From Longimicrobiales bacterium (GTDB lineage Bacteria; Gemmatimonadota; Gemmatimonadetes; Longimicrobiales; Gaopeijiaceae): 64,000 nt of DNA. The translations under genes were made by a program, and so were the position numbers. Positions 1 to 64,000 of this stretch are shown here, piece after piece (position 1 is the first letter of the stretch; each line of letters opens with the position of its first letter). Under the pieces are notes generated by a model, which was not told where the DNA came from, searched no databases, and saw only the letters and a program-made list of their open reading frames with translations. The DNA lies in the NCBI GenBank assembly GCA_958295645.1, contig OY282361.1, positions 2,570,501 to 2,634,500 on the forward strand. Reading direction: 5' to 3'.

Positions 1-2
1 CT

Positions 3-725
3 TGGCTGGCTCGCGAGTTCGAAACGCTGGCGGTTATGGACGAAGCCGGGTTGGAGCAGGGCGCGGCCGCGCACGTCGGGGCGATGAAGTCCGCGGCTCG
101 CGACTCGGACGAACTCCTGTTCGTGCTGGCCATGGCGCTCGGCAGGGCAGGCCGTGCGCGCGACGGCATCTCGCTGGGGTGGGAGCTGCGCGAGCGGGGC
201 AGGCCGTGGGACGCCGCGCTCCTGCGGCTGGTGTTTCCGTTTCCGCACCGTGCGCTGATCGAGGCCCGGGCGGAGGAACTCGGCCTCGACCCCTATCTGG
301 TGGCAGGCGTCGTTCGCCAGGAGAGCGCCTTCGATCCACGGGCGGTTTCGCCGGCCGACGCCGTCGGGCTGATGCAGGTGCTGCCCGCCACGGGCCGGCA
401 GCTCGCCCGTTCCGCCGGCCCGCGCAGGTTCAACCGCCAGTCCCTGACCACGCCGGAGGTCAACGTCCACCTGGGCGCGCTCTTCCTGGCCGAGCTGATG
501 GAGCGCTACGGCGGCGACGTCCCGTTGGCGCTGTCGGCCTACAACGCCGGCCCTACCCGGGCCAACCGCTGGCGCCGCTTTCCCGAGTCCGAGCACCCCC
601 GCCGCTTCATCGAGCGCATCCCGTTCGCCGAGACCCGCAACTACGTGAAGAACGTCACGCGCAACCAAATCCTGTACGCTTGGCTCTACGGCGGCGACCG
701 CGGCCCGGGGGCCGGTCCCGCTTGA
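3..725 (+). CDS. Soluble lytic murein transglycosylase, 5'-truncated
   Basis: This is the C-terminal part of an Slt70-type lytic transglycosylase, which cleaves the MurNAc-GlcNAc bond of peptidoglycan in the periplasm. The reading frame is open to the left edge of the window, so the N-terminal signal sequence and helical superstructure lie outside; the ATG at 36 is internal. The SLT catalytic domain is clear: VVRQESAFDP carries the catalytic Glu (codon at 321-323), followed by VGLMQVLPATG and the ALSAYNAGP motif, and it ends with the typical IPFAETRNYV segment before the stop. About 90 residues of helical repeat region are visible before the catalytic domain. The cold-shock gene follows after 88 bp. 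Family assignment is firm; the missing start is only a consequence of the window. Confidence 0.93.
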   Translation, partial: WLAREFETLAVMDEAGLEQGAAAHVGAMKSAARDSDELLFVLAMALGRAGRARDGISLGWELRERGRPWDAALLRLVFPFPHRALIEARAEELGLDPYLVAGVVRQESAFDPRAVSPADAVGLMQVLPATGRQLARSAGPRRFNRQSLTTPEVNVHLGALFLAELMERYGGDVPLALSAYNAGPTRANRWRRFPESEHPRRFIERIPFAETRNYVKNVTRNQILYAWLYGGDRGPGAGPA

Positions 726-813
726 CCCCTTCGGTTGCTCGGCGCCATGATGCACGGCTCGCACCGCTAGGGGGTTTCCTGCCCCGGACTTCTCGTTTTC
801 CGGAGGATCGGCT

Positions 814-1014
814 ATGGCAAGAGGGAAGGTGAAGTGGTTCAACGATTCGAAAGGCTACGGCTTTATCGCGCAACCGTCCGGTGAAGACGTCTTCGTGCAC
901 TTCAGTTCCATTCGGAGCGAAGGCTTCAGGACGCTCTCCGAAGGGGAGGAAGTGGAGTTCGAAGTCGAGACGACCGATCGCGGGCTTCAGGCGACCAACG
1001 TGCTCCGCGGCTAG
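814..1014 (+). CDS. Cold-shock domain protein, CspA family
   Basis: A 66-residue single-domain OB-fold RNA/DNA-binding protein, the normal length for CspA-type RNA chaperones. Both nucleic-acid-binding motifs are intact: RNP1 as KGYGFIAQ (about residues 13-20) and RNP2 as DVFVHFS (about residues 25-31), preceded by the family start GKVKWFND. The ATG has a good ribosome binding site, GGAGG at 800-804. It probably melts secondary structure in mRNA; whether it is cold-induced cannot be read from the sequence, and no long structured leader of the E. coli cspA type is evident because only 88 bp separate it from the upstream gene. Confidence 0.97.
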
Positions 1015-1083
1015 GACGGACTCGGCCGCCGCCTCCCAGCGGCGCGAGCAACGGCAGGCATCCGTGACCTGCCCGGCCGGCCG

Positions 1084-3852
1084 TTGACGGCCTCTTCTCC
1101 CGACGAGGCACGCCGGCCGCGTCTATTCCTCGTCGACGCCTACGCCTTCATCTACCGAGCGTACTTCGCGTTCGCGGGCCGGCCGCTGACCAACTCGCGC
1201 GGCGAGAACACCTCCGCCACGTTCGGCTTCTCCAAGTTCCTGCTGGATCTGCGAAACGAGCATGCGCCCGACTACGCGGCCGTGGTCTTCGACTCGGGCC
1301 GGAGCCACCGCGAAGAGCTCTATCCAGCCTACAAGGCCACCCGCAAGAAGATGCCGGAGGAGCTCAGGGACAGCCTTCCCCGCATTCGCGACATCGCGCA
1401 GGCCATGGGCCTGGCCCTCGTGGAAGTCGAAGGATGGGAGGCGGACGACGTGATCGGGACCCTGGCCAAGCGGGCGGAGGCCGAGGGCTTGGACTCGGTG
1501 ATCGTCTCGGGCGACAAGGACTTCTACCAGCTCGTGGGTGCCCGCGTGAAGCTGTTGCGCCCCGGGCGCAGGAGGCAGGGGGAGGGCGTCGCCTCGCATT
1601 GGGTGGGCGAGGAGGACGTGACCGAGAAGCTGGGCGTGGGCCCGCGGCAAGTGGTCGACTATCTGGCGCTGGTGGGCGACGCCTCCGACAACGTGCCGGG
1701 GGCGCCCGGGATCGGGCCGAAGACCGCTGTCCGCCTGCTGAAGGCCTTCGATTCCGTCGGGGACGTCTTGGACGGAGCGGCGGAAGGGGCCGGCGAAGTG
1801 TCGCCCCAGCGGGTTCGCGAGTCGCTGGCGTCCAGGAGGAGCGACGTGCTGCTGTCGCGCGAACTCGTGACAATCCGTACCGACGTGGAGGTGGACGCCG
1901 GCCTGAAGGACATGCGCGTGGCGCGGCACGACGAGGCCCGTCTGCGCGACCTCTTCGTCGAACTCGAGTTCACGTCGCTTCTGGGCGAGTTGGCCTCCTC
2001 AACGGAGTCCGGTACTGGGCCGGAGGGGCAGTACGCGCTCGTCGCAGGAGCCCGCGAACTCGAGAATCTCGTGGACGCCTGCCGTCGCGGCGGCGTTGCA
2101 GGCATCGTCGTGCTCACCCACACGCTGGATCCCGCCCGCGGTCCAATCGCGGGAGTGGCCGTCGCCTCCGAGCCGGGCGCCGCCTTCTATCTGCCGTTCG
2201 GCCATGCGGGCCTGGACCTGGGCGAGGGAAGCGAGGACGGGGCCAACCTGGGCGCGCTCGACGGCCCGGAGATGCGGCTGCTTCGCGACCTGCTGGCGGA
2301 TCCGGCGGTCGTGAAGGTGGGCCACGACCTCAAGCGCTCCATGGTCGCCTGCCGAAGGGCCGGCCTGGAGCTGGCCGGTCCTTTGAAGGACGTCATGGTG
2401 GCCTCGTACCTGCTCAACCCGGGACGCCGCAATCACGGCCTGGACGCGCTGGCCGAGGGCCTGCTCGGCGCCAAGCCGGTCGCGCGTTCGGAATTGCTCG
2501 GCACCGGCCGCAAGCGCCGCGACTTCGGGAGCCTGTCTCCTAGGGCCGCCGTGCGCTTCGCCTGCGAGCGCAGCGACCTGCCCTTGCGGCTGTGGGAGCG
2601 GTTCGAGAGGCAGCTCGCCGACAAAGCGCTGACCGCGTTGTTCGACGACCTGGAGATGCCGCTGGCGCCCGTCCTGGCCGACATGGAGGCCGCCGGGATC
2701 GCCATTGACGTCGCGTTCTTTCGGAAGGCGAGCAAGCGGTTGGGCCGGGACCTGCGGCTCGTCCGCGACGACGTCTTCCGGGTGGCGGGCGTCGAGTTCA
2801 ACGTCAATTCGACGCCCCAGCTGCGCGGCGTGCTGTTCGATCGGTTGGGCCTGCCGGTGATGAAGCGCACGAAGACGGGCCCGTCCACCGACTCGTCGGT
2901 GCTGGAGGAGCTGGCGGTGGCCGGCCACGAACTGCCGCGCCTTCTCATGGACTACCGGCAGCTGGAGAAGCTGCGGAGCACCTACGTGGACGCGTTGCCG
3001 TCGCTGGTCAATCCGGAGACGGGCCGCATCCACACCACCTTCAACCAAACCGTGGCGGCCACGGGGCGGCTGTCGTCGTCGGATCCCAATCTGCAGAACA
3101 TCCCCATTCGAACCGCGGCCGGACGCGAGATCCGGCGCGGCTTCGTCGCTCGTCCCGGGGCGTTGCTCCTGACCGCCGACTACTCCCAGATCGAACTCCG
3201 CATCCTGGCCCACTTCTCCGGAGATCCCGTGTTCGTGGAGGCGTTCAAGGCGGACAAGGACATCCACCGAGAGACGGCGGCCATCCTCTTCGAGGCGTCG
3301 GCCGGAGAGGTCACGAGCGAGATGCGCTACCGAGCCAAGACGGTCAACTTTGCGACGCTCTACGGCCAGGGCCCGTTCTCGCTGGCTCGCGGACTGGGGA
3401 TCTCGCTGGAGGAAGCGAAGGAGTTCATCGCCCAGTACTTCGACCGGTTCGCCGGCGTCCGGCGGTTTCTCGACCAGGAGGTGGAGCAGGCCCGCGAAAA
3501 GGGCTATGTGGAGACGCTCATGGGCCGCCGCCGCTACGTGCCCGAACTGCGGGCCAAGTCGTGGAACGTCCGGCAGTTCGGCGAGCGGGTCGCCCGGAAC
3601 ACGCCCATTCAAGGCACGGCGGCGGATCTCGTCAAGGTGGCCATGTTGCGGCTGGATCGGGCGTTTCGGGGAGACGAAGAGGTGCGCATGCTCCTCCAGG
3701 TCCACGACGAGCTGGTCTTCGAGGTGGAAGAGGGGCGCGTGGAGGATGTGGCGGGCAAGGCGGTGGCAGCCATGGAGTCCGCCTGCGAGCTGAGCGTGCC
3801 GTTGCGCGTGGACGCCGGAAGCGGGCGAACCTGGTTCGATTGCAAGGGCTGA
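1084..3852 (+). CDS. polA: DNA polymerase I with degenerate proofreading domain
   Basis: A 922-residue family A polymerase for Okazaki fragment processing and repair. The N-terminal 5'-3' flap exonuclease (about 1-300) has DAYAFIYRAYFAF, EADDVIGTLA and GDASDNVPGAPGIGPKTA. The polymerase domain (about 540-922) has motif A DYSQIELRILAHFSGD (Asp699), the O-helix KTVNFATLYG and motif C VHDELVFEVE (Asp875). The middle 3'-5' exonuclease fold is present, but three of the four metal ligands known from E. coli Pol I appear lost: the D355/E357 positions read V342 and L344, and the D424 position reads S419; only the D501 equivalent (D498) remains. Proofreading is therefore probably absent, as in Taq polymerase. 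The start is TTG at 1084, immediately before the conserved RRPRLFLVDAYAF segment; it has no strong ribosome binding site. Confidence 0.97.
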   Translation: MTASSPDEARRPRLFLVDAYAFIYRAYFAFAGRPLTNSRGENTSATFGFSKFLLDLRNEHAPDYAAVVFDSGRSHREELYPAYKATRKKMPEELRDSLPRIRDIAQAMGLALVEVEGWEADDVIGTLAKRAEAEGLDSVIVSGDKDFYQLVGARVKLLRPGRRRQGEGVASHWVGEEDVTEKLGVGPRQVVDYLALVGDASDNVPGAPGIGPKTAVRLLKAFDSVGDVLDGAAEGAGEVSPQRVRESLASRRSDVLLSRELVTIRTDVEVDAGLKDMRVARHDEARLRDLFVELEFTSLLGELASSTESGTGPEGQYALVAGARELENLVDACRRGGVAGIVVLTHTLDPARGPIAGVAVASEPGAAFYLPFGHAGLDLGEGSEDGANLGALDGPEMRLLRDLLADPAVVKVGHDLKRSMVACRRAGLELAGPLKDVMVASYLLNPGRRNHGLDALAEGLLGAKPVARSELLGTGRKRRDFGSLSPRAAVRFACERSDLPLRLWERFERQLADKALTALFDDLEMPLAPVLADMEAAGIAIDVAFFRKASKRLGRDLRLVRDDVFRVAGVEFNVNSTPQLRGVLFDRLGLPVMKRTKTGPSTDSSVLEELAVAGHELPRLLMDYRQLEKLRSTYVDALPSLVNPETGRIHTTFNQTVAATGRLSSSDPNLQNIPIRTAAGREIRRGFVARPGALLLTADYSQIELRILAHFSGDPVFVEAFKADKDIHRETAAILFEASAGEVTSEMRYRAKTVNFATLYGQGPFSLARGLGISLEEAKEFIAQYFDRFAGVRRFLDQEVEQAREKGYVETLMGRRRYVPELRAKSWNVRQFGERVARNTPIQGTAADLVKVAMLRLDRAFRGDEEVRMLLQVHDELVFEVEEGRVEDVAGKAVAAMESACELSVPLRVDAGSGRTWFDCKG

Positions 3853-4010
3853 GTCCGGCCCGCCAAAACTGGTCTCATCCAGCTATGTAGGTGTCCCGGA
3901 CGACAGCCCATCTTGTCTTCAGTCCTTTTCGACTCGGCCAGCGACGCGGCCCGGCTCAAAGCGAGGCCGCCCCCGCCGCGCCGACCCCTAACCAGGAATG
4001 GAGGCACGCT

Positions 4011-4358
4011 GTGAGCCGTTCGGTCAACAAAGTCATTCTCGTCGGCAACGTGGGAAGCGATCCCGATGTTCGCACGACGGGGTCAGGGGTCAAGCTGGCC
4101 CGTCTGTCCCTGGCCACCAACTGGCGGACGGGCGGGGAGGAGCCCGAGGAGCGCACCGACTGGCACCGCATCACCTTGTGGGGGCGGCTCGCGCAGGTCG
4201 CCGAGGAGTACGTGGCGCGCGGCGACCGGCTCTTCGTCGAGGGCTACTTGCAGTACGACTCGTACGAGCGCGACGGCGTGACGATCCCCACGGCCGAAGT
4301 GCGGGCACGGGAGATGGTGCTGCTCACGCCCCGCAACGAGAAGGCCCCGGACGGTTGA
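4011..4358 (+). CDS. ssb: Single-stranded DNA-binding protein, short form without acidic tail
   Basis: An OB-fold single-stranded DNA-binding protein of 115 residues. The start is GTG 4011, chosen because GGAGG lies at 4000-4004 with 6-nt spacing and because the protein then begins with the canonical SRSVNKVILVGNVGSDPD. Other family hallmarks are LSLATN, TDWHRITLWG and the DRLFVEGYLQYDSYERDG strand pair. An upstream in-frame extension to 3891 is open but has no family support. The protein stops at LTPRNEKAPDG, soon after the OB fold. It lacks the Gly/Pro linker and the acidic DDDIPF-like tip that recruits partner proteins in canonical SSBs, which suggests a specialised paralogue or a genome with another SSB. 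It is followed by a strong hairpin. Confidence 0.95.
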   Translation: MSRSVNKVILVGNVGSDPDVRTTGSGVKLARLSLATNWRTGGEEPEERTDWHRITLWGRLAQVAEEYVARGDRLFVEGYLQYDSYERDGVTIPTAEVRAREMVLLTPRNEKAPDG

Positions 4359-4385
4359 CGGCGCGACGATCCGGGCGGGCCGCCG

Positions 4386-4424
4386 ACTCCGTCTCGCGAA
4401 CGGCCTGGCCGTGCGAGACGGAGT
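4386..4424. terminator. Hairpin between convergent ssb and sigma-factor genes
   Basis: A perfect 12-bp inverted repeat, ACTCCGTCTCGC at 4386-4397 and its complement at 4413-4424 with a 15-nt loop, sits between the ssb stop and the convergent sigma-factor stop at 4444. GC-rich arms flank it. There is no T-tract on either side, so factor-independent termination is inferred from position and stem strength; it could serve both genes. Confidence 0.65.
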
Positions 4425-4443
4425 GCGAGGCGGGCCGCCCGGA

Positions 4444-5316
4444 CTAGCTGACCCGTCCGGTGGTGGGCCAGAAGCCCTTCAGGGCCGCGCCGTGCGGGCT
4501 GTCCTGGAGCTTTTCGAAGGCGCGGTTGCGAATCTGCCGAATGCGTTCGCGGGTCACGCCGAGCAACGACCCGATCTCTTCGAGCGTGTGCTCCTCGCCG
4601 TCGTCGAGTCCGTAGTACAGATAGAGAATCTTGCGCTCGCGCTCCGTCAGGTAGCTGTCGAACATGCGTTCGAGGTGCTGCCGGCGCGCGCTCGCCTCGA
4701 CGCTCTCTTCGATGTCCTCTTCGTCGGCGTCGGCGAAGCGGTCGACGAAGCTGGCGCTCTCGCTGTCGTTGTGGTCCACGGGGGCGTCGAGGTGAACTTC
4801 GACCGCCGCGACCCGCCGGAGATGCCGCACGGTCTCGAGGGGCTCCCTCATCTCGTCGGCCAGTTCCTGATCCGTCGGCGTGCGGCCCAGCTCCTGGGTC
4901 AGGAAGGTGTTGGTGCGCGCCAAGCGGGCCAAGTTGGAGTTCTGGTTGAGGGGGATGCGAACCGAGCGGGTCTGCTCGGCCAAAGCCTGAAGCACCGTCT
5001 GGCGGATCCACCAGACCGCGTAGGAAATGAACTTCACGCCCTTTTCGGGGTCGAACTTCTTGACGGCCTTGAACAGGCCCTCGTTGCCGATGCAGACGAG
5101 TTCGGCGAGGCCGAGACCGCGGCCTTGGTACTTCTTCACGTACGAAATCACGAAGCGCAGATTGGCCGTCACCAGTCGCTCGGCCGCCTCCTTGTCTCCA
5201 GTCCTGGCCCTTCGGGCGAGGGCTCGCTCTTCCTCCGGGTCGGCAATGAGCGGATACCGCTCCACGTCCTGCAGGTACTGGTCAAAAGAATCGAGACCGC
5301 CCGAGCTAGAGAACAA
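4444..5316 (-). CDS. RNA polymerase sigma factor, sigma-70 primary/RpoD type
   Basis: A 290-residue group 1/2 sigma-70 factor without region 1.1. Visible parts are region 1.2 (DSFDQYLQDVERYPLI), region 2 (ANLRFVISYVKKYQGRGLGL, then GVKFISYAVWWIRQTVLQAL), region 3 (EQTRSVRIPLNQNSNLARL) and region 4 with the helix-turn-helix HTLEEIGSLLGVTRERIRQI. The TTG at 5316 is taken as start because AGGAGG precedes it by 6 nt; a longer in-frame ATG at 5376 would add residues with no family support. The VRIPLNQ form is closest to primary sigma factors of Bacteroidota/Gemmatimonadota type, so this may be the housekeeping factor. Two further paralogues lie at 27463-29392. A candidate promoter lies upstream at 5454-5482. 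Confidence 0.95.
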   Translation of the reverse strand: MFSSSGGLDSFDQYLQDVERYPLIADPEEERALARRARTGDKEAAERLVTANLRFVISYVKKYQGRGLGLAELVCIGNEGLFKAVKKFDPEKGVKFISYAVWWIRQTVLQALAEQTRSVRIPLNQNSNLARLARTNTFLTQELGRTPTDQELADEMREPLETVRHLRRVAAVEVHLDAPVDHNDSESASFVDRFADADEEDIEESVEASARRQHLERMFDSYLTERERKILYLYYGLDDGEEHTLEEIGSLLGVTRERIRQIRNRAFEKLQDSPHGAALKGFWPTTGRVS

Positions 5317-5453
5317 TTCGGTCCTCCTGGATTGAAAGGGATCGACTGGTTGGCCGCACTCCTGCGATCCCGGCAAAATGCCGGAACGAGTGTTTCTGTT
5401 CCCGGTTGCCGCCCGCTCGCTGCGGTGCGCACGACCGAGAAAATGGACGAGAA

Positions 5454-5482
5454 ACTTAACGCCGAGACGGGCCCAAAGTCAA
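5454..5482 (-). promoter_or_regulatory. Candidate sigma-70 promoter for the sigma-factor gene
   Basis: Read on the minus strand, TTGACT (5482-5477, five of six consensus bases) is followed after exactly 17 nt by TTAAGT (5459-5454, three of six). It would give a leader of roughly 130 nt to the TTG start at 5316. The -10 match is weak and the call rests on motif and position only. The surrounding stretch 5317-5582 has no gene. Confidence 0.4.
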
Positions 5483-5582
5483 ATGTTTGCCCGCAGTCGC
5501 GGCCGCGGTGGACGGTACCCCCGAGCGCCTGGCGCCGGGAGCCGTTGCGGAGGCGGACGCGAGCACGTGGATCGCGGTTCTC

Positions 5583-7493
5583 CTAGCGGCCGGAACGCAT
5601 GCGGGCAAGATCAACGACGGGATTGGGGCTGCGGCTTCGGCCCGTCTGAAGATCGCTGGGACGCTCGAACAGGCTGGCGGCGGCGGAAACGCCTACGCGA
5701 TAGCGCAGGGCGCGGAATCCCCCGGGGCGCAGGGGCGCCGCCACGTCCACCCTGAACGGGAGTCGCTGGGTGCCGGCGGGAAAACCCACGCGAAGGCCGA
5801 CGCCGGCAGAGGTGCGGAGACCGGAGGCGGCGCCGAACGGGACGTCGCCGGGCCAGCCGGCGCCCGCGTCCAGAAAGAGGGCCAGCCCCAAGTCCACGGC
5901 GTCGGACAACGGGCCGCCGAGGGCGACGCGGTCCTCCACGTTGAGGACGACGGCTCGCCCGGCGGGGAAGTCGTAGCGGCCGTATCCGCGGATCCGGTCC
6001 GGTCCGCCGATGGTGAGCTGGAACGGCCGAGCGACACGCCAGCCGCCGGCGGCGTACAGGCTGACGGTCAACGTGTGGCGCGGCGCCGTGGGCGGTTGCC
6101 AATAGAGATGAGCGTCGATCTCGCCCAGGATGTTGCGGAACGCGCCGTCCTGAAAGAGCCAGGTGCCCTCGATCCCGAAGTCCGTGTTGAAGACCCAGGT
6201 CTCGCCGGCGGCTCCCGCGAAGAACGACGTGTGGCCCTGAAGACCGAAGTTGTCGCGCTCGTCCTCGGAGAGCCCGAGCCCAAGAGCGCGATCGTCGCCG
6301 TCCTGCGCCCAACGGCGTTCGACGGCCACGCTGCCCAGCGCTTGGAACCCCACGCGGACGTCCTGTTCGCCGCGAATGGCGTCCAGTCCCCGGCGTTCGA
6401 CGAAGCGGATCTGCCGACGTCCGGCCATGACGTTGAGGCGAATGGACCGCACGGGCCGAACTTGGGGCGCGACGGCCCCTACGATCTCCGAATACGTTTG
6501 CTCCGAGCCGGCCGGACCGCGCGGCCTCACCAGCGTCAGATCGTCCGCCAAGGCCGTCGCGACTTCCTCGGGGAAGCGATCGAACGAGACTTCGTCCCAG
6601 GAAAGGCCCAGGCCCAGAACCGTGAAGTCGCCCGGCCGCCCCAAGCGCGTCGCCACGCTCGCGTGCGCCCGGGCCGTCTCGACGGGCAACATCACGCGAT
6701 CGTAGTTCACCGCGGAGGGCCTTGCGTAGGCAAAGTAGTCTCGTCTTGCCGAGAAGCCTTCGGCGAAGGCGAACTTGCCGACCTCGGCGACAAACGGATA
6801 GGCTAGGCGTTCCTCCAAGAAAAAGCCCGAGCGGGTGGTGCCTCCGCTTGCCCGGGCGTCGAGGCGCGTGCCGCCGAGCCGTGGCGTCTGCAGGTCGGCG
6901 CCGAAGTCGCGCTGGTCGTGGTACGCCGTCCGGAAGACGCCGATGCGAGTGCCGGTTCCCAGAAGGTTTTCTTCGGTGACGGCGAGTCGCGCGATCCGAA
7001 AGCCGTCGTCGAACTCGGGCCGCACGTTCAATTCCAGGGACCATTCGTCCTGGGTTCGGACGAGGACGTCGTGCAGGCCGTCCTCCACCTGCTTGGCCTC
7101 GACGCCGGCGTCGGCGATGAACCGATAGGAGCGAAGGATGCGTTCGGACTCCTCGATCAGCAGCGGGTCCAGGCAGTCGCCCGCCCGAAAAAGCAACTCG
7201 TTCCTGACGAAGCTCTTCCGCGTTCGCCGATGCGAGCGGTTGGCGAGACCGAAGAACCAGCGGCGAAAGCGGTGCTGGGGGTCGATGTCTTCGATGTTGA
7301 AGATGGAGCGATTGTCCACGACGACTTCGCGGACGACTCCGTGGGGGCAGGATTCCGTCTGCGCTTGGGCGCCGTGGGCGGTGCCGACGCCGCCCACGGC
7401 CAGAGCGCCTAGGGAGCACGCGGCCAGCGCAACGCGGCCGCTGAAGCCGCGGCTCTGCCGCTCCGGCGCCGGGTTCCGGGACCGGGTGTTAAT
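5583..7493 (-). CDS. Omp85-family outer-membrane protein with POTRA domain
   Basis: About 636 residues: a signal peptide (hydrophobic VALAACSLGALAVGG stretch ending near AHGAQA), then a POTRA-like region (about 55-150) with LLFRAGDCLD, EESERILRSYRF and VRTQDEWSL, then a large beta-barrel. The barrel contains GGPDRIRGYGRYDF, matching the conserved RGY/RGF element of Omp85 C-terminal domains. The family inserts or transports outer-membrane proteins or lipids; with one or two POTRA-like units this is more like a TamA/patatin-type or single-POTRA Omp85 than full BamA. The start is a problem: no ATG, GTG or TTG lies in frame before the signal peptide downstream of the divergent pckA. ATT at 7493-7491, preceded by AAAGG, is the best placed candidate. 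A CTG inside the hydrophobic core would remove the charged N-region. The exact N-terminus is uncertain. Confidence 0.85.
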   Translation of the reverse strand: MNTRSRNPAPERQSRGFSGRVALAACSLGALAVGGVGTAHGAQAQTESCPHGVVREVVVDNRSIFNIEDIDPQHRFRRWFFGLANRSHRRTRKSFVRNELLFRAGDCLDPLLIEESERILRSYRFIADAGVEAKQVEDGLHDVLVRTQDEWSLELNVRPEFDDGFRIARLAVTEENLLGTGTRIGVFRTAYHDQRDFGADLQTPRLGGTRLDARASGGTTRSGFFLEERLAYPFVAEVGKFAFAEGFSARRDYFAYARPSAVNYDRVMLPVETARAHASVATRLGRPGDFTVLGLGLSWDEVSFDRFPEEVATALADDLTLVRPRGPAGSEQTYSEIVGAVAPQVRPVRSIRLNVMAGRRQIRFVERRGLDAIRGEQDVRVGFQALGSVAVERRWAQDGDDRALGLGLSEDERDNFGLQGHTSFFAGAAGETWVFNTDFGIEGTWLFQDGAFRNILGEIDAHLYWQPPTAPRHTLTVSLYAAGGWRVARPFQLTIGGPDRIRGYGRYDFPAGRAVVLNVEDRVALGGPLSDAVDLGLALFLDAGAGWPGDVPFGAASGLRTSAGVGLRVGFPAGTQRLPFRVDVAAPLRPGGFRALRYRVGVSAAASLFERPSDLQTGRSRSPNPVVDLARMRSGR

Positions 7494-7571
7494 TTCTGGA
7501 TTGCCTTTCTGCGGTGCCCGGAGTTGGACTGCGCGGGATGCTGGAGAAGCAGGGAATCTCGAACTTCCAAT

Positions 7572-9218
7572 ATGACACGGCGAGGCGTCCCGCCCGAAAA
7601 GGTTGGCGATTCTTTGGCCACAGAGACAGGTGATGTCGTCGCGAATGGATGGGCTCCCAAGGGACCCGTCCACAGGAACCTGAGCCCGGCGCGACTCTAC
7701 GAGGATACGTTGCGAGCCGGCTCGGGCCGAATCGCCCAGGGCGGCGCCTTGGTCACCGCGACGGGGCCGCACACGGGGCGGTCTCCCGACGACCGCTACA
7801 TCGTCCGCAACGATGCGGCCGCCGCGGTCGACTGGGGCGCCGTCAACGTTCCCTTCGACGAGGAACGCTACGGCTCCCTCAAGAAGCATGTCTTGGATTA
7901 TCTGGACGGGCGTCCGTTGTACGTGCGCGACGCCTTGGCGGGCGCGGACGACCGCTACCAGATCGGAGTGCGGGTGGTCTCGGAGAGCCCTTGGCACGAC
8001 CTCTTCGCCTACAACATGCTTCGCCGCCTGCCGCCCGGCTGCGAGCTGGGGTCGCGTCCTAGGTTCACGGTCTACCACGCGCCGTTCCTCGAGGTCGAGG
8101 CCGCCCGCCACGGGACGCGGTCGAGCACGTTCGTGGTGATCGACTTCGCGCGCCGGGAGGTCTTGATCGGCGGGACGGCCTACGCCGGCGAAATCAAGAA
8201 GTCGGTGTTCTCGGTCCTCAACTTTCTGCTGCCCGCCGAGGGCGTGCTGCCCATGCACTGCTCCGCCAACGTCGGCGAGGAGGAGGATGCCGCCCTCTTC
8301 TTCGGACTTTCGGGCACCGGCAAGACCACGTTGTCGGCGGTCGCGGGCCGGCGTCTGATCGGCGACGACGAGCACGGCTGGAGCCGCGACGGGGTGTTCA
8401 ACTTCGAGGGCGGGTGCTACGCCAAGACCATTCGGCTGTCGCCGGAGGGGGAACCCGGCATCTATCGCACCACGAGGATGTTCGGAACCATTCTCGAGAA
8501 CGTCGCCCTGGACGAGCGCACCCGCGAAATCGACTACGACTGCGGACGGCTGACCGAGAACACGCGGGCTTCGTACCCCATTCACTTCATGCCGGAGTCC
8601 GTTTCCGGCGGCCGGGGCGGTCACCCGCGCCATGTGTTCTTCCTGACCGCCGACGCCTTTGGAGTGCTGCCGCCGGTCGCCAGGCTGGACGCGGAGCAGG
8701 CCATGTACCACTTCCTGTCCGGCTACACCGCGAAGGTGGCCGGCACCGAGCGGGGCGTGACCGAACCCAGGGCCACCTTCAGCGCTTGCTTCGGTGCGCC
8801 GTTCCTGCCCCGCCACCCGATCGTCTACGCCGACTTGCTCCGCGAGAAGATTCAGGCTCTCGGGGTCAAGGTCTGGCTCGTGAACACGGGCTGGACGGCC
8901 GGCGGCTTCGGCGTCGGCGAGCGAATCCGGCTGGAGTACACGCGGGCGATGGTCGAGGCGGCCTTGCGAGGGGCTCTCGACGACGTGCCGTTGGCCCGGG
9001 ACCCGGCGTTCGGGCTCAGCGTTCCAGTGCGGGTGCCGGGCGTGCCCGACGCCGTTCTGTCGCCGCGCGGCACATGGCCCGACGCGGAGCGCTACGACCG
9101 GGCCGCCGAACGGTTGGCGGGCATGTTCAGCGAGAACTTCGCGCGCTTCGGGGGGGCGTCGTCCGCAGCCGCGTCCGTGACCGCAACTGGCGCGGGCGCT
9201 ATGCGGCCGGCCTCTTGA
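7572..9218 (+). CDS. pckA: Phosphoenolpyruvate carboxykinase (ATP)
   Basis: A 548-residue cytosolic enzyme converting oxaloacetate plus ATP to phosphoenolpyruvate, CO2 and ADP, the entry step of gluconeogenesis. Diagnostic motifs are GPHTGRSPDDRYIVR, the substrate-binding FSVLNFLLP and HCSANVG segments, the kinase-1a P-loop GLSGTGKTT (from residue 245), kinase-2 RLIGDDEHGW and the adenine-site region SARYD-like IHFMPES. Length matches the family (about 540). The ATG at 7572 is taken as start; a TTG at 7524 would add 16 residues with no family match. No clear ribosome binding site is seen. It is divergent from the Omp85-like gene and is followed after 3 bp by the M23 peptidase gene. Confidence 0.96.
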   Translation: MTRRGVPPEKVGDSLATETGDVVANGWAPKGPVHRNLSPARLYEDTLRAGSGRIAQGGALVTATGPHTGRSPDDRYIVRNDAAAAVDWGAVNVPFDEERYGSLKKHVLDYLDGRPLYVRDALAGADDRYQIGVRVVSESPWHDLFAYNMLRRLPPGCELGSRPRFTVYHAPFLEVEAARHGTRSSTFVVIDFARREVLIGGTAYAGEIKKSVFSVLNFLLPAEGVLPMHCSANVGEEEDAALFFGLSGTGKTTLSAVAGRRLIGDDEHGWSRDGVFNFEGGCYAKTIRLSPEGEPGIYRTTRMFGTILENVALDERTREIDYDCGRLTENTRASYPIHFMPESVSGGRGGHPRHVFFLTADAFGVLPPVARLDAEQAMYHFLSGYTAKVAGTERGVTEPRATFSACFGAPFLPRHPIVYADLLREKIQALGVKVWLVNTGWTAGGFGVGERIRLEYTRAMVEAALRGALDDVPLARDPAFGLSVPVRVPGVPDAVLSPRGTWPDAERYDRAAERLAGMFSENFARFGGASSAAASVTATGAGAMRPAS

Positions 9219-9221
9219 ACG

Positions 9222-10523
9222 ATGCTCCGGGAAGTCGCAAGGGCTGCGGGGCGCGGGACCGGGGCGTTGCGCCGCTTTGACGGTTCGGGCCTCCGGTGGG
9301 CCGTGCTGGGCGTCGTTGCGGTCGCGGTTGCCTGCGAGCCCACGGAGCGCTTCCGCGACCGCTTTCGGTCCGAGACGCCGTGGGAGGCGTACGGCGCTTC
9401 GTTGAACCAGGCCGGGCTGGACGACACCGCATTGGGCCGGGCCTGGGCCGTGGCGGCGCGGCGAGCCGTCGATTCCGCTGCCGCCGTGTCGCTGCCTTTC
9501 GAGGAGACGGGGTTCATCGCCGCCGACTCTCCCGGCGCCGCCGGCTACCGCGTGGACCTGCCCCGCGGGCGGAAGCTGGTGGTGGACGTCGAGGTGGACG
9601 CCGAGGCGCGCGTGTTCGTCGATCTCTTCCGAATGCCCGACAACCCGGACGATCGCCCACGGCCGGTGTTTTGGTCGGACTCCGCGAGGCTGACGTTCGT
9701 CTACGAACCGAGGCGGGCGGGCACGTTCTTGCTCCGTGTGCAACCGGAACTCCTCCGGGGCGGCTCCTATCGGGTCGCGATCCAGGAGACCGCGCAGCTG
9801 GTCTTTCCCGTGGAGGGTCGCGGCATGGAGGCGATCCGCAGTTCGTTCGGCGCGCCCCGAGACGGCGGCCGCCGCCGCCACAAGGGCGTGGACATCTTCG
9901 CGTCGCGCGGCGTTCCGGTGCTGTCGGCCACGGCGGGACGGGTTGCCAACGTGGACGAGACGAACCTGGGCGGCAAGGTGGTGTGGGTTCGCGGCTCCGC
10001 CGGCAGCGCCGCCGTGCGCTACAACGGCGAGAGTCGTCCGTGGCCCTTGGCGTCGCCCGTTGAAGAAGATGCGGTGCACAGCCTCTACTACGCGCACCTG
10101 GACAGCCAGTACGTCCGCGGCGGCGAGCGAGTGCGTCCCGGCGACACGCTGGGCTTCGTGGGCAACACCGGCAACGCGCGCTCGACGCCTCCCCATCTGC
10201 ACTTCGGCATCTATCGGCGGGGCCGGGGAGCGGTGGACCCCGAGCCGTTTCTGAGGCCGCCCAGGGAGCTGCGGCGCTCGGAGACGGCCGCGGATCCCGG
10301 TCTTCTGGGTGCGCGCGCCCGTGTGGCTCCCGACGCTTCGTTGCGAACCGGCCCGGCGAGCGAGAGCAGCAGGCTTCGCGTGCTCGCGGCCGGCCAGACC
10401 GTGAGGGTGCTGGGCGCTGCGGGGCCGTGGTACCGAGTGGTCTTGCCGGACGGTGCGGCCGGCTACGTCGCGGCGAGGGCCGTGGGCGGGACGCCGCTGG
10501 CCGAGTCCGCCGGGTCGAGTTGA
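9222..10523 (+). CDS. M23-family metallopeptidase with C-terminal SH3-like domain, likely lipoprotein
   Basis: A 433-residue exported protein. A hydrophobic segment WAVLGVVAVAVAC near residues 25-37 ends in a Cys that could be lipidated, although the -3 position is Ala rather than Leu. The LytM/M23 domain (about 205-345) has the zinc motif HKGVDIFASRG, the YYAHLD strand, the GFVGNTGNARSTPPHLHFG core and the terminal HLHFGIY. A bacterial SH3-like domain (about 360-430, RVAPDASLRTGPASESSRLRV then GYVAARAV) follows and may bind the cell wall. It probably cleaves peptidoglycan cross-links or regulates such cleavage. All metal ligands appear present. It lies between pckA (3 bp) and the sulfate-activation gene (9 bp). 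Confidence 0.92.
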   Translation: MLREVARAAGRGTGALRRFDGSGLRWAVLGVVAVAVACEPTERFRDRFRSETPWEAYGASLNQAGLDDTALGRAWAVAARRAVDSAAAVSLPFEETGFIAADSPGAAGYRVDLPRGRKLVVDVEVDAEARVFVDLFRMPDNPDDRPRPVFWSDSARLTFVYEPRRAGTFLLRVQPELLRGGSYRVAIQETAQLVFPVEGRGMEAIRSSFGAPRDGGRRRHKGVDIFASRGVPVLSATAGRVANVDETNLGGKVVWVRGSAGSAAVRYNGESRPWPLASPVEEDAVHSLYYAHLDSQYVRGGERVRPGDTLGFVGNTGNARSTPPHLHFGIYRRGRGAVDPEPFLRPPRELRRSETAADPGLLGARARVAPDASLRTGPASESSRLRVLAAGQTVRVLGAAGPWYRVVLPDGAAGYVAARAVGGTPLAESAGSS

Positions 10524-10532
10524 GGCACGCGC

Positions 10533-12266
10533 TTGAACGAAGCTCACGGCGGCGCCCTCGTGGATCTGCGCGCGACGGCGGAGCGCGCGCGGGAGTTGTG
10601 GGCGTCGGTCTTGGACTGGCGCTGGTCGTGGAGCTTGGACGAGCGTGCTCGCTGCGACTTGGAGGTGCTCGTCGAAGGCGGCTTCTCGCCCCTGCGCGGC
10701 TTCATGAATCGCGCCGACTACGAGAGCGTCTTGTCGAGAAAGCGACTGGCGGACGGGACCCTCTGGCCGGTGCCCGTGACGCTGGCGGTTCCGTGCGGCT
10801 TGGCCGAGAAGCTGTCCCGGGGGGACCTGCTCGCCCTGCGGGACGCCCAGGGCAACGTCCTCGCGATCCTCCACGTCGGCGACGTCTGGCAGCCCGACCT
10901 GCGTGCCGAGGCCCACGCCGTGTTCGCGAGCCGGGCGGGCGGGGCGGCGGCGAACCTCGTGGAGCACCCGTGGGCGGGCCGGTTGCTGAGAACGACGGAC
11001 ACGGCCTACGTCGGAGGGCGAATCGAGGCGCTCGGCTCGCAGATCCACTACGACTACCAGGAACTGCGCCGGAGCCCAGCCGAGTTGCGCTCGCTGTTCC
11101 AAGAACGAGGCTGGCGCCGGGTGGCGGGGTTCCAGACCCGCAACCCCATGCACCGCGTCCACTTGGCTCTGGTGAAGCGCGCGATCGAGGGGGCCGGCGC
11201 CAAGCTTCTCGTGCATCCCACCGTCGGCGTCGCGCCGCCGGGCGACATCGACCACTTCACGCGGGTGAGGTGCTACTTGGCGGCCATGACCGCTTTCTCT
11301 CGAGACGATGCCGTCCTGGCGCTGCTGCCGTTGGCCATGCGCATGGCGGGCCCGCGGGAGGCGGTCTGGCACGCGATCATCCGAAAGAACTACGGCTGCA
11401 CGCATTTCATCGTGGGCCGAGATCACGCGGGGCCGGGCCGGGACTCTTCGGGCGTGCCCTTCTTCGCCCCGGAGGAGGCGCGAGAGGCGATTCGGGAGCA
11501 CGAAGAAGAGCTGGGGGTCGGCCTGTGCGAGAGCGAAGAGATGGTCTACGTGCCCGAGCGCGGCAAGGCGCTGGCGCTGGGCGAAGTACCGGCTGGAGCA
11601 GCCACCAAGCAGCTTTCCGGCAGCGAGATGCGGCGGCGGTTGCGAGCAGGCGAGGCGCTCCCGGAGTGGTTCACGCTGCCGGCGGTGGCAGAGGAGCTGC
11701 ACCGCGCCTTTCCGCCTCGGCGCAAGCGCGGCTTCACGGTGTTCTTCACCGGCCTCTCGGGTGCGGGGAAGAGCACGATCGCGGGAGCGCTGATGGTCAA
11801 GTTGCGAGAGATCGCCGAGCGTCCCGTCACGCTCCTCGACGGCGACGTCATGCGCCGCCACCTGTCGAGCGAACTCGGCTTCTCGAAGAAGCACCGGGAC
11901 CTCAACATCCGCCGCACCGCGTTCGTGGCGAGCGAGATCACCAAGAACGGGGGAGCCGCCATATGCGCGCCCATCGCGCCCTACGCCGTTGCCCGCGAGG
12001 AAGCTCGCCGGATGGTCGAGGAGGCCGGCGGGTTCTTCCTCGTCTACGTCTCGACGCCCATCGAAGTTTGCGAACGGAGGGATCGCAAGGGACTGTACGC
12101 CCGCGCCCACGCCGGCATCATCGAGCAGTTCACCGGCGTCTCGGACCCGTACGAGACGCCGGACGACGCGGATATGGTCATCGACGGCACGGCCGTAACG
12201 GTGGCCGAGGCTGCGGAAACCATCGTCCGCCACATCCGCCGCCAGGGGTACATCGCGGAGGAATAG
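10533..12266 (+). CDS. Bifunctional sulfate adenylyltransferase/adenylylsulfate kinase
   Basis: A 577-residue fusion of ATP sulfurylase (about 1-385) and APS kinase (about 400-577), making APS and then PAPS from sulfate and ATP. The sulfurylase part has the conserved QTRNPMHRVH (from residue 201), HPTVGVAPPGDID and GRDHAGPG motifs. The kinase part has the P-loop GLSGAGKS (from residue 407), LLDGDVMRRHL and the GFSKKHRDLNIRR segment, so both active sites look intact. The start is TTG 10533, 7 nt after a GAGG. The fused form serves sulfate assimilation and PAPS supply for sulfotransferases. No separate CysD/CysN or CysH is in the window. It is convergent with the Wzi-like gene. Confidence 0.96.
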   Translation: MNEAHGGALVDLRATAERARELWASVLDWRWSWSLDERARCDLEVLVEGGFSPLRGFMNRADYESVLSRKRLADGTLWPVPVTLAVPCGLAEKLSRGDLLALRDAQGNVLAILHVGDVWQPDLRAEAHAVFASRAGGAAANLVEHPWAGRLLRTTDTAYVGGRIEALGSQIHYDYQELRRSPAELRSLFQERGWRRVAGFQTRNPMHRVHLALVKRAIEGAGAKLLVHPTVGVAPPGDIDHFTRVRCYLAAMTAFSRDDAVLALLPLAMRMAGPREAVWHAIIRKNYGCTHFIVGRDHAGPGRDSSGVPFFAPEEAREAIREHEEELGVGLCESEEMVYVPERGKALALGEVPAGAATKQLSGSEMRRRLRAGEALPEWFTLPAVAEELHRAFPPRRKRGFTVFFTGLSGAGKSTIAGALMVKLREIAERPVTLLDGDVMRRHLSSELGFSKKHRDLNIRRTAFVASEITKNGGAAICAPIAPYAVAREEARRMVEEAGGFFLVYVSTPIEVCERRDRKGLYARAHAGIIEQFTGVSDPYETPDDADMVIDGTAVTVAEAAETIVRHIRRQGYIAEE

Positions 12267-12308
12267 GCGCGGGGCGGGGGGACGGAGTCGCTCGACCCCG
12301 CGTCGGAT

Positions 12309-12339
12309 GGCCGCCCGCTCCGCCTCCTCAGGGGCGGCC
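12309..12339. terminator. Possible hairpin at convergent gene ends
   Basis: GGCCGCCC at 12309-12316 and its complement at 12332-12339 form an 8-bp stem with a 15-nt loop. It lies between the ATP sulfurylase/APS kinase stop and the convergent Wzi-like gene, and overlaps the stop codon of the latter. There is no T-tract. In DNA of this GC content the stem could be chance. Confidence 0.3.
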
Positions 12340-13938
12340 TCCGGGGCGGAACCCGACCGTCAGGCGCGCCAAGAAGTTGTCGCGGGCGCTCCCTGCGAAG
12401 CCGAAGTTGTCCACGTGCTCGTAGCCGAGGCGAAGCGATGCGTCCACGCCTCGAGGGCCGGGGTCGCGGCGCCAGTCGAAGGCAACTCTGGCGCGGGTCT
12501 CGTCCGGATTGTCGGCCGTCCGGGTCCACTCGGGTCCGCGCGGTGGGCCCGGAGGGCTCCGCAGGCTCCATTCGTCCGCCGAGTAGTGTTCCCACGCAAC
12601 GGAGACGGAGGCCTTCCATTCGTGCGCGCGCCAAGCCGCGCCGCCGGCGACGCTCCAGGCGTTGGGCCCCAGCGGATCGCCCACCACACGCCCGCCGAGC
12701 GTCAGACCCGACGTGAACTGGTGGTGCGTGTGGACCAACGGGCCCGCGTGCCGTCCCTCCATCCAGAGGTCCAACCGCCCCTGGCTCCCCAATCCGAAGG
12801 TTCGCGCTCCGGCGGTCCAAAGAGCGTCGCGCCAGTATCCGCGCGCGAACTGCCGAAGGCTCTGGCGCATGTCGGTCGCCAGGAAGTTCAGGTACAACTG
12901 CGTTCTGGCCCGCTTGATGGTGACGCGGAGATCGCCTCCGCCGGCTTTGTCGGACACCTCGATCACGCCGCCCCTGACCGGCAGGAGCAGGTCGGCGACT
13001 CGGGCTAGGAACCCTGCGCTCGGGGCGCCTTCGCCACCTTGGTGATTCAGATACACCAGCCCCAGTTCCAAGGAGGAGACCGGACGGTATCCGAGACGGA
13101 AGGCCGCCAGCAGGCTCCGGGGCGTGTCCCGCTCCGCCTCCATGCGGGCGACGAGCGCAGAGGCCTGCCAGACGCCCCAGTTGCGCAACGACCCCGGCAG
13201 CCGAAACGGACGGTCCGTTGCGACGCGCACCATGTCGAGGCCGCGAGGGTTGTGGGAGAGCGCCGCGCCGCCGGAGCGTCCGTACCCCAGGGTCACGTGA
13301 TTCCTGCCGGCTTCGACGGCGACCGAACCGACCAATGCGCGCAAGTAGGCGTCGAACAGGGCGACGTCGGCTTCGGCCGCGCGGCCGTCCCGCCAGCTGG
13401 ACGCCCAAAAGCGGGGGGTGGCCCGAAGAACCAGCCGGCCGGCCGCCGCCTCGGCCGACAGTGCGGCGGCGCTCGTCCAGCCGTCGGCTGCGAGGCGGCC
13501 TTGGTTGCCCTGAAGAAACGGATTCAGCTGGCCGTCGATGCCGCTGGCGGCGCCCGGCCCCAGGTCGCGGGACGGAGAGCGCGCGGCCCAAAGCTCGGCG
13601 GACATCGAGCGCAAGACGACTCTGGGCGGTTCCTCTCCCGCGATCGGCCCAAAGAGCGCATTCAGGCGGGCGAGCGCCTCCTGGACCCGGGCGGTCGCGC
13701 CGCCTCTCTCCGAAACGCTCCGCAGGGCTTCGGCCGTCCATCGCCCAAAGGCGGCCCGCGAGTGCGGCGCTTGCCCCCCCACGAAGTCGCGGACGAGCCC
13801 GGCGGCCACGAGGAGGTGCAGATCCTCGTAAGCAGGGTCCAGGTTGGGGACATAGGCCGTTGCCTGGCCCTGAACTGGGCAAGGGGCAAGGGCCAGCGCG
13901 AAGGCTGTCGTCCACGCACTCCGGGGAAGCGTGAGCAT
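12328..13938 (-). CDS. Capsule assembly Wzi-like outer-membrane protein
   Basis: A 536-residue exported protein with a signal peptide (MLTLPRSAWTTAFALALAP, cleavage near VQGQA), a short helical N-terminal region (EDLHLLVAAGLV) and a long beta-barrel with alternating aromatic strands such as HVTLGYGRSGG and RLGYEHVDNFGF. This arrangement fits the Wzi family, outer-membrane barrels that help retain capsule polysaccharide at the surface. The ATG at 13938 is chosen because it begins directly with the signal peptide; the open frame further upstream has no signal. No polysaccharide synthesis genes lie nearby, so its substrate is unknown. A more general outer-membrane porin is the alternative. Confidence 0.75.
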   Translation of the reverse strand: MLTLPRSAWTTAFALALAPCPVQGQATAYVPNLDPAYEDLHLLVAAGLVRDFVGGQAPHSRAAFGRWTAEALRSVSERGGATARVQEALARLNALFGPIAGEEPPRVVLRSMSAELWAARSPSRDLGPGAASGIDGQLNPFLQGNQGRLAADGWTSAAALSAEAAAGRLVLRATPRFWASSWRDGRAAEADVALFDAYLRALVGSVAVEAGRNHVTLGYGRSGGAALSHNPRGLDMVRVATDRPFRLPGSLRNWGVWQASALVARMEAERDTPRSLLAAFRLGYRPVSSLELGLVYLNHQGGEGAPSAGFLARVADLLLPVRGGVIEVSDKAGGGDLRVTIKRARTQLYLNFLATDMRQSLRQFARGYWRDALWTAGARTFGLGSQGRLDLWMEGRHAGPLVHTHHQFTSGLTLGGRVVGDPLGPNAWSVAGGAAWRAHEWKASVSVAWEHYSADEWSLRSPPGPPRGPEWTRTADNPDETRARVAFDWRRDPGPRGVDASLRLGYEHVDNFGFAGSARDNFLARLTVGFRPGGRP

Positions 13939-14145
13939 GGTCGAAGATATCGGCAAACGCAAGAATTGGAGCACCCCTGGCGCGACCCTTCTTCGCGTAC
14001 GCGTCTGCGGCCATGCCGTGTCTCGACCCGACCCGAGCAGCTCGCGGGGCTGCGGGCCTTGCAAGCGAACGCGCCGACAGCATACTATCGTCGAATGGGC
14101 CCCCGGAGATCCGGAGTCCGCGGCATCCATTCAGTGGAGTTGGAC

Positions 14146-15231
14146 ATGGGTTCTCGCCGACGAGGTGGTACGCTCGTTGCGTTCGCATCGTTGCTCGTGC
14201 TTGCAATCGCGGTCTGGAGCGCAGTCGCCATCGCGACCCATCGCAGGGGCGTGCCGACCGATATCGAGTCCAGCCGCGGCGGCCAGCATTATACGTCCTC
14301 TGAGGATTCCGGCCTGTCGGCAGCTGCGAGCGAGGCAAGGCTCTATTCGGAGATTCTCGACGTCGGCGATGTTGCCGCCAACGACAGCGTTTGGTATGTG
14401 CTCGACGCCCGGGCGGTCACAGTGCACATGGTACACCGCGACGGCACATGGCTGGGCGCCTTCGGAAGACAAGGAGACGGCCCCGGCGAGTTCTCGTCGC
14501 CGGTGGCGGTAGCTGCTTTCGACGGCGTCGTGGCTGTCGCCGACGAGCAGCGAGTGCACCTTCACAAGCCGGACGGAACCTACGTCGGGCAACGCCATGT
14601 CGCACCACGTGGCTGCGCTTTGGTTCGCCCCCTGGACATTGTCGGCTTCGGGACGACTTTCTTCCTTCTCGTCGAGTGCCACTCGGGGCCCGCTGCCGAG
14701 CGCTTGGTGCTTGGGGACGGCCACGACGAACTCGAAGCGCTCGTCCGACGGCGCCCAGCGTTTGGCGCCGAGGCGATCATCGACTTCGGAGCGGTCTACG
14801 TGTTGAGCGAGCACCCAGCCGGGTTCGCCTTCGGCAACGCGAATGACGAGTGCTTGACGATCTACGACCGCAATGGTGCGCATGTGGATCGTGCGTGCCA
14901 CGAGGGACTCGAGCGACTGCCGTTTCCAGCCGACACGAGGCGAGACTTGGCGGCCGCCTTCAGGAGCCGACGCCGATCCGCGACCGTGCAACTGCCGGAT
15001 CGTCTTCCTCCCTTTGATCGCGTGTTCGCGGACGGGGAGAGGCTCGTGTACCGCGCGTTCGCCGATGCTGATGCCTCGCGACTGGTGGTCCAAGGCGCAA
15101 CGGGAGAGATGGAAGTCCTTCCGATTCCAAATGCTCCCTTGCTTTTCGTTGCAGGCGGTGGAGCCCTGGCCGCCTGGGAAGACTTCGAGGGCACCCGAAT
15201 CGGTTGGTACGGCCTCGGGCAGAAGCAGTGA
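14146..15231 (+). CDS. Membrane-anchored 6-bladed beta-propeller protein
   Basis: A 361-residue protein with an N-terminal membrane anchor or uncleaved signal (TLVAFASLLVLAIAVWSAVA, about residues 8-28) and an NHL/6-bladed propeller. The motif GRQGDGPGEFSSPVAVA is diagnostic of this propeller class. Repeated blades follow (VHLHKPDGTYVG, LTIYDRNGAHVD). Four cysteines occur in the propeller. The ATG at 14146 has GGAG at 14136-14139. The stop overlaps the GTG start of the ABC ATPase gene by 4 nt, so the propeller is translationally coupled to an ABC exporter. It may be an extracytoplasmic sensor, adaptor or substrate-capture partner of that transporter; this is inferred from the operon only. GC is noticeably lower here than in flanking genes. 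Confidence 0.8.
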   Translation: MGSRRRGGTLVAFASLLVLAIAVWSAVAIATHRRGVPTDIESSRGGQHYTSSEDSGLSAAASEARLYSEILDVGDVAANDSVWYVLDARAVTVHMVHRDGTWLGAFGRQGDGPGEFSSPVAVAAFDGVVAVADEQRVHLHKPDGTYVGQRHVAPRGCALVRPLDIVGFGTTFFLLVECHSGPAAERLVLGDGHDELEALVRRRPAFGAEAIIDFGAVYVLSEHPAGFAFGNANDECLTIYDRNGAHVDRACHEGLERLPFPADTRRDLAAAFRSRRRSATVQLPDRLPPFDRVFADGERLVYRAFADADASRLVVQGATGEMEVLPIPNAPLLFVAGGGALAAWEDFEGTRIGWYGLGQKQ

Positions 15232-15965
15232 CCCCGAACGGCAGTGCGCCGCTGGTGCGGGTGAACCGTCTAGTGGTTGCGTACCGAAACTGGTTTCGTC
15301 GCGTCCCCGTGCTGAACGGTGCGAGCATGACGGCGCATTCTGGCGAGATCACGGCTGTCGTGGGACGCAATGGAGCTGGCAAGACAACCTTGTTCCTGGC
15401 CTTGCTCGGCTTCCTGCGACCCGATGCGGGCGATTGCCTTGTGGGCGACTTGGCGCCAGGCGCCTATCGCCGCCTGCATGGAGCGGGGTATCTCCCGGAA
15501 TCCCCCTCGTTTCCACATGGTTGGACTTGTCGCGACTTGTTGGCGCGCAGCATCGATCTGGTCGGCCGGTCGGGCGATCGCGAATCCGAATTCGCGCGGG
15601 CCGTGGTCCGTAGTGGATTGGACACAGCGACGGTGGCAAAGCGGGAGCACAAGTGCTCGATGGGAACCCGGCGACGGATCTCGTTTGCCTGCGCCTTGGT
15701 TGGAGACCCGAAGTTCCTGGTGCTCGACGAGCCGTTCTCGGGACTTGATCTCCCGGCCTGCAAAGCAATGCGGAACGAGATGCGGACCGCCCGCAGTCGA
15801 GGTGCAACAGTGCTTTTCGCCAGCCACCGATTGTCCGAAGTCGAACGGTTGGCCGACCGGGTCTTTGTGTTGACAGACGGCGCCGTGGAACCGCTAGCGA
15901 GTTTCAATTCCAAGGACGGACAGGGGTGGTCTGGATTGGAAGCCGAACTGGAAGGACGGCTGTGA
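15228..15965 (+). CDS. ABC transporter ATP-binding protein, BcrA/NatA-like
   Basis: A 245-residue ATPase subunit. Walker A is GRNGAGKTT (from residue 46), the Q-loop/helical region follows, the signature is the divergent CSMGTRRR (compare the SLGM form of BcrA-type ATPases), Walker B is FLVLDEPFSGLD and the switch His is in FASHRLSE. All catalytic elements are therefore present. The GTG at 15228 overlaps the upstream stop (GTGA), and the gene ends in another GTGA overlap with the permease gene. ATPases of this class power exporters of peptides, lipids or ions. The substrate cannot be read from the sequence. Confidence 0.93.
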   Translation: MTPNGSAPLVRVNRLVVAYRNWFRRVPVLNGASMTAHSGEITAVVGRNGAGKTTLFLALLGFLRPDAGDCLVGDLAPGAYRRLHGAGYLPESPSFPHGWTCRDLLARSIDLVGRSGDRESEFARAVVRSGLDTATVAKREHKCSMGTRRRISFACALVGDPKFLVLDEPFSGLDLPACKAMRNEMRTARSRGATVLFASHRLSEVERLADRVFVLTDGAVEPLASFNSKDGQGWSGLEAELEGRL

Positions 15966-16699
15966 GCCGCCAGTTGGTGCCCTTGGCCGCCAGGGTCGGC
16001 CATTTCTTGTTGCCGCACCGCGGTACGCTGGGGCTGTTCTTCGCCTGCACGGCGGCGCTCTTTGCTCTCTATTCGCTCGCCTGGAGAGAAGAAGCCCTCA
16101 AGGTCGTGGGGCCGATGGCGATTCTGCTTCCGATGCTTGTCGCCGACGTTTGCGCGGACTTCCGCGGCGGCCAAGCGGCCTTTTGGTTGCAGCGACCCGT
16201 CAGTCCGGTGCGATTCTACTTGACGAAGTTCGCAGAAGCAGCGTTGGCCAGCGTTGGGCTGGTCGTACTGTACGTAGGTGCGGTGTCGGTCGCGGCGTTG
16301 CTCTTGGGCGGAGCGCCGGAGTCGCATCCAATGCTTCAGTTGCCGCTGGTTGCGATGGCCGCTGTGACGCTTTCGGCGGTCGGTTTCGGTCTGTCGGCTT
16401 GGCTCCCCGGTGGCGCGCGCCTCGCCTTGGCCGGCTTCGTCGCGATCAGCCTGTCCGCGGTGGTCGTAGTTGAAGTTCGGCCCGGCGTGGAGGATTGGCT
16501 TGCGGTCCGCGTCGTCCAGGCGGCGTTGTGGCCGATACGCGACTTGACGGCATCGAGCCAATGGATACTCGGCGACCGCGACAGCGCCATTGGTCCGTTG
16601 TTGCGGATTGCAACTCACGTTGGCGCGTGGACAGCGCTTGGCGCGTGGGGCGTCGGGAGGGCCGTCTCGAGCGGCAGGATGGCTGGAGCGGACAGGTAA
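15962..16699 (+). CDS. ABC transporter permease subunit
   Basis: A 245-residue integral membrane protein with about six hydrophobic helices (for example LGLFFACTAALFALYSLAW, MAILLPMLVADVC, ALASVGLVVLYVGAVSVAAL and LALAGFVAISLSAVVVVEV). The pattern matches ABC-2-like permeases that pair with BcrA-type ATPases, though no strong family motif is visible. The GTG at 15962 overlaps the ATPase stop by 4 nt. With the propeller protein and ATPase it forms a three-gene coupled unit with a complete half-transporter; two copies of each subunit would form the exporter. It ends 195 bp before the next gene. Confidence 0.82.
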   Translation: MSRQLVPLAARVGHFLLPHRGTLGLFFACTAALFALYSLAWREEALKVVGPMAILLPMLVADVCADFRGGQAAFWLQRPVSPVRFYLTKFAEAALASVGLVVLYVGAVSVAALLLGGAPESHPMLQLPLVAMAAVTLSAVGFGLSAWLPGGARLALAGFVAISLSAVVVVEVRPGVEDWLAVRVVQAALWPIRDLTASSQWILGDRDSAIGPLLRIATHVGAWTALGAWGVGRAVSSGRMAGADR

Positions 16700-16894
16700 G
16701 CTGGGCCGCCGAGACCGCGACGCCCGATCCGCCATGCCGAGGCAAGGATGCCGATTCGGTCTCCAGCCGGACTTGCCGCCCGCCTCGGACGGCCCCAGTT
16801 TGCTGGTGCGAGTCCCTTTTTGAACCCTTCCACGCCCGCCTTCGCCCGCCGCGTCGACCGGCGATCCGTCTCCCCAGAAAACTGGTAAACCGTG

Positions 16895-18346
16895 ATGCGC
16901 GCAGTCGTTGCTTCCAATCTCATTGGCGGACAGTGGAGCACGCCGAGTTCGGCCGACCGTCTGTCCGTCGAGGACCCGGCCACCGGCGAGACGCTGGGCA
17001 GCGTGCCTGCCTCCGGAAAGGCCGAGGTGGACCAGGCCGTCGCCGCCGCCCGCCAGGCTTTCCCGGACTGGCGCCGCAGGCCCGTCGTCGAGCGCGCCCG
17101 GGTGCTGTTCCGGCTCTCGGCCCTCTTGGACCAACACCGCGACGAGCTGGCTCGCAGCCTGACCCGCGAGCAGGGCAAGAACTTGGCGGAGGCGCGCGGC
17201 GAGTTGCAGCGAGGCATCGAGAATGTCGAGCACGCCGCCGGAATGCCTTCTCTCATGATGGGCGACACGCTCGAGGACGTGGCCTCGGGAGTGGATTGCG
17301 AGACGGTTCGGCAGCCGGTTGGCGTCTTTGCGGTGATCACGCCGTACAACTTTCCGGTGATGGTGCCGATGTGGTTCTGGCCGTACGCGGTCGCGGCGGG
17401 CAACACCGTGGTGGTGAAGCCGAGCGAGCAGGATCCGCTGGCGCACCAAAGGGTGGTCGAACTGGCGGGCCAAGCCGGCCTTCCCGCGGGGGTGCTGAAC
17501 GTGGTGCACGGGCGGGGCGAAGCGGCGGAAGCGCTCGCTGGGCACCCGGACGTCGCCGGCGTCTCCTTCGTCGGGTCCAGCGGGGTTGCGCGGCGGCTCT
17601 ACGGGCGGGCAGGAGCGGCCGGCAAGCGCGTGCAGGCCCTCGGCGGCGCCAAGAACCACATGATCGTCCTTCCGGACGCGGACCCGGACGTGGTGGCCGA
17701 GTCGGTGGTCGCCTCCGTGTTCGGATGCGCGGGCCAGCGTTGCCTCGCGGGCTCGGTCGTGATCGGGGTCGGCGAATCCTACGAGCCCGTCCGGGAGCGC
17801 ATACTCGACGGCGTGGCCTCGCTGAAGGTGGGGTGCGGCTTGGACGACGACGTGGACATGGGGCCGGTCATTTCGGACGCGCACAAGAACCGGGTCGCGG
17901 GATTCATCGAACAGGGAGAGCGCGACGGAGCCCGTCTTCTGCTCGACGGCAGGGATCCGGAGGTGCCCGGCTACCCTCGCGGTCATTGGATCGGTCCCAC
18001 GGTCTTCGAGGACGTGTCGCCCGACACTCCTCTGGGCCGGGAGGAAGTCTTCGGTCCGGTCGCCGGTCTTGCGCGTGCGCCCAACCTGGAGGCCGCCCTG
18101 GAGCTGTTGGCCGCAAGTCCCTACGGAAACGCCGCCTCCGTCTTCACCCAGTCGGGCCGGACGGCGCGAGAGTTCCGCTACCGCGCGGGCATTTCCATGT
18201 TGGGAGTGAACGTCGGAGTTGCCGCGCCGATGGCCTTCTTCCCCTTCGGCGGAACTCGCAACTCGTTTTACGGAGACTTGAAGGCGCAGGGCAAGGACGC
18301 CGTGGCCTTCTACACCGATCAGAAGGTGGTGATTTCGCGTTGGTGA
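16895..18346 (+). CDS. mmsA: CoA-acylating (methyl)malonate-semialdehyde dehydrogenase
   Basis: A 483-residue aldehyde dehydrogenase of the MmsA/IolA subfamily, which oxidises methylmalonate semialdehyde to propionyl-CoA or malonate semialdehyde to acetyl-CoA with loss of CO2, using NAD+ and CoA. Evidence is the subfamily-specific GGAKNHMIVLPDAD, the catalytic Cys in FGCAGQRCLAG, the cofactor segment ITPYNFPVMVPMWFWP, and HWIGPTVFEDV near the C-terminus. Length matches the family. ATG 16895 directly follows an in-frame GTG at 16892, so either could be used. It heads an apparent operon with an AGXT2-like aminotransferase, which would supply the semialdehyde substrate. Confidence 0.93.
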   Translation: MRAVVASNLIGGQWSTPSSADRLSVEDPATGETLGSVPASGKAEVDQAVAAARQAFPDWRRRPVVERARVLFRLSALLDQHRDELARSLTREQGKNLAEARGELQRGIENVEHAAGMPSLMMGDTLEDVASGVDCETVRQPVGVFAVITPYNFPVMVPMWFWPYAVAAGNTVVVKPSEQDPLAHQRVVELAGQAGLPAGVLNVVHGRGEAAEALAGHPDVAGVSFVGSSGVARRLYGRAGAAGKRVQALGGAKNHMIVLPDADPDVVAESVVASVFGCAGQRCLAGSVVIGVGESYEPVRERILDGVASLKVGCGLDDDVDMGPVISDAHKNRVAGFIEQGERDGARLLLDGRDPEVPGYPRGHWIGPTVFEDVSPDTPLGREEVFGPVAGLARAPNLEAALELLAASPYGNAASVFTQSGRTAREFRYRAGISMLGVNVGVAAPMAFFPFGGTRNSFYGDLKAQGKDAVAFYTDQKVVISRW

Positions 18347-18434
18347 CGCTGTGCGTGCCGTGGTCGCCTGCGGATGGCCTGCGGGCCCTGCGAAACCGCC
18401 GCCCAGCAAACACGCCGGCGGAGGCGAGCACAAC

Positions 18435-19784
18435 GTGACCATCACAGCCAGCCGCGCCCCGGCAGCCAGCCGCGCCCCAGCAGCCAAGCGCAACCTGGAA
18501 GTGGCGGCCGAGCACGACAAGCATCTCTTCGACTGCGTGCGCCCTCTGTACGACGAGCCCGTCGCCCTCGCGGAGGGATCGGGCTGCTGGGTCAAGGACT
18601 TCGACGGCCGCGAGTACCTGGACTTGTTTGCGGGCATCCTCACCGTCTCGCTCGGCCACTGCCATCCCGAAGTCGTGGCGGCGGTGCAGGACCAGGCCGC
18701 CCGGTTGGGGCACGTCTCCACGCTCTACGTCAACGAACCGCAGACGCGGGCGGCGCGGCGCTTGGCGGCGGTGGCTCCGGGCGCACTGAGCCGCACCTTC
18801 TTCCTCAACAGCGGCACCGAAGCCGTCGAGACGGCGTTGGCGGCCGCCCGGCTCCACACCGGACGCACCGAGATCGTGGCGCTCCGCCGGGCCTATCACG
18901 GGCGCACGAGCTTGGCGGCCTCCCTGACGGCCCAGGCGCCCTGGCGCGTGTTGCCCAGCACGGTCGCGGGCATCGTGCACGCGCTGTCGCCCTATCCGTA
19001 CCGAGCGTCCTTCGGCATGCGCTCGGACGAGGAGCTGGTGGCGCTCTACGCCCGCGACTTGGCCGAGGTGATCGAGACCACCACGAACGGACGCCCGGCC
19101 GCCTTCGTGGCCGAGACCGTGCAGGGCGCGGCGGGATACATCGTCCCTCCCCGGGGCTACTTCCAGCGGATGGCCGAAGTCGTTCGCTCCTACGGGGGGC
19201 TGTTCATCGCCGACGAAGTGCAGGCCGGCTTCGGGCGCACCGGCGATCACTGGTTCGGGATCGAGCACTGGGGCGTGCAACCGGACCTGATGATCACGGC
19301 CAAGGGCATCGCGGGCGGCATGCCGGTCGGCGCGGTCACGGCCACGCCGGAAATCGCGGCCAGCTGGCGGGGCAAGACGATCTCCACCTTCGGCGGCAAC
19401 CCGGTCTGCATGGCCGCGATGGACGCCACCCTGCGCGTCATGGAAGCGGAGAACGCGCCCGCCCGCGCCGGGGTCCGGGGCAGGCAGCTCCAGGCGGGTC
19501 TGCGCGCGCTCGCCGAGGAGCATCCTTGGATCGGCGACGTCCGGGGCCTGGGCCTCATGCAGGCGCTGGAGCTGGTGGAGGATCGGGACACCAAGGAACC
19601 GGCGCCGGAGTTGGCGGGCAAGCTGCTCCACGCGGCCAAGGACGAAGGGCTGCTGGTCGGCATGGGCGGCCTGGAAGGGCACGTGATCCGCCTGGGGCCC
19701 TCCCTGCTGATCTCGGAAGACGAGGTCGCGGAGGCGCTCGTTCGCCTGTCCCGGGCCTGCGCCGCGGTCTCGCGCAGGCGATGA
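18435..19784 (+). CDS. Class III aminotransferase, AGXT2/beta-alanine-pyruvate type
   Basis: A 449-residue fold-type I PLP enzyme. The PLP lysine is in MITAKGIAGGMPVGA; other motifs are NSGTEAVETAL, AYHGRT, FIADEVQAGFGRTG and STFGGNPVC, the last typical of the AGXT2 branch, which transaminates 3-aminoisobutyrate, beta-alanine or alanine with glyoxylate or pyruvate. Its position directly after mmsA supports an omega-amino-acid substrate. GTG 18435 is taken as start (GGAGG about 11 nt upstream); a longer frame to 18351 is possible. The first residues include a duplicated ASRAPA peptide from a DNA tandem repeat, outside the conserved fold. The stop overlaps the start of a small membrane protein gene. 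Confidence 0.9.
   Translation: MTITASRAPAASRAPAAKRNLEVAAEHDKHLFDCVRPLYDEPVALAEGSGCWVKDFDGREYLDLFAGILTVSLGHCHPEVVAAVQDQAARLGHVSTLYVNEPQTRAARRLAAVAPGALSRTFFLNSGTEAVETALAAARLHTGRTEIVALRRAYHGRTSLAASLTAQAPWRVLPSTVAGIVHALSPYPYRASFGMRSDEELVALYARDLAEVIETTTNGRPAAFVAETVQGAAGYIVPPRGYFQRMAEVVRSYGGLFIADEVQAGFGRTGDHWFGIEHWGVQPDLMITAKGIAGGMPVGAVTATPEIAASWRGKTISTFGGNPVCMAAMDATLRVMEAENAPARAGVRGRQLQAGLRALAEEHPWIGDVRGLGLMQALELVEDRDTKEPAPELAGKLLHAAKDEGLLVGMGGLEGHVIRLGPSLLISEDEVAEALVRLSRACAAVSRRR
18445..18480 (+). repeat. Two-copy 18-bp tandem repeat at the aminotransferase N-terminus
   Basis: CAGCCAGCCGCGCCCCGG at 18445-18462 is repeated at 18463-18480 with one change, and CAGCCA begins a third copy. It encodes a duplicated SRAPAA segment just after the GTG start and keeps the reading frame. 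It is a likely slippage hot-spot that would change only a disordered N-terminus. Confidence 0.9.
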
Positions 19785-19906
19785 TCGCCGGCCTTCCGGT
19801 CGCGACGTGGCTGCTGATGCTGGCGGCCACGGCGCCCGGGCTGGCAGTCGCCTTCGTCGCCTACCGAATCCACGGAGGTGCGGGCGGGCGTCGCGGCAGT
19901 GGCTGA
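19781..19906 (+). CDS. Symporter-associated small membrane protein
   Basis: A 41-residue single-span membrane protein. ATG 19781 overlaps the aminotransferase stop (ATGA), and the gene overlaps the start of the symporter gene at its other end. After MIAGLPVATW comes one hydrophobic helix (WLLMLAATAPGLAVAFVAY), then a short Arg/Gly-rich tail. Its size and its place directly upstream of a Na+/solute symporter match the small accessory proteins annotated beside SSS transporters. The start MxGLPxxxWL is loosely like that group. It may stabilise or regulate the transporter; identification rests on context and hydropathy. Confidence 0.6.
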   Translation: MIAGLPVATWLLMLAATAPGLAVAFVAYRIHGGAGGRRGSG

Positions 19907-21398
19907 GACGAGCGCCGTAGCCGCCGTCGTCGCGGTCTACCTGCTGGTCCTGGTGGGGATCGGCTGGTGGGCCAGCCGCGAGAGCCGCTCGGTCGAGGGG
20001 TTCTACGTCGCGGGCAAGAAGCTCCCCTCGTGGGTGATCGCGTTCTCGGCCAACGCCACGGGGGAGAGCGGCTGGCTGCTCCTGGGCCTGACGGGGATGA
20101 GCTACCTGATCGGCTTCCACGCCCTGTGGGTCGTGCTGGGCGAGGTGCTGGGCGTGGCGCTGGCCTGGGCAGTGGTCGCCCGCCCGTTCAAGGAGTTCAC
20201 CGACCGGTACGACGCAATCACGGTGCCGGACTTCTTGGCGGAGCGCTTCGCGGATCGCGCCCACGTGCTTCGGATCGTCAGCGCGGTCATCGTCTTCGCG
20301 ATGGTGCTGGCGTACGCGGCCGCGCAGTTCACGGCCTCGGGCAAGGCCTTCGAGTCGTTTCTGGGCACGAGCTACGAGGGCGGCGTCGTGGCGGGCGCGG
20401 TCATCATCCTGCTGTACACGAGCATCGGCGGCTTCAAGGCGGTGGCGTACAGCGATCTCGTGCAGGGCGTCCTCATGTTCCTGTGCCTGCTGGTTCTGCC
20501 GGTGGCCGGAATCTGGCACGCCGGCGGCTGGGGCGCCTTCGTGGAGGGCCTTCGCGAAGCCGATCCCGCCCTCCTGCTTCCCATGGGCAGCCATGGCCTG
20601 ACGGCGGCCGGCGTCGCCAGCGCCCTCAGCCTCGCGGGCGTGGGTCTCGCCTTCCTGGGCGCACCGCAGCTCCTGACCCGGTTCATCTCGGCGCGCAGCC
20701 GGCGGGAGCTGCCCGGAGGCGGCCTGATCGCCGTGGTCTGCATCGTCGTGTTCGACGTCGGGGCGGTGCTGGCCGGCCTCGCGGGGCGGGTCTTGTTCCC
20801 CGGCTTGGCCGACAGCGAGACGGTATTGCCCGCGATGGCGGCCGAGTTGTTCCCCGCGATCGTGACGGGCGTGATCCTCGTGGTGGTCCTGGCGGCGATC
20901 ATGTCCACCGTGGACTCGCTCCTGATCCTGGCGTCGTCGGCCGTCGTCAGGGACATGATTCAGAAGGTGTTCAAGCCCGACTTGCCGGATCGTTGGCTGA
21001 CCTGGACGGGACGGGCGCTGACCGTGGTCATCGGCTTGGCGGCGCTGGCCACCGCCCTGGCCGACAGCCGCATGATCTTCTGGTTCGTGCTGTTCGCCTG
21101 GGCAGGGCTTGCTTCGGCCTTCACGCCGGTTGTCCTGTGCTCTTTGTTTTGGGCGCGCACGACGCGAGCCGGAGCGGTCGCCGGGATGATCGCGGGCTTC
21201 TTGGGCGCCATGCTCTGGGCTCAGTTCTTCAAGGAGCGCTTCTACGACCTCTACGAGATGATTCCCGGCTTCGCGGCCGGATTTCTGGCGACGATCGCGG
21301 CAAGCCTGATGACGCAGCCGCCTCCGGGCGCCAAAGAGGAGTTGGCGGACGTAAAGCGGAAGGTTGGAAGCGTGTTCAGGACCGGGCGAGGAGGGTGA
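19899..21398 (+). CDS. Sodium:solute symporter family protein
   Basis: A 499-residue SSS-family (PutP/PanF-like) secondary transporter with about 13 transmembrane helices. Family features are GWWASRESRSVEGFYVAGKK at the start, FSANATGESGWLLLGLTGMSY, the ALGAP-like FLGAPQLLTRF and the conserved AIMSTVDSLLILASSAVVRD helix, which holds the Ser/Thr residues of the Na2 site. GTG 19899 is used; GTG 19878 would add seven residues but sits on top of the GGAGG at 19874-19878 and so lacks spacing. It lies in the mmsA-aminotransferase operon and probably imports the amino acid that they degrade; the actual substrate is not determined. Confidence 0.92.
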   Translation: MAETSAVAAVVAVYLLVLVGIGWWASRESRSVEGFYVAGKKLPSWVIAFSANATGESGWLLLGLTGMSYLIGFHALWVVLGEVLGVALAWAVVARPFKEFTDRYDAITVPDFLAERFADRAHVLRIVSAVIVFAMVLAYAAAQFTASGKAFESFLGTSYEGGVVAGAVIILLYTSIGGFKAVAYSDLVQGVLMFLCLLVLPVAGIWHAGGWGAFVEGLREADPALLLPMGSHGLTAAGVASALSLAGVGLAFLGAPQLLTRFISARSRRELPGGGLIAVVCIVVFDVGAVLAGLAGRVLFPGLADSETVLPAMAAELFPAIVTGVILVVVLAAIMSTVDSLLILASSAVVRDMIQKVFKPDLPDRWLTWTGRALTVVIGLAALATALADSRMIFWFVLFAWAGLASAFTPVVLCSLFWARTTRAGAVAGMIAGFLGAMLWAQFFKERFYDLYEMIPGFAAGFLATIAASLMTQPPPGAKEELADVKRKVGSVFRTGRGG

Positions 21399-21425
21399 CG
21401 ACATGACATCCGCTAGGAGAGCCGC

Positions 21426-23135
21426 ATGAACAAGACCGGAGACGCAGTGACGCGCGGCCAGTTTCTGACCGTGGCGGCGGGGGTCGCGGGGGCTGGATTC
21501 GCCAGCGCCTGCGACTCGACGACGGGCGGGAGCACGAGCGCTGGATGGGAGGACTCGCCGGCGCCGGACCTCGTCGTGCACGGGCGCACCGTCCGCACCA
21601 TGGACGGCGACAATCCGGTCGCCGAGTCGTTTGCGGTCAAGAACGGCCGCTTCCTGGCGGTGGGCTCGAAGCGCGACGTGGAGAACCTTCGCGGGCCTGG
21701 GACGGAGGTGATGGACCACGGGGACGCCGTGATCGTGCCCGGCTTCGTCGACGCCCACACGCACCCGGCGGGCGCGGGCGTCCGCGAGCTCAAGGACGTC
21801 AACGTGGACGTGCGCAGCATCGCCGAGATCAAGCAGCGGTTGGCGGCGCGCGCCCGGGAGACTCCGGCGGGCGAATGGGTGGTCGGCTTCAAGTACGACG
21901 ACACCAAGCTGGCCGAAGGCCGTCCCCTCGCCCGGTCGGACTTGGACGAGGCGACGCCGGATCATCCCGTGGCCGTCGGCCACCGGGGCGGCCACACGAG
22001 CGTCTACAACTCGCGCGCGTTCGATCTGGCGGGCGTCGACGCGGACACGCCGGATCCAGCCGGCGGCAAGTTCTACCGCGAAGACGGCCAGCTCACCGGC
22101 CTAGTGGCGGAGCGGGCCAACTACGTCCTGCGCATGCTGATTCCCAACACGCACACCGACGCCGACCGCCAGGCCGGGGTTGCGCTGATCACGCGCCTCA
22201 TGGCCCAGGCCGGCCTCACCTCCTTCCACGACGCGGGCACGTCCTCCCAGAGCTTGGCTGCCTATCAAGCCGCATATGGGGCGGGCGAGCTGAGCTGTCG
22301 GGTCTACATGATGATGCGGGGTCCCTACGAGAGCCTCCGCCAAGCGGGCCTCTCCACCGGCTTCGGCGACGACTGGCTGCGCGTCGGCGGAGTGAAGTAC
22401 GGCGCCGACGGCTCGGCCTCGGAGCGGACCATGCGCATGAGCACGCCTTACGTCGGCCGGCCCGACGACTACGGCATCCTCACGATGAGCCAAGAGGAGA
22501 TCCACGAGGTCGTGGAGCGGGCCCATCGCTCGGGCTGGCAGGTCGGCATCCACGCCAACGGCGACGTCGCGATCGACATGGTCCTCGCCGCCTACGAGCG
22601 CGTGCAGGAACTGTGGCCGCGTCCCGGCGCCCGCCACCGTATCGAGCACTGCTCCCTCGTCAACCCGGAGTTGCTGCGTCGCATCAAGGCGGCCGGCGCC
22701 GTGCCCACGCCCTTCTACACCTACGTCCACTACCACGGCAACAAGTGGGTCGAGTACGGCGCCGAGAAGATGGAGTGGATGTTCGCGCACCGCTCGTTCC
22801 TGGATCACGACATCCCCGTGGCGCCCGCCTCCGACTACACGCCCGGCCCCTACGAGCCGCTGATGGCCATCCAGAGCATGGTCACGCGAAAGGACTTCGA
22901 CGGAAGGGTCTGGGGCGCCAACCAGCGCATCTCCGTGGGCGAAGCCATGCGCATCTGCACAATGGGCGGAGCCTACGCCTCGTTCGAGGAGGAGGCCAAG
23001 GGCTCCATCGCCGCCGGCAAGCTGGCCGACTTCGTGGCCCTGGCCGACGATCCGGAAGACGTGGACCCCGACGCGATCAAGCAGGTTGCCGTGTTGCGGA
23101 CCGTGGCGGGGGGAAGTACGACGCATGAGGCGTAG
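21426..23135 (+). CDS. Exported amidohydrolase family 3 protein (YtcJ-like)
   Basis: A 569-residue metal-dependent hydrolase. The N-terminus (TRGQFLTVAAGVAGAGFASAC) looks like a Tat-type or lipoprotein signal, so the enzyme probably acts outside the cytoplasm. Metal-site features are GFVDAHTHP, VGIHANGDVAIDMVL, HRIEHC and APASDYTPGPYEP, all typical of the amidohydrolase-3 group. The ATG has AGGAGAG upstream. It sits 27 bp after the symporter gene, in line with the operon; an exported amidohydrolase could release an N-substituted amino acid that the symporter imports. Members of this group have varied substrates, so no specific reaction is claimed. Confidence 0.9.
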   Translation: MNKTGDAVTRGQFLTVAAGVAGAGFASACDSTTGGSTSAGWEDSPAPDLVVHGRTVRTMDGDNPVAESFAVKNGRFLAVGSKRDVENLRGPGTEVMDHGDAVIVPGFVDAHTHPAGAGVRELKDVNVDVRSIAEIKQRLAARARETPAGEWVVGFKYDDTKLAEGRPLARSDLDEATPDHPVAVGHRGGHTSVYNSRAFDLAGVDADTPDPAGGKFYREDGQLTGLVAERANYVLRMLIPNTHTDADRQAGVALITRLMAQAGLTSFHDAGTSSQSLAAYQAAYGAGELSCRVYMMMRGPYESLRQAGLSTGFGDDWLRVGGVKYGADGSASERTMRMSTPYVGRPDDYGILTMSQEEIHEVVERAHRSGWQVGIHANGDVAIDMVLAAYERVQELWPRPGARHRIEHCSLVNPELLRRIKAAGAVPTPFYTYVHYHGNKWVEYGAEKMEWMFAHRSFLDHDIPVAPASDYTPGPYEPLMAIQSMVTRKDFDGRVWGANQRISVGEAMRICTMGGAYASFEEEAKGSIAAGKLADFVALADDPEDVDPDAIKQVAVLRTVAGGSTTHEA

Positions 23136-23252
23136 AGGCGGGCGTAGAGGCCGGCGTGGCGGCCCGGAGAGTCCGCACGGCGCCAGCCGACAGTGTTGCG
23201 CGTGGCGCCCGCCCCCGGTGTTCGCCGAGCTTGGCGCTCGGACCATTCGCGC

Positions 23253-23891
23253 GTGAACGCAAAGGTCCGCGAGGATGCGGCCGGCGACGAATCCAGCCCG
23301 CGCTTCTTCCGGCGTCCGGCGGAATTCCGCCTGTGGCTGGAGCGTCGGCACGAGGAGCGCTCCGAACTCTGGGTCGGCTACTACAAGAAGGGAACCGGCG
23401 AACCCGGCATGACTTGGCCAGAGTCGGTGGACGTGGCGCTCTGCTTCGGATGGATCGACGGGATTCGCAAGTCGATCGACGACAAGCGCTACAAGATTCG
23501 TTTCACGCCTCGGCGGCCCGAGAGCCACTGGAGCGCGCGCAACTTGACGCGCATGAAGCATCTCTTGGAGGCGGGACTGGTCGCCGAACCGGGTTTGGCC
23601 GCCTATCGGAACCGCGACCCCGCGAAGGAGCGCAGAGCGTCCTACGAGCAAGACGACGTTGCCTTGCCTCGCGAGTACGAGCGCGAACTGAAGTCCAGCC
23701 CCGCCGCTTGGCGGTACTTTCAGGCGGCGCGTCCCTCCTACCGCAAGCAGGTGACGTGGTGGATCGTCAGCGCCAAGCGCGAAGACACGAGGCTTCGTCG
23801 GCTGAAGACGCTCGTGGAGGCCTGCGCCAAAGGAGAGGCGATTCCGCCGCTGCGCTGGACGAAGAACAAGCGGCCGCCGGGAGGCAAGTAG
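23253..23891 (+). CDS. YdeI/OmpD-associated family protein
   Basis: A 212-residue soluble protein of the YdeI family. Family motifs are FFRRPAEFRLWLERRHEERS, LWVGYYKKGTG, ITWPESVD-like MTWPESVDVALCFGWIDGI and RFTPRRPESHWSARN, with the C-terminal YRKQVTWWIVSAKR helix. The family is linked to resistance to bacteriocins and cationic peptides in some enterics, but its biochemical role is unknown. GTG 23253 is preferred because homology begins just after it; TTG 23193 is an upstream alternative. The last 125 bp overlap the 3' end of the UvrC-like gene on the other strand. Confidence 0.85.
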   Translation: MNAKVREDAAGDESSPRFFRRPAEFRLWLERRHEERSELWVGYYKKGTGEPGMTWPESVDVALCFGWIDGIRKSIDDKRYKIRFTPRRPESHWSARNLTRMKHLLEAGLVAEPGLAAYRNRDPAKERRASYEQDDVALPREYERELKSSPAAWRYFQAARPSYRKQVTWWIVSAKREDTRLRRLKTLVEACAKGEAIPPLRWTKNKRPPGGK

Positions 23892-24945
23892 CCAGCCATC
23901 TGTTGGGCTCCATCGCCCTTCGCCGCTCTCTCGGACGCCGGGAAAACCATTTCGCGGCGAGGAGCGCTTCCGCCGCGGCGCCGGCGTCGAGGCCGGCATC
24001 CCGGTCTTCCGCCGCCGGGCGGAACACGGCTTCCACCACCCCGGCGGCCCGTTGCCGGTCTTCCACCGTCTTGGGCAGGGGCAGATCGCTGTGAAGACGC
24101 CCGCGGCGTATCAGGTACAGCCGGTCTTCGCCCCCGAAACCCGGCACCGAATACACGAGGTTCATGTTGCGGCGCCGGCCAGGGAACGCCGACACGTGAT
24201 TGCGCAACTTCTCCAGCCGGGCCAGCCGGTCGCGAAGGCGGGCGGCCTCTTCGAAGGCCAAGCGCTCCGCCGCCGCCTCCATGGCCCGGGCAACGGCTTC
24301 GAGAGGCGCCCGGCCGCGTCCCTCGAGAAAGGCGCGGGCGGCGCTCGCCCGGCCGCGGTACTCGGCGCCGGTGCATCTTCCCGCGCACGGAGCCAGACAG
24401 CTTCCGGTCTCGGCTCGGAGGCACATGGGCGGGCGTCCCGGCGAGAACATCTCCACCTGATCGCCGAAGTGCACCGGAGTGGCGCCGGGACAGTCGCGCA
24501 GCCCCAACGCGCGAGCCAGATCGCTCGTCGCCTCGGCCAGCCAACCGACCCGGCTGAAGGGGCCGTAGTACCGCGCCCCGTCGTCCTCCACGCGGGTTGC
24601 GACCACGACCCTGGGCGCCCGTTCCCGGGTGACCTTCACGAACGCCACGCGCCGCCCCCGCTTGTGCTCCACGTTGTAGTCCGGCTGCCACGCCCGGATC
24701 AGCCGCATCTCCCGATGAAGGGCGGCGAACTCGTTGGGCACGTAGTCCCAGGCCACCGCCGCCGCCTCCCGCACCAGACGAGCGACTTTGCCCCCCGTCT
24801 CGCCGAAGTAGGACAGCAGCCGGGAGCGCGTTCGCACCGACTTGCCGACGTACAGGATGCGGCCGTCCCCGCTCAGCCAGCGGTAGACGCCGGGCCGGTT
24901 CTCGGCGCGCGAGAGCACGTGTTCCTTCAAGCGACGGCGGGCCAT
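23767..24945 (-). CDS. UvrC N-terminal homologue (GIY-YIG nuclease, Cho-like)
   Basis: A 392-residue relative of the UvrC N-terminal half. The GIY-YIG nuclease domain (about 15-95) has GVYRWLSGDGRILYVGKS and the FAALHREMRLIRAWQPDYNV segment with its catalytic Glu. A four-Cys cluster follows (MCLRAETGSCLAPCAGRC, about 175-195), then a UvrB-binding UVR motif (AFEEAARLRDRLARLEKL, about 235-255). The C-terminal RNase H-like endonuclease and HhH domains of UvrC (usual total about 600) are absent, as in E. coli Cho, so it may make only the 3' incision or act in a different repair role. The last 40 residues are Ser/Ala/Arg-rich, lie antisense to the YdeI-like gene and are probably read-through of a lost stop. 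Confidence 0.85.
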   Translation of the reverse strand: MARRRLKEHVLSRAENRPGVYRWLSGDGRILYVGKSVRTRSRLLSYFGETGGKVARLVREAAAVAWDYVPNEFAALHREMRLIRAWQPDYNVEHKRGRRVAFVKVTRERAPRVVVATRVEDDGARYYGPFSRVGWLAEATSDLARALGLRDCPGATPVHFGDQVEMFSPGRPPMCLRAETGSCLAPCAGRCTGAEYRGRASAARAFLEGRGRAPLEAVARAMEAAAERLAFEEAARLRDRLARLEKLRNHVSAFPGRRRNMNLVYSVPGFGGEDRLYLIRRGRLHSDLPLPKTVEDRQRAAGVVEAVFRPAAEDRDAGLDAGAAAEALLAAKWFSRRPRERRRAMEPNRWLATCLPAAACSSSSAAAESPLLWRRPPRASSADEASCLRAWR

Positions 24946-25037
24946 ACCGGAAAGTATCGCCTTTTGTTCGGTTCGGCGTCAACGGAACGCCGACGCGCAT
25001 CGCCAGCCAGCGAAAGACGACAGACGGGCCGCCGGGG

Positions 25038-25268
25038 TCAGCCGACCGGAATTGCCGCTCCGGCTTGGATCAGGAACGTCCGATTCGCGTCGCCCCCCAC
25101 GTAAGCGCTTGTTGCGAAGCCGACGCGGTTCTTGGCGCCGGTTTCGTCGTTGCCCGAGAGATAGGCGATGCTCGCGCCGCCGCGAAAACCCAGCATCGTC
25201 TGGCCGGACAGAGGAGCGGCAATCAACGACGTCGCCAACGCAAGGGCGATGGGAAATCCCTTATTCAT
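25038..25268 (-). pseudogene. PorT-like outer-membrane beta-barrel, truncated remnant
   Basis: A 76-residue ORF: signal peptide (FPIALALATSLIAAPLSGQ) followed by GFRGGASIAYLSGND and ending at FLIQAGAAIPVG. The sequence after the signal matches the first strands of PorT-type barrels, which are normally about 190-220 residues, so the rest of the barrel is missing. None of the three frames downstream, up to the UvrC-like gene, continues a barrel. ATG 25268 is used (GAAGG 8 nt upstream). It overlaps the DUF1499 gene by 8 nt. It could still make a short exported peptide, but a deletion remnant is more likely. Confidence 0.6.
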
Positions 25269-25707
25269 GATTCTGGCCTTCATTCAAGGCTCGCGCCCTA
25301 TCAGGTTGCTGGTACTGCTCGGCAAGAAGCCGGCGCAGAACCTCCACGCGTTTGCGGTTCACCCCTAGGTCGTGGTACCCCATGCGGGAGGCCGACCGAA
25401 CGTGCACGACCCCGGCTCGGGCGTCGAGACGGGCTTCCAAGTCGTCGGCAAAGCCAAGGCGCGTTCGGCAAACCGCATGAAGGCGGTCCTGCGTCGCAGA
25501 GACGACAGTGGTGCGCGGCAGCGCGGCCACGATGTCCTGAAGCTTGGCGAAGGCGGCCGCGGGGTCGCCGGAGACGGCCAGCGGCTCGACATGGTTGCGC
25601 GCTGGCGCGTCGGCCCGGCTGCACACGCAGTTCGGCCAGGCGGGGCAGGGACGAACGGCCTCGTCGGCAAGCGCAGCAGGGAGCGCGGAATCGCGGGTCG
25701 CTTTCAT
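25261..25707 (-). CDS. DUF1499 family protein
   Basis: A 148-residue protein of the DUF1499 family, function unknown. Family features are CPAWPNCVCSRAD (about residues 20-32), HVEPLAVSGDPAAAFAKL, GFADDLEARLDARAGVVHVR and the closing SASRMGYHDLGVNRKRVEVL block. No signal peptide is visible in this copy, so it may be cytoplasmic, whereas many relatives are exported. ATG 25707 is 75 bp from the divergent HD-domain gene. It is followed by the PorT remnant with an 8-nt overlap. Confidence 0.85.
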   Translation of the reverse strand: MKATRDSALPAALADEAVRPCPAWPNCVCSRADAPARNHVEPLAVSGDPAAAFAKLQDIVAALPRTTVVSATQDRLHAVCRTRLGFADDLEARLDARAGVVHVRSASRMGYHDLGVNRKRVEVLRRLLAEQYQQPDRARALNEGQNHE

Positions 25708-25782
25708 CGTCCCAAGATAGCCGCGCCAAGACCCTCGCCGCCTCCTTGCGTCCTCCGCCCCGGCGCCGTACGTTCGCCCACC

Positions 25783-27066
25783 ATGCCTGGACACGCGCCG
25801 TCCATCGTCATCCGGGATCCGCTCTGGAACACCATCCGGCTGGATTCCGTGGCCGTGGCGATCATCGACACGCCGGCCTTCCAGCGGCTCCGCTACATCC
25901 GGCAACTGGGTTTGGCGCACCTCGTCTACCCCGGCGCCACGCATACCCGCTTCGACCATGCACTGGGCGTGTACCACCTGGCCCAGCGGGCGATGCGCAT
26001 TCTGCGCGACAAGCAACCGGAGCCTGCCGCAGCGTGGCAGGACGCCCGCTTGATCCCCTACGCGGCCCTGTTGCACGACATCGGCCACTACGCCTTCTCG
26101 CACGCGCTGGAGGAGCTGGAGCCGACGCGCATCCCGGGCGACCACGAGGCCGTCAGTGCGCGGTTCTTCGAGTCCGCGGATCTGGCGTCCGCCTTGAGGC
26201 CGCTCGGGCCCGACGCCGCCCGCACGATCTTCGACATCGTCCGGGGCGGGAGTTCCATGCCCCTGCGCGGCCTAGTCAGCGGCAGTCTGGACCTCGACAA
26301 GATGGAGTACTTGTGCAGGGACGCCCGCTTCTGCGGCGTGCCCTACGGCGCCGCCGACGTGGACCGGCTGCTGCATGGCCTGGCGTTGTTGCAGGATCCG
26401 GAGACGGGCGCCTGGGAAGTGGGCGTCCAAGAAAGGACGGCGGGCGCTCTCGAGTCGCTCCTGTTCTCCAAGTACCAGATGTTTCGGACCGTCTACTGGC
26501 ACCACGCCGTGCGGGCCGCGACTTGCCTCTTCAAGCGCATAGTCGAGACCGCCGTCCGGGACGCGCTCCTGCAGCCCGCCGAACTCGTCGGTCCCGCCGA
26601 CGAGGAGCTGCTCCACCGGCTCGAGAGACGTGCCGAGGCCGCGGAGAGCCCAACCGCCAAGCGCCTCGTCGGCAAGTGGTTGCCTGCCCTGCGCACGCGG
26701 AAGTTGCCGAAGCGCGCCGCCGAGGTGGGCAGCCGCGACGTCGAGAGCCTCCGGTTGCCGGACTGGATATCGGGCGACACGCCGGAGAAGCGCCGCTGGG
26801 AAGACGCGGTGGCGGCCGAGCTGGGCCTCGCGCCGGGCGAAGCGATGCTGGACTTCCCGGTCAAGAAGGCCATGTTCCAGATGGACTTTCTCGTGGCCCG
26901 GCCGAGCGGCGTCGTCCGCCTGGGTGGAGAGGGGATGCGCGGCTTGATCGACTTGCCGCGCTTGGCGACGCAGCTTCAGCGCACGGCCAGCGTGCTCCGG
27001 CTGTTCACGATGGAGCGGCGAGAGGTGGATTCCGCTTGGCTGCTGGGCCGTCTATGCGATGCGTAG
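25783..27066 (+). CDS. HD-superfamily phosphohydrolase (SamHD1/YdhJ-like)
   Basis: A 427-residue HD-domain protein of the dNTPase/SAMHD1-like group. The N-terminal IRDPLWNTIRLD, TPAFQRLRYIRQLGLAHLVYPG, TRFDHALGVYHLA and LLHDIGHYAFSH supply the H...HD...D metal ligands, with SGSLDLDKMEYLCRD completing the site, so the active site looks intact. Typical relatives hydrolyse phosphate esters of nucleotides; the substrate here is unknown. ATG 25783 is chosen because homology begins six residues later. It is divergent from the DUF1499 gene and is followed by a 396-bp gap. Confidence 0.9.
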   Translation: MPGHAPSIVIRDPLWNTIRLDSVAVAIIDTPAFQRLRYIRQLGLAHLVYPGATHTRFDHALGVYHLAQRAMRILRDKQPEPAAAWQDARLIPYAALLHDIGHYAFSHALEELEPTRIPGDHEAVSARFFESADLASALRPLGPDAARTIFDIVRGGSSMPLRGLVSGSLDLDKMEYLCRDARFCGVPYGAADVDRLLHGLALLQDPETGAWEVGVQERTAGALESLLFSKYQMFRTVYWHHAVRAATCLFKRIVETAVRDALLQPAELVGPADEELLHRLERRAEAAESPTAKRLVGKWLPALRTRKLPKRAAEVGSRDVESLRLPDWISGDTPEKRRWEDAVAAELGLAPGEAMLDFPVKKAMFQMDFLVARPSGVVRLGGEGMRGLIDLPRLATQLQRTASVLRLFTMERREVDSAWLLGRLCDA

Positions 27067-27462
27067 CGCCCGGCAACGGGCTCCGGCGCGATGGCGGCCG
27101 GAGGAGCGACGGCAACGAAATGGGCATCTCGCGGTATCTAGACAATGCAGGCGAGCGCCGTGCGCGGGATGGCGTCGCCTCGGTCGTCCCCGTCGGTGCG
27201 GCCCGGGCAAGCCCGCGGGGCGGCGGCGCGAAGGTGAATCCCCGGGAACGCGGAATCCGTCAGGAAAGCAGGAGCATGACGCAGGGAGAACGAACCGCGA
27301 CGCTTGGCGCAGGGCGCTGGCGCGGCGCCGCGTCCCCCGCCGATAAAACGGAACCGCCGTTCCTATTGACAGGGATCGGTTGTCGCCAGAAACTAAAGGG
27401 CTATACGTTGGTCGTCGGTTGCGTGGTGCGCCCGCGCGCGTGGAAACACGGAGGTTAGAGGA
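27067..27462 (+). other. Intergenic region upstream of tandem sigma-factor genes
   Basis: No gene is supported here. A consensus -35-like TTGACA lies at 27366-27371, about 90 bp before the sigma-factor start, but no good -10 hexamer occurs 16-18 nt downstream (GAAACT at 17 nt), so the promoter is only a possibility. GGAGG near the end serves as ribosome binding site for the gene at 27463. The middle part is very GC-rich and could fold, but I recognise no riboswitch or RNA gene. Confidence 0.4.
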
Positions 27463-28356
27463 ATGGCCGCCAAGAAAGGATACAAGAAAAAGCGCACGGC
27501 TCGGAACCCGGGATTCGACTCCGGCGTGGACGAGCAGAACGCGCTGGATCAGTACCTGCGCGACGTGAGCCGCGAAGAGCTGATCACGCCCGAGGAGGAG
27601 AAGCGCTTGGGCGCGTTGGCGCAGCAGGGCGACGAGGAGGCCATCCAGGCCCTCGCCAAGGCGAACCTGCGCTTCGTGATCAGCGTGGCCAAGAAGTATC
27701 AGAACCGGGGCGTGTCGCTCACCGACCTCATCCAGGAGGGCAACGTGGGGTTGGTGACCGCCGCGCGGAAGTTCGACCCGACGCAGGGCGTGAAGTTCAT
27801 CAGCTACGCGGTCTGGTGGATCCGGCAGGCGATCCTGGCCTCGCTGGCGAACCAGGGACGGCCCGTGAGGGTGCCGCTCAACCGCGCGTCGGACCTGTCC
27901 AGGATCTTCCGGGAGCGCGAGCGCCTCAAGCAGGAGCTGGAGCGCGAGCCCTCGGTCCAGGAAGTGGGCCGCGCCGCGCGTCTGACTCCCGAGGTGGTGG
28001 AGTTCCTGCAGACCTTGAATGCCGCGGAGATCAGGCTGGACGCCGCGGTCGGCGAGAGCGAGGACTCGAAGCTCGTCGAGCGCTTCATCGCGGAGGAGGC
28101 GGCCGAGCCGGAGCTGGAAGTGGAGACCCGGCTCCGCAGCGAGGCCGTGACCAAGGCGCTGGGTGCGCTCGACGAAAGGGATGCGCACGTGCTCAGGCTG
28201 TACTTCGGGCTTGAAGGCGTCCGCGAGCACACGCTGGAGGAAATCGGCAACGTCCTGGGCGTTACGCGCGAGCGTATTCGCCAGCTTAGGGACAGGGCGT
28301 TGCGACGCTTGAAGGAAGGCGGCATGGGCGAAGCCCTGAAGTCGTTCGCAGCATGA
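27463..28356 (+). CDS. RNA polymerase sigma factor, sigma-70 (tandem copy 1)
   Basis: A 297-residue sigma-70 factor without region 1.1. It has a Lys-rich N-terminus (KKGYKKKRT), region 1.2 ALDQYLRDVSREELITPEEE, region 2 ANLRFVISVAKKYQNRGVSL and GVKFISYAVWWIRQ, region 3 GRPVRVPLNRASDLSRIF, and the region 4.2 helix-turn-helix EEIGNVLGVTRERIRQLRDR. GGAGG and GAGG precede the ATG. It is much more similar to the next gene than to the sigma factor at 4444-5316. The pair therefore looks like a tandem duplication of an alternative (RpoS/group 2-like) sigma factor; which stimulus each serves is not visible. Confidence 0.95.
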   Translation: MAAKKGYKKKRTARNPGFDSGVDEQNALDQYLRDVSREELITPEEEKRLGALAQQGDEEAIQALAKANLRFVISVAKKYQNRGVSLTDLIQEGNVGLVTAARKFDPTQGVKFISYAVWWIRQAILASLANQGRPVRVPLNRASDLSRIFRERERLKQELEREPSVQEVGRAARLTPEVVEFLQTLNAAEIRLDAAVGESEDSKLVERFIAEEAAEPELEVETRLRSEAVTKALGALDERDAHVLRLYFGLEGVREHTLEEIGNVLGVTRERIRQLRDRALRRLKEGGMGEALKSFAA

Positions 28357-28417
28357 CTTCAAGGCGTTCGCCGGCGCCGTTCAACGCCGGGCGCTGAGCC
28401 CGGGGGAGACGAGATCG

Positions 28418-29392
28418 ATGGCTCGAAAGACCAAGAATCGCCGTGGCGCCTCTTCGGCGTCCGGAGACGCGATGAGGGATGCGGACGGGCACACCGGGCT
28501 GAACCAGTACCTGACGGACGTGAACCGCCACGAACTCATCACGCCCGAAGACGAGAAGCGCTTGGGGGCGCTGGCGCGCCAGGGGGACCAGGAAGCCATT
28601 CGCGCCCTGGCCAAGGCTAATCTGCGTTTCGTGATCAGCGTGGCCAAGAAGTACCAGAACCGGGGAGTGTCGCTGGAGGACTTGATCCAGGAGGGGAACG
28701 TCGGCCTGGTGACGGCGGCGAGGAAGTTCGACCCCGAGCAGGGCGTCAAGTTCATCAGCTACGCGGTCTGGTGGATTCGGCAGGCCATTCTGGCCGCCTT
28801 GGCGAACCAGGGGAGGCCCGTCAGGGTGCCTCTGAACCGCTCCTCCGACTTGGCGCGGATCTTCCGGGAGAAGGAACGGCTGAAGCAGGAACTGGGCCGC
28901 GAGCCGTCGAGCGAGGAAGTGGGCCGCGCCGCCCGTCTCACGCCGGAGATGGTGGAATCGCTGCAGACGCTCAACCACGCGGAGGTGAGGCTGGACGCTC
29001 CGGTCGGCGAGAGCGAGGACTCCAAGCTGGTGGAACGCTTCACGACGGAGGACGTCAACGACCCCGAGCTGGAGGTCGAGAGGCGCCGCCGCACCGAAGT
29101 GGTGAACCGGGCGCTTCGGGCTCTCGGTCCGCGAGACGCGGAAGTGCTGAGGCGCTGCTTCGGACTGGGGGACCTCAAGGAGCACACGCTGGAAGAGATC
29201 GGCAACCACTTCAACGTGACTCGGGAGCGCGTCCGCCAGCTCCGGGACCGCGCCTTGAAGACATTGAAGGAGGGGGGCGAGGCCGAAGTCCTGCGCGCGT
29301 TGTTCGGGGAGATTCCGGGCGTCGTCCTCACCAAGCCGGCAAAGCCGCGCGACCGCAAGGAGACCGCCAAGGTGGAGTTCTTCGCCGCGTGA
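28418..29392 (+). CDS. RNA polymerase sigma factor, sigma-70 (tandem copy 2)
   Basis: A 324-residue sigma-70 factor, by eye about three-quarters identical to the preceding one through regions 1.2 to 4 (for example ANLRFVISVAKKYQNRGVSL, GVKFISYAVWWIRQ, GESEDSKLVERF). It differs in the region 4.2 recognition helix (EEIGNHFNVTRERVRQLRDR) and carries an extra C-terminal tail of about 25 residues rich in Lys (TKPAKPRDRKETAKVEFF). The ATG is 61 bp after copy 1, so the two are probably cotranscribed. Divergence in the -35-recognition helix and the tail suggests partial specialisation. No anti-sigma factor gene lies beside either. Confidence 0.95.
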   Translation: MARKTKNRRGASSASGDAMRDADGHTGLNQYLTDVNRHELITPEDEKRLGALARQGDQEAIRALAKANLRFVISVAKKYQNRGVSLEDLIQEGNVGLVTAARKFDPEQGVKFISYAVWWIRQAILAALANQGRPVRVPLNRSSDLARIFREKERLKQELGREPSSEEVGRAARLTPEMVESLQTLNHAEVRLDAPVGESEDSKLVERFTTEDVNDPELEVERRRRTEVVNRALRALGPRDAEVLRRCFGLGDLKEHTLEEIGNHFNVTRERVRQLRDRALKTLKEGGEAEVLRALFGEIPGVVLTKPAKPRDRKETAKVEFFAA

Positions 29393-29591
29393 CGGCTCGG
29401 AGTCTCGCCTGGGCGTCCTCGGCCTCGGCGCTGGCGGTCCCGGCGCGCCGTGCGCTCGACTCCTCCGTCTCGGGGTTCGGCCTGGGGAACGCACCCGGCT
29501 TCCTCCCCGGCGACGGCGCGTAGCGGTCCCCCTGCAGGCCCTCCGCCACCGAGAAAGGGCCGCCGAAGCGGGCGGGGCGACGGAAGGGCAG

Positions 29592-30470
29592 GTGGTCGAG
29601 ACCGGGGGCGGTTCCTACCGGGTGCTCACGCCCGGAGGCGACGTCGAGGCCACGTTGAGGGGCAAGCTCAAGCAGGGCAGCCAGCGGGCGGCGCTCGTGG
29701 TGGTGGGCGACCTGGTCGGGGTGCGCCCGGCGGCGGAGGGTCGTTTCGTGATCGACGAAGTGCGCGACCGCAAGACGGTGCTGGCCAGGCGAATGCAGGG
29801 CGGGCACGCCACCAAGATCGTGGCGGCCAACTTGGACAGGTTGCTGGTCGTGGCGTCGGTGGCGCAACCGTCCCCTTCCACTACCGTCATCGACCGCATG
29901 ATCGTGATGGGCGAAGCGGGCGGCCTGAAGGTCGTCCTCGTCCTGACGAAGACGGATTTGCCAGGGGGCGGCGAGCAGGCCGCGACGCTGGCCCGGTTCT
30001 ACGAGCGGGCGGGCTATCCTTCCGTCTGCGTGTCCGTGGTCACGGGAGATGGGGTCGCCGACTTCGAGCGCGTGGTCGGCTCCGGCCTGTCGGCGTTGGC
30101 CGGGCCTTCGGGCGTGGGCAAGTCGTCGCTCCTGAACCGTCTGGACCCTTCGCTGGGCCTGCGCACGAGCGGCGTGGGGCGGAGGTCCCTGCGCGGAAAG
30201 CACACGACGGTGGCCAGCAGGCTGGTCAGCTTGCCGGGGGGCGGTCGCGTGGCCGACACGCCGGGCTTCTCCGACGTCAGCGGCGTGCGCGTGGACCCGG
30301 AGGACCTGGACGCGTGCTTTGCCGACTTCCGGCCCTACCTGGGACAATGCCGGTTTCGGGACTGCAGGCATCTCCGCGAGCCGGGCTGCGCGGTTCTCGA
30401 GGCCGTTGCCGAGGGACGGGTGGCTGCACAGCGCCACCGAAGCTACCGAATGATCTTGGACGAGATGTGA
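29592..30470 (+). CDS. rsgA: Ribosome small-subunit-dependent GTPase A
   Basis: A 292-residue circularly permuted GTPase that helps late 30S subunit maturation. The N-terminal OB-fold (about 1-70) contains VVVGDLVGVRPA. GTPase motifs are in permuted order: G4 LTKTDL, G1 GPSGVGKSSLLN, G2-like GKHTTVASRL and G3 DTPGF. The C-terminal zinc site is CRFRDCRHLREPGC, complete. The start is GTG 29592 with GGAAGG just upstream. The first residues of the family (usually about 10 more before the OB strand) are short here, so an upstream start cannot be fully excluded. Confidence 0.95.
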   Translation: MVETGGGSYRVLTPGGDVEATLRGKLKQGSQRAALVVVGDLVGVRPAAEGRFVIDEVRDRKTVLARRMQGGHATKIVAANLDRLLVVASVAQPSPSTTVIDRMIVMGEAGGLKVVLVLTKTDLPGGGEQAATLARFYERAGYPSVCVSVVTGDGVADFERVVGSGLSALAGPSGVGKSSLLNRLDPSLGLRTSGVGRRSLRGKHTTVASRLVSLPGGGRVADTPGFSDVSGVRVDPEDLDACFADFRPYLGQCRFRDCRHLREPGCAVLEAVAEGRVAAQRHRSYRMILDEM

Positions 30471-30617
30471 GGCCGTGTGCGCCGGGGGCTCGCCAACGCG
30501 CCGACTAGTCGTTTGCCGGGAGGCATGTGCGCGCATCGCCTACGGTGACGCGCTGTTCGGGGCCTCGCGGGCGGACGGCAGGGTTGCCTCCAGCCCAAGG
30601 ACGGCGGGGCGCAGGCC

Positions 30618-33248
30618 GTGAAGGTCGCCCACCTGTCGGACCTCCATCTGGGTCACGGCGCCGGCGGGCCCGGAGCGGGACGCGCCCGGGACGTGTCGAG
30701 GGCCTTCGAGGAGGCGATGGCCCGCGTCGGCGAGCTGGCGCCGGAGCTGGTGGTGGTGTCCGGCGACGTCTTCGACCATCCGCGCGTGACCGCCTCGCCC
30801 ATCGCCACCTTCACCAAAGCGGTCGGCGACCTGATGGATCGCCTTCCGGGCGTCGCCGTGGCCATTGCGGCGGGGCTGCGGGACACGCCGCTCGACGCCG
30901 GGCGTCTCGGCCCCTTGGAGGTCGTGGGGGCGGTGGGCGGCGTCGAAGTCGCCACGGAGACGGTTCGCCGCTTTCGCGTGGGAGAGACGGGCGGGAGCGT
31001 GACCCTCCTGCCGTACGCCGCGCTGGTTCGCGCCAAACGGGGCAGGCCCGTGGCCGAGCCGGACGCCCACGCCGAATGGAACGTGCTGGTGGCCTACGCG
31101 GATGCCGACTTCGGTCGCGGACGGGCGTGGGGCGCCGTCGCGCCGGGCCGGTGGGACTACGTGGCGCTGGGGTCGCGGCACGTGCGAACCCAGGTGGCCG
31201 AAGGCGTCCACTACTGCGGGTCGCTGGAACGCATCGGTTCCGATCCGTGGGAGGAGGCGGCCACCGACAAGGGGTTCCTGCTGGCCGACCTCGACTCCGG
31301 CTCCACGACGTTCTGCGCGGTGGGAGCGCGCGCGGTGGTCAGCTTGGCGGCCGTGGACGCGGGGGCGGGCGGGCCGGTGGCCGTGGCCAGACGACTGAGC
31401 GAGGCGCTGGCGGGGGTTCCAGGCGGAGTGGAGGGCAAGCTGATCAGGGTGCCGGTGCGCGGACTGGCGCCGAACGACCTGGCCGCGTTCGACCGCGACG
31501 CGCTGGAACCGCTGCGGAAACGCGTGGCCGGGCTCCGCGTCGATGCTCTGCCGGTGCGAGACCGTGAGAGATTGTCGGCGGGCGGCCGCGGCGGAGCGGG
31601 AACGAAAGCGCGCAGGGGCGGGCGGCTTGGCAGTCGCTCCGCCACCTCTCGCGTCGCCGAGCCGGAGGCGGGCAAGGGCGGCGGCAAGAGCGGTTCGCGG
31701 CCTCCCGCGGCCCGGACGCTTGCGGATCTGCAGGCGAGCGGGCTCGGAGGGCCGTCCTTGGACTTGCGAGGGGCCAGCGGCCTGATCGGCCTTGTGGGAG
31801 GCGTGGCGGCCCTTTGGGACGAAACGTTGGCCGCGCTGCACGAGGCATTCGCGCCTCCAGCCTCGGAGGCGGCGCCGTCGGCCATGCATGTCGCCTCTCC
31901 AGCCGCCGAGACGTTCGCGCCGTCCGCGAAGAAGCGGCCGCGGCGAGGAGCGCCGGTCGCCCGCGGACGAGTCGGAGCGGTCGTGCTGGACAAGGACGGG
32001 TTCGAGCCTCTCCTGGGCGCTGCATTGGCGGACCGCGGGCTCCGCCGCGAAGAGTACGCGGCCGTCTGGTTCGGGGCGGGTTCCGTTGGGACGTGGCTGT
32101 CGGCGGGCGTGTCGCTCCTGCGGGGGTCGGCCTCCGCCGGCGAAGCAGGCGCCCGGCCCCGGTTGCCGGAGGCGAGACAAGGCGGTTGGCCCGCTCCCCG
32201 CTCGCTGGCCGACTGGCTCCGGCGTCTGGTGAAGGAGACCGAACGCGACGTCTCCCGGCTGCGGCGCTCCGAGGCCGAGACGCTTCGGCTGAAGGCGCGC
32301 CTGGCGACTCTGCGCGAAGACGCGGCGGAGATCCAAGGCGACATCGAGGCGGGCGTGATGGGCTGGGTGCGGGAGCGGCAGGACGCCGAGACGCGGCTGT
32401 TGCTGCACCGAGACCGTGCTCGAGAGCTGAAGGACCGGCTCAAGGAGGCCGAGAAGGCGGGAGGCGAGGCGGGCTGTTCGGCCTGCGGCCGTGAGGTCGG
32501 CGACCGGATGCCGGATGTCGTACGAGCTCGTCGCGAGGAGTGGGACGGCGTGGTGCAGGACGGCCGGTGGTGGCGCAAGCGGAGGGATCAGCTGGAGGAC
32601 AAGCCCGCCGAGATGAAGGCCGCCGAGACCCGTGCGCTGGAGATCGAAGCCGCAATGGACGAGGCCTCCGAGGAGCTGGAGCGACGGCGGGTGCAGGCTC
32701 AGGAGTTGGAGCACGTGCGCCGCCGCCTGAGAGACTTGCGCGAGGCCGAATCCCATATCGCCCCGCCCGGCGCACCCTCGCGGCCGGAGGCAAACGTCGC
32801 CGCCCAGGCCTCGGAACGGCTTCGCGAGCGGATTCACGTGGAGGCCGTGACCCTTACGGGCGGCCGCCTGGCGAAGACGTTTCCCGGCCTGTTCGAGGCG
32901 TGGACCCTGGGGAGACGCCGAAGCGGCGGCGACGTGGCGGCCCTGGAACTGGCCGCCCGGATCGTCTTGGCCGAGCTCGCGGTTGCCGTCGGCCTGCCGC
33001 TGGGCTCCGTGCTGTTGCCCCGCGGACTCGACGCCTTGCACTTGGAGGACGTCCCCCGCGCGCTCGTCCAGCTGGCCAAGCTGGCCCGCCGCCTGCCGCT
33101 CGTGTTCGCGGGGACGTCCGGCCGGGTCGTGGCGGCGGCGCCGGAGTGCTTCGACTACCTCTTCGTGTCAGGCCACGGGCCAAGCGGCGAGGATCGCATC
33201 ATGCGCCGCCGACCGCGGCCAAGCCCGCTGCGGCTCGCCGCGCACTGA
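30618..33248 (+). CDS. Single-chain SbcD-SbcC (Mre11-Rad50)-like fusion, catalytically degenerate
   Basis: An 876-residue protein with an SbcD/Mre11-like phosphoesterase (about 1-310), a basic Gly/Ala/Arg-rich linker (about 315-375), then an SbcC/Rad50-like half. D8, H10 and D50 of HLSDLHLG and SGDVFDH remain, but the GNHD motif reads GLRD (86-89), the motif IV His reads Y160, and GHxH reads GSRH (185-188). The Walker A region GLVGGVAALWDE (391-402) aligns ungapped with the SbcC P-loop but has Trp for Lys. The Walker B position reads SVLLPRGLDAL (797-807) without Asp-Glu. Two coiled coils (about 533-615, 655-710) flank an intact zinc hook, CSAC at 620-623. An SGG signature remnant is at 769-771. 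It is probably a non-catalytic DNA-tethering or scaffold protein. GTG 30618 begins the conserved fold. Confidence 0.8.
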   Translation: MKVAHLSDLHLGHGAGGPGAGRARDVSRAFEEAMARVGELAPELVVVSGDVFDHPRVTASPIATFTKAVGDLMDRLPGVAVAIAAGLRDTPLDAGRLGPLEVVGAVGGVEVATETVRRFRVGETGGSVTLLPYAALVRAKRGRPVAEPDAHAEWNVLVAYADADFGRGRAWGAVAPGRWDYVALGSRHVRTQVAEGVHYCGSLERIGSDPWEEAATDKGFLLADLDSGSTTFCAVGARAVVSLAAVDAGAGGPVAVARRLSEALAGVPGGVEGKLIRVPVRGLAPNDLAAFDRDALEPLRKRVAGLRVDALPVRDRERLSAGGRGGAGTKARRGGRLGSRSATSRVAEPEAGKGGGKSGSRPPAARTLADLQASGLGGPSLDLRGASGLIGLVGGVAALWDETLAALHEAFAPPASEAAPSAMHVASPAAETFAPSAKKRPRRGAPVARGRVGAVVLDKDGFEPLLGAALADRGLRREEYAAVWFGAGSVGTWLSAGVSLLRGSASAGEAGARPRLPEARQGGWPAPRSLADWLRRLVKETERDVSRLRRSEAETLRLKARLATLREDAAEIQGDIEAGVMGWVRERQDAETRLLLHRDRARELKDRLKEAEKAGGEAGCSACGREVGDRMPDVVRARREEWDGVVQDGRWWRKRRDQLEDKPAEMKAAETRALEIEAAMDEASEELERRRVQAQELEHVRRRLRDLREAESHIAPPGAPSRPEANVAAQASERLRERIHVEAVTLTGGRLAKTFPGLFEAWTLGRRRSGGDVAALELAARIVLAELAVAVGLPLGSVLLPRGLDALHLEDVPRALVQLAKLARRLPLVFAGTSGRVVAAAPECFDYLFVSGHGPSGEDRIMRRRPRPSPLRLAAH

Positions 33249-33320
33249 ACACGCGGCCGCATCCGGCCACGTCCCTGCGGGCGCCCGAGCGCGACGTCGC
33301 CGTCGCTCCCGGCGCCGGCC

Positions 33321-35636
33321 CTACGAACTCCCCAGCGCGGCCCAGGCCTCGTAGCGGCTCAGCATCCGCCTGGCCGTGGCCTCGTCGCCCCGAGCGGAGG
33401 CGGCGCTGTAGAGCGCGATGTACGCGTAGCCGTAATAGCTTGCAATCCCCGCGGAGGGCCGATCCGGCCAGAAGTCCCAGTCGTCGGGGAGGCCGCCCCG
33501 GTGCACGAAGACCTCCTCCAACAGCGCGCGCGTGCGGCCCACGTCGATCCAGGCTCCCGTCAGCGACCTCAAGCCGGCGTCGTCGACTCGTTGCAGGTCG
33601 CGGTCTTCGTTCTCGCCGGGGTCGCCCGGCCACAGGCGAAAGGCCACGCCCTCGCGAACGACGTGCCCCTCCAGCCCCAGCGTCGCGGGCGTGACCACGG
33701 CGCTGGCGAAGTAGACCGGACGGTCCTCGACGGCTTGCCGGATCGCCCACAACACGAACTGTTGCCACGGCCAGACTCGCTGGCCGGCTGCCAGGCGCGC
33801 GGTCAGCGGGCCCAGTTGCGCATAGGAAACGCTGTCCAAGATTGGATAGCTCATCGCGATCCTGTGGACTTGGTCGTCGGTCCAGTCCTCGGGGAAGATC
33901 GAACGCGTGGGCGAGCGAGCCGGCTCGGAAAGAACCAGCGGGACCTTGCCGGCCGCCTCCGCGACAGCCGGATCGTGCGTGTAAATGGCGCCGGTGTTCT
34001 CCGCCGAATAGGGGCGCTGGCAGACGATTCGGGTGGGGTCGGCGGCGGGGTCCTCGCCCGGCTTGCAGGGGCGCGTGAGCTTGCGGAGCTGCGTCACGTA
34101 CCACGGCGTGTTGAGATACGAGGTCACGGCGATGGTCACGTCGCGCCGTATTCCCTCCACTTCCTGCAGGTACCAGAGCGGGAAGGTGTCGTTGTCGCCG
34201 TTGGTGAAGATGAGGCCGTAGGGCTCCACGCTCATGAGCAGGTTGTACGCCCAGTCCCGCGCGGAATAGTCGTTGTCCCGTCTGGCCCGGTCGAAATTGA
34301 GGACCAAGGGAACCAAGGCCAGGGCCAAGACGGGCGCTCCCGCAAGCATCGCCTTCCTTTCGGCCCACCCGAATCGGGCGGTCAAAGCCTCGTAGGCGCG
34401 CCGCCAGAGGGTTGCGATCCCGATTCCCGCCATCAGTCCCCACACCGAGAATCCGACGATGAAGAAATAGTCGCGTTCGCGGACTTCGTGCTTGTCCAAG
34501 GTGTCCGGGTCTGGCGCCGGGATGGAGTATCCGTACTTGAAGTTCAGGTAGTACATCAAGCCGGCCGACAGGACGACGAACAGCGTCGTCATGTAGACCC
34601 CGCTCTTCGGATCGCGTCGCAAGTGTTGGGCCAGTCCCAGAATCCCCAAGACTGCGAACAAGGCCGTGACGGGACTCCTGGCCCCGCCGAACAGCACGTT
34701 GTCGGCGTCGAGGCCGCGCGCCCACTGCCAGTCGAAGTACTGAAACCAGTTTCGGAACTGCGCGGCCAGCGGCGCTTGGCGAACTCCGACGGGCGGCTTC
34801 TGGTACTGCTCCCGCTTCAACGCCGACGACAGCTCCAGGCATCCCGCGTTGCCGTAGGTGACGATGCTCGTCACGGCGTCGCCGACGCTCTCGCAGGTGG
34901 GTTCGGCTTCGTTGATGACCGGCCCCTGGCCCGCGCGCAAAGGCAGGAACAGGTGGATGGACAGCCCCAGGAAGGCCGCCACCAGAATGGCCGGGTAGAG
35001 ACGGAAGTGCAGCAGCGCCCTCGGACGCACCAGGCAGATGAAGACGAGCAGCGCGGGCGCGGCCAGGAACGCCATCAGATGATTGCCGACGGAAAGCGCC
35101 AGCACGAACGTCATCAGCAGGAGGATGTTGTCGTCCCGTCCGCTTCCCAAGTTGTCGCGCCAGCGCAGGGCCAGCCAGGAGAGCAGCGCGATGGTGAAGA
35201 ACGAGACCGTGTAGACCTTCTCGTTGACGTTGGACTGGTTCCAGACGGTGAACGCGGTGGCGCTCGCCAGAACCGCAGCGAAGGCGCCGGCAAGCCGGAA
35301 CGCACGAGGGCCGCCGAAGAACTTGAGGATGCGGTGGACCACCAAGAACCAGAGCCCGTGGCTCATGGCGCTCATCGCCACCGAGAAGAGGTTGATCCGC
35401 ACCGCCGTGGACAACCCGGTCGGCTCGAGAAGAATGTGCCAAGCGCGAGCCATGAGGACGAACAGGGGATTGCCCGGAGGGTGCGGGATACCGAGGATGC
35501 GGGCGGTAGCGATGTACTCGCTGGCGTCCCAGAAGGCGGTCGTGGGCGCCAAGGTGGCTATGTAGAGCAGCGAGACGGCGGCCGCGACGGCTCCGGCCCA
35601 GGCATAAGGGGGACGTTCGGAGGGACGTTCGCTCAT
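33321..35636 (-). CDS. DUF2723 family membrane protein (putative protein O-mannosyltransferase-like)
   Basis: A 771-residue integral membrane protein. The N-terminal two-thirds holds about 11-12 transmembrane helices. It begins with the DUF2723 hallmark LAPTTAFWDASEYIATARILGIPHPPGNPLF, in which the acidic residues resemble the first-loop catalytic Asp of GT-C glycosyltransferases; later marks are NEKVYTVSFF and GNHLMAF. The C-terminal third is soluble (FTNGDNDTFPLWYLQEVEGIRRDV). GT-C enzymes transfer sugars from polyprenyl carriers, so a role in surface glycosylation is inferred. ATG 35636 overlaps the HyuA stop by 4 nt (ATGA), so the pair is coupled although the functional link is unclear. 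Confidence 0.88.
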   Translation of the reverse strand: MSERPSERPPYAWAGAVAAAVSLLYIATLAPTTAFWDASEYIATARILGIPHPPGNPLFVLMARAWHILLEPTGLSTAVRINLFSVAMSAMSHGLWFLVVHRILKFFGGPRAFRLAGAFAAVLASATAFTVWNQSNVNEKVYTVSFFTIALLSWLALRWRDNLGSGRDDNILLLMTFVLALSVGNHLMAFLAAPALLVFICLVRPRALLHFRLYPAILVAAFLGLSIHLFLPLRAGQGPVINEAEPTCESVGDAVTSIVTYGNAGCLELSSALKREQYQKPPVGVRQAPLAAQFRNWFQYFDWQWARGLDADNVLFGGARSPVTALFAVLGILGLAQHLRRDPKSGVYMTTLFVVLSAGLMYYLNFKYGYSIPAPDPDTLDKHEVRERDYFFIVGFSVWGLMAGIGIATLWRRAYEALTARFGWAERKAMLAGAPVLALALVPLVLNFDRARRDNDYSARDWAYNLLMSVEPYGLIFTNGDNDTFPLWYLQEVEGIRRDVTIAVTSYLNTPWYVTQLRKLTRPCKPGEDPAADPTRIVCQRPYSAENTGAIYTHDPAVAEAAGKVPLVLSEPARSPTRSIFPEDWTDDQVHRIAMSYPILDSVSYAQLGPLTARLAAGQRVWPWQQFVLWAIRQAVEDRPVYFASAVVTPATLGLEGHVVREGVAFRLWPGDPGENEDRDLQRVDDAGLRSLTGAWIDVGRTRALLEEVFVHRGGLPDDWDFWPDRPSAGIASYYGYAYIALYSAASARGDEATARRMLSRYEAWAALGSS

Positions 35637-37615
35637 GGCGTCGTAGCGGGCGATGTCGCCGGGCGGCGCTTGCCGTCGCCGGCGTGGCGCAGGAGGAGGC
35701 TTCCGGTCTTCATTACAGTACAACTCCAGCCCGTGGGTATCCAAGTCGTTCCAGAGTATTCGGCGACGACGGCCGGGCCGTCGAACGCGGCGCCCGCGCA
35801 GAGCGAGCGTCGCGCGTGCAGTTTCGCTGTGGTTGATCCTTCGGTGCCGCGGATGGTTGCCGCAGCGGGGGGCGGCGTGGTCCCCGCGGGTGGACCGGCC
35901 ATGCGAATCTCGGCGGGCGGGGCTTCCGCCAGGACTCGTAGGGTGACGGCTTCGACGGGGCTGTCGCGGCGCGCGTAGCCGTAGCGTCGCTCGTGGGCCG
36001 AGTGGAAGGCTTCGGCCCACCCGTCCGCGGGCACGCGCAGTTCGAAGCTCTGGCCCGCATAGCGCGCGTCCACGGTCTCGGCGACCCGCACCGCGTCCTC
36101 CGGGTACCCCTCGGCCAGCAGATCCTTCGTGGCTGTGTCGCGGAGTTCGGCGAAGACGGCGTCCAGAGAGCCGGCGGACTTGCCCAGAACCGTCCGGGAC
36201 GCCTCCCGCGTGACGGGCGCCACGAGCATTCCATAGGCGGAGAGAAGTCCGGGGCCGGTCGGCACCAGGGCCGTCGAGAGGCCGATCCGCGAGGCGAGTT
36301 CCGCTACGTGAAGTCCGCCTGCGCCCCCGAACGCCACCAGGCAGAAGTCCTTGGGGTCGTAGCCCCGCTCGACCGAGATCACCCTCAACGCCCTTTCCAT
36401 TGCGCTGTTGGCGACGGCCACGACGCCTTCGGCCGCCGCCTCCAGGCTCGTGCCCATGCCCTCCGCGACGCTCGCCAGCGCCGGCTCGATCGCCTCCCGA
36501 TCCAGTCGGCTCGCGCCCCCCAGGAACTGGTCGGCCGGCAGCCGCCCCAGCCAGACGTGCGCGTCGGTCACGGTGAGATCGGTTCCGCCGCGCCCGTAGC
36601 AGACCGGTCCCGGCGCAGCCCCGGCGCTCTCGGGACCCACCTTGAGCGCCCCGCCCGCGTCCAGCCGCGCGATGCTGCCCCCGCCGGCGCCCACCGTATG
36701 GATGTCCAGGACCGGAATCGCCACGGGCTGCCCGTCCACCGCGAACTCGCGCGAGGCGAGCAGTTCGCCGGGACACAGCGAGACGTCGGTGGAGGTGCCG
36801 CCCATGTCGAAAGCGACGATGTCGTCGAACCCGGACCGCCGGGCGGCTTCCATGGCGCCCACGACTCCACCGGCAGGCCCGGACAGCACCGTGCGCACCG
36901 GTTCTCGCGCCGCCCTCGCCACCGGAATGGCGCCGCCGTTGGACCCCATGATGCGGATTCTCTCGGCGCCGCCCTTCTCCTCCAGCTTGCCCAGGTAGCC
37001 GGACACCAGGGGCGCCACGTACGCGTTCACGACCGTCGTGGACGTGCGCTCGTATTCCCTGAACTCCGGCAGGATTCGCGACGAGACCGAGACCGGCTTG
37101 CCGCAGCCCGCGAGCGCCTCCGCGAGCGCTTCCTCGTGAGCCGGGTTCGCGTACGCGTGCAGGAGGCAGACCGCCACCGAGTCGAACTGGGCGGCCCAAG
37201 CGGCCAGCGATGCGGTCTCCTGGGCGTCCAGCGGCTCCAGCTCCTCTCCCTGCGGGCCGATCCGTCCGGAGACGCCCGTGCGGTCGCCGGGGGCCACCAA
37301 GGGAGGCTTGCGCGAACCGACGAGCGCGTAGAGTTGCGGGCGGTTCTGGCGGCCGATCTCCAGCACGTCCTCGAAGCCGCGGTTGGTCGCGAGTCCCACG
37401 TGCGCGCCCTTTCGCTCCAGCAGCGCGTTGGTTGCGACGGTCGTGCCGTGCAGCAGGACGAACCGCCGGCCCTCGCCGCCCAGCAAGGTCCGGATTCCGT
37501 CCAGCACGGCACGGCTCGGATCGTCCGGCGTGGAAGGAATCTTGAGCCTTCGCAGCCTGCCGTCCTCCAGGGCCAGGAGATCGGTGAACGTGCCCCCCGT
37601 GTCCACCGCCACCAA
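35633..37615 (-). CDS. Hydantoinase/oxoprolinase subunit A (HyuA)
   Basis: A 660-residue ATP-dependent amide-ring hydrolase of the HyuA/5-oxoprolinase family. It starts with the family block VAVDTGGTFTDLLAL and has LLHGTTVATNALLERKG, NRGFEDVLEIGRQNRP, RILPEFREYERTSTTVVNAYV, GSNGGAIP, GPAGGVVGA, FDMGGTSTDVSL and VGAGGGSIA, so the actin-like ATPase core is complete. TTG 37615 is preferred: GGGGAG lies 6 nt upstream and homology begins at once. The frame is open to ATG 37795, but those 60 residues are Gly/Pro-rich, come from a direct repeat and would leave only 20 bp to the divergent trpE. No HyuB partner gene is adjacent. Confidence 0.9.
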   Translation of the reverse strand: MVAVDTGGTFTDLLALEDGRLRRLKIPSTPDDPSRAVLDGIRTLLGGEGRRFVLLHGTTVATNALLERKGAHVGLATNRGFEDVLEIGRQNRPQLYALVGSRKPPLVAPGDRTGVSGRIGPQGEELEPLDAQETASLAAWAAQFDSVAVCLLHAYANPAHEEALAEALAGCGKPVSVSSRILPEFREYERTSTTVVNAYVAPLVSGYLGKLEEKGGAERIRIMGSNGGAIPVARAAREPVRTVLSGPAGGVVGAMEAARRSGFDDIVAFDMGGTSTDVSLCPGELLASREFAVDGQPVAIPVLDIHTVGAGGGSIARLDAGGALKVGPESAGAAPGPVCYGRGGTDLTVTDAHVWLGRLPADQFLGGASRLDREAIEPALASVAEGMGTSLEAAAEGVVAVANSAMERALRVISVERGYDPKDFCLVAFGGAGGLHVAELASRIGLSTALVPTGPGLLSAYGMLVAPVTREASRTVLGKSAGSLDAVFAELRDTATKDLLAEGYPEDAVRVAETVDARYAGQSFELRVPADGWAEAFHSAHERRYGYARRDSPVEAVTLRVLAEAPPAEIRMAGPPAGTTPPPAAATIRGTEGSTTAKLHARRSLCAGAAFDGPAVVAEYSGTTWIPTGWSCTVMKTGSLLLRHAGDGKRRPATSPATTP

Positions 37616-37638
37616 GACCGGCTCCCCCGCCTCCGCCC

Positions 37639-37724
37639 GCCCGCCCGGAGAGGCCCCCTTGCCGCCCCTCGAGCCGTCGTCCGCTGGCTCGCCCCGCCCG
37701 CCCGGAGGGGCCCCTTCGCCGCCC
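37639..37724. repeat. Imperfect direct repeat between hyuA and trpE
   Basis: A GC-rich block of about 29 bp, beginning GCCCGCCCGGAG, occurs at 37639-37667 and again at about 37696-37724 with three differences, a 57-bp period. It lies in the divergent region between the preferred hyuA start (37615) and trpE (37816). If the longer hyuA start is used it would encode a repeated Gly/Pro-rich segment. Confidence 0.7.
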
Positions 37725-37815
37725 GGCTTGGCGCCGCCCCGCCTCTCGTACCTAGACTTCCCTTCGTGTTGCGCCAAGGCCGTTGGCTTCCTCATGCCCG
37801 TGAAACGCGATTCCA

Positions 37816-39336
37816 GTGAGACTTCGTCCGTCCCTCGACTCCTTCTTGCGCCAAGCCGCGCCCGGCTCCCGCGTCCCAGTATGGTGCGAATTCCTCTTCG
37901 ACGCCGACACTGCCGTCGCGGCCTACCACAAGCTCAAGGAGGGGCCGTTCGGCTTCCTGCTCGAGTCCGTGGTCGGCGGCGAGCAATGGGCCCGGTACAG
38001 CTTCCTGGGCAGCCGTCCGCGCGGCGCCTGGAAGCTCGACGACGGAGGCGTGTCCGTGTGGGACCCGGCCGAGGGCTGGTCGGACGCCGGCGTGTCCGAC
38101 CCCCTGGAGGACTTGGGCCGACGGCTCGCCTCGTCCGTGCCCAAGCCCGACGCCCGGCTTCCGCGCTTCTGGGGGGGCGCCGTGGGCTACTTCGGGTACG
38201 ATCTGGTGCGCCGCTTCGAACGGCTGGGCGCGCCCCCGCCCGACGACCGGGGCCTGCCGACGGCGCTGGTGATGTTCTCCGACGTGGTCGTCGCGATCGA
38301 CAACCTGAACGGACGCGCCAAGGCCATTGCCACGGTCGACGTAGGGAAGGCCACCGGCGAGGACGCGCTGAGGCGCCTCTACAGGGAGGCCGCCGCGCGC
38401 CTGGAGGAGACGGTCGGGCGCCTGCGCTCCCGAGACGGACCCGGGCCGCTGGAACTGACGGCGGACGCCGAGGATCCCGCTTACGCCAGCAACCTGGGCC
38501 GCGACGCGTTCGTGGCGGGAGTGCGGCGAATCAAGGACTACATCGCCGCGGGCGACGCCTTTCAGGTCGTGCTGAGCCAGCGCCTGGAGACCCGTTTCGA
38601 GGGGCCGGCCTTCGCCCTCTACCGCGCGCTCCGGACCATAAACCCGTCGCCGTACCTGTACCATCTCGACTTGGACGACTTCAGCATCGTCGGCTCCTCT
38701 CCCGAGGTGCTGGTTCGGCTGGAGGACGGCGTCGTGACCGTTCGGCCCATCGCGGGGACCCGTGCGCGCGGCGGGACGCCGGCCGAAGACCAGGCGGTCG
38801 CCCGGGATCTCGCGGAAGACGAGAAGGAACTTGCAGAGCACCGGATGCTGGTGGACCTGGGCAGGAACGACGTCGGGCGCGTGTCCCAATACGGCAGCGT
38901 AGAGGTGCCGGAACTCATGGAGGTGGAGCGCTACTCGCATGTGATGCACCTCTGCAGCCGGGTGGAGGGCCGCGTTCGCGACGATCTGTCCGCGCTCGAC
39001 GTCCTCGCGGCCTGCTTTCCGGCGGGGACCGTGACGGGGGCGCCCAAAGTTCGCGCAATGGAGATCATCGACGAACTGGAACCGACGGCGCGGGGGCCCT
39101 ATGCGGGCGCCGTCGGGCACGTCGGCTGGGGCGGACGGCAAATGGACACGGCCATCGCGATTCGCACAATGGTGGCGAGGGACGGCCAAGCCGACGTCCA
39201 GGCGGGCGCGGGCGTGGTCGCCGACTCCGATCCCGAGAGCGAGTTCCAGGAGACTCTGAGCAAGGCGCGTGCGCTGTTGCGGGCCGTGGCGATGGTCGGC
39301 GCGGGTTCGTCCGGGGGGGCGCCGTCGCGCTCCTAG
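37816..39336 (+). CDS. trpE: Anthranilate synthase component I
   Basis: A 506-residue chorismate-utilising enzyme that makes anthranilate with glutamine-derived ammonia, the first step of tryptophan synthesis. The feedback-site segment LLESVVGGEQWARYSFLG is at about residues 48-65. The catalytic domain has VVLSQRL, SPEVLVRL, RPIAGTRARGGT, EDEKELAEHRMLVDLGRNDVGRV, GTVTGAPKVRAMEII and the terminal GAGVVADSDPESEF. All chorismate and Mg2+ residues recognisable by motif are present. TrpG and the other trp genes are not in the window, so the gene stands alone. GTG 37816 starts it. Its stop codon lies within CTAG, shared with the convergent dipeptidase gene. Confidence 0.95.
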   Translation: MRLRPSLDSFLRQAAPGSRVPVWCEFLFDADTAVAAYHKLKEGPFGFLLESVVGGEQWARYSFLGSRPRGAWKLDDGGVSVWDPAEGWSDAGVSDPLEDLGRRLASSVPKPDARLPRFWGGAVGYFGYDLVRRFERLGAPPPDDRGLPTALVMFSDVVVAIDNLNGRAKAIATVDVGKATGEDALRRLYREAAARLEETVGRLRSRDGPGPLELTADAEDPAYASNLGRDAFVAGVRRIKDYIAAGDAFQVVLSQRLETRFEGPAFALYRALRTINPSPYLYHLDLDDFSIVGSSPEVLVRLEDGVVTVRPIAGTRARGGTPAEDQAVARDLAEDEKELAEHRMLVDLGRNDVGRVSQYGSVEVPELMEVERYSHVMHLCSRVEGRVRDDLSALDVLAACFPAGTVTGAPKVRAMEIIDELEPTARGPYAGAVGHVGWGGRQMDTAIAIRTMVARDGQADVQAGAGVVADSDPESEFQETLSKARALLRAVAMVGAGSSGGAPSRS

Positions 39337-40715
39337 AGTTCGTCGTACAGGCGGACGAGCGCATCGAGACCGCGCTCGAAGCAGTCCGTGGCAAGCCATT
39401 CGTTGGGCGCGTGCATGTTGGCGCCCGGCAGGGCGAATCCCATGAGCAGAGTGTCCGCCTGCAGCAGCTCCTCCAGCTCGACCACGATGGGGATGGTTCC
39501 TCCTTCGCCCGCCAGCACGGGCCGTCTTCCGAACGAGGCTTCGAGCGCCCGGGCCGCTGCCTCGAAGACCTCGCCTTCCAACTTGGCGCGCCAAGGCCGT
39601 GCGCCGTGCAGGGCCGCGACGCGCACCTCGACGCCCTCCGGCGCGTTGTTGCGCACGTGCCGCTCCACCAACGTCCTGACGCGCTCCGGCGTTTGGTTCG
39701 GCACGAGACGAAAGCTCACCTTGGCCATGGCGCGGGCGGGCAAGACCGTCTTGGCCCCTTCGCCCGCATAGCCCGACGCCATCCCGTTGATGTCGCAGGA
39801 CGGCCTCGCCCACAGACGCTCCAGCGGCGAACGCCCCTTCTCGCCGCCTGCCAAGGTCGCGACGCCGACCTCCTGCGCGAACGCCTCCTCGTCGAACGGG
39901 AGGGCGCGAACGCGGGCCAGCGCCTCGGGGTCCGGCTCCTCCACGTCGTCGTAGAAGCCCGGAACGGCGATCCTGCCGTCGGCCTCCTGAAGTCCTGCCA
40001 GCAGGGCCGCCAGGGCGTTGGCCGGATTGCGCACCGCGCCCCCGTAGGCGCCCGAATGCAGATCCGTGGCGGGCCCGGAGGCGTGCAGCTCGAAGTAGGC
40101 GAGCCCCCGCAGCGAGTAGAGCAGAGAAGGCTGGCCGGGCGCGAACATGGCGGAGTCCGAGATCACGACCGTGCCGGCCTCCAAGCGCTCCCGGTGCTGC
40201 TTGACGAAGGGCAGCAGATTCGGCGACCCGATCTCCTCTTCGCCCTCGGCGAGCACCACGACGTTGACCGGCAGGCTTCCCCGGGCGGCCAAGTGGCTCT
40301 CCAACGCCTTGACGTGCATGAAGAGCTGTCCCTTGTCGTCGGCCGCGCCGCGGGCGTAGAGGCGTCCGTCGCGCACGGAGGGCTCGAACGGCGGAGAGTC
40401 CCACAGATCGAGCGGCTCCGGCGGCTGAACGTCGTAGTGGCCGTAGACGAGAAGGGTCGGCGCATCGGGACCGGCCCCGCGCCATTCCCCGAGCGCCACG
40501 GGATGCCCGGCGGTCGGCAGAACCTCGGCCTCCAGTCCGGCGGCGGCCATGTGGTCGCGCAACCATCGAGCGGCCCGCGCGGTGTCGGGATCGTGCTCGG
40601 ACTTTGCCGAGACGGAAGGGATGCGCAGGAACTCCGACAGCTCCTCGTAGAACCGCCTGCGCTCGTTGCGGGCGAATTGGAGAGGCCCGCCCGCGGCCCC
40701 TGTTGCGGCCGTCAA
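39333..40715 (-). CDS. M20-family dipeptidase
   Basis: A 460-residue metallopeptidase of the M20 dipeptidase (PepV/CNDP-like) group. Zinc-site features are LLVYGHYDVQPPEPLDLWDSPPF (His and the catalytic Asp), GAADDKGQ (bridging Asp), EGEEEIGSPN (general-base Glu and ligand), VISDSAMF, and NMHAPNEW (terminal His). The dimerisation domain lies between (LHSGAYGGAVRNPANAL). It probably cleaves dipeptides in the cytoplasm with two zinc ions. The start is TTG 40715, which overlaps the stop of the upstream small membrane protein gene (TTGA), with AGGG 6 nt upstream, indicating translational coupling. It ends sharing a CTAG with trpE. Confidence 0.93.
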   Translation of the reverse strand: MTAATGAAGGPLQFARNERRRFYEELSEFLRIPSVSAKSEHDPDTARAARWLRDHMAAAGLEAEVLPTAGHPVALGEWRGAGPDAPTLLVYGHYDVQPPEPLDLWDSPPFEPSVRDGRLYARGAADDKGQLFMHVKALESHLAARGSLPVNVVVLAEGEEEIGSPNLLPFVKQHRERLEAGTVVISDSAMFAPGQPSLLYSLRGLAYFELHASGPATDLHSGAYGGAVRNPANALAALLAGLQEADGRIAVPGFYDDVEEPDPEALARVRALPFDEEAFAQEVGVATLAGGEKGRSPLERLWARPSCDINGMASGYAGEGAKTVLPARAMAKVSFRLVPNQTPERVRTLVERHVRNNAPEGVEVRVAALHGARPWRAKLEGEVFEAAARALEASFGRRPVLAGEGGTIPIVVELEELLQADTLLMGFALPGANMHAPNEWLATDCFERGLDALVRLYDEL

Positions 40716-40990
40716 GTCAGGCCCTTGACGCCCCACCGGTAGACCCAAGTCATCAGAGCCGCGAAGGCAGCGGCGCCGGCCATGCCGCCCGGACTGAGGG
40801 CCACCGGGTGGTCGAACTCGAAGATGCCGACGCCCAGCATGCCTCCGATGGCCGCCGCGAATCCGCCCAGCACGACGAGGAGCGTGGAGTGGCCAGGGGT
40901 CTCGTGCGGATTCTTGACCACCAGCTTCATGGCCAGGCCGATGGCGCCCCCCATGATCACCCAGACGGCCGCACCAATCCAGTTTTCCAT
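40712..40990 (-). CDS. Small membrane protein, GlsB/YeaQ-like
   Basis: A 92-residue hydrophobic protein with three predicted helices (AAVWVIMGGAIGLAMKLVV, LLVVLGGFAAAIGGMLGVGIF and GGMAGAAAFAALMTWVYRW). The Gly-rich pattern and the order of segments resemble the GlsB/YeaQ/YmgE (transglycosylase-associated) family, which is linked to envelope stress in other bacteria but has no known reaction. It is coupled to the dipeptidase gene by a 4-nt overlap and lies 9 nt after the coiled-coil gene at 41000-41626. Confidence 0.65.
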   Translation of the reverse strand: MENWIGAAVWVIMGGAIGLAMKLVVKNPHETPGHSTLLVVLGGFAAAIGGMLGVGIFEFDHPVALSPGGMAGAAAFAALMTWVYRWGVKGLT

Positions 40991-40999
40991 GCGCGGAAT

Positions 41000-41626
41000 C
41001 TACTTTCTTCCCATGCGTTTCTTCAAGGCTTCCAGGCGCTCGTCGATGACTTCGTCTCGCGACCGGCGCAGGATCTCGTCGTCGAACTCGCTGGCGGTGG
41101 GGCCGGGGGGCGCCTCCGCCGCGCTCTCGCCCATGCGGTTCAGGTCGTTCAGCAGATCGTCGACGCAGCCCAAGGTCTCTCGCGCGGTGTTGCGGCCGGC
41201 GCGGGCCGCCAGCGTGTCCCGGTTGGCGCGAGCCTCCTTGATCTTGGCCAGCATGTCGTTGTACTCGGTCTCCTGAAGGCGCATCTCGGCTTCGATGGCC
41301 TCGGCCTTGCGGGTCAAGACGGCCCCGCGTTCGGCGTGCTTGGCCGCGAACTCCGCCGCGATGTCCGCCGTCTCGGCGTCGCCGATCTTGCGGGCCATGG
41401 CCTCGCGCCGGCGGCACACCGCCTCGTCCTCCGCCTCGGTCTCGGCTCGCCTGCGCGCCCGCGCCAGCTGCTCGCCGGCCTCGGCCATGCCGGTCTTGGC
41501 GGCCACCGCTTCGCGCTCCATCCCTTTGAGCAGCTCGTCCACGGTGTTCGCCACGGAGTCCCGCCCCAGCTCGTGATGGAAGTTGTTCACGGCCTCCTTG
41601 AAGGCCCGTCGCAGGTCGTCGAACAT
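41000..41626 (-). CDS. Coiled-coil protein, possibly PspA/IM30-like
   Basis: A 208-residue, almost wholly helical protein with heptad patterning from about residue 40 to 150 (AEAGEQLARARRRAETEAEDE, RLQETEYNDMLAKIKEARANRDTL), charged throughout and without a signal peptide. An amphipathic N-terminus (MFDDLRRAFKEAVNNFHHEL) and overall size resemble PspA/Vipp1/IM30 proteins, which bind stressed membranes, but no diagnostic motif is certain. Its place 9 nt before a YeaQ-like membrane protein gene fits an envelope-stress role. An unrelated coiled-coil protein remains possible. Confidence 0.6.
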   Translation of the reverse strand: MFDDLRRAFKEAVNNFHHELGRDSVANTVDELLKGMEREAVAAKTGMAEAGEQLARARRRAETEAEDEAVCRRREAMARKIGDAETADIAAEFAAKHAERGAVLTRKAEAIEAEMRLQETEYNDMLAKIKEARANRDTLAARAGRNTARETLGCVDDLLNDLNRMGESAAEAPPGPTASEFDDEILRRSRDEVIDERLEALKKRMGRK

Positions 41627-41681
41627 GGTGAAGGAATATACGGGCGGAGTCCCGGGGACGGACGCCCCGGGAGACCCGCCT

Positions 41682-42803
41682 TCACCTTCGCCTGCGCCGG
41701 TCGAGGGCGTGCAGGACGCCTCCCTCCGAGAAGCCTTCGTACAACGCGCGCTCCGGGGGCGGCAGGCGGTCCTTGGAGGCGAGAGCGCGCTCCGCCGCGG
41801 CCTCCACGTCCTGAACCGCCGCGGCTTCGGCCTCCTCCAGCACGGCGGCCGGCACGCCCGCCTCCAACATGAACGCCTCGAACAGTCCGACCGGGTCGCG
41901 CCTTCCCCATTCCTCGAACAGATCCTCGCCGAACGTCTCTCGGGCCTCGCGCTCGTCGTGCGTGGCGTGCCCGCCCATCCTGAACGTCTTCGCCACGACC
42001 GCCGCAGGCCCCTCTCCCCGCAGGCAGCGCTCGCGCGCCAGGCTCGTCGCCGCGTACACGTCCAGCACGTTGTTGCCGTCGCAGTCGAACGACGCGATCC
42101 CGTAACTGCCCGGAACGTCCCTCATCCTCCCGACGGCGTGCTGGTCGACCCGGGTGCCAAGCGCCACCTGATTGTTCTGGATCACGAAGATCGCAGGCAC
42201 GCCGGCGCTCGCGGCGAACACCATGCCCTCGTGGGCGGCCGCGGTTCGCGTGGCGCCGTCGCCGATCCACGTCAGGGCCACCCTGTCCTCGGCGCGGTTC
42301 TTGAAGGCGAGCGCCGCCCCCGCGACGATCGTGGCGCTGGTCCCCATGTGGCTGATGGGCTGGACGACGCCCTGCGACACGTCCCCCGCATGAAGGTCCC
42401 GGCCCCCGCTGGGACTGGCGGCGGTCGCCAGGTAGGTCGTGAAGCCGTCCTCCAGCGGCATCCCCATCAGATGGCAGGCGCCCGCGTTGCGGATCATCGG
42501 GCTCACCACGTCCTGCTCCGCGTCGAGCGCGCACACCGCCCCCACGGTGACGGCTTCCTCTCCGGTGCCGAGCCAAGCCTTGCTGATCACGCCGCTGCGC
42601 ACCCACCGCTTGAGCGCGACGTCCTGAAGCCGCGTCAGCAGCAGACCCCGGTAGATGCGCAGGAGCTCGCCGCGGCCGAGCCCGTCCACGATCGCGGCCT
42701 TGGACGGGGACTCGCCGATCGTTCGCCGGTACTGCCGCACCAGCTCGGGGTCCGGCGTCCAGCGCTGATATTCCGGCGGATCAAAAGCGGAGGAGCGTTT
42801 CAC
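41682..42803 (-). CDS. 2-oxo-acid dehydrogenase E1 component, alpha subunit
   Basis: A 373-residue thiamine diphosphate-dependent subunit of the pyruvate/branched-chain 2-oxo-acid dehydrogenase family. The ThDP motif runs from WIGDGATRTAAAHEG to VIQNNQVAL (GDG to NN at the usual spacing). Other features are YRGLLLTRLQDVALKRW, GTGEEAVTVGAVCAL, and the phosphorylation-loop-like RMGGHATHDE. The branched-chain type is somewhat favoured over pyruvate. No E1 beta, E2 or E3 gene is adjacent, which is unusual because these are normally clustered. GTG 42803 is taken as start, although no clear ribosome binding site precedes it. Confidence 0.88.
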   Translation of the reverse strand: MKRSSAFDPPEYQRWTPDPELVRQYRRTIGESPSKAAIVDGLGRGELLRIYRGLLLTRLQDVALKRWVRSGVISKAWLGTGEEAVTVGAVCALDAEQDVVSPMIRNAGACHLMGMPLEDGFTTYLATAASPSGGRDLHAGDVSQGVVQPISHMGTSATIVAGAALAFKNRAEDRVALTWIGDGATRTAAAHEGMVFAASAGVPAIFVIQNNQVALGTRVDQHAVGRMRDVPGSYGIASFDCDGNNVLDVYAATSLARERCLRGEGPAAVVAKTFRMGGHATHDEREARETFGEDLFEEWGRRDPVGLFEAFMLEAGVPAAVLEEAEAAAVQDVEAAAERALASKDRLPPPERALYEGFSEGGVLHALDRRRRR

Positions 42804-42926
42804 GAGACCGGCGGAGATAGGGAGGCGCCGAACCCTGGCGGACAGGCCCGGCGTAATTAACTTGAGAGTCCGGCACGACCGCTGGCAAGCTCTTGGCACG
42901 GGCGCCGGGCTCCCACGGAGAACCGC

Positions 42927-43532
42927 ATGCTGAGACAGGGCCGAAAGCACGGGGTGGCCGCCGACATCGTGGTCGAGTTGCTGGAGACGCTCCGGCAGGT
43001 CGACCGGCCGGACGAAGTGCTGACCGACGAGGACATCTCGCGGACCCTGCCGCGCAAGTTCGGCATCAGCGGCGTGATCGAGACCCAGATCCGGTTGCAG
43101 CGCGGGAAGGCCCGGCGGGGCGAGCGGTTGCCGCCGGAAGAGCTGTCGGGCCTCATGCAGCTGGTGATGAGACGCCCCGACTCGCGGGAGATCTTCTTCA
43201 AGGCGGGCGCCCGGCTGGCGCGGCGGCAGGTGAAGGTCAGGGGTCGGCTGTTCCCGCGCCGGTTTCGCCTCCGGCTGGTCAAGAACCGCATCCAGCGGCA
43301 ACTGGCCAAGTTGTTCGGCCGCCGGATGGGCGGCTTCATCTCCGGGCCGTTCACCCTCGAGCTTTCGGCATCGCCGTTCGTGCAGCTGGACGAGAGCGGG
43401 AACGCCTGCCAGTTCGTCTCCGGATTCTGCCGGCAGGCGCTTCGCGACGGCGTCTCCGCCGATTGGACCGTCACCGAACGACGCTGCGAGACGAACGGCG
43501 ACCCGTCCTGCCGCTGGGTCGGGGAAACGTAG
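42927..43532 (+). CDS. Uncharacterised protein with V4R-like C-terminus
   Basis: A 201-residue soluble protein with no certain family. The N-terminal 120 residues are basic and helical (RFRLRLVKNRIQRQLAKLFGRR). The C-terminal 60 residues (GNACQFVSGFCRQALRDGVS, then ERRCETNGDPSCRWVGE) resemble the end of V4R domains, where a Cys-rich CxxxGDxxC element follows a helix and binds small hydrophobic molecules or metal. ATG 42927 has GGAGA upstream. It is divergent from the E1 alpha gene. A regulatory or ligand-binding role is possible but not shown. Confidence 0.6.
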   Translation: MLRQGRKHGVAADIVVELLETLRQVDRPDEVLTDEDISRTLPRKFGISGVIETQIRLQRGKARRGERLPPEELSGLMQLVMRRPDSREIFFKAGARLARRQVKVRGRLFPRRFRLRLVKNRIQRQLAKLFGRRMGGFISGPFTLELSASPFVQLDESGNACQFVSGFCRQALRDGVSADWTVTERRCETNGDPSCRWVGET

Positions 43533-43599
43533 GGTCGCGGTCCGGGTCGCCTGACGTTCGCCCGTCGCCACGCCGTCCTCCGGCGGGCGCTTGGTCGCG

Positions 43600-44025
43600 C
43601 TACAAGTGGTACAGCATTACGTACACGGCCAAGCCCGTGAGCGACACGTAGAGCCAGATCGGAAACGTCCAGCGCGCGAGGCGGCGGTGGGCGTCGAATC
43701 TCTCCCGGCGGGCGAGCGCCAGGAGCCGCAGGACCATCGGGAGCACGACCACGGCCAGGGTCATGTGGCTGAACAGGACGGCCATGTAGACGGGACGAAG
43801 CGCCTCGGGGCCGGCGAACTCGTGAGTGCCGGTGAGCGAGAAGCGAAGGACGTAGAAGACGAGGAACAGGCCGGATGCCGTCACGGCGCTCAACATGCGT
43901 CGCCGGTGGGTGGCCACGTCCTTGCGGCGGACGGCCCTGTAGCCGGCCAGCAGGAAGAGGGCCGAGGCCAAGTTGAGGCTTGCGTTGACGGGCGCCAGCA
44001 TGGCGCCGAGGGCCTCGGCGTTCAC
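43600..44025 (-). CDS. DUF420 membrane protein (cytochrome oxidase assembly-associated)
   Basis: A 141-residue membrane protein with four transmembrane helices. DUF420 features are LAPVNASLNLASALFLLAGY, RKDVATHRRRMLSAVTASGLF, VFYVLRFSLTGTHEF, and the histidines in FSHMTLAVVVLP and DAHRRLARWTFPIWLYVSLTG. DUF420 proteins (YozB/CtaM type) occur beside cytochrome oxidase and heme A genes, and CtaM is needed for aa3-type oxidase in some Firmicutes. GTG 44025 overlaps the heme A synthase stop by 4 nt, which supports the same pathway. Confidence 0.9.
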   Translation of the reverse strand: MNAEALGAMLAPVNASLNLASALFLLAGYRAVRRKDVATHRRRMLSAVTASGLFLVFYVLRFSLTGTHEFAGPEALRPVYMAVLFSHMTLAVVVLPMVLRLLALARRERFDAHRRLARWTFPIWLYVSLTGLAVYVMLYHL

Positions 44026-44954
44026 GGGACGGACGGGTTCGGGGTGGGTTCGGCCTTCCCGGTCGGCCGGGCTTGGGCGGCCAGGGTGGCGGAAAGGGCC
44101 AGGAGCAGTCCGGCGAACAGCGTGTGAACCGAGACCACCGCCGCATCCAAGCGGAAGGCGACGGCCGCAAAGCCTGTGGCGACCTGGAGGACGACCACGA
44201 CGGCCATGGCTCCGGCCACGCGGCGCGCGTTGGTCTCCCCGTTTCGGGTCAAGAGGAGCCAAGCGTGCCGCAGCACGACCGCGGCCGCGATCAATCCGAC
44301 GAATCGATGGAAATAGTGAACGCGAACCAGCGGGTGATCCAGCGGCGGCAACAGCTGTCCCAGGCAGAGGGGGATGTCGGGGCAGGCCATGCCGGCGTCT
44401 TGATGGCGCACGAGGCCCCCGATGAACGACTGGAGGAAGACGGCTCTGCCGCTGGCCGTCCCGGCTCGCCGAACCCGCTGCCGGGACTCGGGACTCCGGT
44501 ATTCCCAGGGACGGCTCGTTCGCACGGCCATGGCGGTGAGCAGCAGGAGGAATCCGAGCGCCAGGACGAGGTGGGACACGGAGATGGCGTCGGGGAGCCG
44601 GTAGATGACCGTCAATCCGCCCAACACGGACTGGACCAGCAGCGCCGCGACGCCGGCCAGCCCCAGCCGGAACACGGTGCGTAGTTCCGGGCGCCGTCGC
44701 CGGACCAGAACCACCGCCGCGATGAAGAGCGCCAGCAGGGTCCCCGCCCAGAGCCGGTGCAAGTGCTCCCAGAAGACCCCGCCGGTCATCTCGGGGTTGA
44801 GGACGCCGAAGCAGGTGGGCCAGTCCGGGCAGGCGAGGCTGGACCCGGTGGCGTGCACCGCGCTGCCCAACAGAAGGAGCGCGAGCGTCCACAGCACCAG
44901 GAACCAGAGGAACCGACTCGTGACGCGGCTAGTCGCGCGGGAGGATGCGGGCAT
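44022..44954 (-). CDS. ctaA: Heme A synthase (COX15/CtaA family)
   Basis: A 310-residue membrane protein with eight helices in two homologous halves; it oxidises the C8 methyl of heme O to the formyl group of heme A for aa3-type cytochrome oxidase. Each half has its His pair: WEHLHRLWAG and VSHLVLALG, then HYFHRFVGLI and VHTLFAGLL. Each half also has an extracytoplasmic Cys pair, CPDWPTC and CPDIPLC, the disulfide-forming loops seen in B-type CtaA. The ATG at 44954 begins directly with a short charged N-terminus. It is coupled to the DUF420 gene. It implies aerobic respiration with an a-type oxidase encoded elsewhere. Confidence 0.94.
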   Translation of the reverse strand: MPASSRATSRVTSRFLWFLVLWTLALLLLGSAVHATGSSLACPDWPTCFGVLNPEMTGGVFWEHLHRLWAGTLLALFIAAVVLVRRRRPELRTVFRLGLAGVAALLVQSVLGGLTVIYRLPDAISVSHLVLALGFLLLLTAMAVRTSRPWEYRSPESRQRVRRAGTASGRAVFLQSFIGGLVRHQDAGMACPDIPLCLGQLLPPLDHPLVRVHYFHRFVGLIAAAVVLRHAWLLLTRNGETNARRVAGAMAVVVVLQVATGFAAVAFRLDAAVVSVHTLFAGLLLALSATLAAQARPTGKAEPTPNPSVP

Positions 44955-45028
44955 GGCGGCCTCGGTCGGGGCGATCACGCTGGACACGGCTAAGTCGCGC
45001 GGGAGGAGCGGGCTGTCCGGCGTCGCGG

Positions 45029-46927
45029 CTATCCGCCGGCCCGGCTCTCGGCGGCCTGAGCCGCCACGATCCCTTCCTCCAGCCACTCGTGCCGCCCCTC
45101 CAGCGCTTGCTGCGCCACGCGGTAGGTCGTCACGTCGTCGTTGCGGAAGACCGCGCGGAAATGCGCTTTCACGCGCCGCCGGGCGAGCCTGCACGCCTGA
45201 TCCGCCAGCTCCGCCGCCGGCCCGGCCCTCTCGCGATCCTCGCCGGCGATCTTGGCAGCGCGCACGCAGGCCGCGACCATCACGAAGAGATCCGCCCCGA
45301 TGTCCACCAGACGACCCAGCACCGCCTGCCGCTTCTCCAGCTGGGGACCGAAGCGCACCATGCAGTGGAACAGCGTCCGCGCCAACTTCCGCGAAGCCCG
45401 GTCCACGTAGCGCACGTGGCTGGCGAGAGGCCCGAACGTCCGGTACCGGGGCCACCGTCCCCAGCCCGCCCACCGCCGCGGGTACCAGAAGGCGTAGTGG
45501 AGACCGGCCCGCACCGCCGCTCCCAGCCGCCGGCCCGACGCCACCCGCGGGTCGATCGCGTCGCCCGCCACCCGCAAGTGATCGTCCACCGCCTCCCGCG
45601 CGATGAACAGCCGCATGATCTCGCTGGAGCCCTCGAAGATGCGGTTGATCCGCGAGTCCCGCATGACCCGTTCGAGCGGCTCGGGGTCCTCCCCTCCGCG
45701 CGCCCGCAGCGAATCCGCCGTCTCGTAGCCGCGCCCTCCGCGAATCTGCACCGCGTCGTCGATCATCTGCCAGGACTTCTCGGTGTGCCACAGCTTGGCC
45801 GCCGCCGCCTCGATGCGGATGTCCACCTTCTTGCCGTCGGCCAGCCCCGCCGCCAAGTCCACCGCCGCTTCCATGGCGTACGTCTCCGCCGCCATTCGTC
45901 CCAGCATCTGGGCCACCGCGTCGTGCTTGCCGACCGGCCTGCCCCACTGCACCCGCTCCTTCGCCCACTTCCGGCAGGCGCGCAGGCAACCCTTCCCGGC
46001 GGCGGCGCAGAAGGCCGGCAGCGCCAGACGGCCCGTGTTGAGCGTCACGAGCGCCAGCTTGAGCCCCAGCCCTTCGCCCCAAAGCAAGTTCTTGCTCGGA
46101 ACCTTGACGTCGCGAAAGCGCATGACGCCGTTGGAGAGCCCCTTGAGCCCCATGAAGCTGCAATGGTGGGCCACTTCGACGCCCGGCCAGTCCCGTTCCA
46201 CGATGAAGGCGCTGATGGGACGCTTGCCCCTGACCCCCTCCCGCGGCGGCGTGCGGGCCATCACCACGATCAGGCTGGCCCGGGGGCCGTTGGTCGTCCA
46301 GAGCTTCTCGCCGTTGAGGACGTAGTGCGTTCCGTCCTCGGAGGGCGTGGCGGAGGTGCTCATGTTGGCCGGATCGGAGCCGACCATGGCCTCGGTCAGC
46401 GCGAAGGCGGACAGCTCGCCCCCCGCGGCCCTGGGCAGGTACTCGCGCTTCTGCTCCTCGGTGCCGAAGAGCATGAGCGGCGTCGGCACGCCGATGGACT
46501 GGTGCGCCGACAGGAATGCGCCCGTGGCGCCGCAACGGCTGGACACCAGCGCGAGCGCGCGGTTGTAGGACGTCTGGGAGAGGCCCAGTCCGCCGTAGGC
46601 CTCCGGTATCTTGATGCCGAACGCCCCCAGCGCGGCCAAGCCTTCGAGGACGGAATCCGGAACCCACGCGTCGCGGTCCACGGCGTCGCCGTCGAGGTGT
46701 TCCTCCACGAAGCGTTCTAGGCGCTCCAAGAACGGCTTGGCCTTCTCCGCCTCCTCGGGGTCTTGGACAGGGTGGGGATGGACGAGATCCAAGGACAGCC
46801 TGCCGTCGAACAGCTCCTTCATGAAGCTGCGCTTCTCCCACCGCTCCTGCCGCGCGCCTTCCGCGACTTCGCGGGATTCCTGCGCGCCGCTTGCCCGACC
46901 AGACTGACTCGAAACGCCGCCGCTCAT
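45029..46927 (-). CDS. Acyl-CoA dehydrogenase with extended C-terminal domain (VLCAD/ACAD9-like)
   Basis: A 632-residue FAD-dependent acyl-CoA dehydrogenase. The core (about 60-440) has GIKIPEAYGGLGLSQTSYNR, FALTEAMVGSDPANM, YVLNGEKLWTTNG, FMGLKGLSNG, RVQWGRPVGKHDAVAQ and DAVQIRGGRGYE; the catalytic base is probably the Glu in RINRIFEGSSEIMRLFI. A further C-terminal domain of about 170 residues makes it longer than the usual 380-residue enzymes and like VLCAD/ACAD9 types acting on long-chain acyl-CoA. ATG 46927 overlaps the patatin stop (ATGA), so lipid release and beta-oxidation are coupled in one unit. Confidence 0.93.
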   Translation of the reverse strand: MSGGVSSQSGRASGAQESREVAEGARQERWEKRSFMKELFDGRLSLDLVHPHPVQDPEEAEKAKPFLERLERFVEEHLDGDAVDRDAWVPDSVLEGLAALGAFGIKIPEAYGGLGLSQTSYNRALALVSSRCGATGAFLSAHQSIGVPTPLMLFGTEEQKREYLPRAAGGELSAFALTEAMVGSDPANMSTSATPSEDGTHYVLNGEKLWTTNGPRASLIVVMARTPPREGVRGKRPISAFIVERDWPGVEVAHHCSFMGLKGLSNGVMRFRDVKVPSKNLLWGEGLGLKLALVTLNTGRLALPAFCAAAGKGCLRACRKWAKERVQWGRPVGKHDAVAQMLGRMAAETYAMEAAVDLAAGLADGKKVDIRIEAAAAKLWHTEKSWQMIDDAVQIRGGRGYETADSLRARGGEDPEPLERVMRDSRINRIFEGSSEIMRLFIAREAVDDHLRVAGDAIDPRVASGRRLGAAVRAGLHYAFWYPRRWAGWGRWPRYRTFGPLASHVRYVDRASRKLARTLFHCMVRFGPQLEKRQAVLGRLVDIGADLFVMVAACVRAAKIAGEDRERAGPAAELADQACRLARRRVKAHFRAVFRNDDVTTYRVAQQALEGRHEWLEEGIVAAQAAESRAGG

Positions 46928-48093
46928 GGTCCGCTCCTTTGCCGGGGCGGGACGAGGAGCTCCGCGATCTCCCCGGCGCGCGCCTCCGCGTCCGCCTCTC
47001 CGACCTTGATCAGTTCCTCCAGATAGTCCGGCTGGAACATCACCAGGCTCAGGAAGTCTGGTGCCTTGACCTGCTTCGTGCCAAGCCCGCGCGTCATGAA
47101 TCGGAACATTCTGGGAAGCTGGGGCTCGTATTCGTCCGCGAGTCTGCCCAGGTCCACCGAGGGCCGCAACGTGAGCAGCCGCACCGGCCGCATCTCTTGA
47201 CGGGCCTCCGGCTCGACGTGCTGCAACAGCTTGTTGACGACGGCCAGCCGGTGCGCGTCCTGGTCCAGCACGTCCAGGAAGACGGCGTTCATCAGCAGGC
47301 CGGCCACCTGCGCCGGGGGAGGATAGCCGACCACCGTCTCCTGCTCGGCGTCGTGATTCGCGTGCGCCCGGCGGGTGCTGACGGCCAGAATGCGATCCGC
47401 GCCCAGATGGAGCGCGGGGGACAGGGGCGCCGTGAGCCTGATGCCGCCGTCGCCGAACCAATGGGGACCGATCCTGACGGCGGGGAACAGGATGGGCAGC
47501 GCCGCCGAAGCCATGACGTGTTCCACCGAGAGCGTGGCCAAGGCGGAATGCCGCTTGGGACGCTCCCACGCCCTCACGCCCTGCCCCTGCACCCAAAGCA
47601 CCGACTGGCCGGTCGAGTAGTTGGTGGTGCTGATGGCCGCCGCCTTCAGACGGCCGGTGGCCAAGTTGGCGTGGATGCCGGTCAGTTCGCCGTCGACGGC
47701 ATGCAGCGCCTCCGCCAAGTAGGACCGCAGCGGGGCCGTGTCCACTAGGCCGCGCACCCTGGGGCCCGCCTTGGCGCCGCCCGAGGCGAGCTGCCACGCC
47801 CAGGCGCAGGCGTGCTTCGCGAGCGACCCGAAGTCGGTGCGAAAAACGCGTTCGGGCGTGAGTTCCGACCACAGGTGGTAGAGTTCGTCGGCGGCCTGCT
47901 CGAAGGTTCCGTGGTGCGCCGCCAGCATGGCCGCGTTGATGGCTCCGGCGCTCACCCCGGTGACGATGGGGACTCGAATCTCCGGGAACTGCCGGGAGAT
48001 GCCCCGCAGCACGCCGACCTGATACGCCGCGCGCGCCCCGCCGCCGCCCATCACGAAGGCCAAGCCGTCCCCGCCGGGGTCGCGCCCGTTCAT
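46924..48093 (-). CDS. Patatin-like phospholipase
   Basis: A 389-residue serine lipid acyl hydrolase. The oxyanion loop MGGGGARAAYQVGVL comes near the start, then the nucleophile elbow GVSAGAINAA (GxSxG) and the second dyad residue in WFGDGGIRL (DGG form). It releases fatty acids from phospholipids or neutral lipids. ATG 48093 is chosen because homology begins about 10 residues later; a TTG at 48189 would add 32 residues of low complexity. The gene overlaps the acyl-CoA dehydrogenase gene by 4 nt, and the released fatty acids could feed that enzyme after CoA activation. No signal peptide is visible. Confidence 0.92.
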   Translation of the reverse strand: MNGRDPGGDGLAFVMGGGGARAAYQVGVLRGISRQFPEIRVPIVTGVSAGAINAAMLAAHHGTFEQAADELYHLWSELTPERVFRTDFGSLAKHACAWAWQLASGGAKAGPRVRGLVDTAPLRSYLAEALHAVDGELTGIHANLATGRLKAAAISTTNYSTGQSVLWVQGQGVRAWERPKRHSALATLSVEHVMASAALPILFPAVRIGPHWFGDGGIRLTAPLSPALHLGADRILAVSTRRAHANHDAEQETVVGYPPPAQVAGLLMNAVFLDVLDQDAHRLAVVNKLLQHVEPEARQEMRPVRLLTLRPSVDLGRLADEYEPQLPRMFRFMTRGLGTKQVKAPDFLSLVMFQPDYLEELIKVGEADAEARAGEIAELLVPPRQRSGP

Positions 48094-48334
48094 CGTCGAG
48101 GCGGCCGTCCCGGCTTCGGACGTCTCGGCGCGGCCTCCCCTGTCGGGCGTGCCCTCCGGGTCTGCGGTCCGGTGCTCTTTGCGGCCCAATGGCTCCTCGC
48201 CGTCTTCGTGGACGCTGGGTGCGGCCGGCGCGCGGCGGCGGCCGTACGAAACTAGCCGGTACCGTCTGCGGGGCGTGGGAACGGGAGGCCGGGGCCGGCA
48301 CGGCTGTCGCTCGTCACGTGATTAGATTGGGGTC

Positions 48335-48820
48335 ATGAGTCGCTCCCGCTTCGCCGCCCTGGCGTTGGTTCCGCTCTTTGCGTCATGCCAGACCTACACG
48401 CATGCGACGCTTGGGGACGTCGGCGGAGGGGACGCCGTGCGCGTGCTCTTGACGCCTGCGCAGGCCGAGGAGCTCGACGACGTGCTGCCTCCGGGCGACC
48501 GCGTCGTCGAAGGAGAAGTGGTGGAGGCCGGCTCCGACGGACTGCTGCTCGAAGTCCCGGTCTACACGGGCGTGGAAGGGATCGAGGTCGCGTCGCTGCA
48601 CCAGCGGATCCGCATTCCCGAGAGCGGGCTGGCCGACCTGGAGATGCGGTCGCTCGACCGGGGCCGCACCTACGCGGTGGTCGGCGTCGTGGCCGGGGTC
48701 GTCGGATACTTCCTTTGGGACCAGTTGCGGTCGCGGGGCCGAAGAGGAGGAGAGCCGCCGCCCGGGCCGCCCGCCGAGAGTCCGGGCATCGGGATCAGCC
48801 TGCCGATTCGCCTGCCGTGA
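48335..48820 (+). CDS. Small lipoprotein of unknown function
   Basis: A 161-residue exported protein. The N-terminus SRFAALALVPLFASC is a lipoprotein signal with Cys18 as lipidation site. The body has GDRVVEGEVVEAGSDGLLLEVP, a small beta-rich fold, then one hydrophobic segment (YAVVGVVAGVVGYFLW, about 110-125) and a Pro/Gly-rich tail. Similar short proteins are common in Gemmatimonadota-like genomes, but I know no function. Its stop overlaps the GTG of the next gene (GTGA), so the two are cotranslated. Confidence 0.75.
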   Translation: MSRSRFAALALVPLFASCQTYTHATLGDVGGGDAVRVLLTPAQAEELDDVLPPGDRVVEGEVVEAGSDGLLLEVPVYTGVEGIEVASLHQRIRIPESGLADLEMRSLDRGRTYAVVGVVAGVVGYFLWDQLRSRGRRGGEPPPGPPAESPGIGISLPIRLP

Positions 48821-49191
48821 GGGCGGGCGCCGGGCGCCTAGGCGCGGTGCTGGTGGTCGCGATCCTCTCCTTCGCGACGGCCTGCCGCGACGACGGCCTG
48901 ATCGGCTTTCCGCTCAGCCTGTCCTTGGAGGCGCCGCAACAGGCCCAGCCCTCCCAAGTCGTCTCGGTTCGGTACAACGCCGCGGGCCGAAGCCTCCAGG
49001 GGATCGTCTTCGCCTGGGGCGACGGGGCGGTGGATTCGGTGGCGACGGCCGGCGCCCAGACCGCCGCGGGGACGGTGGAGCACGTCTACGAAGCGCCCGG
49101 AGGCCTCTTCACGCTTCGGGCGCGGGTGGAGGACGCCGTCGAGGGCGCGAAGACCGCGGAGGCGCAGATTCTGGTGGGAGAGTCCCTGTAG
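48817..49191 (+). CDS. Small lipoprotein with PKD-like fold
   Basis: A 124-residue exported protein with signal LGAVLVVAILSFATAC (lipobox-like, Cys near residue 23). The rest resembles a single PKD/Ig-like beta-sandwich: PSQVVSVRYNAAGRSLQGIVFAWGDGAVDS, then VEHVYEAPGGLFTLRARVED, the WGDG and HVY..PG..T/LR features of PKD domains. GTG 48817 overlaps the preceding stop. A surface adhesive or structural role is possible. There is no closer identification. Confidence 0.7.
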   Translation: MRAGAGRLGAVLVVAILSFATACRDDGLIGFPLSLSLEAPQQAQPSQVVSVRYNAAGRSLQGIVFAWGDGAVDSVATAGAQTAAGTVEHVYEAPGGLFTLRARVEDAVEGAKTAEAQILVGESL

Positions 49192-49244
49192 CGGCGGAAG
49201 CAAGTTGGGTGCACAGCCAGTGTTGGCAGACGGGCGGGTGCGCG

Positions 49245-49481
49245 ATGTGGCATTCCTGCGACCCACGACTAACGCTCGCTCCTGGCGAACTGGATATCGT
49301 TGTCGACCTGCTGTCCGAGCTGCCCGTGGAGCAGATTGCCGCACTGCACGAGACGGAACCGAATGTGGTCTTTAACCGCAACCGGTTCTCGGTTCAGGTC
49401 CTCGGATGCCAGGGAACGGTGTTGGCTTCAGTTCCCCTTGCCGCCGATCAGGACCGCGAGTCCAAGGCGTTGGATCGCTGA
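49245..49481 (+). CDS. Possible small protein, unknown
   Basis: An open frame of 78 residues from ATG 49245 (or 90 from GTG 49209) filling the gap between the PKD-like lipoprotein and the broken propeller gene. It contains LAPGELDIVVDLLSELPVEQIAALHE, which has plausible protein-like composition, and three cysteines. I recognise no family, there is no clear ribosome binding site, and it ends 1 bp before the next gene. It may be real or a chance ORF. Confidence 0.35.
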   Translation: MWHSCDPRLTLAPGELDIVVDLLSELPVEQIAALHETEPNVVFNRNRFSVQVLGCQGTVLASVPLAADQDRESKALDR

Positions 49482-49482
49482 T

Positions 49483-50605
49483 TTGGCCTCGGCGACCGCA
49501 CGTCTCCGCGCCGGGCGACGTTTCTCGGCGTTCCTGTTCGTGGTGGGCAGCGCCGCGCAGTCCGGGGCCCAGGAAGTCGCGTACTGGAGCGACTTCGGGC
49601 CGTGCAACAGCGCCGGCGCCGAGCTTGTCTTGCGCGAGGTCTTGCGCATCGGCGATGCCGAGGGGGAAGGGATTATCGAACGGGAGGCCGTTGTCCTGTC
49701 GTGGAGCGAGGATGTCGGCTACTTCGTCGTGGACAGCGAAGCGCGGTTCAAGGTGTTCGACCACGACGGGCGGTTTGTTCGCGCCGTTGGCCGCCGTGGG
49801 GAGGGGCCGGGCGAATTCAATGTCGTGACGGGCGTCCGCGTTGCCGGAGGCCAGATCGTCGCGCTCGATGCCGGTAGGCGGACATGGCAGTTCTTCGACC
49901 TCGGCGGCGAGTTCGTGGCCCAGCGCAGCTACGGATTCCCGGGCGCCTTCTTCGTGCCGGTGGGCAACGGCCGGGTCGTCGTGGCCGGCATGGACCGTCG
50001 CCCGGACTTCGTAGGATATCCGTTGCACCTCGTGGACCTTGGCGAAGGGGCGCCATCGCTTCACTTCGGAGCCGAGGAGCCGGCAAGGTGGAAGGCAACC
50101 GACCCGTGGGCACGAGCCACGATTGTGGGGCCAGGAAGTCGAGCGGGCGCGGTCTGGGGCGGGAAGGCAGGAATCCCGACCGTGCGGGAATGGTCCGGCG
50201 ACGGCGAACTGTTGCGCACGATAGAAGGCGAACTCCCTTGGTTTCCTCATCTCGACCGGCATCCGGATCCCCGCCGCTCGGAGCCGCCGGGTCCCGTTCT
50301 CGACGGGTTGATGGCCGACGCCGACGATCGTTTGTGGATGCTGACGATGCTTGCGGACGAGAGGTGGCGGGAAGCCATGGCGGCTCCGCGGGGAGTGGAG
50401 CCCGGGCCGCGTCGACCCCGACATGGCCGAGGACAAGCGCCTGGACGGCTTCGATCTCGGCCGGCGCTGCCATTTGGGTCGTCGCAAGTGGGACAGTCCC
50501 AGGATCCGGTTGTTCGACCGCGGCGGCGAGACGATGGCTTATGTCGTTGTCGCCGACGATCCGACCGTGCCGCGAATCGTCGTGTACGGAATCGGCTGGT
50601 CGTAG
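49483..50605 (+). pseudogene. Exported 6-bladed beta-propeller protein, frameshifted
   Basis: Starts at TTG 49483 with a signal peptide (RRFSAFLFVVGSAAQSGA) and continues as an NHL-like propeller with the diagnostic GRRGEGPGEFNVVTGVRVAGG and DAGRRTWQFFDLGGEFV. Coding potential runs to DDRLWMLTMLADERWREA and then, near 50400 in a C/G-rich run, switches to the +1 frame, where RVDPDMAEDKRLDGFDL and IRLFDRGGETMAYVVV continue to a stop at 50605. The original frame continues as Arg-rich nonsense. Either a real one-base indel or a sequencing error explains this. It is the second propeller of this class in the window; the intact one is at 14146-15231. Confidence 0.7.
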
Positions 50606-50814
50606 CGACCCCGGGGCCGCCGACGTGCGCCCTCCTCCGGCGCTTGCACTGGCCAAGGAGCCGTGGTTCATTATCTTCACCGTGGCGTTGCAGCCGGGGG
50701 GTCGCTGGTCTCGGCCCGAGCGCTTGAGACTGCCGGTCCTGCTGCCGCACGCCGCGTCCGTCAACGCCCCTCCGTGAGCGAGGCGGCGTAAGAAACCCGA
50801 GACAGGAAGAAGCC

Positions 50815-53805
50815 ATGTCCAAGAGATTTCGCCCCGTGGCCCCGTGGTTGCTTGGGGGAATGTTGGCCGCGGTCGCATTGGTCTTGCCCGGCGCCGCGGA
50901 TGCGCAGACCGGGAGCATCACCGGAACCGTCGCCGACGCGGGCAGCGGTCGCCCGATGGCCGCCGTCCAAGTGCACCTGCTCGACGCCGGGCTCGGCACG
51001 TTCTCCCGGGACAACGGCCGGTTCGCCATCCTCAACGTGCCCGCGGGCGAATACACGATCCGCGCGGAGGTGATCGGATACGCCGTCGCCGACGCGCAGA
51101 TCACGGTGGCCGCCGGTTCGACCGTGTCGCACGACTTCGCGCTCGAGACCGAAGGCCTCGGCCTCGACGGCATCGTGGTGACCGGCACTGCCGGGGCGGC
51201 CCGGCGGCGCGAGATCGGCAACACGGTCGCGCAGCTCAATGTGGCCCAGGACGTGATCGAGCCGCCCACCAACGTGGACGCGCTGCTCCAGGCGCGCATC
51301 CCGGGCATGTCGGTCACCCAGAGTTCGGCCAGCGTGGGCGGCGGCGCGATGATTCGCTTGCGCGGCAACGTCTCCATGACGCAGTCGAACCAACCCCTGG
51401 TCTACGTGGACGGGGTTCGGATGCGCAGCGACGGCTTCGCCAAGAACGTCCCGCCGATCGGGTACTCGGGCCGCAGCAACAACGACGTCTCCAGTCCGCT
51501 CAACAGCATCAACCCGATGGACATCGAGCGGATCGAAGTGATCAAGGGCGCGGCGGCGACCACGCTCTACGGGACGGAAGCCTCGGCGGGCGTGATCCAG
51601 ATCTTCACGAAGCGCGGCACCTCGGGCGCCACCAGGTGGACCACGCAAGTTGAACAGGGCGTGGCCCGCAATCTCACTTTCGGGCCCGATCCCTCCCTGC
51701 GCCCGCCGTCGGAGAACCCCACTTCGCTTTCCGGAGGCCGCTCCGACTTCCTCTTCATCAATCCTTGGCTGCGCGGCCACAAGCCCATGTGCAGCGACGC
51801 CGTCGTGGTGCCCGGCCAGCCGTGCGACGACGGCCTCTTCAGCGACATGGGCGCGCACCAGCAGAAGTACGCGGTCAACGTCGGGGGCGGCATCGAGAAC
51901 ATCCGGTACTTCGTGTCGGGCTCCTACGAGAACGACGACGGCGTGCTGCCCAACGACAACGAGAAGAAGGTCATCCTCCGGGGCAACTTCACGTTCAACC
52001 CGGCCGATCAGCTTCAGCTTCAGTGGAACACGTCCTACACCAACGACCAGTTGGCGCACACGGCGGGCGGCAACAACGCGCACGGCATGACCCTGAACAC
52101 GTTCCGGCGCGACCGCAACTACCTGAACGACGAGTCCTTCAACGCCATCAACCCGTTCCTCAACCAGGAACTCACGACCCAGATCGACCACGTCGTCACG
52201 GGCGTGACGGCGACCTACTCGCCCTTCGGCAACTTCAACAACCAGTTCAGCATGGGCTACGACCTGGCCCAGCAGGACAACCGCAACCTGCGTCCGTTCG
52301 GGTTCATCCGCGCGCCCACGGGAATCCTTTCCACCTCGCGCCACGAGTTCAGCACGCTCACGGTCGAGTACGTGGGCTCCCTGAACCTTCAGCTCGCGGA
52401 CGCTCTTCGTTCGACGCTCTCGTTCGGCGGCCAGAGCGTGACCACGCGGCGGGAGCAGACCATCGCGTACGGCGACAACTTCCCGGGCCCCGGCGACCCG
52501 GACGTGGACAACGCGGGCAACACGCTCGGCTTCGAGGATCGCGAGCGGGTCGTCAACGCGGGCCTGTTCGTGCAGAACGTGTTCGACCTGTCCAACAAGT
52601 ACTTCCTCACCGCCGGCCTCCGGGTGGACGGCAACTCGGCCTTCGGCGAAGACTTCGGCCTTCAGATCTATCCGAAGGTGTCGGCCTCCTACGTCGTCTC
52701 GGACGAAGACTTCTGGAACGACGACTGGGGCTCGCTCAAGCTCCGCGCGGCTTGGGGACAGGCGGGTCGCGCGCCAGGCGCCTTCGACGCGGTGCGGACG
52801 TTCGCGGCCGCGGGATGGGGCGGCGTTCCGGCCTTCCTGCCCAGCAACGTCGGCAACTCCGAAGTGGGTCCGGAGACGACCTCCGAGCTGGAGTTCGGCT
52901 TCGAGGGAGCGTTCCTCGCGGATCGCTTGCTGGCCAACCTGACCTACTTCACGCGCACCACGGCCGACGCGCTGTTCAGCGTCCGGCAGGTGCCGTCGCT
53001 GGGATTCACGAGTTCGCAGCTGGCCAACGTGGGCGAGCTGGCCAACAGCGGCGTCGAAGTCGGCCTCAGCTACTCTCTCGTGCGCAACGACGCCTGGACC
53101 TGGGACGTGGGAGCCAACATGTCCTTCACGGACTCGGAGATCGTGTCGCTGGGCGGCTCTCCCGAGTTCTCGATCGGCGGCTTCGGCTGGGTCATCGAAG
53201 GACAGCCGGCGCCAGTGATTCGCTCCGACTGCGTCTCCAACCCGAACCAGTTGGCGGACCCCGTCATCGAGAACGACTGCATTCACGGCCCCAACCAAGC
53301 GCCGGTCATCATGGGCTTCAGCAGCACGTTCGGCCTGCCTTGGGGGATCACGCTGGCAGCGCGGGGCGAGTACCAGGGCGGCGCGTACATGCTCAACGGC
53401 CCGCAGGCGGCGGCCACTCGCCGATCGGTTCGCTGGGCGGGCTGCTTCGAGGCGTACAACACCTGGGAGACCTCGGGCTACGAGAGCCTCACGGCTGAAG
53501 AGCGCGCGCGGTGCGACATCAACTGGTACAAGTCGGACTTCGCTGTGCAGCCGGCGGACTTCTTCAAGATTCGCGAGCTGAGCGTGCACGCGCCCCTGCC
53601 CGCGGACTGGGCGAGCTCGATCGGCGCCTCCAGCGCCAGCGTCACGTTCTCGGGCCGGAACTTCTTCCGCCGGGTGAGCCCCCTGATGCGGACGCTGGAC
53701 CCCGAAGTCGGCGCCAACGTGGGCTTCAACACGCGGGTGCGCTCCATGACGGAGCATGTCCCGCCGCCTGCGTTCTACACTTTCTCGATGCAAGTCGTCT
53801 TCTAG
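50815..53805 (+). CDS. SusC/RagA-family TonB-linked outer-membrane protein
   Basis: A 996-residue TonB-dependent receptor. The signal peptide ends near PGAADAQ; next comes a carboxypeptidase-like domain (GSITGTVADAGSGRPMAAVQV to about residue 115), a TonB-box-like GIVVTGTAG, the plug (NVDALLQARIPGMSV, QPLVYVDGVRM, IERIEVIKGAAATTLYG, VIQIFTKRG) and a long beta-barrel ending in aromatic VVF. It imports oligomeric nutrients across the outer membrane using TonB energy, with the SusD-like lipoprotein encoded directly downstream as lid. AGGAAG precedes the ATG. No glycosidase or peptidase gene is adjacent to reveal the substrate. Confidence 0.95.
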   Translation: MSKRFRPVAPWLLGGMLAAVALVLPGAADAQTGSITGTVADAGSGRPMAAVQVHLLDAGLGTFSRDNGRFAILNVPAGEYTIRAEVIGYAVADAQITVAAGSTVSHDFALETEGLGLDGIVVTGTAGAARRREIGNTVAQLNVAQDVIEPPTNVDALLQARIPGMSVTQSSASVGGGAMIRLRGNVSMTQSNQPLVYVDGVRMRSDGFAKNVPPIGYSGRSNNDVSSPLNSINPMDIERIEVIKGAAATTLYGTEASAGVIQIFTKRGTSGATRWTTQVEQGVARNLTFGPDPSLRPPSENPTSLSGGRSDFLFINPWLRGHKPMCSDAVVVPGQPCDDGLFSDMGAHQQKYAVNVGGGIENIRYFVSGSYENDDGVLPNDNEKKVILRGNFTFNPADQLQLQWNTSYTNDQLAHTAGGNNAHGMTLNTFRRDRNYLNDESFNAINPFLNQELTTQIDHVVTGVTATYSPFGNFNNQFSMGYDLAQQDNRNLRPFGFIRAPTGILSTSRHEFSTLTVEYVGSLNLQLADALRSTLSFGGQSVTTRREQTIAYGDNFPGPGDPDVDNAGNTLGFEDRERVVNAGLFVQNVFDLSNKYFLTAGLRVDGNSAFGEDFGLQIYPKVSASYVVSDEDFWNDDWGSLKLRAAWGQAGRAPGAFDAVRTFAAAGWGGVPAFLPSNVGNSEVGPETTSELEFGFEGAFLADRLLANLTYFTRTTADALFSVRQVPSLGFTSSQLANVGELANSGVEVGLSYSLVRNDAWTWDVGANMSFTDSEIVSLGGSPEFSIGGFGWVIEGQPAPVIRSDCVSNPNQLADPVIENDCIHGPNQAPVIMGFSSTFGLPWGITLAARGEYQGGAYMLNGPQAAATRRSVRWAGCFEAYNTWETSGYESLTAEERARCDINWYKSDFAVQPADFFKIRELSVHAPLPADWASSIGASSASVTFSGRNFFRRVSPLMRTLDPEVGANVGFNTRVRSMTEHVPPPAFYTFSMQVVF

Positions 53806-53817
53806 AGGATGACCATC

Positions 53818-55113
53818 ATGACACGAGCGACAACGATGATTCCTCGCACCATCTCTCAGCGCCTGTCGTTGGCGGCGGGCTTGGTCCTGGCCTCGACCGC
53901 CTGCGACACCGAAGTCGTCAACCCGGGGCGCGTCCAGGAGAGCTTCCTGTTGGAACCCGCCGCCCAGGAGGCCATCGTCAAGGGCATCGGGCGGGCCATG
54001 GCGGAAGCGCAGAACTGGGTCGGCTACACCGGCGCCGCGATCACCCGCGAGATCCATCCTTCGGGGTCCACGGGCAGCTTCGGAATCCAGGTGGAATGGC
54101 AGAACGGCGACCTGGACTACGAGACCATCAACACGCACTGGAACACTTCGCAGCGCGCCCGCTGGTGGGGCGGCGACGGGATCGCCAAGATCACCGAGAC
54201 GGGCACCGACGACCAAAGCCTGCTCGCAGAGGCCAACCTGTGGAGCGGATACGCGTACCGGCTGCTGGGCGAGAACTTCTGCGAGTCCGTGATCGACGGA
54301 CAGGCGGCGGGCCACCGGAGCGTCTACATGGACAGGGCGATGGAGCGCTTCACGCAGGCCGCGAACCTGGGGACCGGCGACATGGCGAGGGCGGCCGTCG
54401 CGGCCCGCGCTTCGGTGAAGGCGTTCATGGGAGACTGGGCCGGAGCCACGGCCGACGCGGCCACAGTGCCGGACGACTTCGTCTGGCACCTGCCCTACTA
54501 CGCCACCGAAGGCGACGCCACGCGCAACCGAATCCAGTGGGCGAGCCAAGCCGAGCCCTACAAGGCGCACACGGTGAAGTTCACCAAGTACGAGACCTAC
54601 GGGCTCAGCAACGAGAATCCCGACGGCGATCCGCGCGTGCCGTTCCGGGTCACGGACGAGACGGGAGACGCCGCCGTGCAGTGTTGCGGCCAAGTTCCGT
54701 GGTGGCCGCAGACGAAGTACGAGGACTCCGGCTCCGACATTCCGCTGTCCAAGGGCGCCGAGATGCGGCTGATCGAGGCCGAGGCGATGCTGGTCGCCGG
54801 GGACTGGCAGGGGGCGATGAGCAAGATCAACGCGCTTCGGACGGCGGTGGGCATGGCGGAGGCGGAGGCTGCCAATGCCGCGGAAGCGTGGACGGCGCTC
54901 TACTTCGAGCGGGGCGTCGTGTTGTGGCTGGAGGGACGGCGCTTGGGCGACTTCTTCCGGTGGAACCGCGACGGCAGGCCTGGCAGCTTCGACCCGCTCG
55001 AGAGGCCGTCGGGGAACCAGAACGAAGGTTCGCACTTGGTGAAGCAGGATCTGTGCTTCCCCATATCGCGGGGAGAGCGCGAGACCAACCCGAACATCTC
55101 CACCGTTCCCTAG
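53818..55113 (+). CDS. SusD/RagB-family nutrient-binding lipoprotein
   Basis: A 431-residue outer-membrane lipoprotein that caps the SusC-like barrel and captures substrate. The signal SQRLSLAAGLVLASTAC ends in the lipidation Cys, followed by DTEVVNPG as in many SusD proteins. TPR-like helical segments follow (LLAEANLWSGYAYRLLGENFC, EMRLIEAEAMLVAGDWQGAMSKIN) and the C-terminal ERGVVLWLEGRRLGDFFRW, a SusD family mark. ATG 53818 is preferred over 53809 because AGAGG at 53804-53808 then has 9-nt spacing. It follows the SusC stop almost directly. A strong hairpin comes after it. Confidence 0.93.
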   Translation: MTRATTMIPRTISQRLSLAAGLVLASTACDTEVVNPGRVQESFLLEPAAQEAIVKGIGRAMAEAQNWVGYTGAAITREIHPSGSTGSFGIQVEWQNGDLDYETINTHWNTSQRARWWGGDGIAKITETGTDDQSLLAEANLWSGYAYRLLGENFCESVIDGQAAGHRSVYMDRAMERFTQAANLGTGDMARAAVAARASVKAFMGDWAGATADAATVPDDFVWHLPYYATEGDATRNRIQWASQAEPYKAHTVKFTKYETYGLSNENPDGDPRVPFRVTDETGDAAVQCCGQVPWWPQTKYEDSGSDIPLSKGAEMRLIEAEAMLVAGDWQGAMSKINALRTAVGMAEAEAANAAEAWTALYFERGVVLWLEGRRLGDFFRWNRDGRPGSFDPLERPSGNQNEGSHLVKQDLCFPISRGERETNPNISTVP

Positions 55114-55121
55114 ACGTTTTG

Positions 55122-55160
55122 GGCGGTGCCGGCCCCCCGCGTGGGCAGGCCGGCGCCGCC
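55122..55160. terminator. Hairpin between convergent SusD and small membrane protein genes
   Basis: GGCGGTGCCGGCC at 55122-55134 pairs with GGCCGGCGCCGCC at 55148-55160, a 13-bp stem with one G-T pair and a 13-nt loop, located between two converging stop codons. TTTT lies just before it on the plus strand. It probably ends transcription from both sides, though no downstream U-tract is present. Confidence 0.6.
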
Positions 55161-55171
55161 TTCGTCCGCAA

Positions 55172-55576
55172 TCAGGGGTGCGTTCCGGCGGTGCTTTCGA
55201 GAACGCCCCTTCCGATTGCGAGAATGCCCATCGCCATGAAGAGCAGCGCGAGCGTCGCCCCGGCCAAGTGAGGTCCGTGGCTGCGGGCCTCTGGGGGGCG
55301 TCGCTTGACGACCGAGGCGGTGACCTGGGCGACCGCAGCTGCGGCGGCCATCATGAAGAAGTGTCCGAGGAGGCCGGTGTAGAACGGGCGCGTGAAGAGC
55401 ACGGCCGCCCCGAGGACGATCTGCAGGTGGATCAAGCCGGCGAAGACGGAGGCGGTCTTGCCCATCGCGTTCGAGTACTTGCGCCGGCCGAAGAGCCCGG
55501 CGGCGGCCTGCGCGACGACCACCAGCCCCGCGGCCAGAACAAGAAAACGAACGCCGGAATGCGCGGCGAACAGCAT
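55172..55576 (-). CDS. Small four-helix membrane protein, cytochrome b561-like hypothetical
   Basis: A 134-residue membrane protein with four predicted helices: HSGVRFLVLAAGLVVVAQAA, SVFAGLIHLQIVLGAAVLF, LGHFFMMAAAAAVAQVTASV and HLAGATLALLFMAMGILAI. Each begins with or contains a His, and HSGVR at the start is a recurring feature of a group of uncharacterised proteins often called cytochrome B-like. Heme binding is conceivable but not established. ATG 55576 begins directly at the first helix. Confidence 0.65.
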   Translation of the reverse strand: MLFAAHSGVRFLVLAAGLVVVAQAAAGLFGRRKYSNAMGKTASVFAGLIHLQIVLGAAVLFTRPFYTGLLGHFFMMAAAAAVAQVTASVVKRRPPEARSHGPHLAGATLALLFMAMGILAIGRGVLESTAGTHP

Positions 55577-55686
55577 GGCGGGCCTCCTCTTTGCGTGAAC
55601 GCGGGCCGAAGCGCCTGTTGGCCCGCACGAAGGTAGCGGTTGTGGACGCGGGCGGACTGGTATCGGAGTCCGGCGAGTCCGGGCGG

Positions 55687-56835
55687 ATGCGTGCGGTTCT
55701 GGCGGACGGCGCCGGCGGGCCGAGCGTCTTGCGGATGGGCACCGCGCCGCTGCCCGTGCCGTCGGCCGGCGAACTCTTGGTGCGGGTCGCCGCGTCGGGC
55801 GTCAACCGGGCCGACCTGCTCCAGCGCCGGGGGCTCTATCCGCCGCCGCCGGGCGCCTCCGAGCTGTTGGGCCTGGAGTTCGCGGGCGTGGTGGAGGCCG
55901 TCGGCTCGGCCGTGAGGCGGTGGGCGCCCGGGGAGCGGGTGATGGGGATCGTCGCGGGGGGCGGATACGCCGAGCAGGCGGTGATCCACGAAGACGTCGC
56001 GTTGCCGGTCCCCGCTGGAATGGACCTCGTGACGGCGGCCGCTGTTCCGGAGGTCTTCCTGACGGCCTTCGACGCGATGATGCTCCAAGCCGGACTGCGG
56101 GCAGGCGAGACGGTGCTCGTCCACGCGGTCGGGAGCGGCGTGGGGACGGCGGCGCTGCAACTGGCTCGGCGAGCCGGGGCGCGGACGATCGGGACCTCGC
56201 GCACGCCCGCGAAGCTGACCCGGGCGCAGGAGATGGGCCTCGACGTGGCCTTGGACGGCCGCGGGGACTGGCCGGAGGGCGTGCTGGAAGCAACATGAAG
56301 TCGCAGGCTCCTTGCTTCATGGCCTCCACGCCGCGGGGACTGGCCGGAGGGCGTGCTGGAAGCAACGGGCGGCCAGGGCGCGAGCGTCGTGGTGGACCTC
56401 GTCGGGGGCGCCTACCTCGCGGGCAACCAGCGGGCCTTGGCTTCGGGCGGGCGCCACGTGGTGGTCGGCGTGCCCGGGGGCAGCGTTGCCCAGATCGACC
56501 TGCGTGCCCTCATGACTCGCCGCGCTCGCTTGCTGGGTACCGTGTTGCGGGCTCGGGATCTGGCGGAAAAAGCGTTGCTGGCTCGCGAATTCTCGACCCG
56601 GGCGGCCCCCGGGTTCGTGGACGGCTCGTTGCGTCCGGTGCTGGACACGGCCTGTCCGCCGAACTGCGCGGCGGAGGCGCATGCCCGCATGGAGGACAAC
56701 AGAACCTTCGGCAAGATTGTCCTTGATTGGACCGGCGGCTCTGCGTTGGACTCGCCCGCGCCCGCGTCGCTGCCCGCGCCGGGGGCGCCCGCCGGCTCCA
56801 CTCGAAACCTGGAGAGACCTGCGCCATGGCGCTGA
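55687..56835 (+). pseudogene. NAD(P)H:quinone oxidoreductase, interrupted by a 72-bp insertion/duplication
   Basis: A zinc-independent medium-chain reductase of the quinone oxidoreductase (QOR/TP53I3-like) family: GVNRADLLQRRGLYPPPPG, LGLEFAGVVEAVG, PGERVMGIVAGGGYAEQ, the Rossmann VLVHAVGSGVGTAALQLA, and VVVDLVGGAYLAGNQ to AHARMEDNRTFGKIVLDW. The frame is broken at 56296-56298 (TGA) inside a 72-bp unit made of a 36-bp gene segment repeated at 56259-56294 and 56331-56366 around a foreign 36-bp spacer. Because 72 is a multiple of three, the frame resumes afterwards; without it the protein would have about 358 residues. The C-terminus runs about 35 Pro/Ala-rich residues past the usual end, into the next gene. 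ATG 55687 is the likely start. Confidence 0.85.
56259..56366 (+). repeat. 36-bp direct repeat flanking a 36-bp insert
   Basis: Two identical 36-bp copies, 56259-56294 and 56331-56366, both starting CCGCGGGGACTGG and ending GAAGCAAC, flank a 36-bp spacer (56295-56330). The spacer holds an imperfect hairpin (ATGAAG at its start, CTTCAT at 56315-56320). Read on the minus strand it encodes VEAMKQGACDFM, like the alpha4-beta5 part of response-regulator receiver domains. It places a stop codon in the quinone oxidoreductase. Confidence 0.9.
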
Positions 56836-58112
56836 GAACCCCTGCCTGCGCGCTTTCTTGGCTTGTGTTGCTGCTGTCGGCGGCAGGCGCTCCGGCGGCG
56901 GCGCAGGCGGCTGCCGCCGACGCCCGGCCCAAGGTCTTCTTCGACTGCAAGACGCGGGGATGCGACCTCAACTACTTCCGCACCGAGATCGCTTGGGTCG
57001 ATTGGGTGCGGCAGCCGCAGGACGCGGACGTCTACGTCATCATGACAAGCCAGAGCACCGGATCCGGCGGGCGCGAGTACCAGATCGACTTCAGTGGCGC
57101 CGAGCCCTTGGAGTACGACGAACAGCTTCGGTTCCGTTCGCCGCCCACGAGCACGCGACGCGAAGTGTTGGACGGTCTCGCGCACACGCTGGCCGTGGGC
57201 CTGTTGCACTTCGCCGCCGTCAACGGATTCGGACAGTCGGCGGCGGTCGTCGCCTCGGATCGGGACGCCGAGACGGGGCCGGTCGTCAGCCGCGAAGAAG
57301 TCGAGGACCCTTGGGACTTCTGGGTCTACAGGGTAAGCGGAAACGCGGAGGTGGACGGAGAGCAAACCCGTCGAACCACGAGCGTCAACGGCAACGTCAA
57401 CGCCTCGCGGGTCACGCCCGTCTGGAAGATGAACTTCCGTGGCGACGTGAACTTCAACCGGCGCGAGATCGACTTGGCGGACGGAGGCGAGTTCTTGGAC
57501 GAACGGACCGACTGGGGGATCACCGAGCTGGTCGCCTACGCCTTCGGCGATCATTGGTCGGCTGGAATTCAAGGCGAAGTGCGGCGGATCAGGCGCTTCA
57601 ACCAACGACTGCGCTTCGAGCTGACTCCGGCGCTGGAATACAGCTACTTTCCGTACGAAGAGGCGACGCGACGGGCGTTGACCGCGTTTTACCGGATCGG
57701 TCCCGCGCACCGGCGATACGTCGAGACGACCGTCTTCGGAGAAGACAAAGAAACGCGCTGGGAACATGCAATCGAAGTCGAATTCTCGCAGCGCCAGCAA
57801 TGGGGCGACGCCTCCGTCCGCCTACAGGGTTCCCACTTCCTCCACGATGCGGGCCTCCACAACTTGTCGTTGCGTGGGAACGCCCGGTTCCGCGTGGCGA
57901 GGGGACTGGACATTTACGGCGAAGCCGGCGTTTCCTGGGTCAACGACCAGATTTATCTTTCTGCTCGGGGCGTGACCGACGAGGAAGCGCTTCTCAACCT
58001 GCAACAGAGAAGCCAGCACTTCAACTACAGCATGGAGGCGGGCCTTGGATTCCAATTCGGCTCGATCTACAACAACGTCGTCAACAACCGTTTCCGCGGG
58101 ACGCGGTTCTAA
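56826..58112 (+). CDS. Exported outer-membrane beta-barrel protein, unknown function
   Basis: A 428-residue exported protein. The signal peptide (LSWLVLLLSAAGAPAAAQA) is followed by VFFDCKTRGCDLNYFRTEIAWVDWV and DADVYVIMTSQ, a small alpha/beta domain, then a barrel with alternating strands from about residue 180 (VWKMNFRGDVNFNRREIDL, HWSAGIQGEVRRI) to the C-terminal RFRGTRF ending in Phe, as expected for BAM substrates. GGAGAG precedes the ATG. The gene overlaps the end of the broken quinone oxidoreductase frame by 10 nt. I know no function. Confidence 0.8.
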   Translation: MALRTPACALSWLVLLLSAAGAPAAAQAAAADARPKVFFDCKTRGCDLNYFRTEIAWVDWVRQPQDADVYVIMTSQSTGSGGREYQIDFSGAEPLEYDEQLRFRSPPTSTRREVLDGLAHTLAVGLLHFAAVNGFGQSAAVVASDRDAETGPVVSREEVEDPWDFWVYRVSGNAEVDGEQTRRTTSVNGNVNASRVTPVWKMNFRGDVNFNRREIDLADGGEFLDERTDWGITELVAYAFGDHWSAGIQGEVRRIRRFNQRLRFELTPALEYSYFPYEEATRRALTAFYRIGPAHRRYVETTVFGEDKETRWEHAIEVEFSQRQQWGDASVRLQGSHFLHDAGLHNLSLRGNARFRVARGLDIYGEAGVSWVNDQIYLSARGVTDEEALLNLQQRSQHFNYSMEAGLGFQFGSIYNNVVNNRFRGTRF

Positions 58113-58764
58113 GCCGCGGCGGCACGCAGGACGCCGCCGTTGGCCGTGGATTGCCAAGGGGACGGCGCTCTCGGCGGCGGCGTGTCTCGCCTCCGGCGTG
58201 GCGCCGATGGCGGCCCAAGTCGCGATGGGCGAGAACGACTATCGTCCCTCGCTTCGGCTTGTGGCCCTGCCCGCCGTGGGGGCCTCGTTCGGCGGGCGCG
58301 AGCAACGCCTGCCAGCCTCGCCGACGCTCTTCCTCAGGTTTTCGGCGGAGACGTGGAACACCTTTGGCGGCACGGACTTCGCCCTCTTCCTCGGCGGCGC
58401 GGCGACGGCGCTCATGGTCAACGAGTCCTGCGAGTCCGGGAGCGCGTGTTCCGGCGAGACGCAGCTGGCGGCAGACGTGGTGGTCACAGCGGAGGTCGGC
58501 CTGACCCTGGGCATTCCGGGAGAGCCGTACGTGGTCGGCTACTTCGGCCCAGCGTTTCCCGCGAAAGCGGAGCGATTCGATCCGGCAACCCCACGCGATC
58601 GCAAGTACCGGCGCTTTTCTTGGGGCGGCGGCGTCGGCGGCGTTCCTCGGATCGGCGACCTTTCCTTCCAGATCGAAGTGCGCTTCCGGCGCGACACCCG
58701 GTTCCCCGCGCACTCGAACGATTCCTTCGAAGTGCTGTTCGGCGTACCGCTGCGGTCGGGGTAG
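58045..58764 (+). CDS. Exported hypothetical protein, start uncertain
   Basis: A conserved-looking frame with a signal-like segment (WIAKGTALSAAACLASGVA, just upstream of MAAQV) and a beta-rich body (PTLFLRFSAETWNTFGG, PYVVGYFGPAFPAK, DLSFQIEVRFRRDTRF) ending in FGVPLRSG, suggesting a small barrel or periplasmic protein. No ATG, GTG or TTG lies in frame between TTG 58045, which overlaps the preceding gene by 68 bp, and GTG 58198 or ATG 58207, which would delete the signal. The true start may be 58045 or a rarer codon near 58170. Function unknown. Confidence 0.55.
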   Translation: MDSNSARSTTTSSTTVSAGRGSKPRRHAGRRRWPWIAKGTALSAAACLASGVAPMAAQVAMGENDYRPSLRLVALPAVGASFGGREQRLPASPTLFLRFSAETWNTFGGTDFALFLGGAATALMVNESCESGSACSGETQLAADVVVTAEVGLTLGIPGEPYVVGYFGPAFPAKAERFDPATPRDRKYRRFSWGGGVGGVPRIGDLSFQIEVRFRRDTRFPAHSNDSFEVLFGVPLRSG

Positions 58765-58821
58765 TGCGGCTGGCGCGACAGCTCCTCGTCGCTCTCGCGA
58801 TCTTGGGTGCGATGGCGGCCC

Positions 58822-61800
58822 CTAGCGCGACCCCCCTCCGGTTTCGCGGAGCGCGGCCCTGATCCGTTCCATCTCGTCCTGTTGCGTCTTCGTCGGCGGA
58901 TGCAGCGTGCCCTGCCGGACGCCCCCGCCTTCCACGGCCGCGTGGAGTTGCCGGAGCCGCCGAAGGAGTCCGCCCGCTTCGCCGCCTGCGCCCTCCAGAC
59001 TGGCGCTCAGCGCTAGCGCTTCCAGCAGGAACGCCTCTCTGTCGCGATAGTCGGGCGCAGTGAGCGGCAGATCGGGGTCGCCCCTCACGAGCAGCGTCCG
59101 GCGGTGCGTTTCGCCGCCCGCCGCGAGTTCGACCGTGTAGAGCCCCGGCGACACGAACGGCCCCCTGCGCTCCAGCGTGCGCGGCACCTCGGCCGGATCG
59201 TGTGCCGTCCACGCGCCCGTCTGTCCGGGCAGTCCGTGGCGCAGGTCCCAGGCGACCCGGTGCACGCCGGCCTCGCCGGGCGCCGCGAACGTCCGCACCG
59301 TGTCGCCCGCCGCATTGACGATGGTGATCCGGGCGTCGACGGCGGACCGTCCGATGCGGTAGGTGATCGGAGTGCCGTCCGCCGGATTCTCCCCCATGAA
59401 CGCCGCCTGCGCGCGGTAGGACGTATCCTTCCAGTAGTACCGGAGCGTCCCCCGGCGAATCGCATAGAGGAAGGCGGCCGCACCCGCGGACGCCGCGTAC
59501 TCGGCCAGCGGCGCGACGTCGTCCACTACGATGATCGAGCGGCCGTGCGTTCCGAGCACCAAGTCCTTCTCTCTGGAATGCACCACCAAGTCGTCGTAGG
59601 CCGTCGTGGGCAGGCCGGGGAAAGGCGCCCATGTCGCGCCCCGGTCCGTGCTGGCGAACACGTGATGCTCGGTGCCGACGAAGAGCGTCTCCGGATTGTC
59701 CGGGTGCTCGGCGACCACGTTGACCGACCCTGTCGGCAAGCCTCCGTGCAGCGCCGTCCACTGCGCCCCGAAGTCCTCCACGCGATATGCATAGGGCGCA
59801 AAGTCGCCGTCGCGATGCGCATCGAACGTCACGTACGCCGTCCCCGGCGCCTCCGCCGAAGCCGCCACGCGGCTCACATAGGTTCCCTGGGGCACAGGGC
59901 TGGCCGCGCCGCTACCGCCTCCGCCCGCCGTCGCCGCTTCTTCCGCGCCGCCCGACACCTCGCGCCAGGAGCGGCCGCCGTCCCGCGACACCTGCACGTT
60001 CCCGTCGTCCGTGCCCACCCACAGCACCGCCGGGTCCAGCGGCGACTCCGCGATCGTCACGATCTCCCCGTAGGACGACGTCCCGTCGTTGCGCGAGAGC
60101 CGCGTGTCCTTGCCCGCCACGCCCATGATCTCCAACTCGTCGCGGTCTGCCTGCCGCGTCAGGTCTTCGGTGCGCGCAAAGCTGTCTCCGCGGTCGCGGG
60201 AGACGAACAGCCGGTTGCCGCCCACGTAAATCACGTTGGAATCGTGCCGGGACAGCAGGCTGGGCGACACCCAGTCCCACCGATACGATTCTTCGTCCGG
60301 CGGCGCAGCCAGACGCAGGTTCACGACGTCGCCGGTCACGTTGTCGAAGCGCGTCCAGTTGCCGTTCTGCGAGTTGATGTACACGGTTCTTCCGTCCGGT
60401 GCGGCCTGCTGGTACATCCCGTCGCCGAATCCGGTCTGGCGCCAGTCGTCGTCCACGATGCCGTCCCACGAACGGGTTGCGGACGGCCCCATCCACGAAT
60501 GGTTGTCCTGCATCCCCCCGTATATCCAATAGGGATCGCGATTGTCCACGTCGATGCCGTAGAACTGTCCGATGGGCAGGTTGTTGATGCGCCTGAAGGT
60601 GACGCCCCGGTCGTACGTCTCGTGAAGCCCGGCGTCTCCCGCCAAGTAGAAGTGCTCGGGGTCGCCGGGGTCGATCCACATCGTGTGATGATCGGCGTGG
60701 ACGCCGACGTCGTACGTGGGCCGGACGGCGATTTCTTCGAAGGTGCGCCCTCCGTCTTCGCTTCTGTGCGACGACGTGGCCAGCGTGTAGACGCGATTCT
60801 CGTTCGTGGGATCGATGTACACGTGCGAGTAGTACATGGGGCGGATGTTCTGGTTGCTGACGCGTTCCCAGGTCTCGCCTCCGTCCTCGCTGCGGTAGCC
60901 GCCCGACTCGGTCTCGTGCTGGATCAAGGCGTTGAGCACGCTGGGATTGGTGCGCGAGACGGCCAGCCCGATCCGTCCCTTGTCGCCTTCGGGGATGCCG
61001 TTCGCGAGTTCGCGCCACGTGTCGCCCCCGTCCTCCGTCTTGTAGATGCCGCTGCCGGGACCGCCCCCGTTGAAGCCCCAAGTGCGACGCTGGCGCTGGT
61101 ACATGGCCGCGTAGAGGACTTGCGGGTTCGCCGGGTCCATGGCCAAGTCCACGGCGCCCGTGTGTTCGTCCACGTAGAGGATCTTGTTCCAGGTCTCGCC
61201 TCCGTCGGTGGATCTATACACGCCTCGCTCTGACGACGAGCGCCAGAGGTTCCCCAGGGCCGCGACGTAGACGACGTCCGGGTTGCCCGGATGGACCTGG
61301 ATTCGCCCTGTGTGGCGCGTTTCCTCGAGGCCCAGGTGGGTCCAGGTCTCGCCGCCGTCGTCGGAGCGGTACACGCCGTTGCCCCACGAGGTGCTCTGCC
61401 GGTTCTGCTGCTCGCCGGTGCCCGCGTACACGATGCGGGCGTCCGACGGCGCTATTGCCACGTCCCCAAAGGTGCTCGTGGGCATGTGCTCCCAGAGGTT
61501 CGTCCAGGTGATGCCGCGGTTGGCGCTCTTCCAGAGGCCTCCCGAGGCCGTGGCCACGTAGATCGTGGACGGATCGTTGGGCAGGGCTTCGACGTCGTGG
61601 ATGCGGCCGCCGGTGACGGCCGGGCCAACGTGGCGGGGTGCGAAGGCGGCGAGGTCGGCCTCGGTGACGGCTTGCTGGGCCGAAAGCGCGGGGGCCGCCG
61701 CGGCGAAGGCGAGGGCCGCGGAGGCCAGGGCCGCGGAAACGAGCCACGAGGATGCGCGACCGGCGAAGCAAGCGCGTCGGAGCGAGTTCGGCGGGCGCTT

Positions 61801-61851
61801 CTGGCCTAGGATGTGCTTTCGGCTTGGGAGGTGCGTCCGGCTCGAGGTCAT
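58822..61851 (-). CDS. Exported VPS10/sortilin-like BNR-repeat protein
   Basis: A 1009-residue exported protein with a signal peptide (SSWLVSAALASAALAFAAAAP) and a large beta-propeller carrying many Asp-box repeats: SDDGGETW, STDGGETW, TEDGGDTW, SEDGGETW, SEDGGRTF, SRDGGRSW and STDRGATW. This is the sortilin/VPS10-type class often annotated as glycosyl hydrolase, common and expanded in Gemmatimonadota and Acidobacteriota. The C-terminal part adds a FlgD-like Ig domain (ARITIVNAAGDTVRTFAAPGEAGVHRVAWDLR) that may link it to secretion. Substrate unknown. ATG 61851 has GAGGA upstream. Confidence 0.92.
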   Translation of the reverse strand: MTSSRTHLPSRKHILGQKRPPNSLRRACFAGRASSWLVSAALASAALAFAAAAPALSAQQAVTEADLAAFAPRHVGPAVTGGRIHDVEALPNDPSTIYVATASGGLWKSANRGITWTNLWEHMPTSTFGDVAIAPSDARIVYAGTGEQQNRQSTSWGNGVYRSDDGGETWTHLGLEETRHTGRIQVHPGNPDVVYVAALGNLWRSSSERGVYRSTDGGETWNKILYVDEHTGAVDLAMDPANPQVLYAAMYQRQRRTWGFNGGGPGSGIYKTEDGGDTWRELANGIPEGDKGRIGLAVSRTNPSVLNALIQHETESGGYRSEDGGETWERVSNQNIRPMYYSHVYIDPTNENRVYTLATSSHRSEDGGRTFEEIAVRPTYDVGVHADHHTMWIDPGDPEHFYLAGDAGLHETYDRGVTFRRINNLPIGQFYGIDVDNRDPYWIYGGMQDNHSWMGPSATRSWDGIVDDDWRQTGFGDGMYQQAAPDGRTVYINSQNGNWTRFDNVTGDVVNLRLAAPPDEESYRWDWVSPSLLSRHDSNVIYVGGNRLFVSRDRGDSFARTEDLTRQADRDELEIMGVAGKDTRLSRNDGTSSYGEIVTIAESPLDPAVLWVGTDDGNVQVSRDGGRSWREVSGGAEEAATAGGGGSGAASPVPQGTYVSRVAASAEAPGTAYVTFDAHRDGDFAPYAYRVEDFGAQWTALHGGLPTGSVNVVAEHPDNPETLFVGTEHHVFASTDRGATWAPFPGLPTTAYDDLVVHSREKDLVLGTHGRSIIVVDDVAPLAEYAASAGAAAFLYAIRRGTLRYYWKDTSYRAQAAFMGENPADGTPITYRIGRSAVDARITIVNAAGDTVRTFAAPGEAGVHRVAWDLRHGLPGQTGAWTAHDPAEVPRTLERRGPFVSPGLYTVELAAGGETHRRTLLVRGDPDLPLTAPDYRDREAFLLEALALSASLEGAGGEAGGLLRRLRQLHAAVEGGGVRQGTLHPPTKTQQDEMERIRAALRETGGGSR

Positions 61852-61913
61852 GAGTTCCTCGTGGGGATATGGGAAGGCGTTGTTGGTTGCAGGACGGGCA
61901 ATGCGTTTGAATC

Positions 61914-62684
61914 CTAAGTTGGCCGTAGGGCCGACCGCACGGCCTTCAGCACGTCGGCGTCCATATCGCGGGCGCCGAGCATCCACTCCAAGTAGTCGGG
62001 GGTCGTTGCCGCTACTTCCGCGAGAGCGATGCCCTTGTGCTTGCCCCGGTTGAATACGAGGCCCTCGGACGATTCCGAGAACCAGCGGTCGAACTCTGTC
62101 TGAAACGGCCCTACTTCGTCGCAGTAAGCGTGGAGGCCCGCCATGTCTCGGGGAAGTTCCGAATACCGGTCCAGTTGGGCGGATAGGACTGCGACCGCCG
62201 TCCGAATGTCTCCCATGGCCGAGTGGGCGTCCTGGTGGTCACGGCCCAAGTAGAAGCGTGCGGCCGCCGACAGATCTCGGGGCTCCTGCTTGTGGAAGAT
62301 CATCTTCATGTCCACGAGTCGTCTGTCGCCCACTTCGAACGGCACGCCGGCCCGCCGAAACTCGGCCAACAGCATGGGCAGGTCGAACCAGCGGATGTTG
62401 AACCCGCCGAGGTCGCAACCCTCCATCATCTCGGCCACGGCCTTGGCTCTGCGGCGAAACGGATGCTCGTTGGCCACGTCCTCGTTCGTAATTCCGTGAA
62501 CCGCCGCCGCCTCGGCCGGGATGGGCCGCTCCGGGTTGTAGCGGCGCTTCTTCTCCAGCACGTCCCCCTGCGGCGTCACCTTCATGATCGCCAGCTCGAC
62601 GATTCGGTCGTCGGACACGCTGAGTCCCGTAGTCTCCAGATCGAAGAAGACGATGGACCGGTCGAGTTCGAAAGGAAGCTTCAA
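61914..62684 (-). CDS. DnaQ-like 3'-5' exonuclease (DEDDh family)
   Basis: A 256-residue exonuclease. ExoI motif FFDLETTGL, then VHGITNEDV, ExoII GFNIRWFDLPMLLAEF and ExoIII HSAMGDIRTAVAVL (HxAxxD) give a complete DEDDh active site. The C-terminus (GLVFNRGKHKGIALAEVAATTPDYLEWML) matches the short domain found at the end of several exonuclease and DnaQ-like proteins. TTG 62684 is preferred because GAGAGGAG precedes it and homology begins at once; the frame stays open to 62783 through the macrodomain gene. It might act in repair or proofreading. It is 13 bp from the decayed macrodomain gene on the same strand. Confidence 0.9.
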   Translation of the reverse strand: MKLPFELDRSIVFFDLETTGLSVSDDRIVELAIMKVTPQGDVLEKKRRYNPERPIPAEAAAVHGITNEDVANEHPFRRRAKAVAEMMEGCDLGGFNIRWFDLPMLLAEFRRAGVPFEVGDRRLVDMKMIFHKQEPRDLSAAARFYLGRDHQDAHSAMGDIRTAVAVLSAQLDRYSELPRDMAGLHAYCDEVGPFQTEFDRWFSESSEGLVFNRGKHKGIALAEVAATTPDYLEWMLGARDMDADVLKAVRSALRPT

Positions 62685-62697
62685 GTTGGGGCTCCTC

Positions 62698-63048
62698 TCA
62701 CCTAACAACGTCTGGTCTAGCCGGCCTAATGGTCTCGGGCGCGGCTTGCGACCAGTTTGGACGGAAATCTTCAGGACCATCACCTAGTTCGAAGACGGTG
62801 ATATCGACATCCTTGAGATCACGCAATGCAATCTCGATTCGTTTCCGTACATCTGCCCAGGCCTCGCCCAGTCGCATCTCGCCTCGATCGCATTTTTGCT
62901 TGTAAGCTTTGAAATTGTCAGGAAATCGCATCTTGAATTGGAGTGCGACGCCTCGTCCCATCACGCCAACACAATTAACTGTATTGACAAGCGCATCTGC
63001 CGAGGCTTGCAGGACATCGCCGATTGCGTAGGATATCTTAGTGCGCAT
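62698..63048 (-). pseudogene. DarG-like macrodomain protein with internal deletion
   Basis: A 116-residue ORF. The first 68 residues match the DarG-type macrodomain: ISYAIGDVLQASADALVNTVN, CVGVMGRGVALQFK, then FPDNFKAYKQKCDRGEMRLGE. Directly afterwards comes WADVRKRIEIALRDLKDVDITVFEL, which corresponds to the last helix and strand of the same fold. About 60-70 residues of the middle of the domain, including the second ADP-ribose loop, are missing without a frameshift. DarG is the ADP-ribosylglycohydrolase antitoxin of DarTG; no DarT toxin gene is adjacent and the C-terminal DarT-binding domain is absent. The region is clearly lower in GC than its neighbours, suggesting acquired DNA. ATG 63048 used. 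Confidence 0.65.
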
Positions 63049-63369
63049 CAATTCTGCCAAGGTTGCTTGAAAGAGTTGTTGGCCGTCCACGGTACGTCAG
63101 TGCGAAGGGCACTTGGCTCATGGTGGTGGCGACTTGGCGAGATGGGACTCATCTCCGGTGGTGAAGTGCGATGGTCGCATCGAGCAGGCGGGGTGGCCGA
63201 GCCGTCCGACGCGAAACGTGGCGTGATTCCGAGGGGTCGGCAAGACCCGGTGGATCGGACAGTCTCTTGCTGGCTACGCGCGCACGGGAGCGCAAGACTG
63301 TAGATTCCAAGCTCGTTTCGAGCGGTTGGACGAGTGCCACCGCGAGTCCCGCAAAGGAGGAATTCAGAC
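63049..63369. other. Divergent intergenic region, no gene
   Basis: 321 bp between the macrodomain remnant and the M28 peptidase gene. No ORF with family support on either strand. AAAGGAGG near 63354-63361 is the ribosome binding site for the GTG at 63370. Short tRNA-like words occur (GGGGTGGCCGAG, CTGTAGA) but do not fold into a tRNA. Confidence 0.5.
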
Positions 63370-64000
63370 GTGACGCCATGCTCTTCGGCTGCATTGCCGC
63401 GGCAGACGGCATCCCCCGGACGCGCCGCACCGCCGTCGGCCTTGGGCCATCTCCGCGGCGCGGTGTCCCTGGCAGTGATCGCCCTCGCAACCGTGGTGCT
63501 CCCCGTGCCGGACGCACTTGGCCCGCTCGGGCTCCTTTCGGCGCAGCCCGCGCAGGCGCTCCAATCCGCCCAGACTCCGCCGCCGCAATCCGACCCCCGC
63601 ATCCACGACATCGTGGCCGCGGCCTCCCCGGCTCGCGTCGAGGTGGACATCCGCACGCTGGCCGGCTTCGGCACCCGCAACACGTTCTCCGACACGCTCT
63701 CGGATTCGCGGGGCATTGGGGCCGCGCGGCGCTGGATCAAGGCCGAATTCGACCGCATCTCGGCGGCCTGCGGCGGATGCTACGAGGTCCTCTACCAGCG
63801 AAGCTTGGTCACCGCCGAGGACAGCCCGCGCATCCCGCAGGAAAGCTGGGTCGTCAACGTGCTCGCCATCAAGCGGGGTGCGGTCGCGCCGAATCGGTAC
63901 GTCATCATGTCGGGCGACATCGACTCGCGGGCGTCGAACGGGTCGGACGGGGAATCGGACGCTCCCGGCGCCAACGACAACGCGTCGGGGATGGCGGGGG
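63370..64000 (+). CDS. Exported M28-family peptidase, 3'-truncated by window
   Basis: The N-terminal 210 residues of an M28 (aminopeptidase Y/S-like) metallopeptidase running off the right edge. GTG 63370 has a strong AAAGGAGG ribosome binding site. After a Pro/Ala-rich leader there is a signal segment (AVSLAVIALATVVLPVP), then IRTLAGFGTRNTFSD, IGAARRWIKAEFDRI, and the metal region YVIMSGDIDSR and APGANDNASG. In typical M28 enzymes the first zinc ligand is His in GHYDS; here the equivalent reads GDIDS, while the bridging Asp of GANDNASG is kept. The remaining ligands lie beyond the window. Confidence 0.9.
   Translation, partial: MTPCSSAALPRQTASPGRAAPPSALGHLRGAVSLAVIALATVVLPVPDALGPLGLLSAQPAQALQSAQTPPPQSDPRIHDIVAAASPARVEVDIRTLAGFGTRNTFSDTLSDSRGIGAARRWIKAEFDRISAACGGCYEVLYQRSLVTAEDSPRIPQESWVVNVLAIKRGAVAPNRYVIMSGDIDSRASNGSDGESDAPGANDNASGMAG

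Follow-up and report, generated by a model that had tools for sequence, protein, structure and literature searches.

The locus raises the question of why a long reading frame joining an SbcD (Mre11)-like nuclease and an SbcC (Rad50)-like ATPase in one chain should persist with its catalytic centres apparently lost and its zinc hook kept. An earlier note on this DNA read the gene as a covalent SbcD-SbcC pseudoenzyme selected for a non-enzymatic role. Here we examine the predicted folds of the product, the state of its motifs in the family to which it belongs, its ancestry and selection, and the roles that remain compatible with these.

Domain layout and predicted folds

The window, i.e., the whole 64,000-nucleotide stretch of DNA that was analysed, comes from a genome represented by one contig of 2.89 Mb. 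The gene encodes an 876-residue protein (P0001); f1 denotes the family to which P0001 belongs, whose members are mostly uncultured, and f2 and f3 its two sister families. Coordinates are collected in Table 1. The claim of the earlier note that the frame is intact over 876 codons was confirmed, from a GTG start, and both an SbcD and an SbcC domain are found in this one frame, as it had also stated. The N-terminus of P0001 matches SbcD/Mre11 (TIGR00619, E-value 5e-6 over residues 2-56) with a score of 26.4 bits, which is below the curated cut-off of 77.65, and PDB chains of Mre11 match the N-terminus at an E-value of about 0.006. The coil matches Rad50.

Table 1. Features of the pseudo-Mre11-Rad50 locus (window coordinates)
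Feature	Coordinates	Strand	Basis or remark
rsgA, upstream synteny marker	29592..30470	+	same order in family and f3
Pseudo-Mre11-Rad50 fusion gene	30618..33248	+	open frame, 876 aa, GTG start
Mre11/SbcD phosphoesterase and capping domain, residues 1-314	30618..31559	+	AF2 model compared with Mre11
Motif I SDLHLG, D8 and H10 kept	30636..30653	+	D in 64/65, H in 63/65 family members
Motif II SGDVFDH, bridging D50 kept	30759..30779	+	D in 63/65 family members
Dead motif III AGLRDTP (GNHD to GxRD)	30870..30890	+	alignment with relatives
Motif IV region, Tyr160 replacing His	31086..31106	+	alignment
Dead motif V LGSRHVR (GHxH to GSRH, second His kept)	31167..31187	+	alignment
Disordered basic linker joining the halves, residues 315-377, pI 11.8	31560..31748	+	pLDDT <50
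Relic P-loop LIGLVGGVAALWDETL, Trp398 at Lys position	31782..31829	+	alignment
Short antiparallel coiled coil, residues 530-712	32205..32753	+	AF2 helices 530-617, 628-660, 664-712
Zinc hook GCSACGRE, C620 and C623	32472..32495	+	alignment
Hook-adjacent segment EEWDGVVQDGRWWRKRRDQLEDKP	32535..32606	+	residue conservation
Relic ABC signature RRRSGGDVAAL	32913..32945	+	aligned to VISGGEEDVANL by hhalign
Relic Walker B GSVLLPRGLDAL, Pro-Arg for Asp-Glu	33003..33038	+	alignment
Relic H-loop LVFAGTSG (ITH in relatives)	33099..33122	+	alignment
Hydantoinase/oxoprolinase-like gene, downstream synteny marker	35633..37795	-	conserved
trpE, downstream synteny marker	37816..39336	+	conserved in f1 and f3

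The whole chain was modelled with AlphaFold2 (AF2) from an alignment of 18 fused homologues (mean pLDDT 78), and the N-terminal 313 residues of this model align to MjMre11 (4tug_D) with a Z-score of 26.8 and an RMSD of 3.3 Å over 282 residues. As the Foldseek matches of the whole chain were filled by its Mre11 domain, the SbcC half was folded separately with 57 homologues (pLDDT 86). Its best structural match is the Rad50 ABC head (3qkt_A; Z-score 15.5, RMSD 6.0 Å over 267 residues, covering both lobes), with SMC heads tied or close behind and other Rad50 heads close behind too. A profile-profile comparison of the SbcC half with its intact relatives using hhalign gives a probability of 100% and an E-value of 5.9e-45, and lines up the hook, the signature and the Walker B region. 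The homology of P0001 to the two halves of SbcCD is far beyond chance, and the absence of an Mre11 fold or a Rad50-type head, either of which would have refuted the pseudoenzyme reading, was not encountered.

The arms and head are shorter than those of the relatives by about 150 residues on each side of the hook: from the Walker A position to the hook there are 222 residues in P0001 against 375 in f2/f3, and from the hook to the C-terminus 257 against about 410. In the AF2 model the hook sits between helix 530-617 and helices 628-660/664-712.

Catalytic motifs and the zinc hook

Nuclease motifs were counted in 65 sampled SbcD halves of the family, P0001 included, in 13 SbcD proteins of f2/f3 and in 20 class-level relatives. 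P0001 has GLRD at residues 86-89, where its relatives carry GNHD; the Asn of this motif is lost in all 65 family members, as is the His, which is replaced by Arg in 62, whereas each is present in 12 of the 13 f2/f3 proteins and GNHD in 20/20 class relatives. The motif IV His, which is Tyr160 in P0001, is present in 39/65 family members and 13/13 f2/f3 proteins. At residues 185-188, GSRH replaces the GHYH of the relatives, the first His of motif V being kept in 6 of 65 family members (lost in 59) and the second in 62. Thus the replacements that the earlier note had read as GLRD, Tyr160 and GSRH stand against the aligned homologues, but its description of the centres as eroded needs qualification, since the loss is not uniform: between 62 and 64 of the 65 members retain the residue at each of the positions D8, H10, D50, D89 and H188. 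We take D8, H10, D50 and H188 to be ligands of one of the two metals in the Pf Mre11 structure, the lost residues presumably belonging to the other.

The ATPase motifs, counted in 64 family SbcC ORFs for the P-loop, in 61 aligned SbcC halves for the remainder and in 12 f2/f3 sequences, have been replaced in P0001, where Trp398 occupies the Walker A Lys column (GLVGGVAALWDE aligned to GIIGPNGAGKST). A GxxxxGK[ST] P-loop is absent from 64/64 family SbcC ORFs and present in 12/12 of the f2/f3 sequences. The signature of P0001 reads RRRSGGDV and lacks SGGE; SGG[EQ] occurs in 3/61 family members as compared with 11/12 in f2/f3. LLPRG stands where the relatives have LILDEV, with Pro801-Arg802 at the Walker B Asp-Glu columns. 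These columns hold D and E in 11 of the 12 f2/f3 sequences, the twelfth being gapped there, and the hhhDE pattern is found in 1/61 family members. The Trp at the Walker A Lys and the PRG in place of Asp-Glu, both pointed out earlier, are thereby borne out by alignment. No Pfam ABC or AAA domain was found in any of 57 family members. Taken over the two halves, the alignments establish that the nuclease metal ligands, the proton-donor His, the P-loop, the signature, Walker B and the H-loop have been lost.

The zinc hook, noted before as a retained CSAC, is indeed kept as C620-x-x-C623, and CxxC is present in 61/61 aligned family SbcC halves; the Pfam Rad50_zn_hook model was found in 5 of 57 family members. 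Conservation of the SbcC half peaks at the hook and its flanks (W583, Q588, C620, C623, Q647-D648-G649-x-W651-W652, R655, Q658 and P663), and Q647, D648, G649, W651, W652, R655, Q658 and P663 are each conserved at >=95% in the family. The segment EEWDGVVQDGRWWRKRRDQLEDKP lies within this most conserved stretch and is common to the active relatives, as are most of the conserved residues of the hook and its flanks.

Ancestry, selection and other Mre11-Rad50 systems

Among the 121 genomes of its family, 98 carry a homologue of P0001, and these represent 31 of the 40 genera. A family genus, g12 (G011, G058-G067), lacks the pseudo-Mre11-Rad50 (pseudo-MR) in all eleven listed genomes and has a canonical SbcD instead, and another family genome (G009) seemingly has two copies (L050, L051) on different contigs, with SbcD halves 91% identical. 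In f2 and f3 the homologue is a pair of genes. One encodes an SbcD of about 385-460 aa, and 12 or 13 of the 13 proteins have the GNHD and GHxH residues; the other encodes an SbcC of about 815 aa with a P-loop in 12/12, SGGEE and LILDEV in 11/12 and a CPTC hook. The 20 class-level relatives, from further families, likewise have a two-gene sbcD-sbcC with intact motifs, the few exceptions being one without a recognised GHxH and two whose contigs are cut before the C-terminal motifs. The gene order rpoD-rsgA-...-MR-...-trpE is common to the family of P0001 and f3, and the locus is therefore orthologous. The tree groups the family in a single clade (SH-aLRT 90), next to an intact f2/f3 clade (97). 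Vertical derivation of the pseudo-MR clade from the ancestral sbcD-sbcC operon of the group is the best explanation of these observations, and from the motif states in the family, in f2/f3 and in the class relatives we infer, on sequence evidence, that catalysis was likely lost early in the stem of the family. Orthologues with intact motifs, had they occurred in related members of the family, would have meant that this copy alone is decaying; all family members lack the catalytic motifs, and the intact orthologues are in the sister families. Horizontal acquisition of a viral or plasmid MR fusion, an origin suggested for other such fusions, is unsupported, as the locus is syntenic with the intact f3 operon and the clade is sister to f2/f3, although no viral or plasmid collection was searched.

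The surroundings of the gene show some differences among relatives. Two adjacent rpoD-like sigma factor genes (27463-28356 and 28418-29392, + strand), about 65% identical, occupy the place of a single ORF in the relatives examined, which looks like a lineage-specific tandem duplication. The gap between rsgA and the MR gene (30471-30617) is about 145 bases in the window; in many relatives this interval contains a flavin reductase gene together with ORFs that match no Pfam family, all of which are missing here. No functional candidate for an operon partner emerged from the genes between rsgA and MR in relatives.

The single chain, which had been taken as a defining feature, does not hold as one. 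Family members outside the fused group have two genes, mostly overlapping by ATGA or GTGA, and the stop/start overlap of the split relatives falls within the linker region of P0001. The tree requires five changes between the fused and split states, and branches with good support make three or more of these unavoidable. Fusion is thus a secondary and recurrent arrangement, and its recurrence suggests that the two halves still act together though both are dead. In one family genome (G023, L059) a frameshift, due to either sequencing error or decay, breaks the pseudo-MR in two within the SbcD half; its congeners G119-G122 have long fused frames.

Selection was estimated as dN/dS by the Nei-Gojobori method, taking as close pairs those with dS under about 0.5. 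In close pairs the SbcD half gives ratios of 0.07 to 0.24 and the SbcC half ratios of 0.10 to 0.30. Between P0001 and its nearest relatives it is about 0.24-0.36 and 0.37-0.47, respectively, and these values are rough because synonymous sites are near saturation. The dN/dS check proposed earlier thus points to constraint on both halves, and we conclude that purifying selection maintains an Mre11 fold and a Rad50-like head of reduced size, along with the shorter arms and the zinc hook. The family-wide motif pattern together with dN/dS rules out a single decaying copy; sequencing or assembly error is ruled out as well, the genome being one contig and identical losses recurring in about 60 species. 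With both folds predicted and all family orthologues devoid of the catalytic motifs, the proposal of a selected, non-enzymatic SbcD-SbcC is supported.

A search for normal sbcC and sbcD elsewhere in the source genome, also suggested earlier, revealed a canonical pair with intact motifs at 1.520-1.525 Mb (L075:5901-10895), and there is in addition an intact YhaO/YhaN-like nuclease-ATPase pair at about 1.827-1.831 Mb (L076:5101-9170). Canonical SbcCD also accompanies the pseudo-MR in the related genera g25 and g26. Across the family, a canonical SbcD is present in 39 of 121 genomes, 25 of which also have the pseudo-MR; comparison of the two genome lists leaves 73 pseudo-MR genomes with no canonical SbcD. 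A YhaO-like gene was found in 17 of 23 family genomes tested as against 2 of 16 sister-family genomes, and it may have been gained at about the point when catalysis disappeared from the old SbcCD locus. An SbcD profile found nothing other than the pseudo-MR in G005, G019 and G027, and G005, G012 and G019 carry the pseudo-MR without a YhaO-like gene. From the 73 genomes without canonical SbcD and the three in which the profile found the pseudo-MR alone, it follows that there is no obligate MR partner. In particular, an obligate partnership with canonical SbcCD is unsupported, most pseudo-MR genera lacking it. A division of labour with an active MR is therefore not universal: canonical SbcCD is absent from the majority of family genomes, and in a few no other MR was found.

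Possible roles and comparison with known systems

We consider it an evenly balanced proposition that the clade-wide pseudoenzyme MR is an ATP-independent, hook-dimerised DNA tether or scaffold, of which DNA binding, dimerisation and role are all inferred. Two chains would dimerise through a Zn2+ hook at the end of arms about 13 nm long (inferred at 0.15 nm per residue from the predicted helices), and the pseudo-Mre11 domains would bind DNA or DNA ends without cutting. Arg88, present in 62/65 family members, is at the position of H85 of Pf Mre11, a residue that touches the phosphate and gives a proton back to the leaving 3'-OH (PMC4996933) and whose replacement by Ser abolishes nuclease activity (PMC8824468); Arg88 may hold a DNA phosphate at the site of the former catalytic His, affording contact without chemistry. 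As ATP cannot close and open the heads, the complex would act passively and constitutively as a tether or scaffold that keeps broken ends or sister duplexes together, in which fusion would fix the 1:1 pairing of the halves, and cutting would be left to the active YhaO/YhaN-like pair and, in some genera, to canonical SbcCD. The Rad50 hook serves as a module for stable dimerisation, and an SMC hinge can take its place (PMC6969161). Family-wide loss of motifs with retention of the hook, and the peak of SbcC conservation around it, support this role as far as sequence comparison can, as do the intact motifs in f2/f3 and the class relatives, the low dN/dS and the active MR elsewhere in the genome. 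DNA clamping by MR, however, depends on ATP-driven head engagement, of which P0001 should be incapable, and with D8, H10, D50 and H188 kept some metal-dependent activity is not excluded. We infer that tethering is the simplest selected role using the kept parts, because the ATP gate is gone while the hook and the Mre11 fold remain. That the whole family, across some 30 genera, uses a dead and repeatedly joined MR as a zinc-hook tether independent of ATP, a natural separation of tethering from nuclease and ATPase, is a broader claim that we advance tentatively, at somewhat less than even confidence.

The main rival is that the pseudo-MR is an adaptor or regulatory subunit, co-assembling by way of its hook or its head with the active YhaO/YhaN-like complex, or with canonical SbcCD, and restraining or targeting its nuclease. 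Regulation of live enzymes by dead paralogues is common, and the distribution of the YhaO-like gene between the family and its sisters roughly tracks the change at the locus; however, most pseudo-MR genera lack canonical SbcCD, three genomes carry the pseudo-MR without a YhaO-like gene, and it is unlinked to either MR operon, so that we regard this role as unlikely. It is decidedly doubtful that the protein is not wholly dead and retains phosphoesterase activity in altered form, with D8, H10, D50 and H188 making up a metal site that is mononuclear or atypical: the conservation of these four in 62 to 64 of 65 and their assumed place around one metal would fit such a site, against which stand the loss of the second-site Asn (65/65) and the first motif V His (59/65), the change of the proton donor to Arg (62/65) and the lack of both exo- and endonuclease activity in the equivalent H85S mutant of Pf Mre11 (PMC8824468). 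A lock rather than a tether, with DNA clamped by heads permanently engaged without ATP, could draw on the compact head predicted with good confidence in both lobes, but the residues that surround the usual interface in the P-loop, the signature and Walker B lack conservation, and there is no dimer model, which makes this improbable. A decaying relic without function, to which one might attribute the degenerate head motifs, the frameshifted G023 copy, the fairly long P0001 branch (0.55) and the additional loss of the motif IV His, is very improbable in the face of low close-pair dN/dS, long open frames in about 60 species, an invariant hook with its adjacent residues, repeated in-frame fusion and conserved synteny. 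A defence system was also considered, the evidence for it being only a weak PADLOC match to Lamassu LmuB (E-value 0.004) confined to the coiled coil (residues 534-712), with which P0001 shares an SMC-like coil at weak similarity; no defence genes were recognised next to the P0001 gene.

The structural role of MR apart from cutting and ATP hydrolysis has been addressed mostly with point mutants. Here evolution has stripped the motifs of both activities from a whole lineage while selection preserved the hook, the coil next to it and the Mre11 fold. If the tethering role is true, hook dimerisation and Mre11 binding would suffice without an ATP gate; if there is no tethering, another selected role of the MR scaffold would be revealed. 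The single-chain members, at 876 aa, are small enough for expression and structure determination.

The claim that the system is undescribed holds in part. Mre11/Rad50 fusions were described in 2011 and are recurrent, occurring in Mimivirus R555, Deferribacter and others (PMC3175470), whereas the papers searched described no MR lineage that is dead yet selected: no MR pseudoenzyme or pseudo-ATPase came to light in the open-access full-text literature, most subscription journals being outside its scope. Within that literature, what is new is a clade-wide, selected pseudoenzyme MR. The R555 and Deferribacter fusions resemble P0001 in having Mre11 N-terminal to Rad50 in one chain and in their recurrent origin, but R555 retains Walker A, Walker B, the D-loop and most of the nuclease signature (PMC3175470), and P0001 keeps none of the ATPase motifs. 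The YhaO/YhaN-type pair of the same genome (about 1.83 Mb) likewise combines a calcineurin-like nuclease with an ABC coiled-coil ATPase, but has intact GNHD, GHVH and GPNESGKS and falls in a separate clade of the tree. Eukaryotic DNA polymerase regulatory B-subunits have lost their catalytic residues. As proposed for P0001, they use an Mre11-like phosphoesterase fold in a structural role, but they have no Rad50/SMC partner or zinc hook and belong to a different lineage; they have been compared with DP1 and Mre11 (PMC4996933). The closest counterpart is the bacterial SbcC-SbcD operon of the related families, which shares with P0001 the domain order, both folds, the zinc hook, the hook-adjacent QDGxWW...KP segment and, in f3, the genome position, and from which the pseudo-MR differs in lacking all ATPase and key nuclease motifs, in arms about 150 residues shorter on each side and in being often fused.

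Follow-up and report, generated by a model that had tools for sequence, protein, structure and literature searches.

A 72-bp unit interrupting an oxidoreductase-like gene of a Longimicrobiales bacterium is very probably an off-target CRISPR spacer integration

The window, the whole 64,000-nucleotide stretch of DNA that was analysed, contains an oxidoreductase-like gene broken by a 72-bp unit that is very probably the product of a single off-target spacer integration, for which we infer that the cell's own type I-G Cas1-Cas2, acting with Cas4, was the agent. An exact 37-bp repeat, GCCGCGGGGACTGGCCGGAGGGCGTGCTGGAAGCAAC, occupies positions 56258-56294 and recurs at 56330-56366 with 0 mismatches and a spacing of 72, enclosing a 35-bp insert; one shared G makes the split ambiguous, and 36 + 36 is an equally valid reading. 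The original prediction, that a segment of the gene is duplicated around a foreign spacer that adds an in-frame stop, thus holds, as a TGA from the insert ends the frame at 56298 after ...GVLEAT*. On the minus strand the insert translates as VEAMKQGACDFM. The heptamer GAAGCAA marks the ends of the two repeat copies and also occurs, as its reverse complement, within the insert. The features of this locus (site 1) are as follows:

55687-56298, plus strand: 5′ part of a zinc-type/quinone oxidoreductase-like gene, truncated by the insert's TGA, with 203 codons counted from ATG 55687 (the mechanical open reading frame begins upstream of this ATG, at TTG 55591); Pfam detects ADH_N (3.6e-16), before the unit, together with the first part of ADH_zinc_N
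56258-56294, no strand: target-site duplication, copy 1, an exact 37-bp repeat equal in length to the array repeat
56295-56329, minus strand: captured DNA of 35 bp (36 bp with 56330), originating from an NtrC-family response-regulator gene
56330-56366, no strand: target-site duplication, copy 2, an exact 37-bp repeat
56365-56835, plus strand: 3′ remainder of the oxidoreductase gene, in which the original frame resumes behind the 72-bp unit; Pfam ADH_zinc_N_2 (7e-16) over 56365-56832

The site is empty in relatives. In 29 of 29 aligned homologous loci neither the duplication nor the insert is present, and the protein is continuous across the junction; one of these loci (L066) has about 14 unrelated residues at the junction position.

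The genome encodes a CRISPR-Cas system of type I-G, whose array (L005:10861-14920) adjoins the cas genes and consists of 56 repeats of 37 bp, 55 of them identical and the outermost carrying 7 mismatches. The 55 spacers range from 34 to 41 bp, the commonest length being 35 bp (21 spacers), followed by 36 bp (12), 37 bp (10), 38 bp (9), 34 bp (2) and 41 bp (1). Because its 37-bp repeat and 35-bp insert equal the repeat and spacer lengths of this array, the unit has the geometry of one Cas1-Cas2 spacer integration. Open reading frames are intact for Cas3, Csb1/Csb2-like proteins, Cas4, Cas1 and Cas2; family models name Cas1, Cas2, Cas4, a Cas3-extension protein and Cas3g, and the Csb1/Csb2 names are our reading of neighboring frames. 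Cas4 and Cas1 are encoded in separate overlapping frames (L005:15125-17161), and the Cas1 scores higher against the I-C model (329 bits) than against the I-G model (272 bits). The Cas1 frames of several relatives span 583-663 codons, a length sufficient for Cas4-Cas1 fusions.

The leader, which terminates in AGCA, would lie on the cas side of the array, because the degenerate repeat is the one most distant from the cas genes. By eye, the leader (minus strand beyond L005:14920) contains the 10-mer ATGAAGCAAG, which also occurs in the insert of site 1, and this sharing is probably due to chance. Within the array, pairs of spacers (L005:11441-11701; 11516/14516) are variants of a common protospacer in the same register, and exact spacer duplicates occur at 12180/12398 and 13128/13203, pointing to repeated sampling of related invaders and to duplication within the array. 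Just outside the far end of the array, a 52-bp segment (L005:10800-10851) is 94% identical to G000:C1:2156334-2156385. The array spacers had no match among phages, and viral contigs matched neither a recurrent spacer nor degenerate patterns built from two recurrent spacer motifs.

The origin of the insert could be traced within the same genome. A response-regulator origin had been proposed from the minus-strand reading, and a search of the genome with 56200-56420 located the corresponding gene, with 35 of 36 bases of the insert present at G000:C1:2462764-2462799 in an NtrC-family response regulator (Pfam Response_reg and Sigma54_activat) that reads VEAMKQGACDFI. The single difference, T at 56309 against C in the source, gives GGA for GGG and is synonymous in the source frame. 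The source gene lies about 164 kb from site 1 and is unrelated to the oxidoreductase. Besides itself, the query had one other match, of 88% over 32 bases to part of the target repeat (L003). A search for the site 1 pattern in genome_contigs returned no match.

Site 1 has counterparts elsewhere in the genome. We took 63 genome stretches and scanned the window, L006, L007 and 60 sample stretches for exact repeats, a total of 1,299,001 bases (1.30 Mb, with 2,500 masked) outside the array and under half of the genome. Only three non-tandem exact repeats, site 1 included, combined a repeat of 36-39 bp with a gap of 34-41 bp. The two further sites are:

L107:11721-11758 and 11793-11830 (G000:C1:1371721-1371830): site 2, a 38-bp repeat (36-38 bp given shared bases) around a 34-bp insert (34-36 bp)
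L179:19244-19280 and 19319-19355 (G000:C1:2339244-2339355): site 3, a 37-bp repeat around a 38-bp insert

The duplications at all three sites (37, 36-38 and 37 bp) thus match the 37-bp array repeat, and the inserts (35, 34-36 and 38 bp) fall within the 34-41 bp range of the array spacers. At site 2 the host is a McrBC-type restriction gene by Pfam, to which the unit adds 24 codons in frame and no stop, and the insert matches the cell's own hsp20 gene (G000:C1:81226-81260) at 94% of the aligned stretch, or 32 of 35 bases when the site is placed as 37 + 35. Judged by this hsp20 gene, the only close named relative is a Gemmatimonadetes metagenome-assembled genome (65% identity, L249), pointing to Gemmatimonadota as the probable phylum. 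The host frame of site 3 has no Pfam match and gains 25 codons; in a paralogue (G000:C1:1571572) the position of the unit is taken by a longer and different sequence. No source for the site 3 insert was found in the same genome or in 154 genomes of the order, nor did its degenerate pattern match in viral contigs. An insert could therefore be traced to another locus, the NtrC-type regulator or hsp20, at two of the three sites.

Of nine non-tandem repeats of at least 30 bp, compiled by hand, three fall within a size box defined from the array (repeat of 36-39 bp, insert of 34-41 bp). A flat model puts the probability of this at about 3e-5; the model is crude, and the limits of the box were drawn only once the first hits were known. 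The nine leave aside overlapping or low-complexity tandem rows (L109, L134, L165 and L177) and repeats shorter than 30 bp. In L005 outside the array, no repeats of at least 17 bp were found at a spacing of 30-150. A 41-bp repeat at L182:1184 with a spacing of 76 was excluded, being a tandem duplication that has diverged. Exact repeats of 38 bp (L131:17110-17204) and 37 bp (L163:18174-18260) also occur, their copies separated by just 19 and 13 bp; these are perhaps short-fragment integrations or plain duplications, and some repeats of such length may arise otherwise.

These lengths bear on the mechanism first put forward for the unit, template switching at the GAAGCAA microhomology. In such a templated repair event, a broken or stalled end would invade the regulator gene at GAAGCAA, copy about 35 bp, return and re-copy 37 bp of the oxidoreductase gene. 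The placement of GAAGCAA at both repeat ends and, inverted, inside the insert is what this route would leave, and the genome does have local duplications of other sizes. Templated repair predicts arbitrary lengths, however, and not the concentration of repeats within the array-set box; the two further loci share the geometry of site 1 but differ from it in sequence and donor, and an unsystematic look at sites 2 and 3 revealed no comparable shared word. We therefore regard template switching as improbable, although it is the strongest of the alternatives.

The imperfect match of the inserts to their sources, 1 of 36 and 3 of 35 bases differing beside duplications that are identical, is a point against spacer integration and is informative in two further respects. 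First, the original prediction had allowed that the unit might be a chimera of amplification or assembly, and the genome is represented as one contig, but a copy derived from reads of the same genome should not carry these mismatches. Since the flanking frames are intact and the geometry recurs at two more sites, an artifact is very doubtful, and more so than templated repair. Second, because the inserts are mismatched and the duplications are perfect, the donor is suggested to have been DNA of a close relative, or the source genes to have changed since. Across the 154 genomes of the order, the cell's own genome was the best donor, matching 97% of the aligned stretch for site 1 and 94% for site 2; the next-best donors for site 1 reached 85-91% over 32-41 bases, and for the site 2 insert no second donor was found among them.

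Insertion of a miniature mobile element, or the action of another integrase that makes a 37-bp target duplication, would likewise leave an insert between duplicated target sequences, which is a general signature of transposition. The inserts at the three sites are nonetheless unrelated and share no ends, two of them are pieces of ordinary genes, and the search of the genome recovered no family of related inserts, only the source gene and the 88% match to the target-repeat part. We know of no transposase with 37-bp duplications, and we consider this origin highly unlikely.

Off-target spacer integration would proceed as follows. A prespacer of about 35 bp would be cut from chromosomal DNA, in this case a response-regulator gene of the cell or of a close relative, and ligated into a chromosomal site, with the joints on the two strands staggered by 37 bp. 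Repair of the resulting gaps would then duplicate the 37 bp on either side, much as the first repeat is duplicated in a normal array; we infer this order of steps. The outcome would resemble a one-spacer array that lacks the cognate repeat and sits inside a broken gene, and it probably gives rise to no crRNA. That the unit instead serves as a functional neo-CRISPR or regulatory mini-array, producing a guide RNA against the response-regulator gene that its insert matches at 35 of 36 positions, is scarcely credible, since its flanking repeats differ from the CRISPR repeat such that processing and loading are not expected, and an active guide against the cell's own chromosome would be harmful.

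The target sequence at site 1 is a point against spacer integration. Its likeness to the CRISPR repeat, assessed in both orientations, at different offsets and with gaps, was at background level and was set aside: the ungapped comparison gave 14 of 37 matches, reached by 16% of background positions, and the best offset gave 16 of 35, reached by 3%. AGCA, the sequence in which the leader terminates, adjoins the edge of the target at site 2 (plus strand, in the 37 + 35 placement) and at site 3 (minus strand) and is absent at site 1; its occurrence at two or more of three sites has a chance probability of 2.6e-4, a value for a motif chosen afterwards and uncorrected for that choice. At site 1 the source has GTG on one flank and GCC/GGC on the opposite one, and at site 2 the flanks are AAG and TAC. 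A published assay of the Methanosarcina barkeri type I-G system used a GAA (= TTC) substrate (PMC10504553); neither flank of the site 1 source matches it, which also counts against our reading.

The inserts differ from the array spacers in their relation to the host genome. Two of the three stray inserts are near-self, each resembling a housekeeping gene of the cell, versus none of the 55 array spacers (hypergeometric probability 0.0018); no array spacer matched the genome above 38.3 bits, as compared to 61.7 and 55.4 bits for inserts 1 and 2. Judging from these matches, the excess may reflect selection, in that a self-derived spacer would be dangerous in a working array and should be silent, and hence tolerated, at a stray site because no cognate repeat is present there.

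We speculate more broadly that the CRISPR integrase of this lineage is a recurrent natural mutagen, a possibility that we hold tentatively and rate well below the reading of site 1 itself. The enzyme would paste unselected, often near-self fragments of 34-38 bp into ordinary genes, guided by little beyond an AGCA end resembling that of the leader and a ruler of 37 bp, either knocking out the gene or adding 24-25 in-frame codons (sites 2 and 3), and the stray sites would form a natural record of capture before selection against self-targeting. If so, they would reveal what the working array, with no near-self spacer among its 55, cannot. Several sites in one natural genome would mean that in nature Cas1-Cas2 acts as a mutagen on its own host, and the stray inserts, as an unselected sample of captured DNA, would make it testable how strongly adaptation discriminates self from non-self and to what extent later selection shapes the array. 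The signature, a 37-bp duplication with a 34-41 bp insert, is searchable in any genome that bears an array.

Surveys of relatives provide a limited control. In 400 kb each of two Cas1-negative relatives (G024 and G004), no non-tandem repeat of the size class was found; G004 does have 34-35 bp repeats at a spacing of 72, but these lie within a tandem array of the 18-bp type. In a relative that does encode Cas1 (G008, with a 72-77 bp array), 400 kb also contained no such site outside the array, a point against our reading. Three sites in 1.30 Mb against none in 0.8 Mb of DNA from Cas1-negative relatives is a small difference, and our argument is weighted on the geometry of the sites and not on their counts.

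What is known of off-target spacer integration comes chiefly from overexpression in the laboratory. In E. coli (type I-E) it was reportedly observed by Nivala, Shipman and Church (2018), who are also said to have noted putative naturally occurring examples in Yersinia pestis and Sulfolobus islandicus. As in their work, the sites described here have a spacer-sized insert with a repeat-length duplication outside the array. Unlike theirs, they belong to a type I-G rather than a type I-E system and occur in a natural genome, with three sites in under half of it, at least one broken gene, near-self inserts and, at site 1, a target that is not repeat-like. The phenomenon is therefore already known, and what is new is the type I-G setting, the presence of several sites in one natural genome, the disruption of a gene and the near-self inserts. 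PMC11788318 and PMC9456107 cite the 2018 study for off-target (non-canonical) spacer integration, and a literature search that covered few subscription journals turned up no natural type I-G case. Ectopic acquisition at Streptococcus thermophilus CRISPR3 also involves integrase activity away from the leader end, but at a repeat within the array and not, as at site 1, in an ordinary gene (PMC7999890). CreTA and other ectopic CRISPR repeats likewise have CRISPR-like geometry outside an array, but CreA has a repeat-like sequence and works with Cascade (PMC9458426), and the unit at site 1 has no cognate repeat; repeats like the cognate one, expected of a functional array or CreTA-like element, were not found there. 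Canonical type I-G adaptation by M. barkeri Cas4/1-Cas2 concerns a locus of the same subtype, from which the present one differs in that Cas4 and Cas1 occupy two overlapping but distinct frames and the I-C model gives Cas1 the higher score. For the M. barkeri system an imperfect fidelity of site choice in vitro is reported, with 80-90% of integrations correct on the leader side and 60-70% on the spacer side (PMC10504553).
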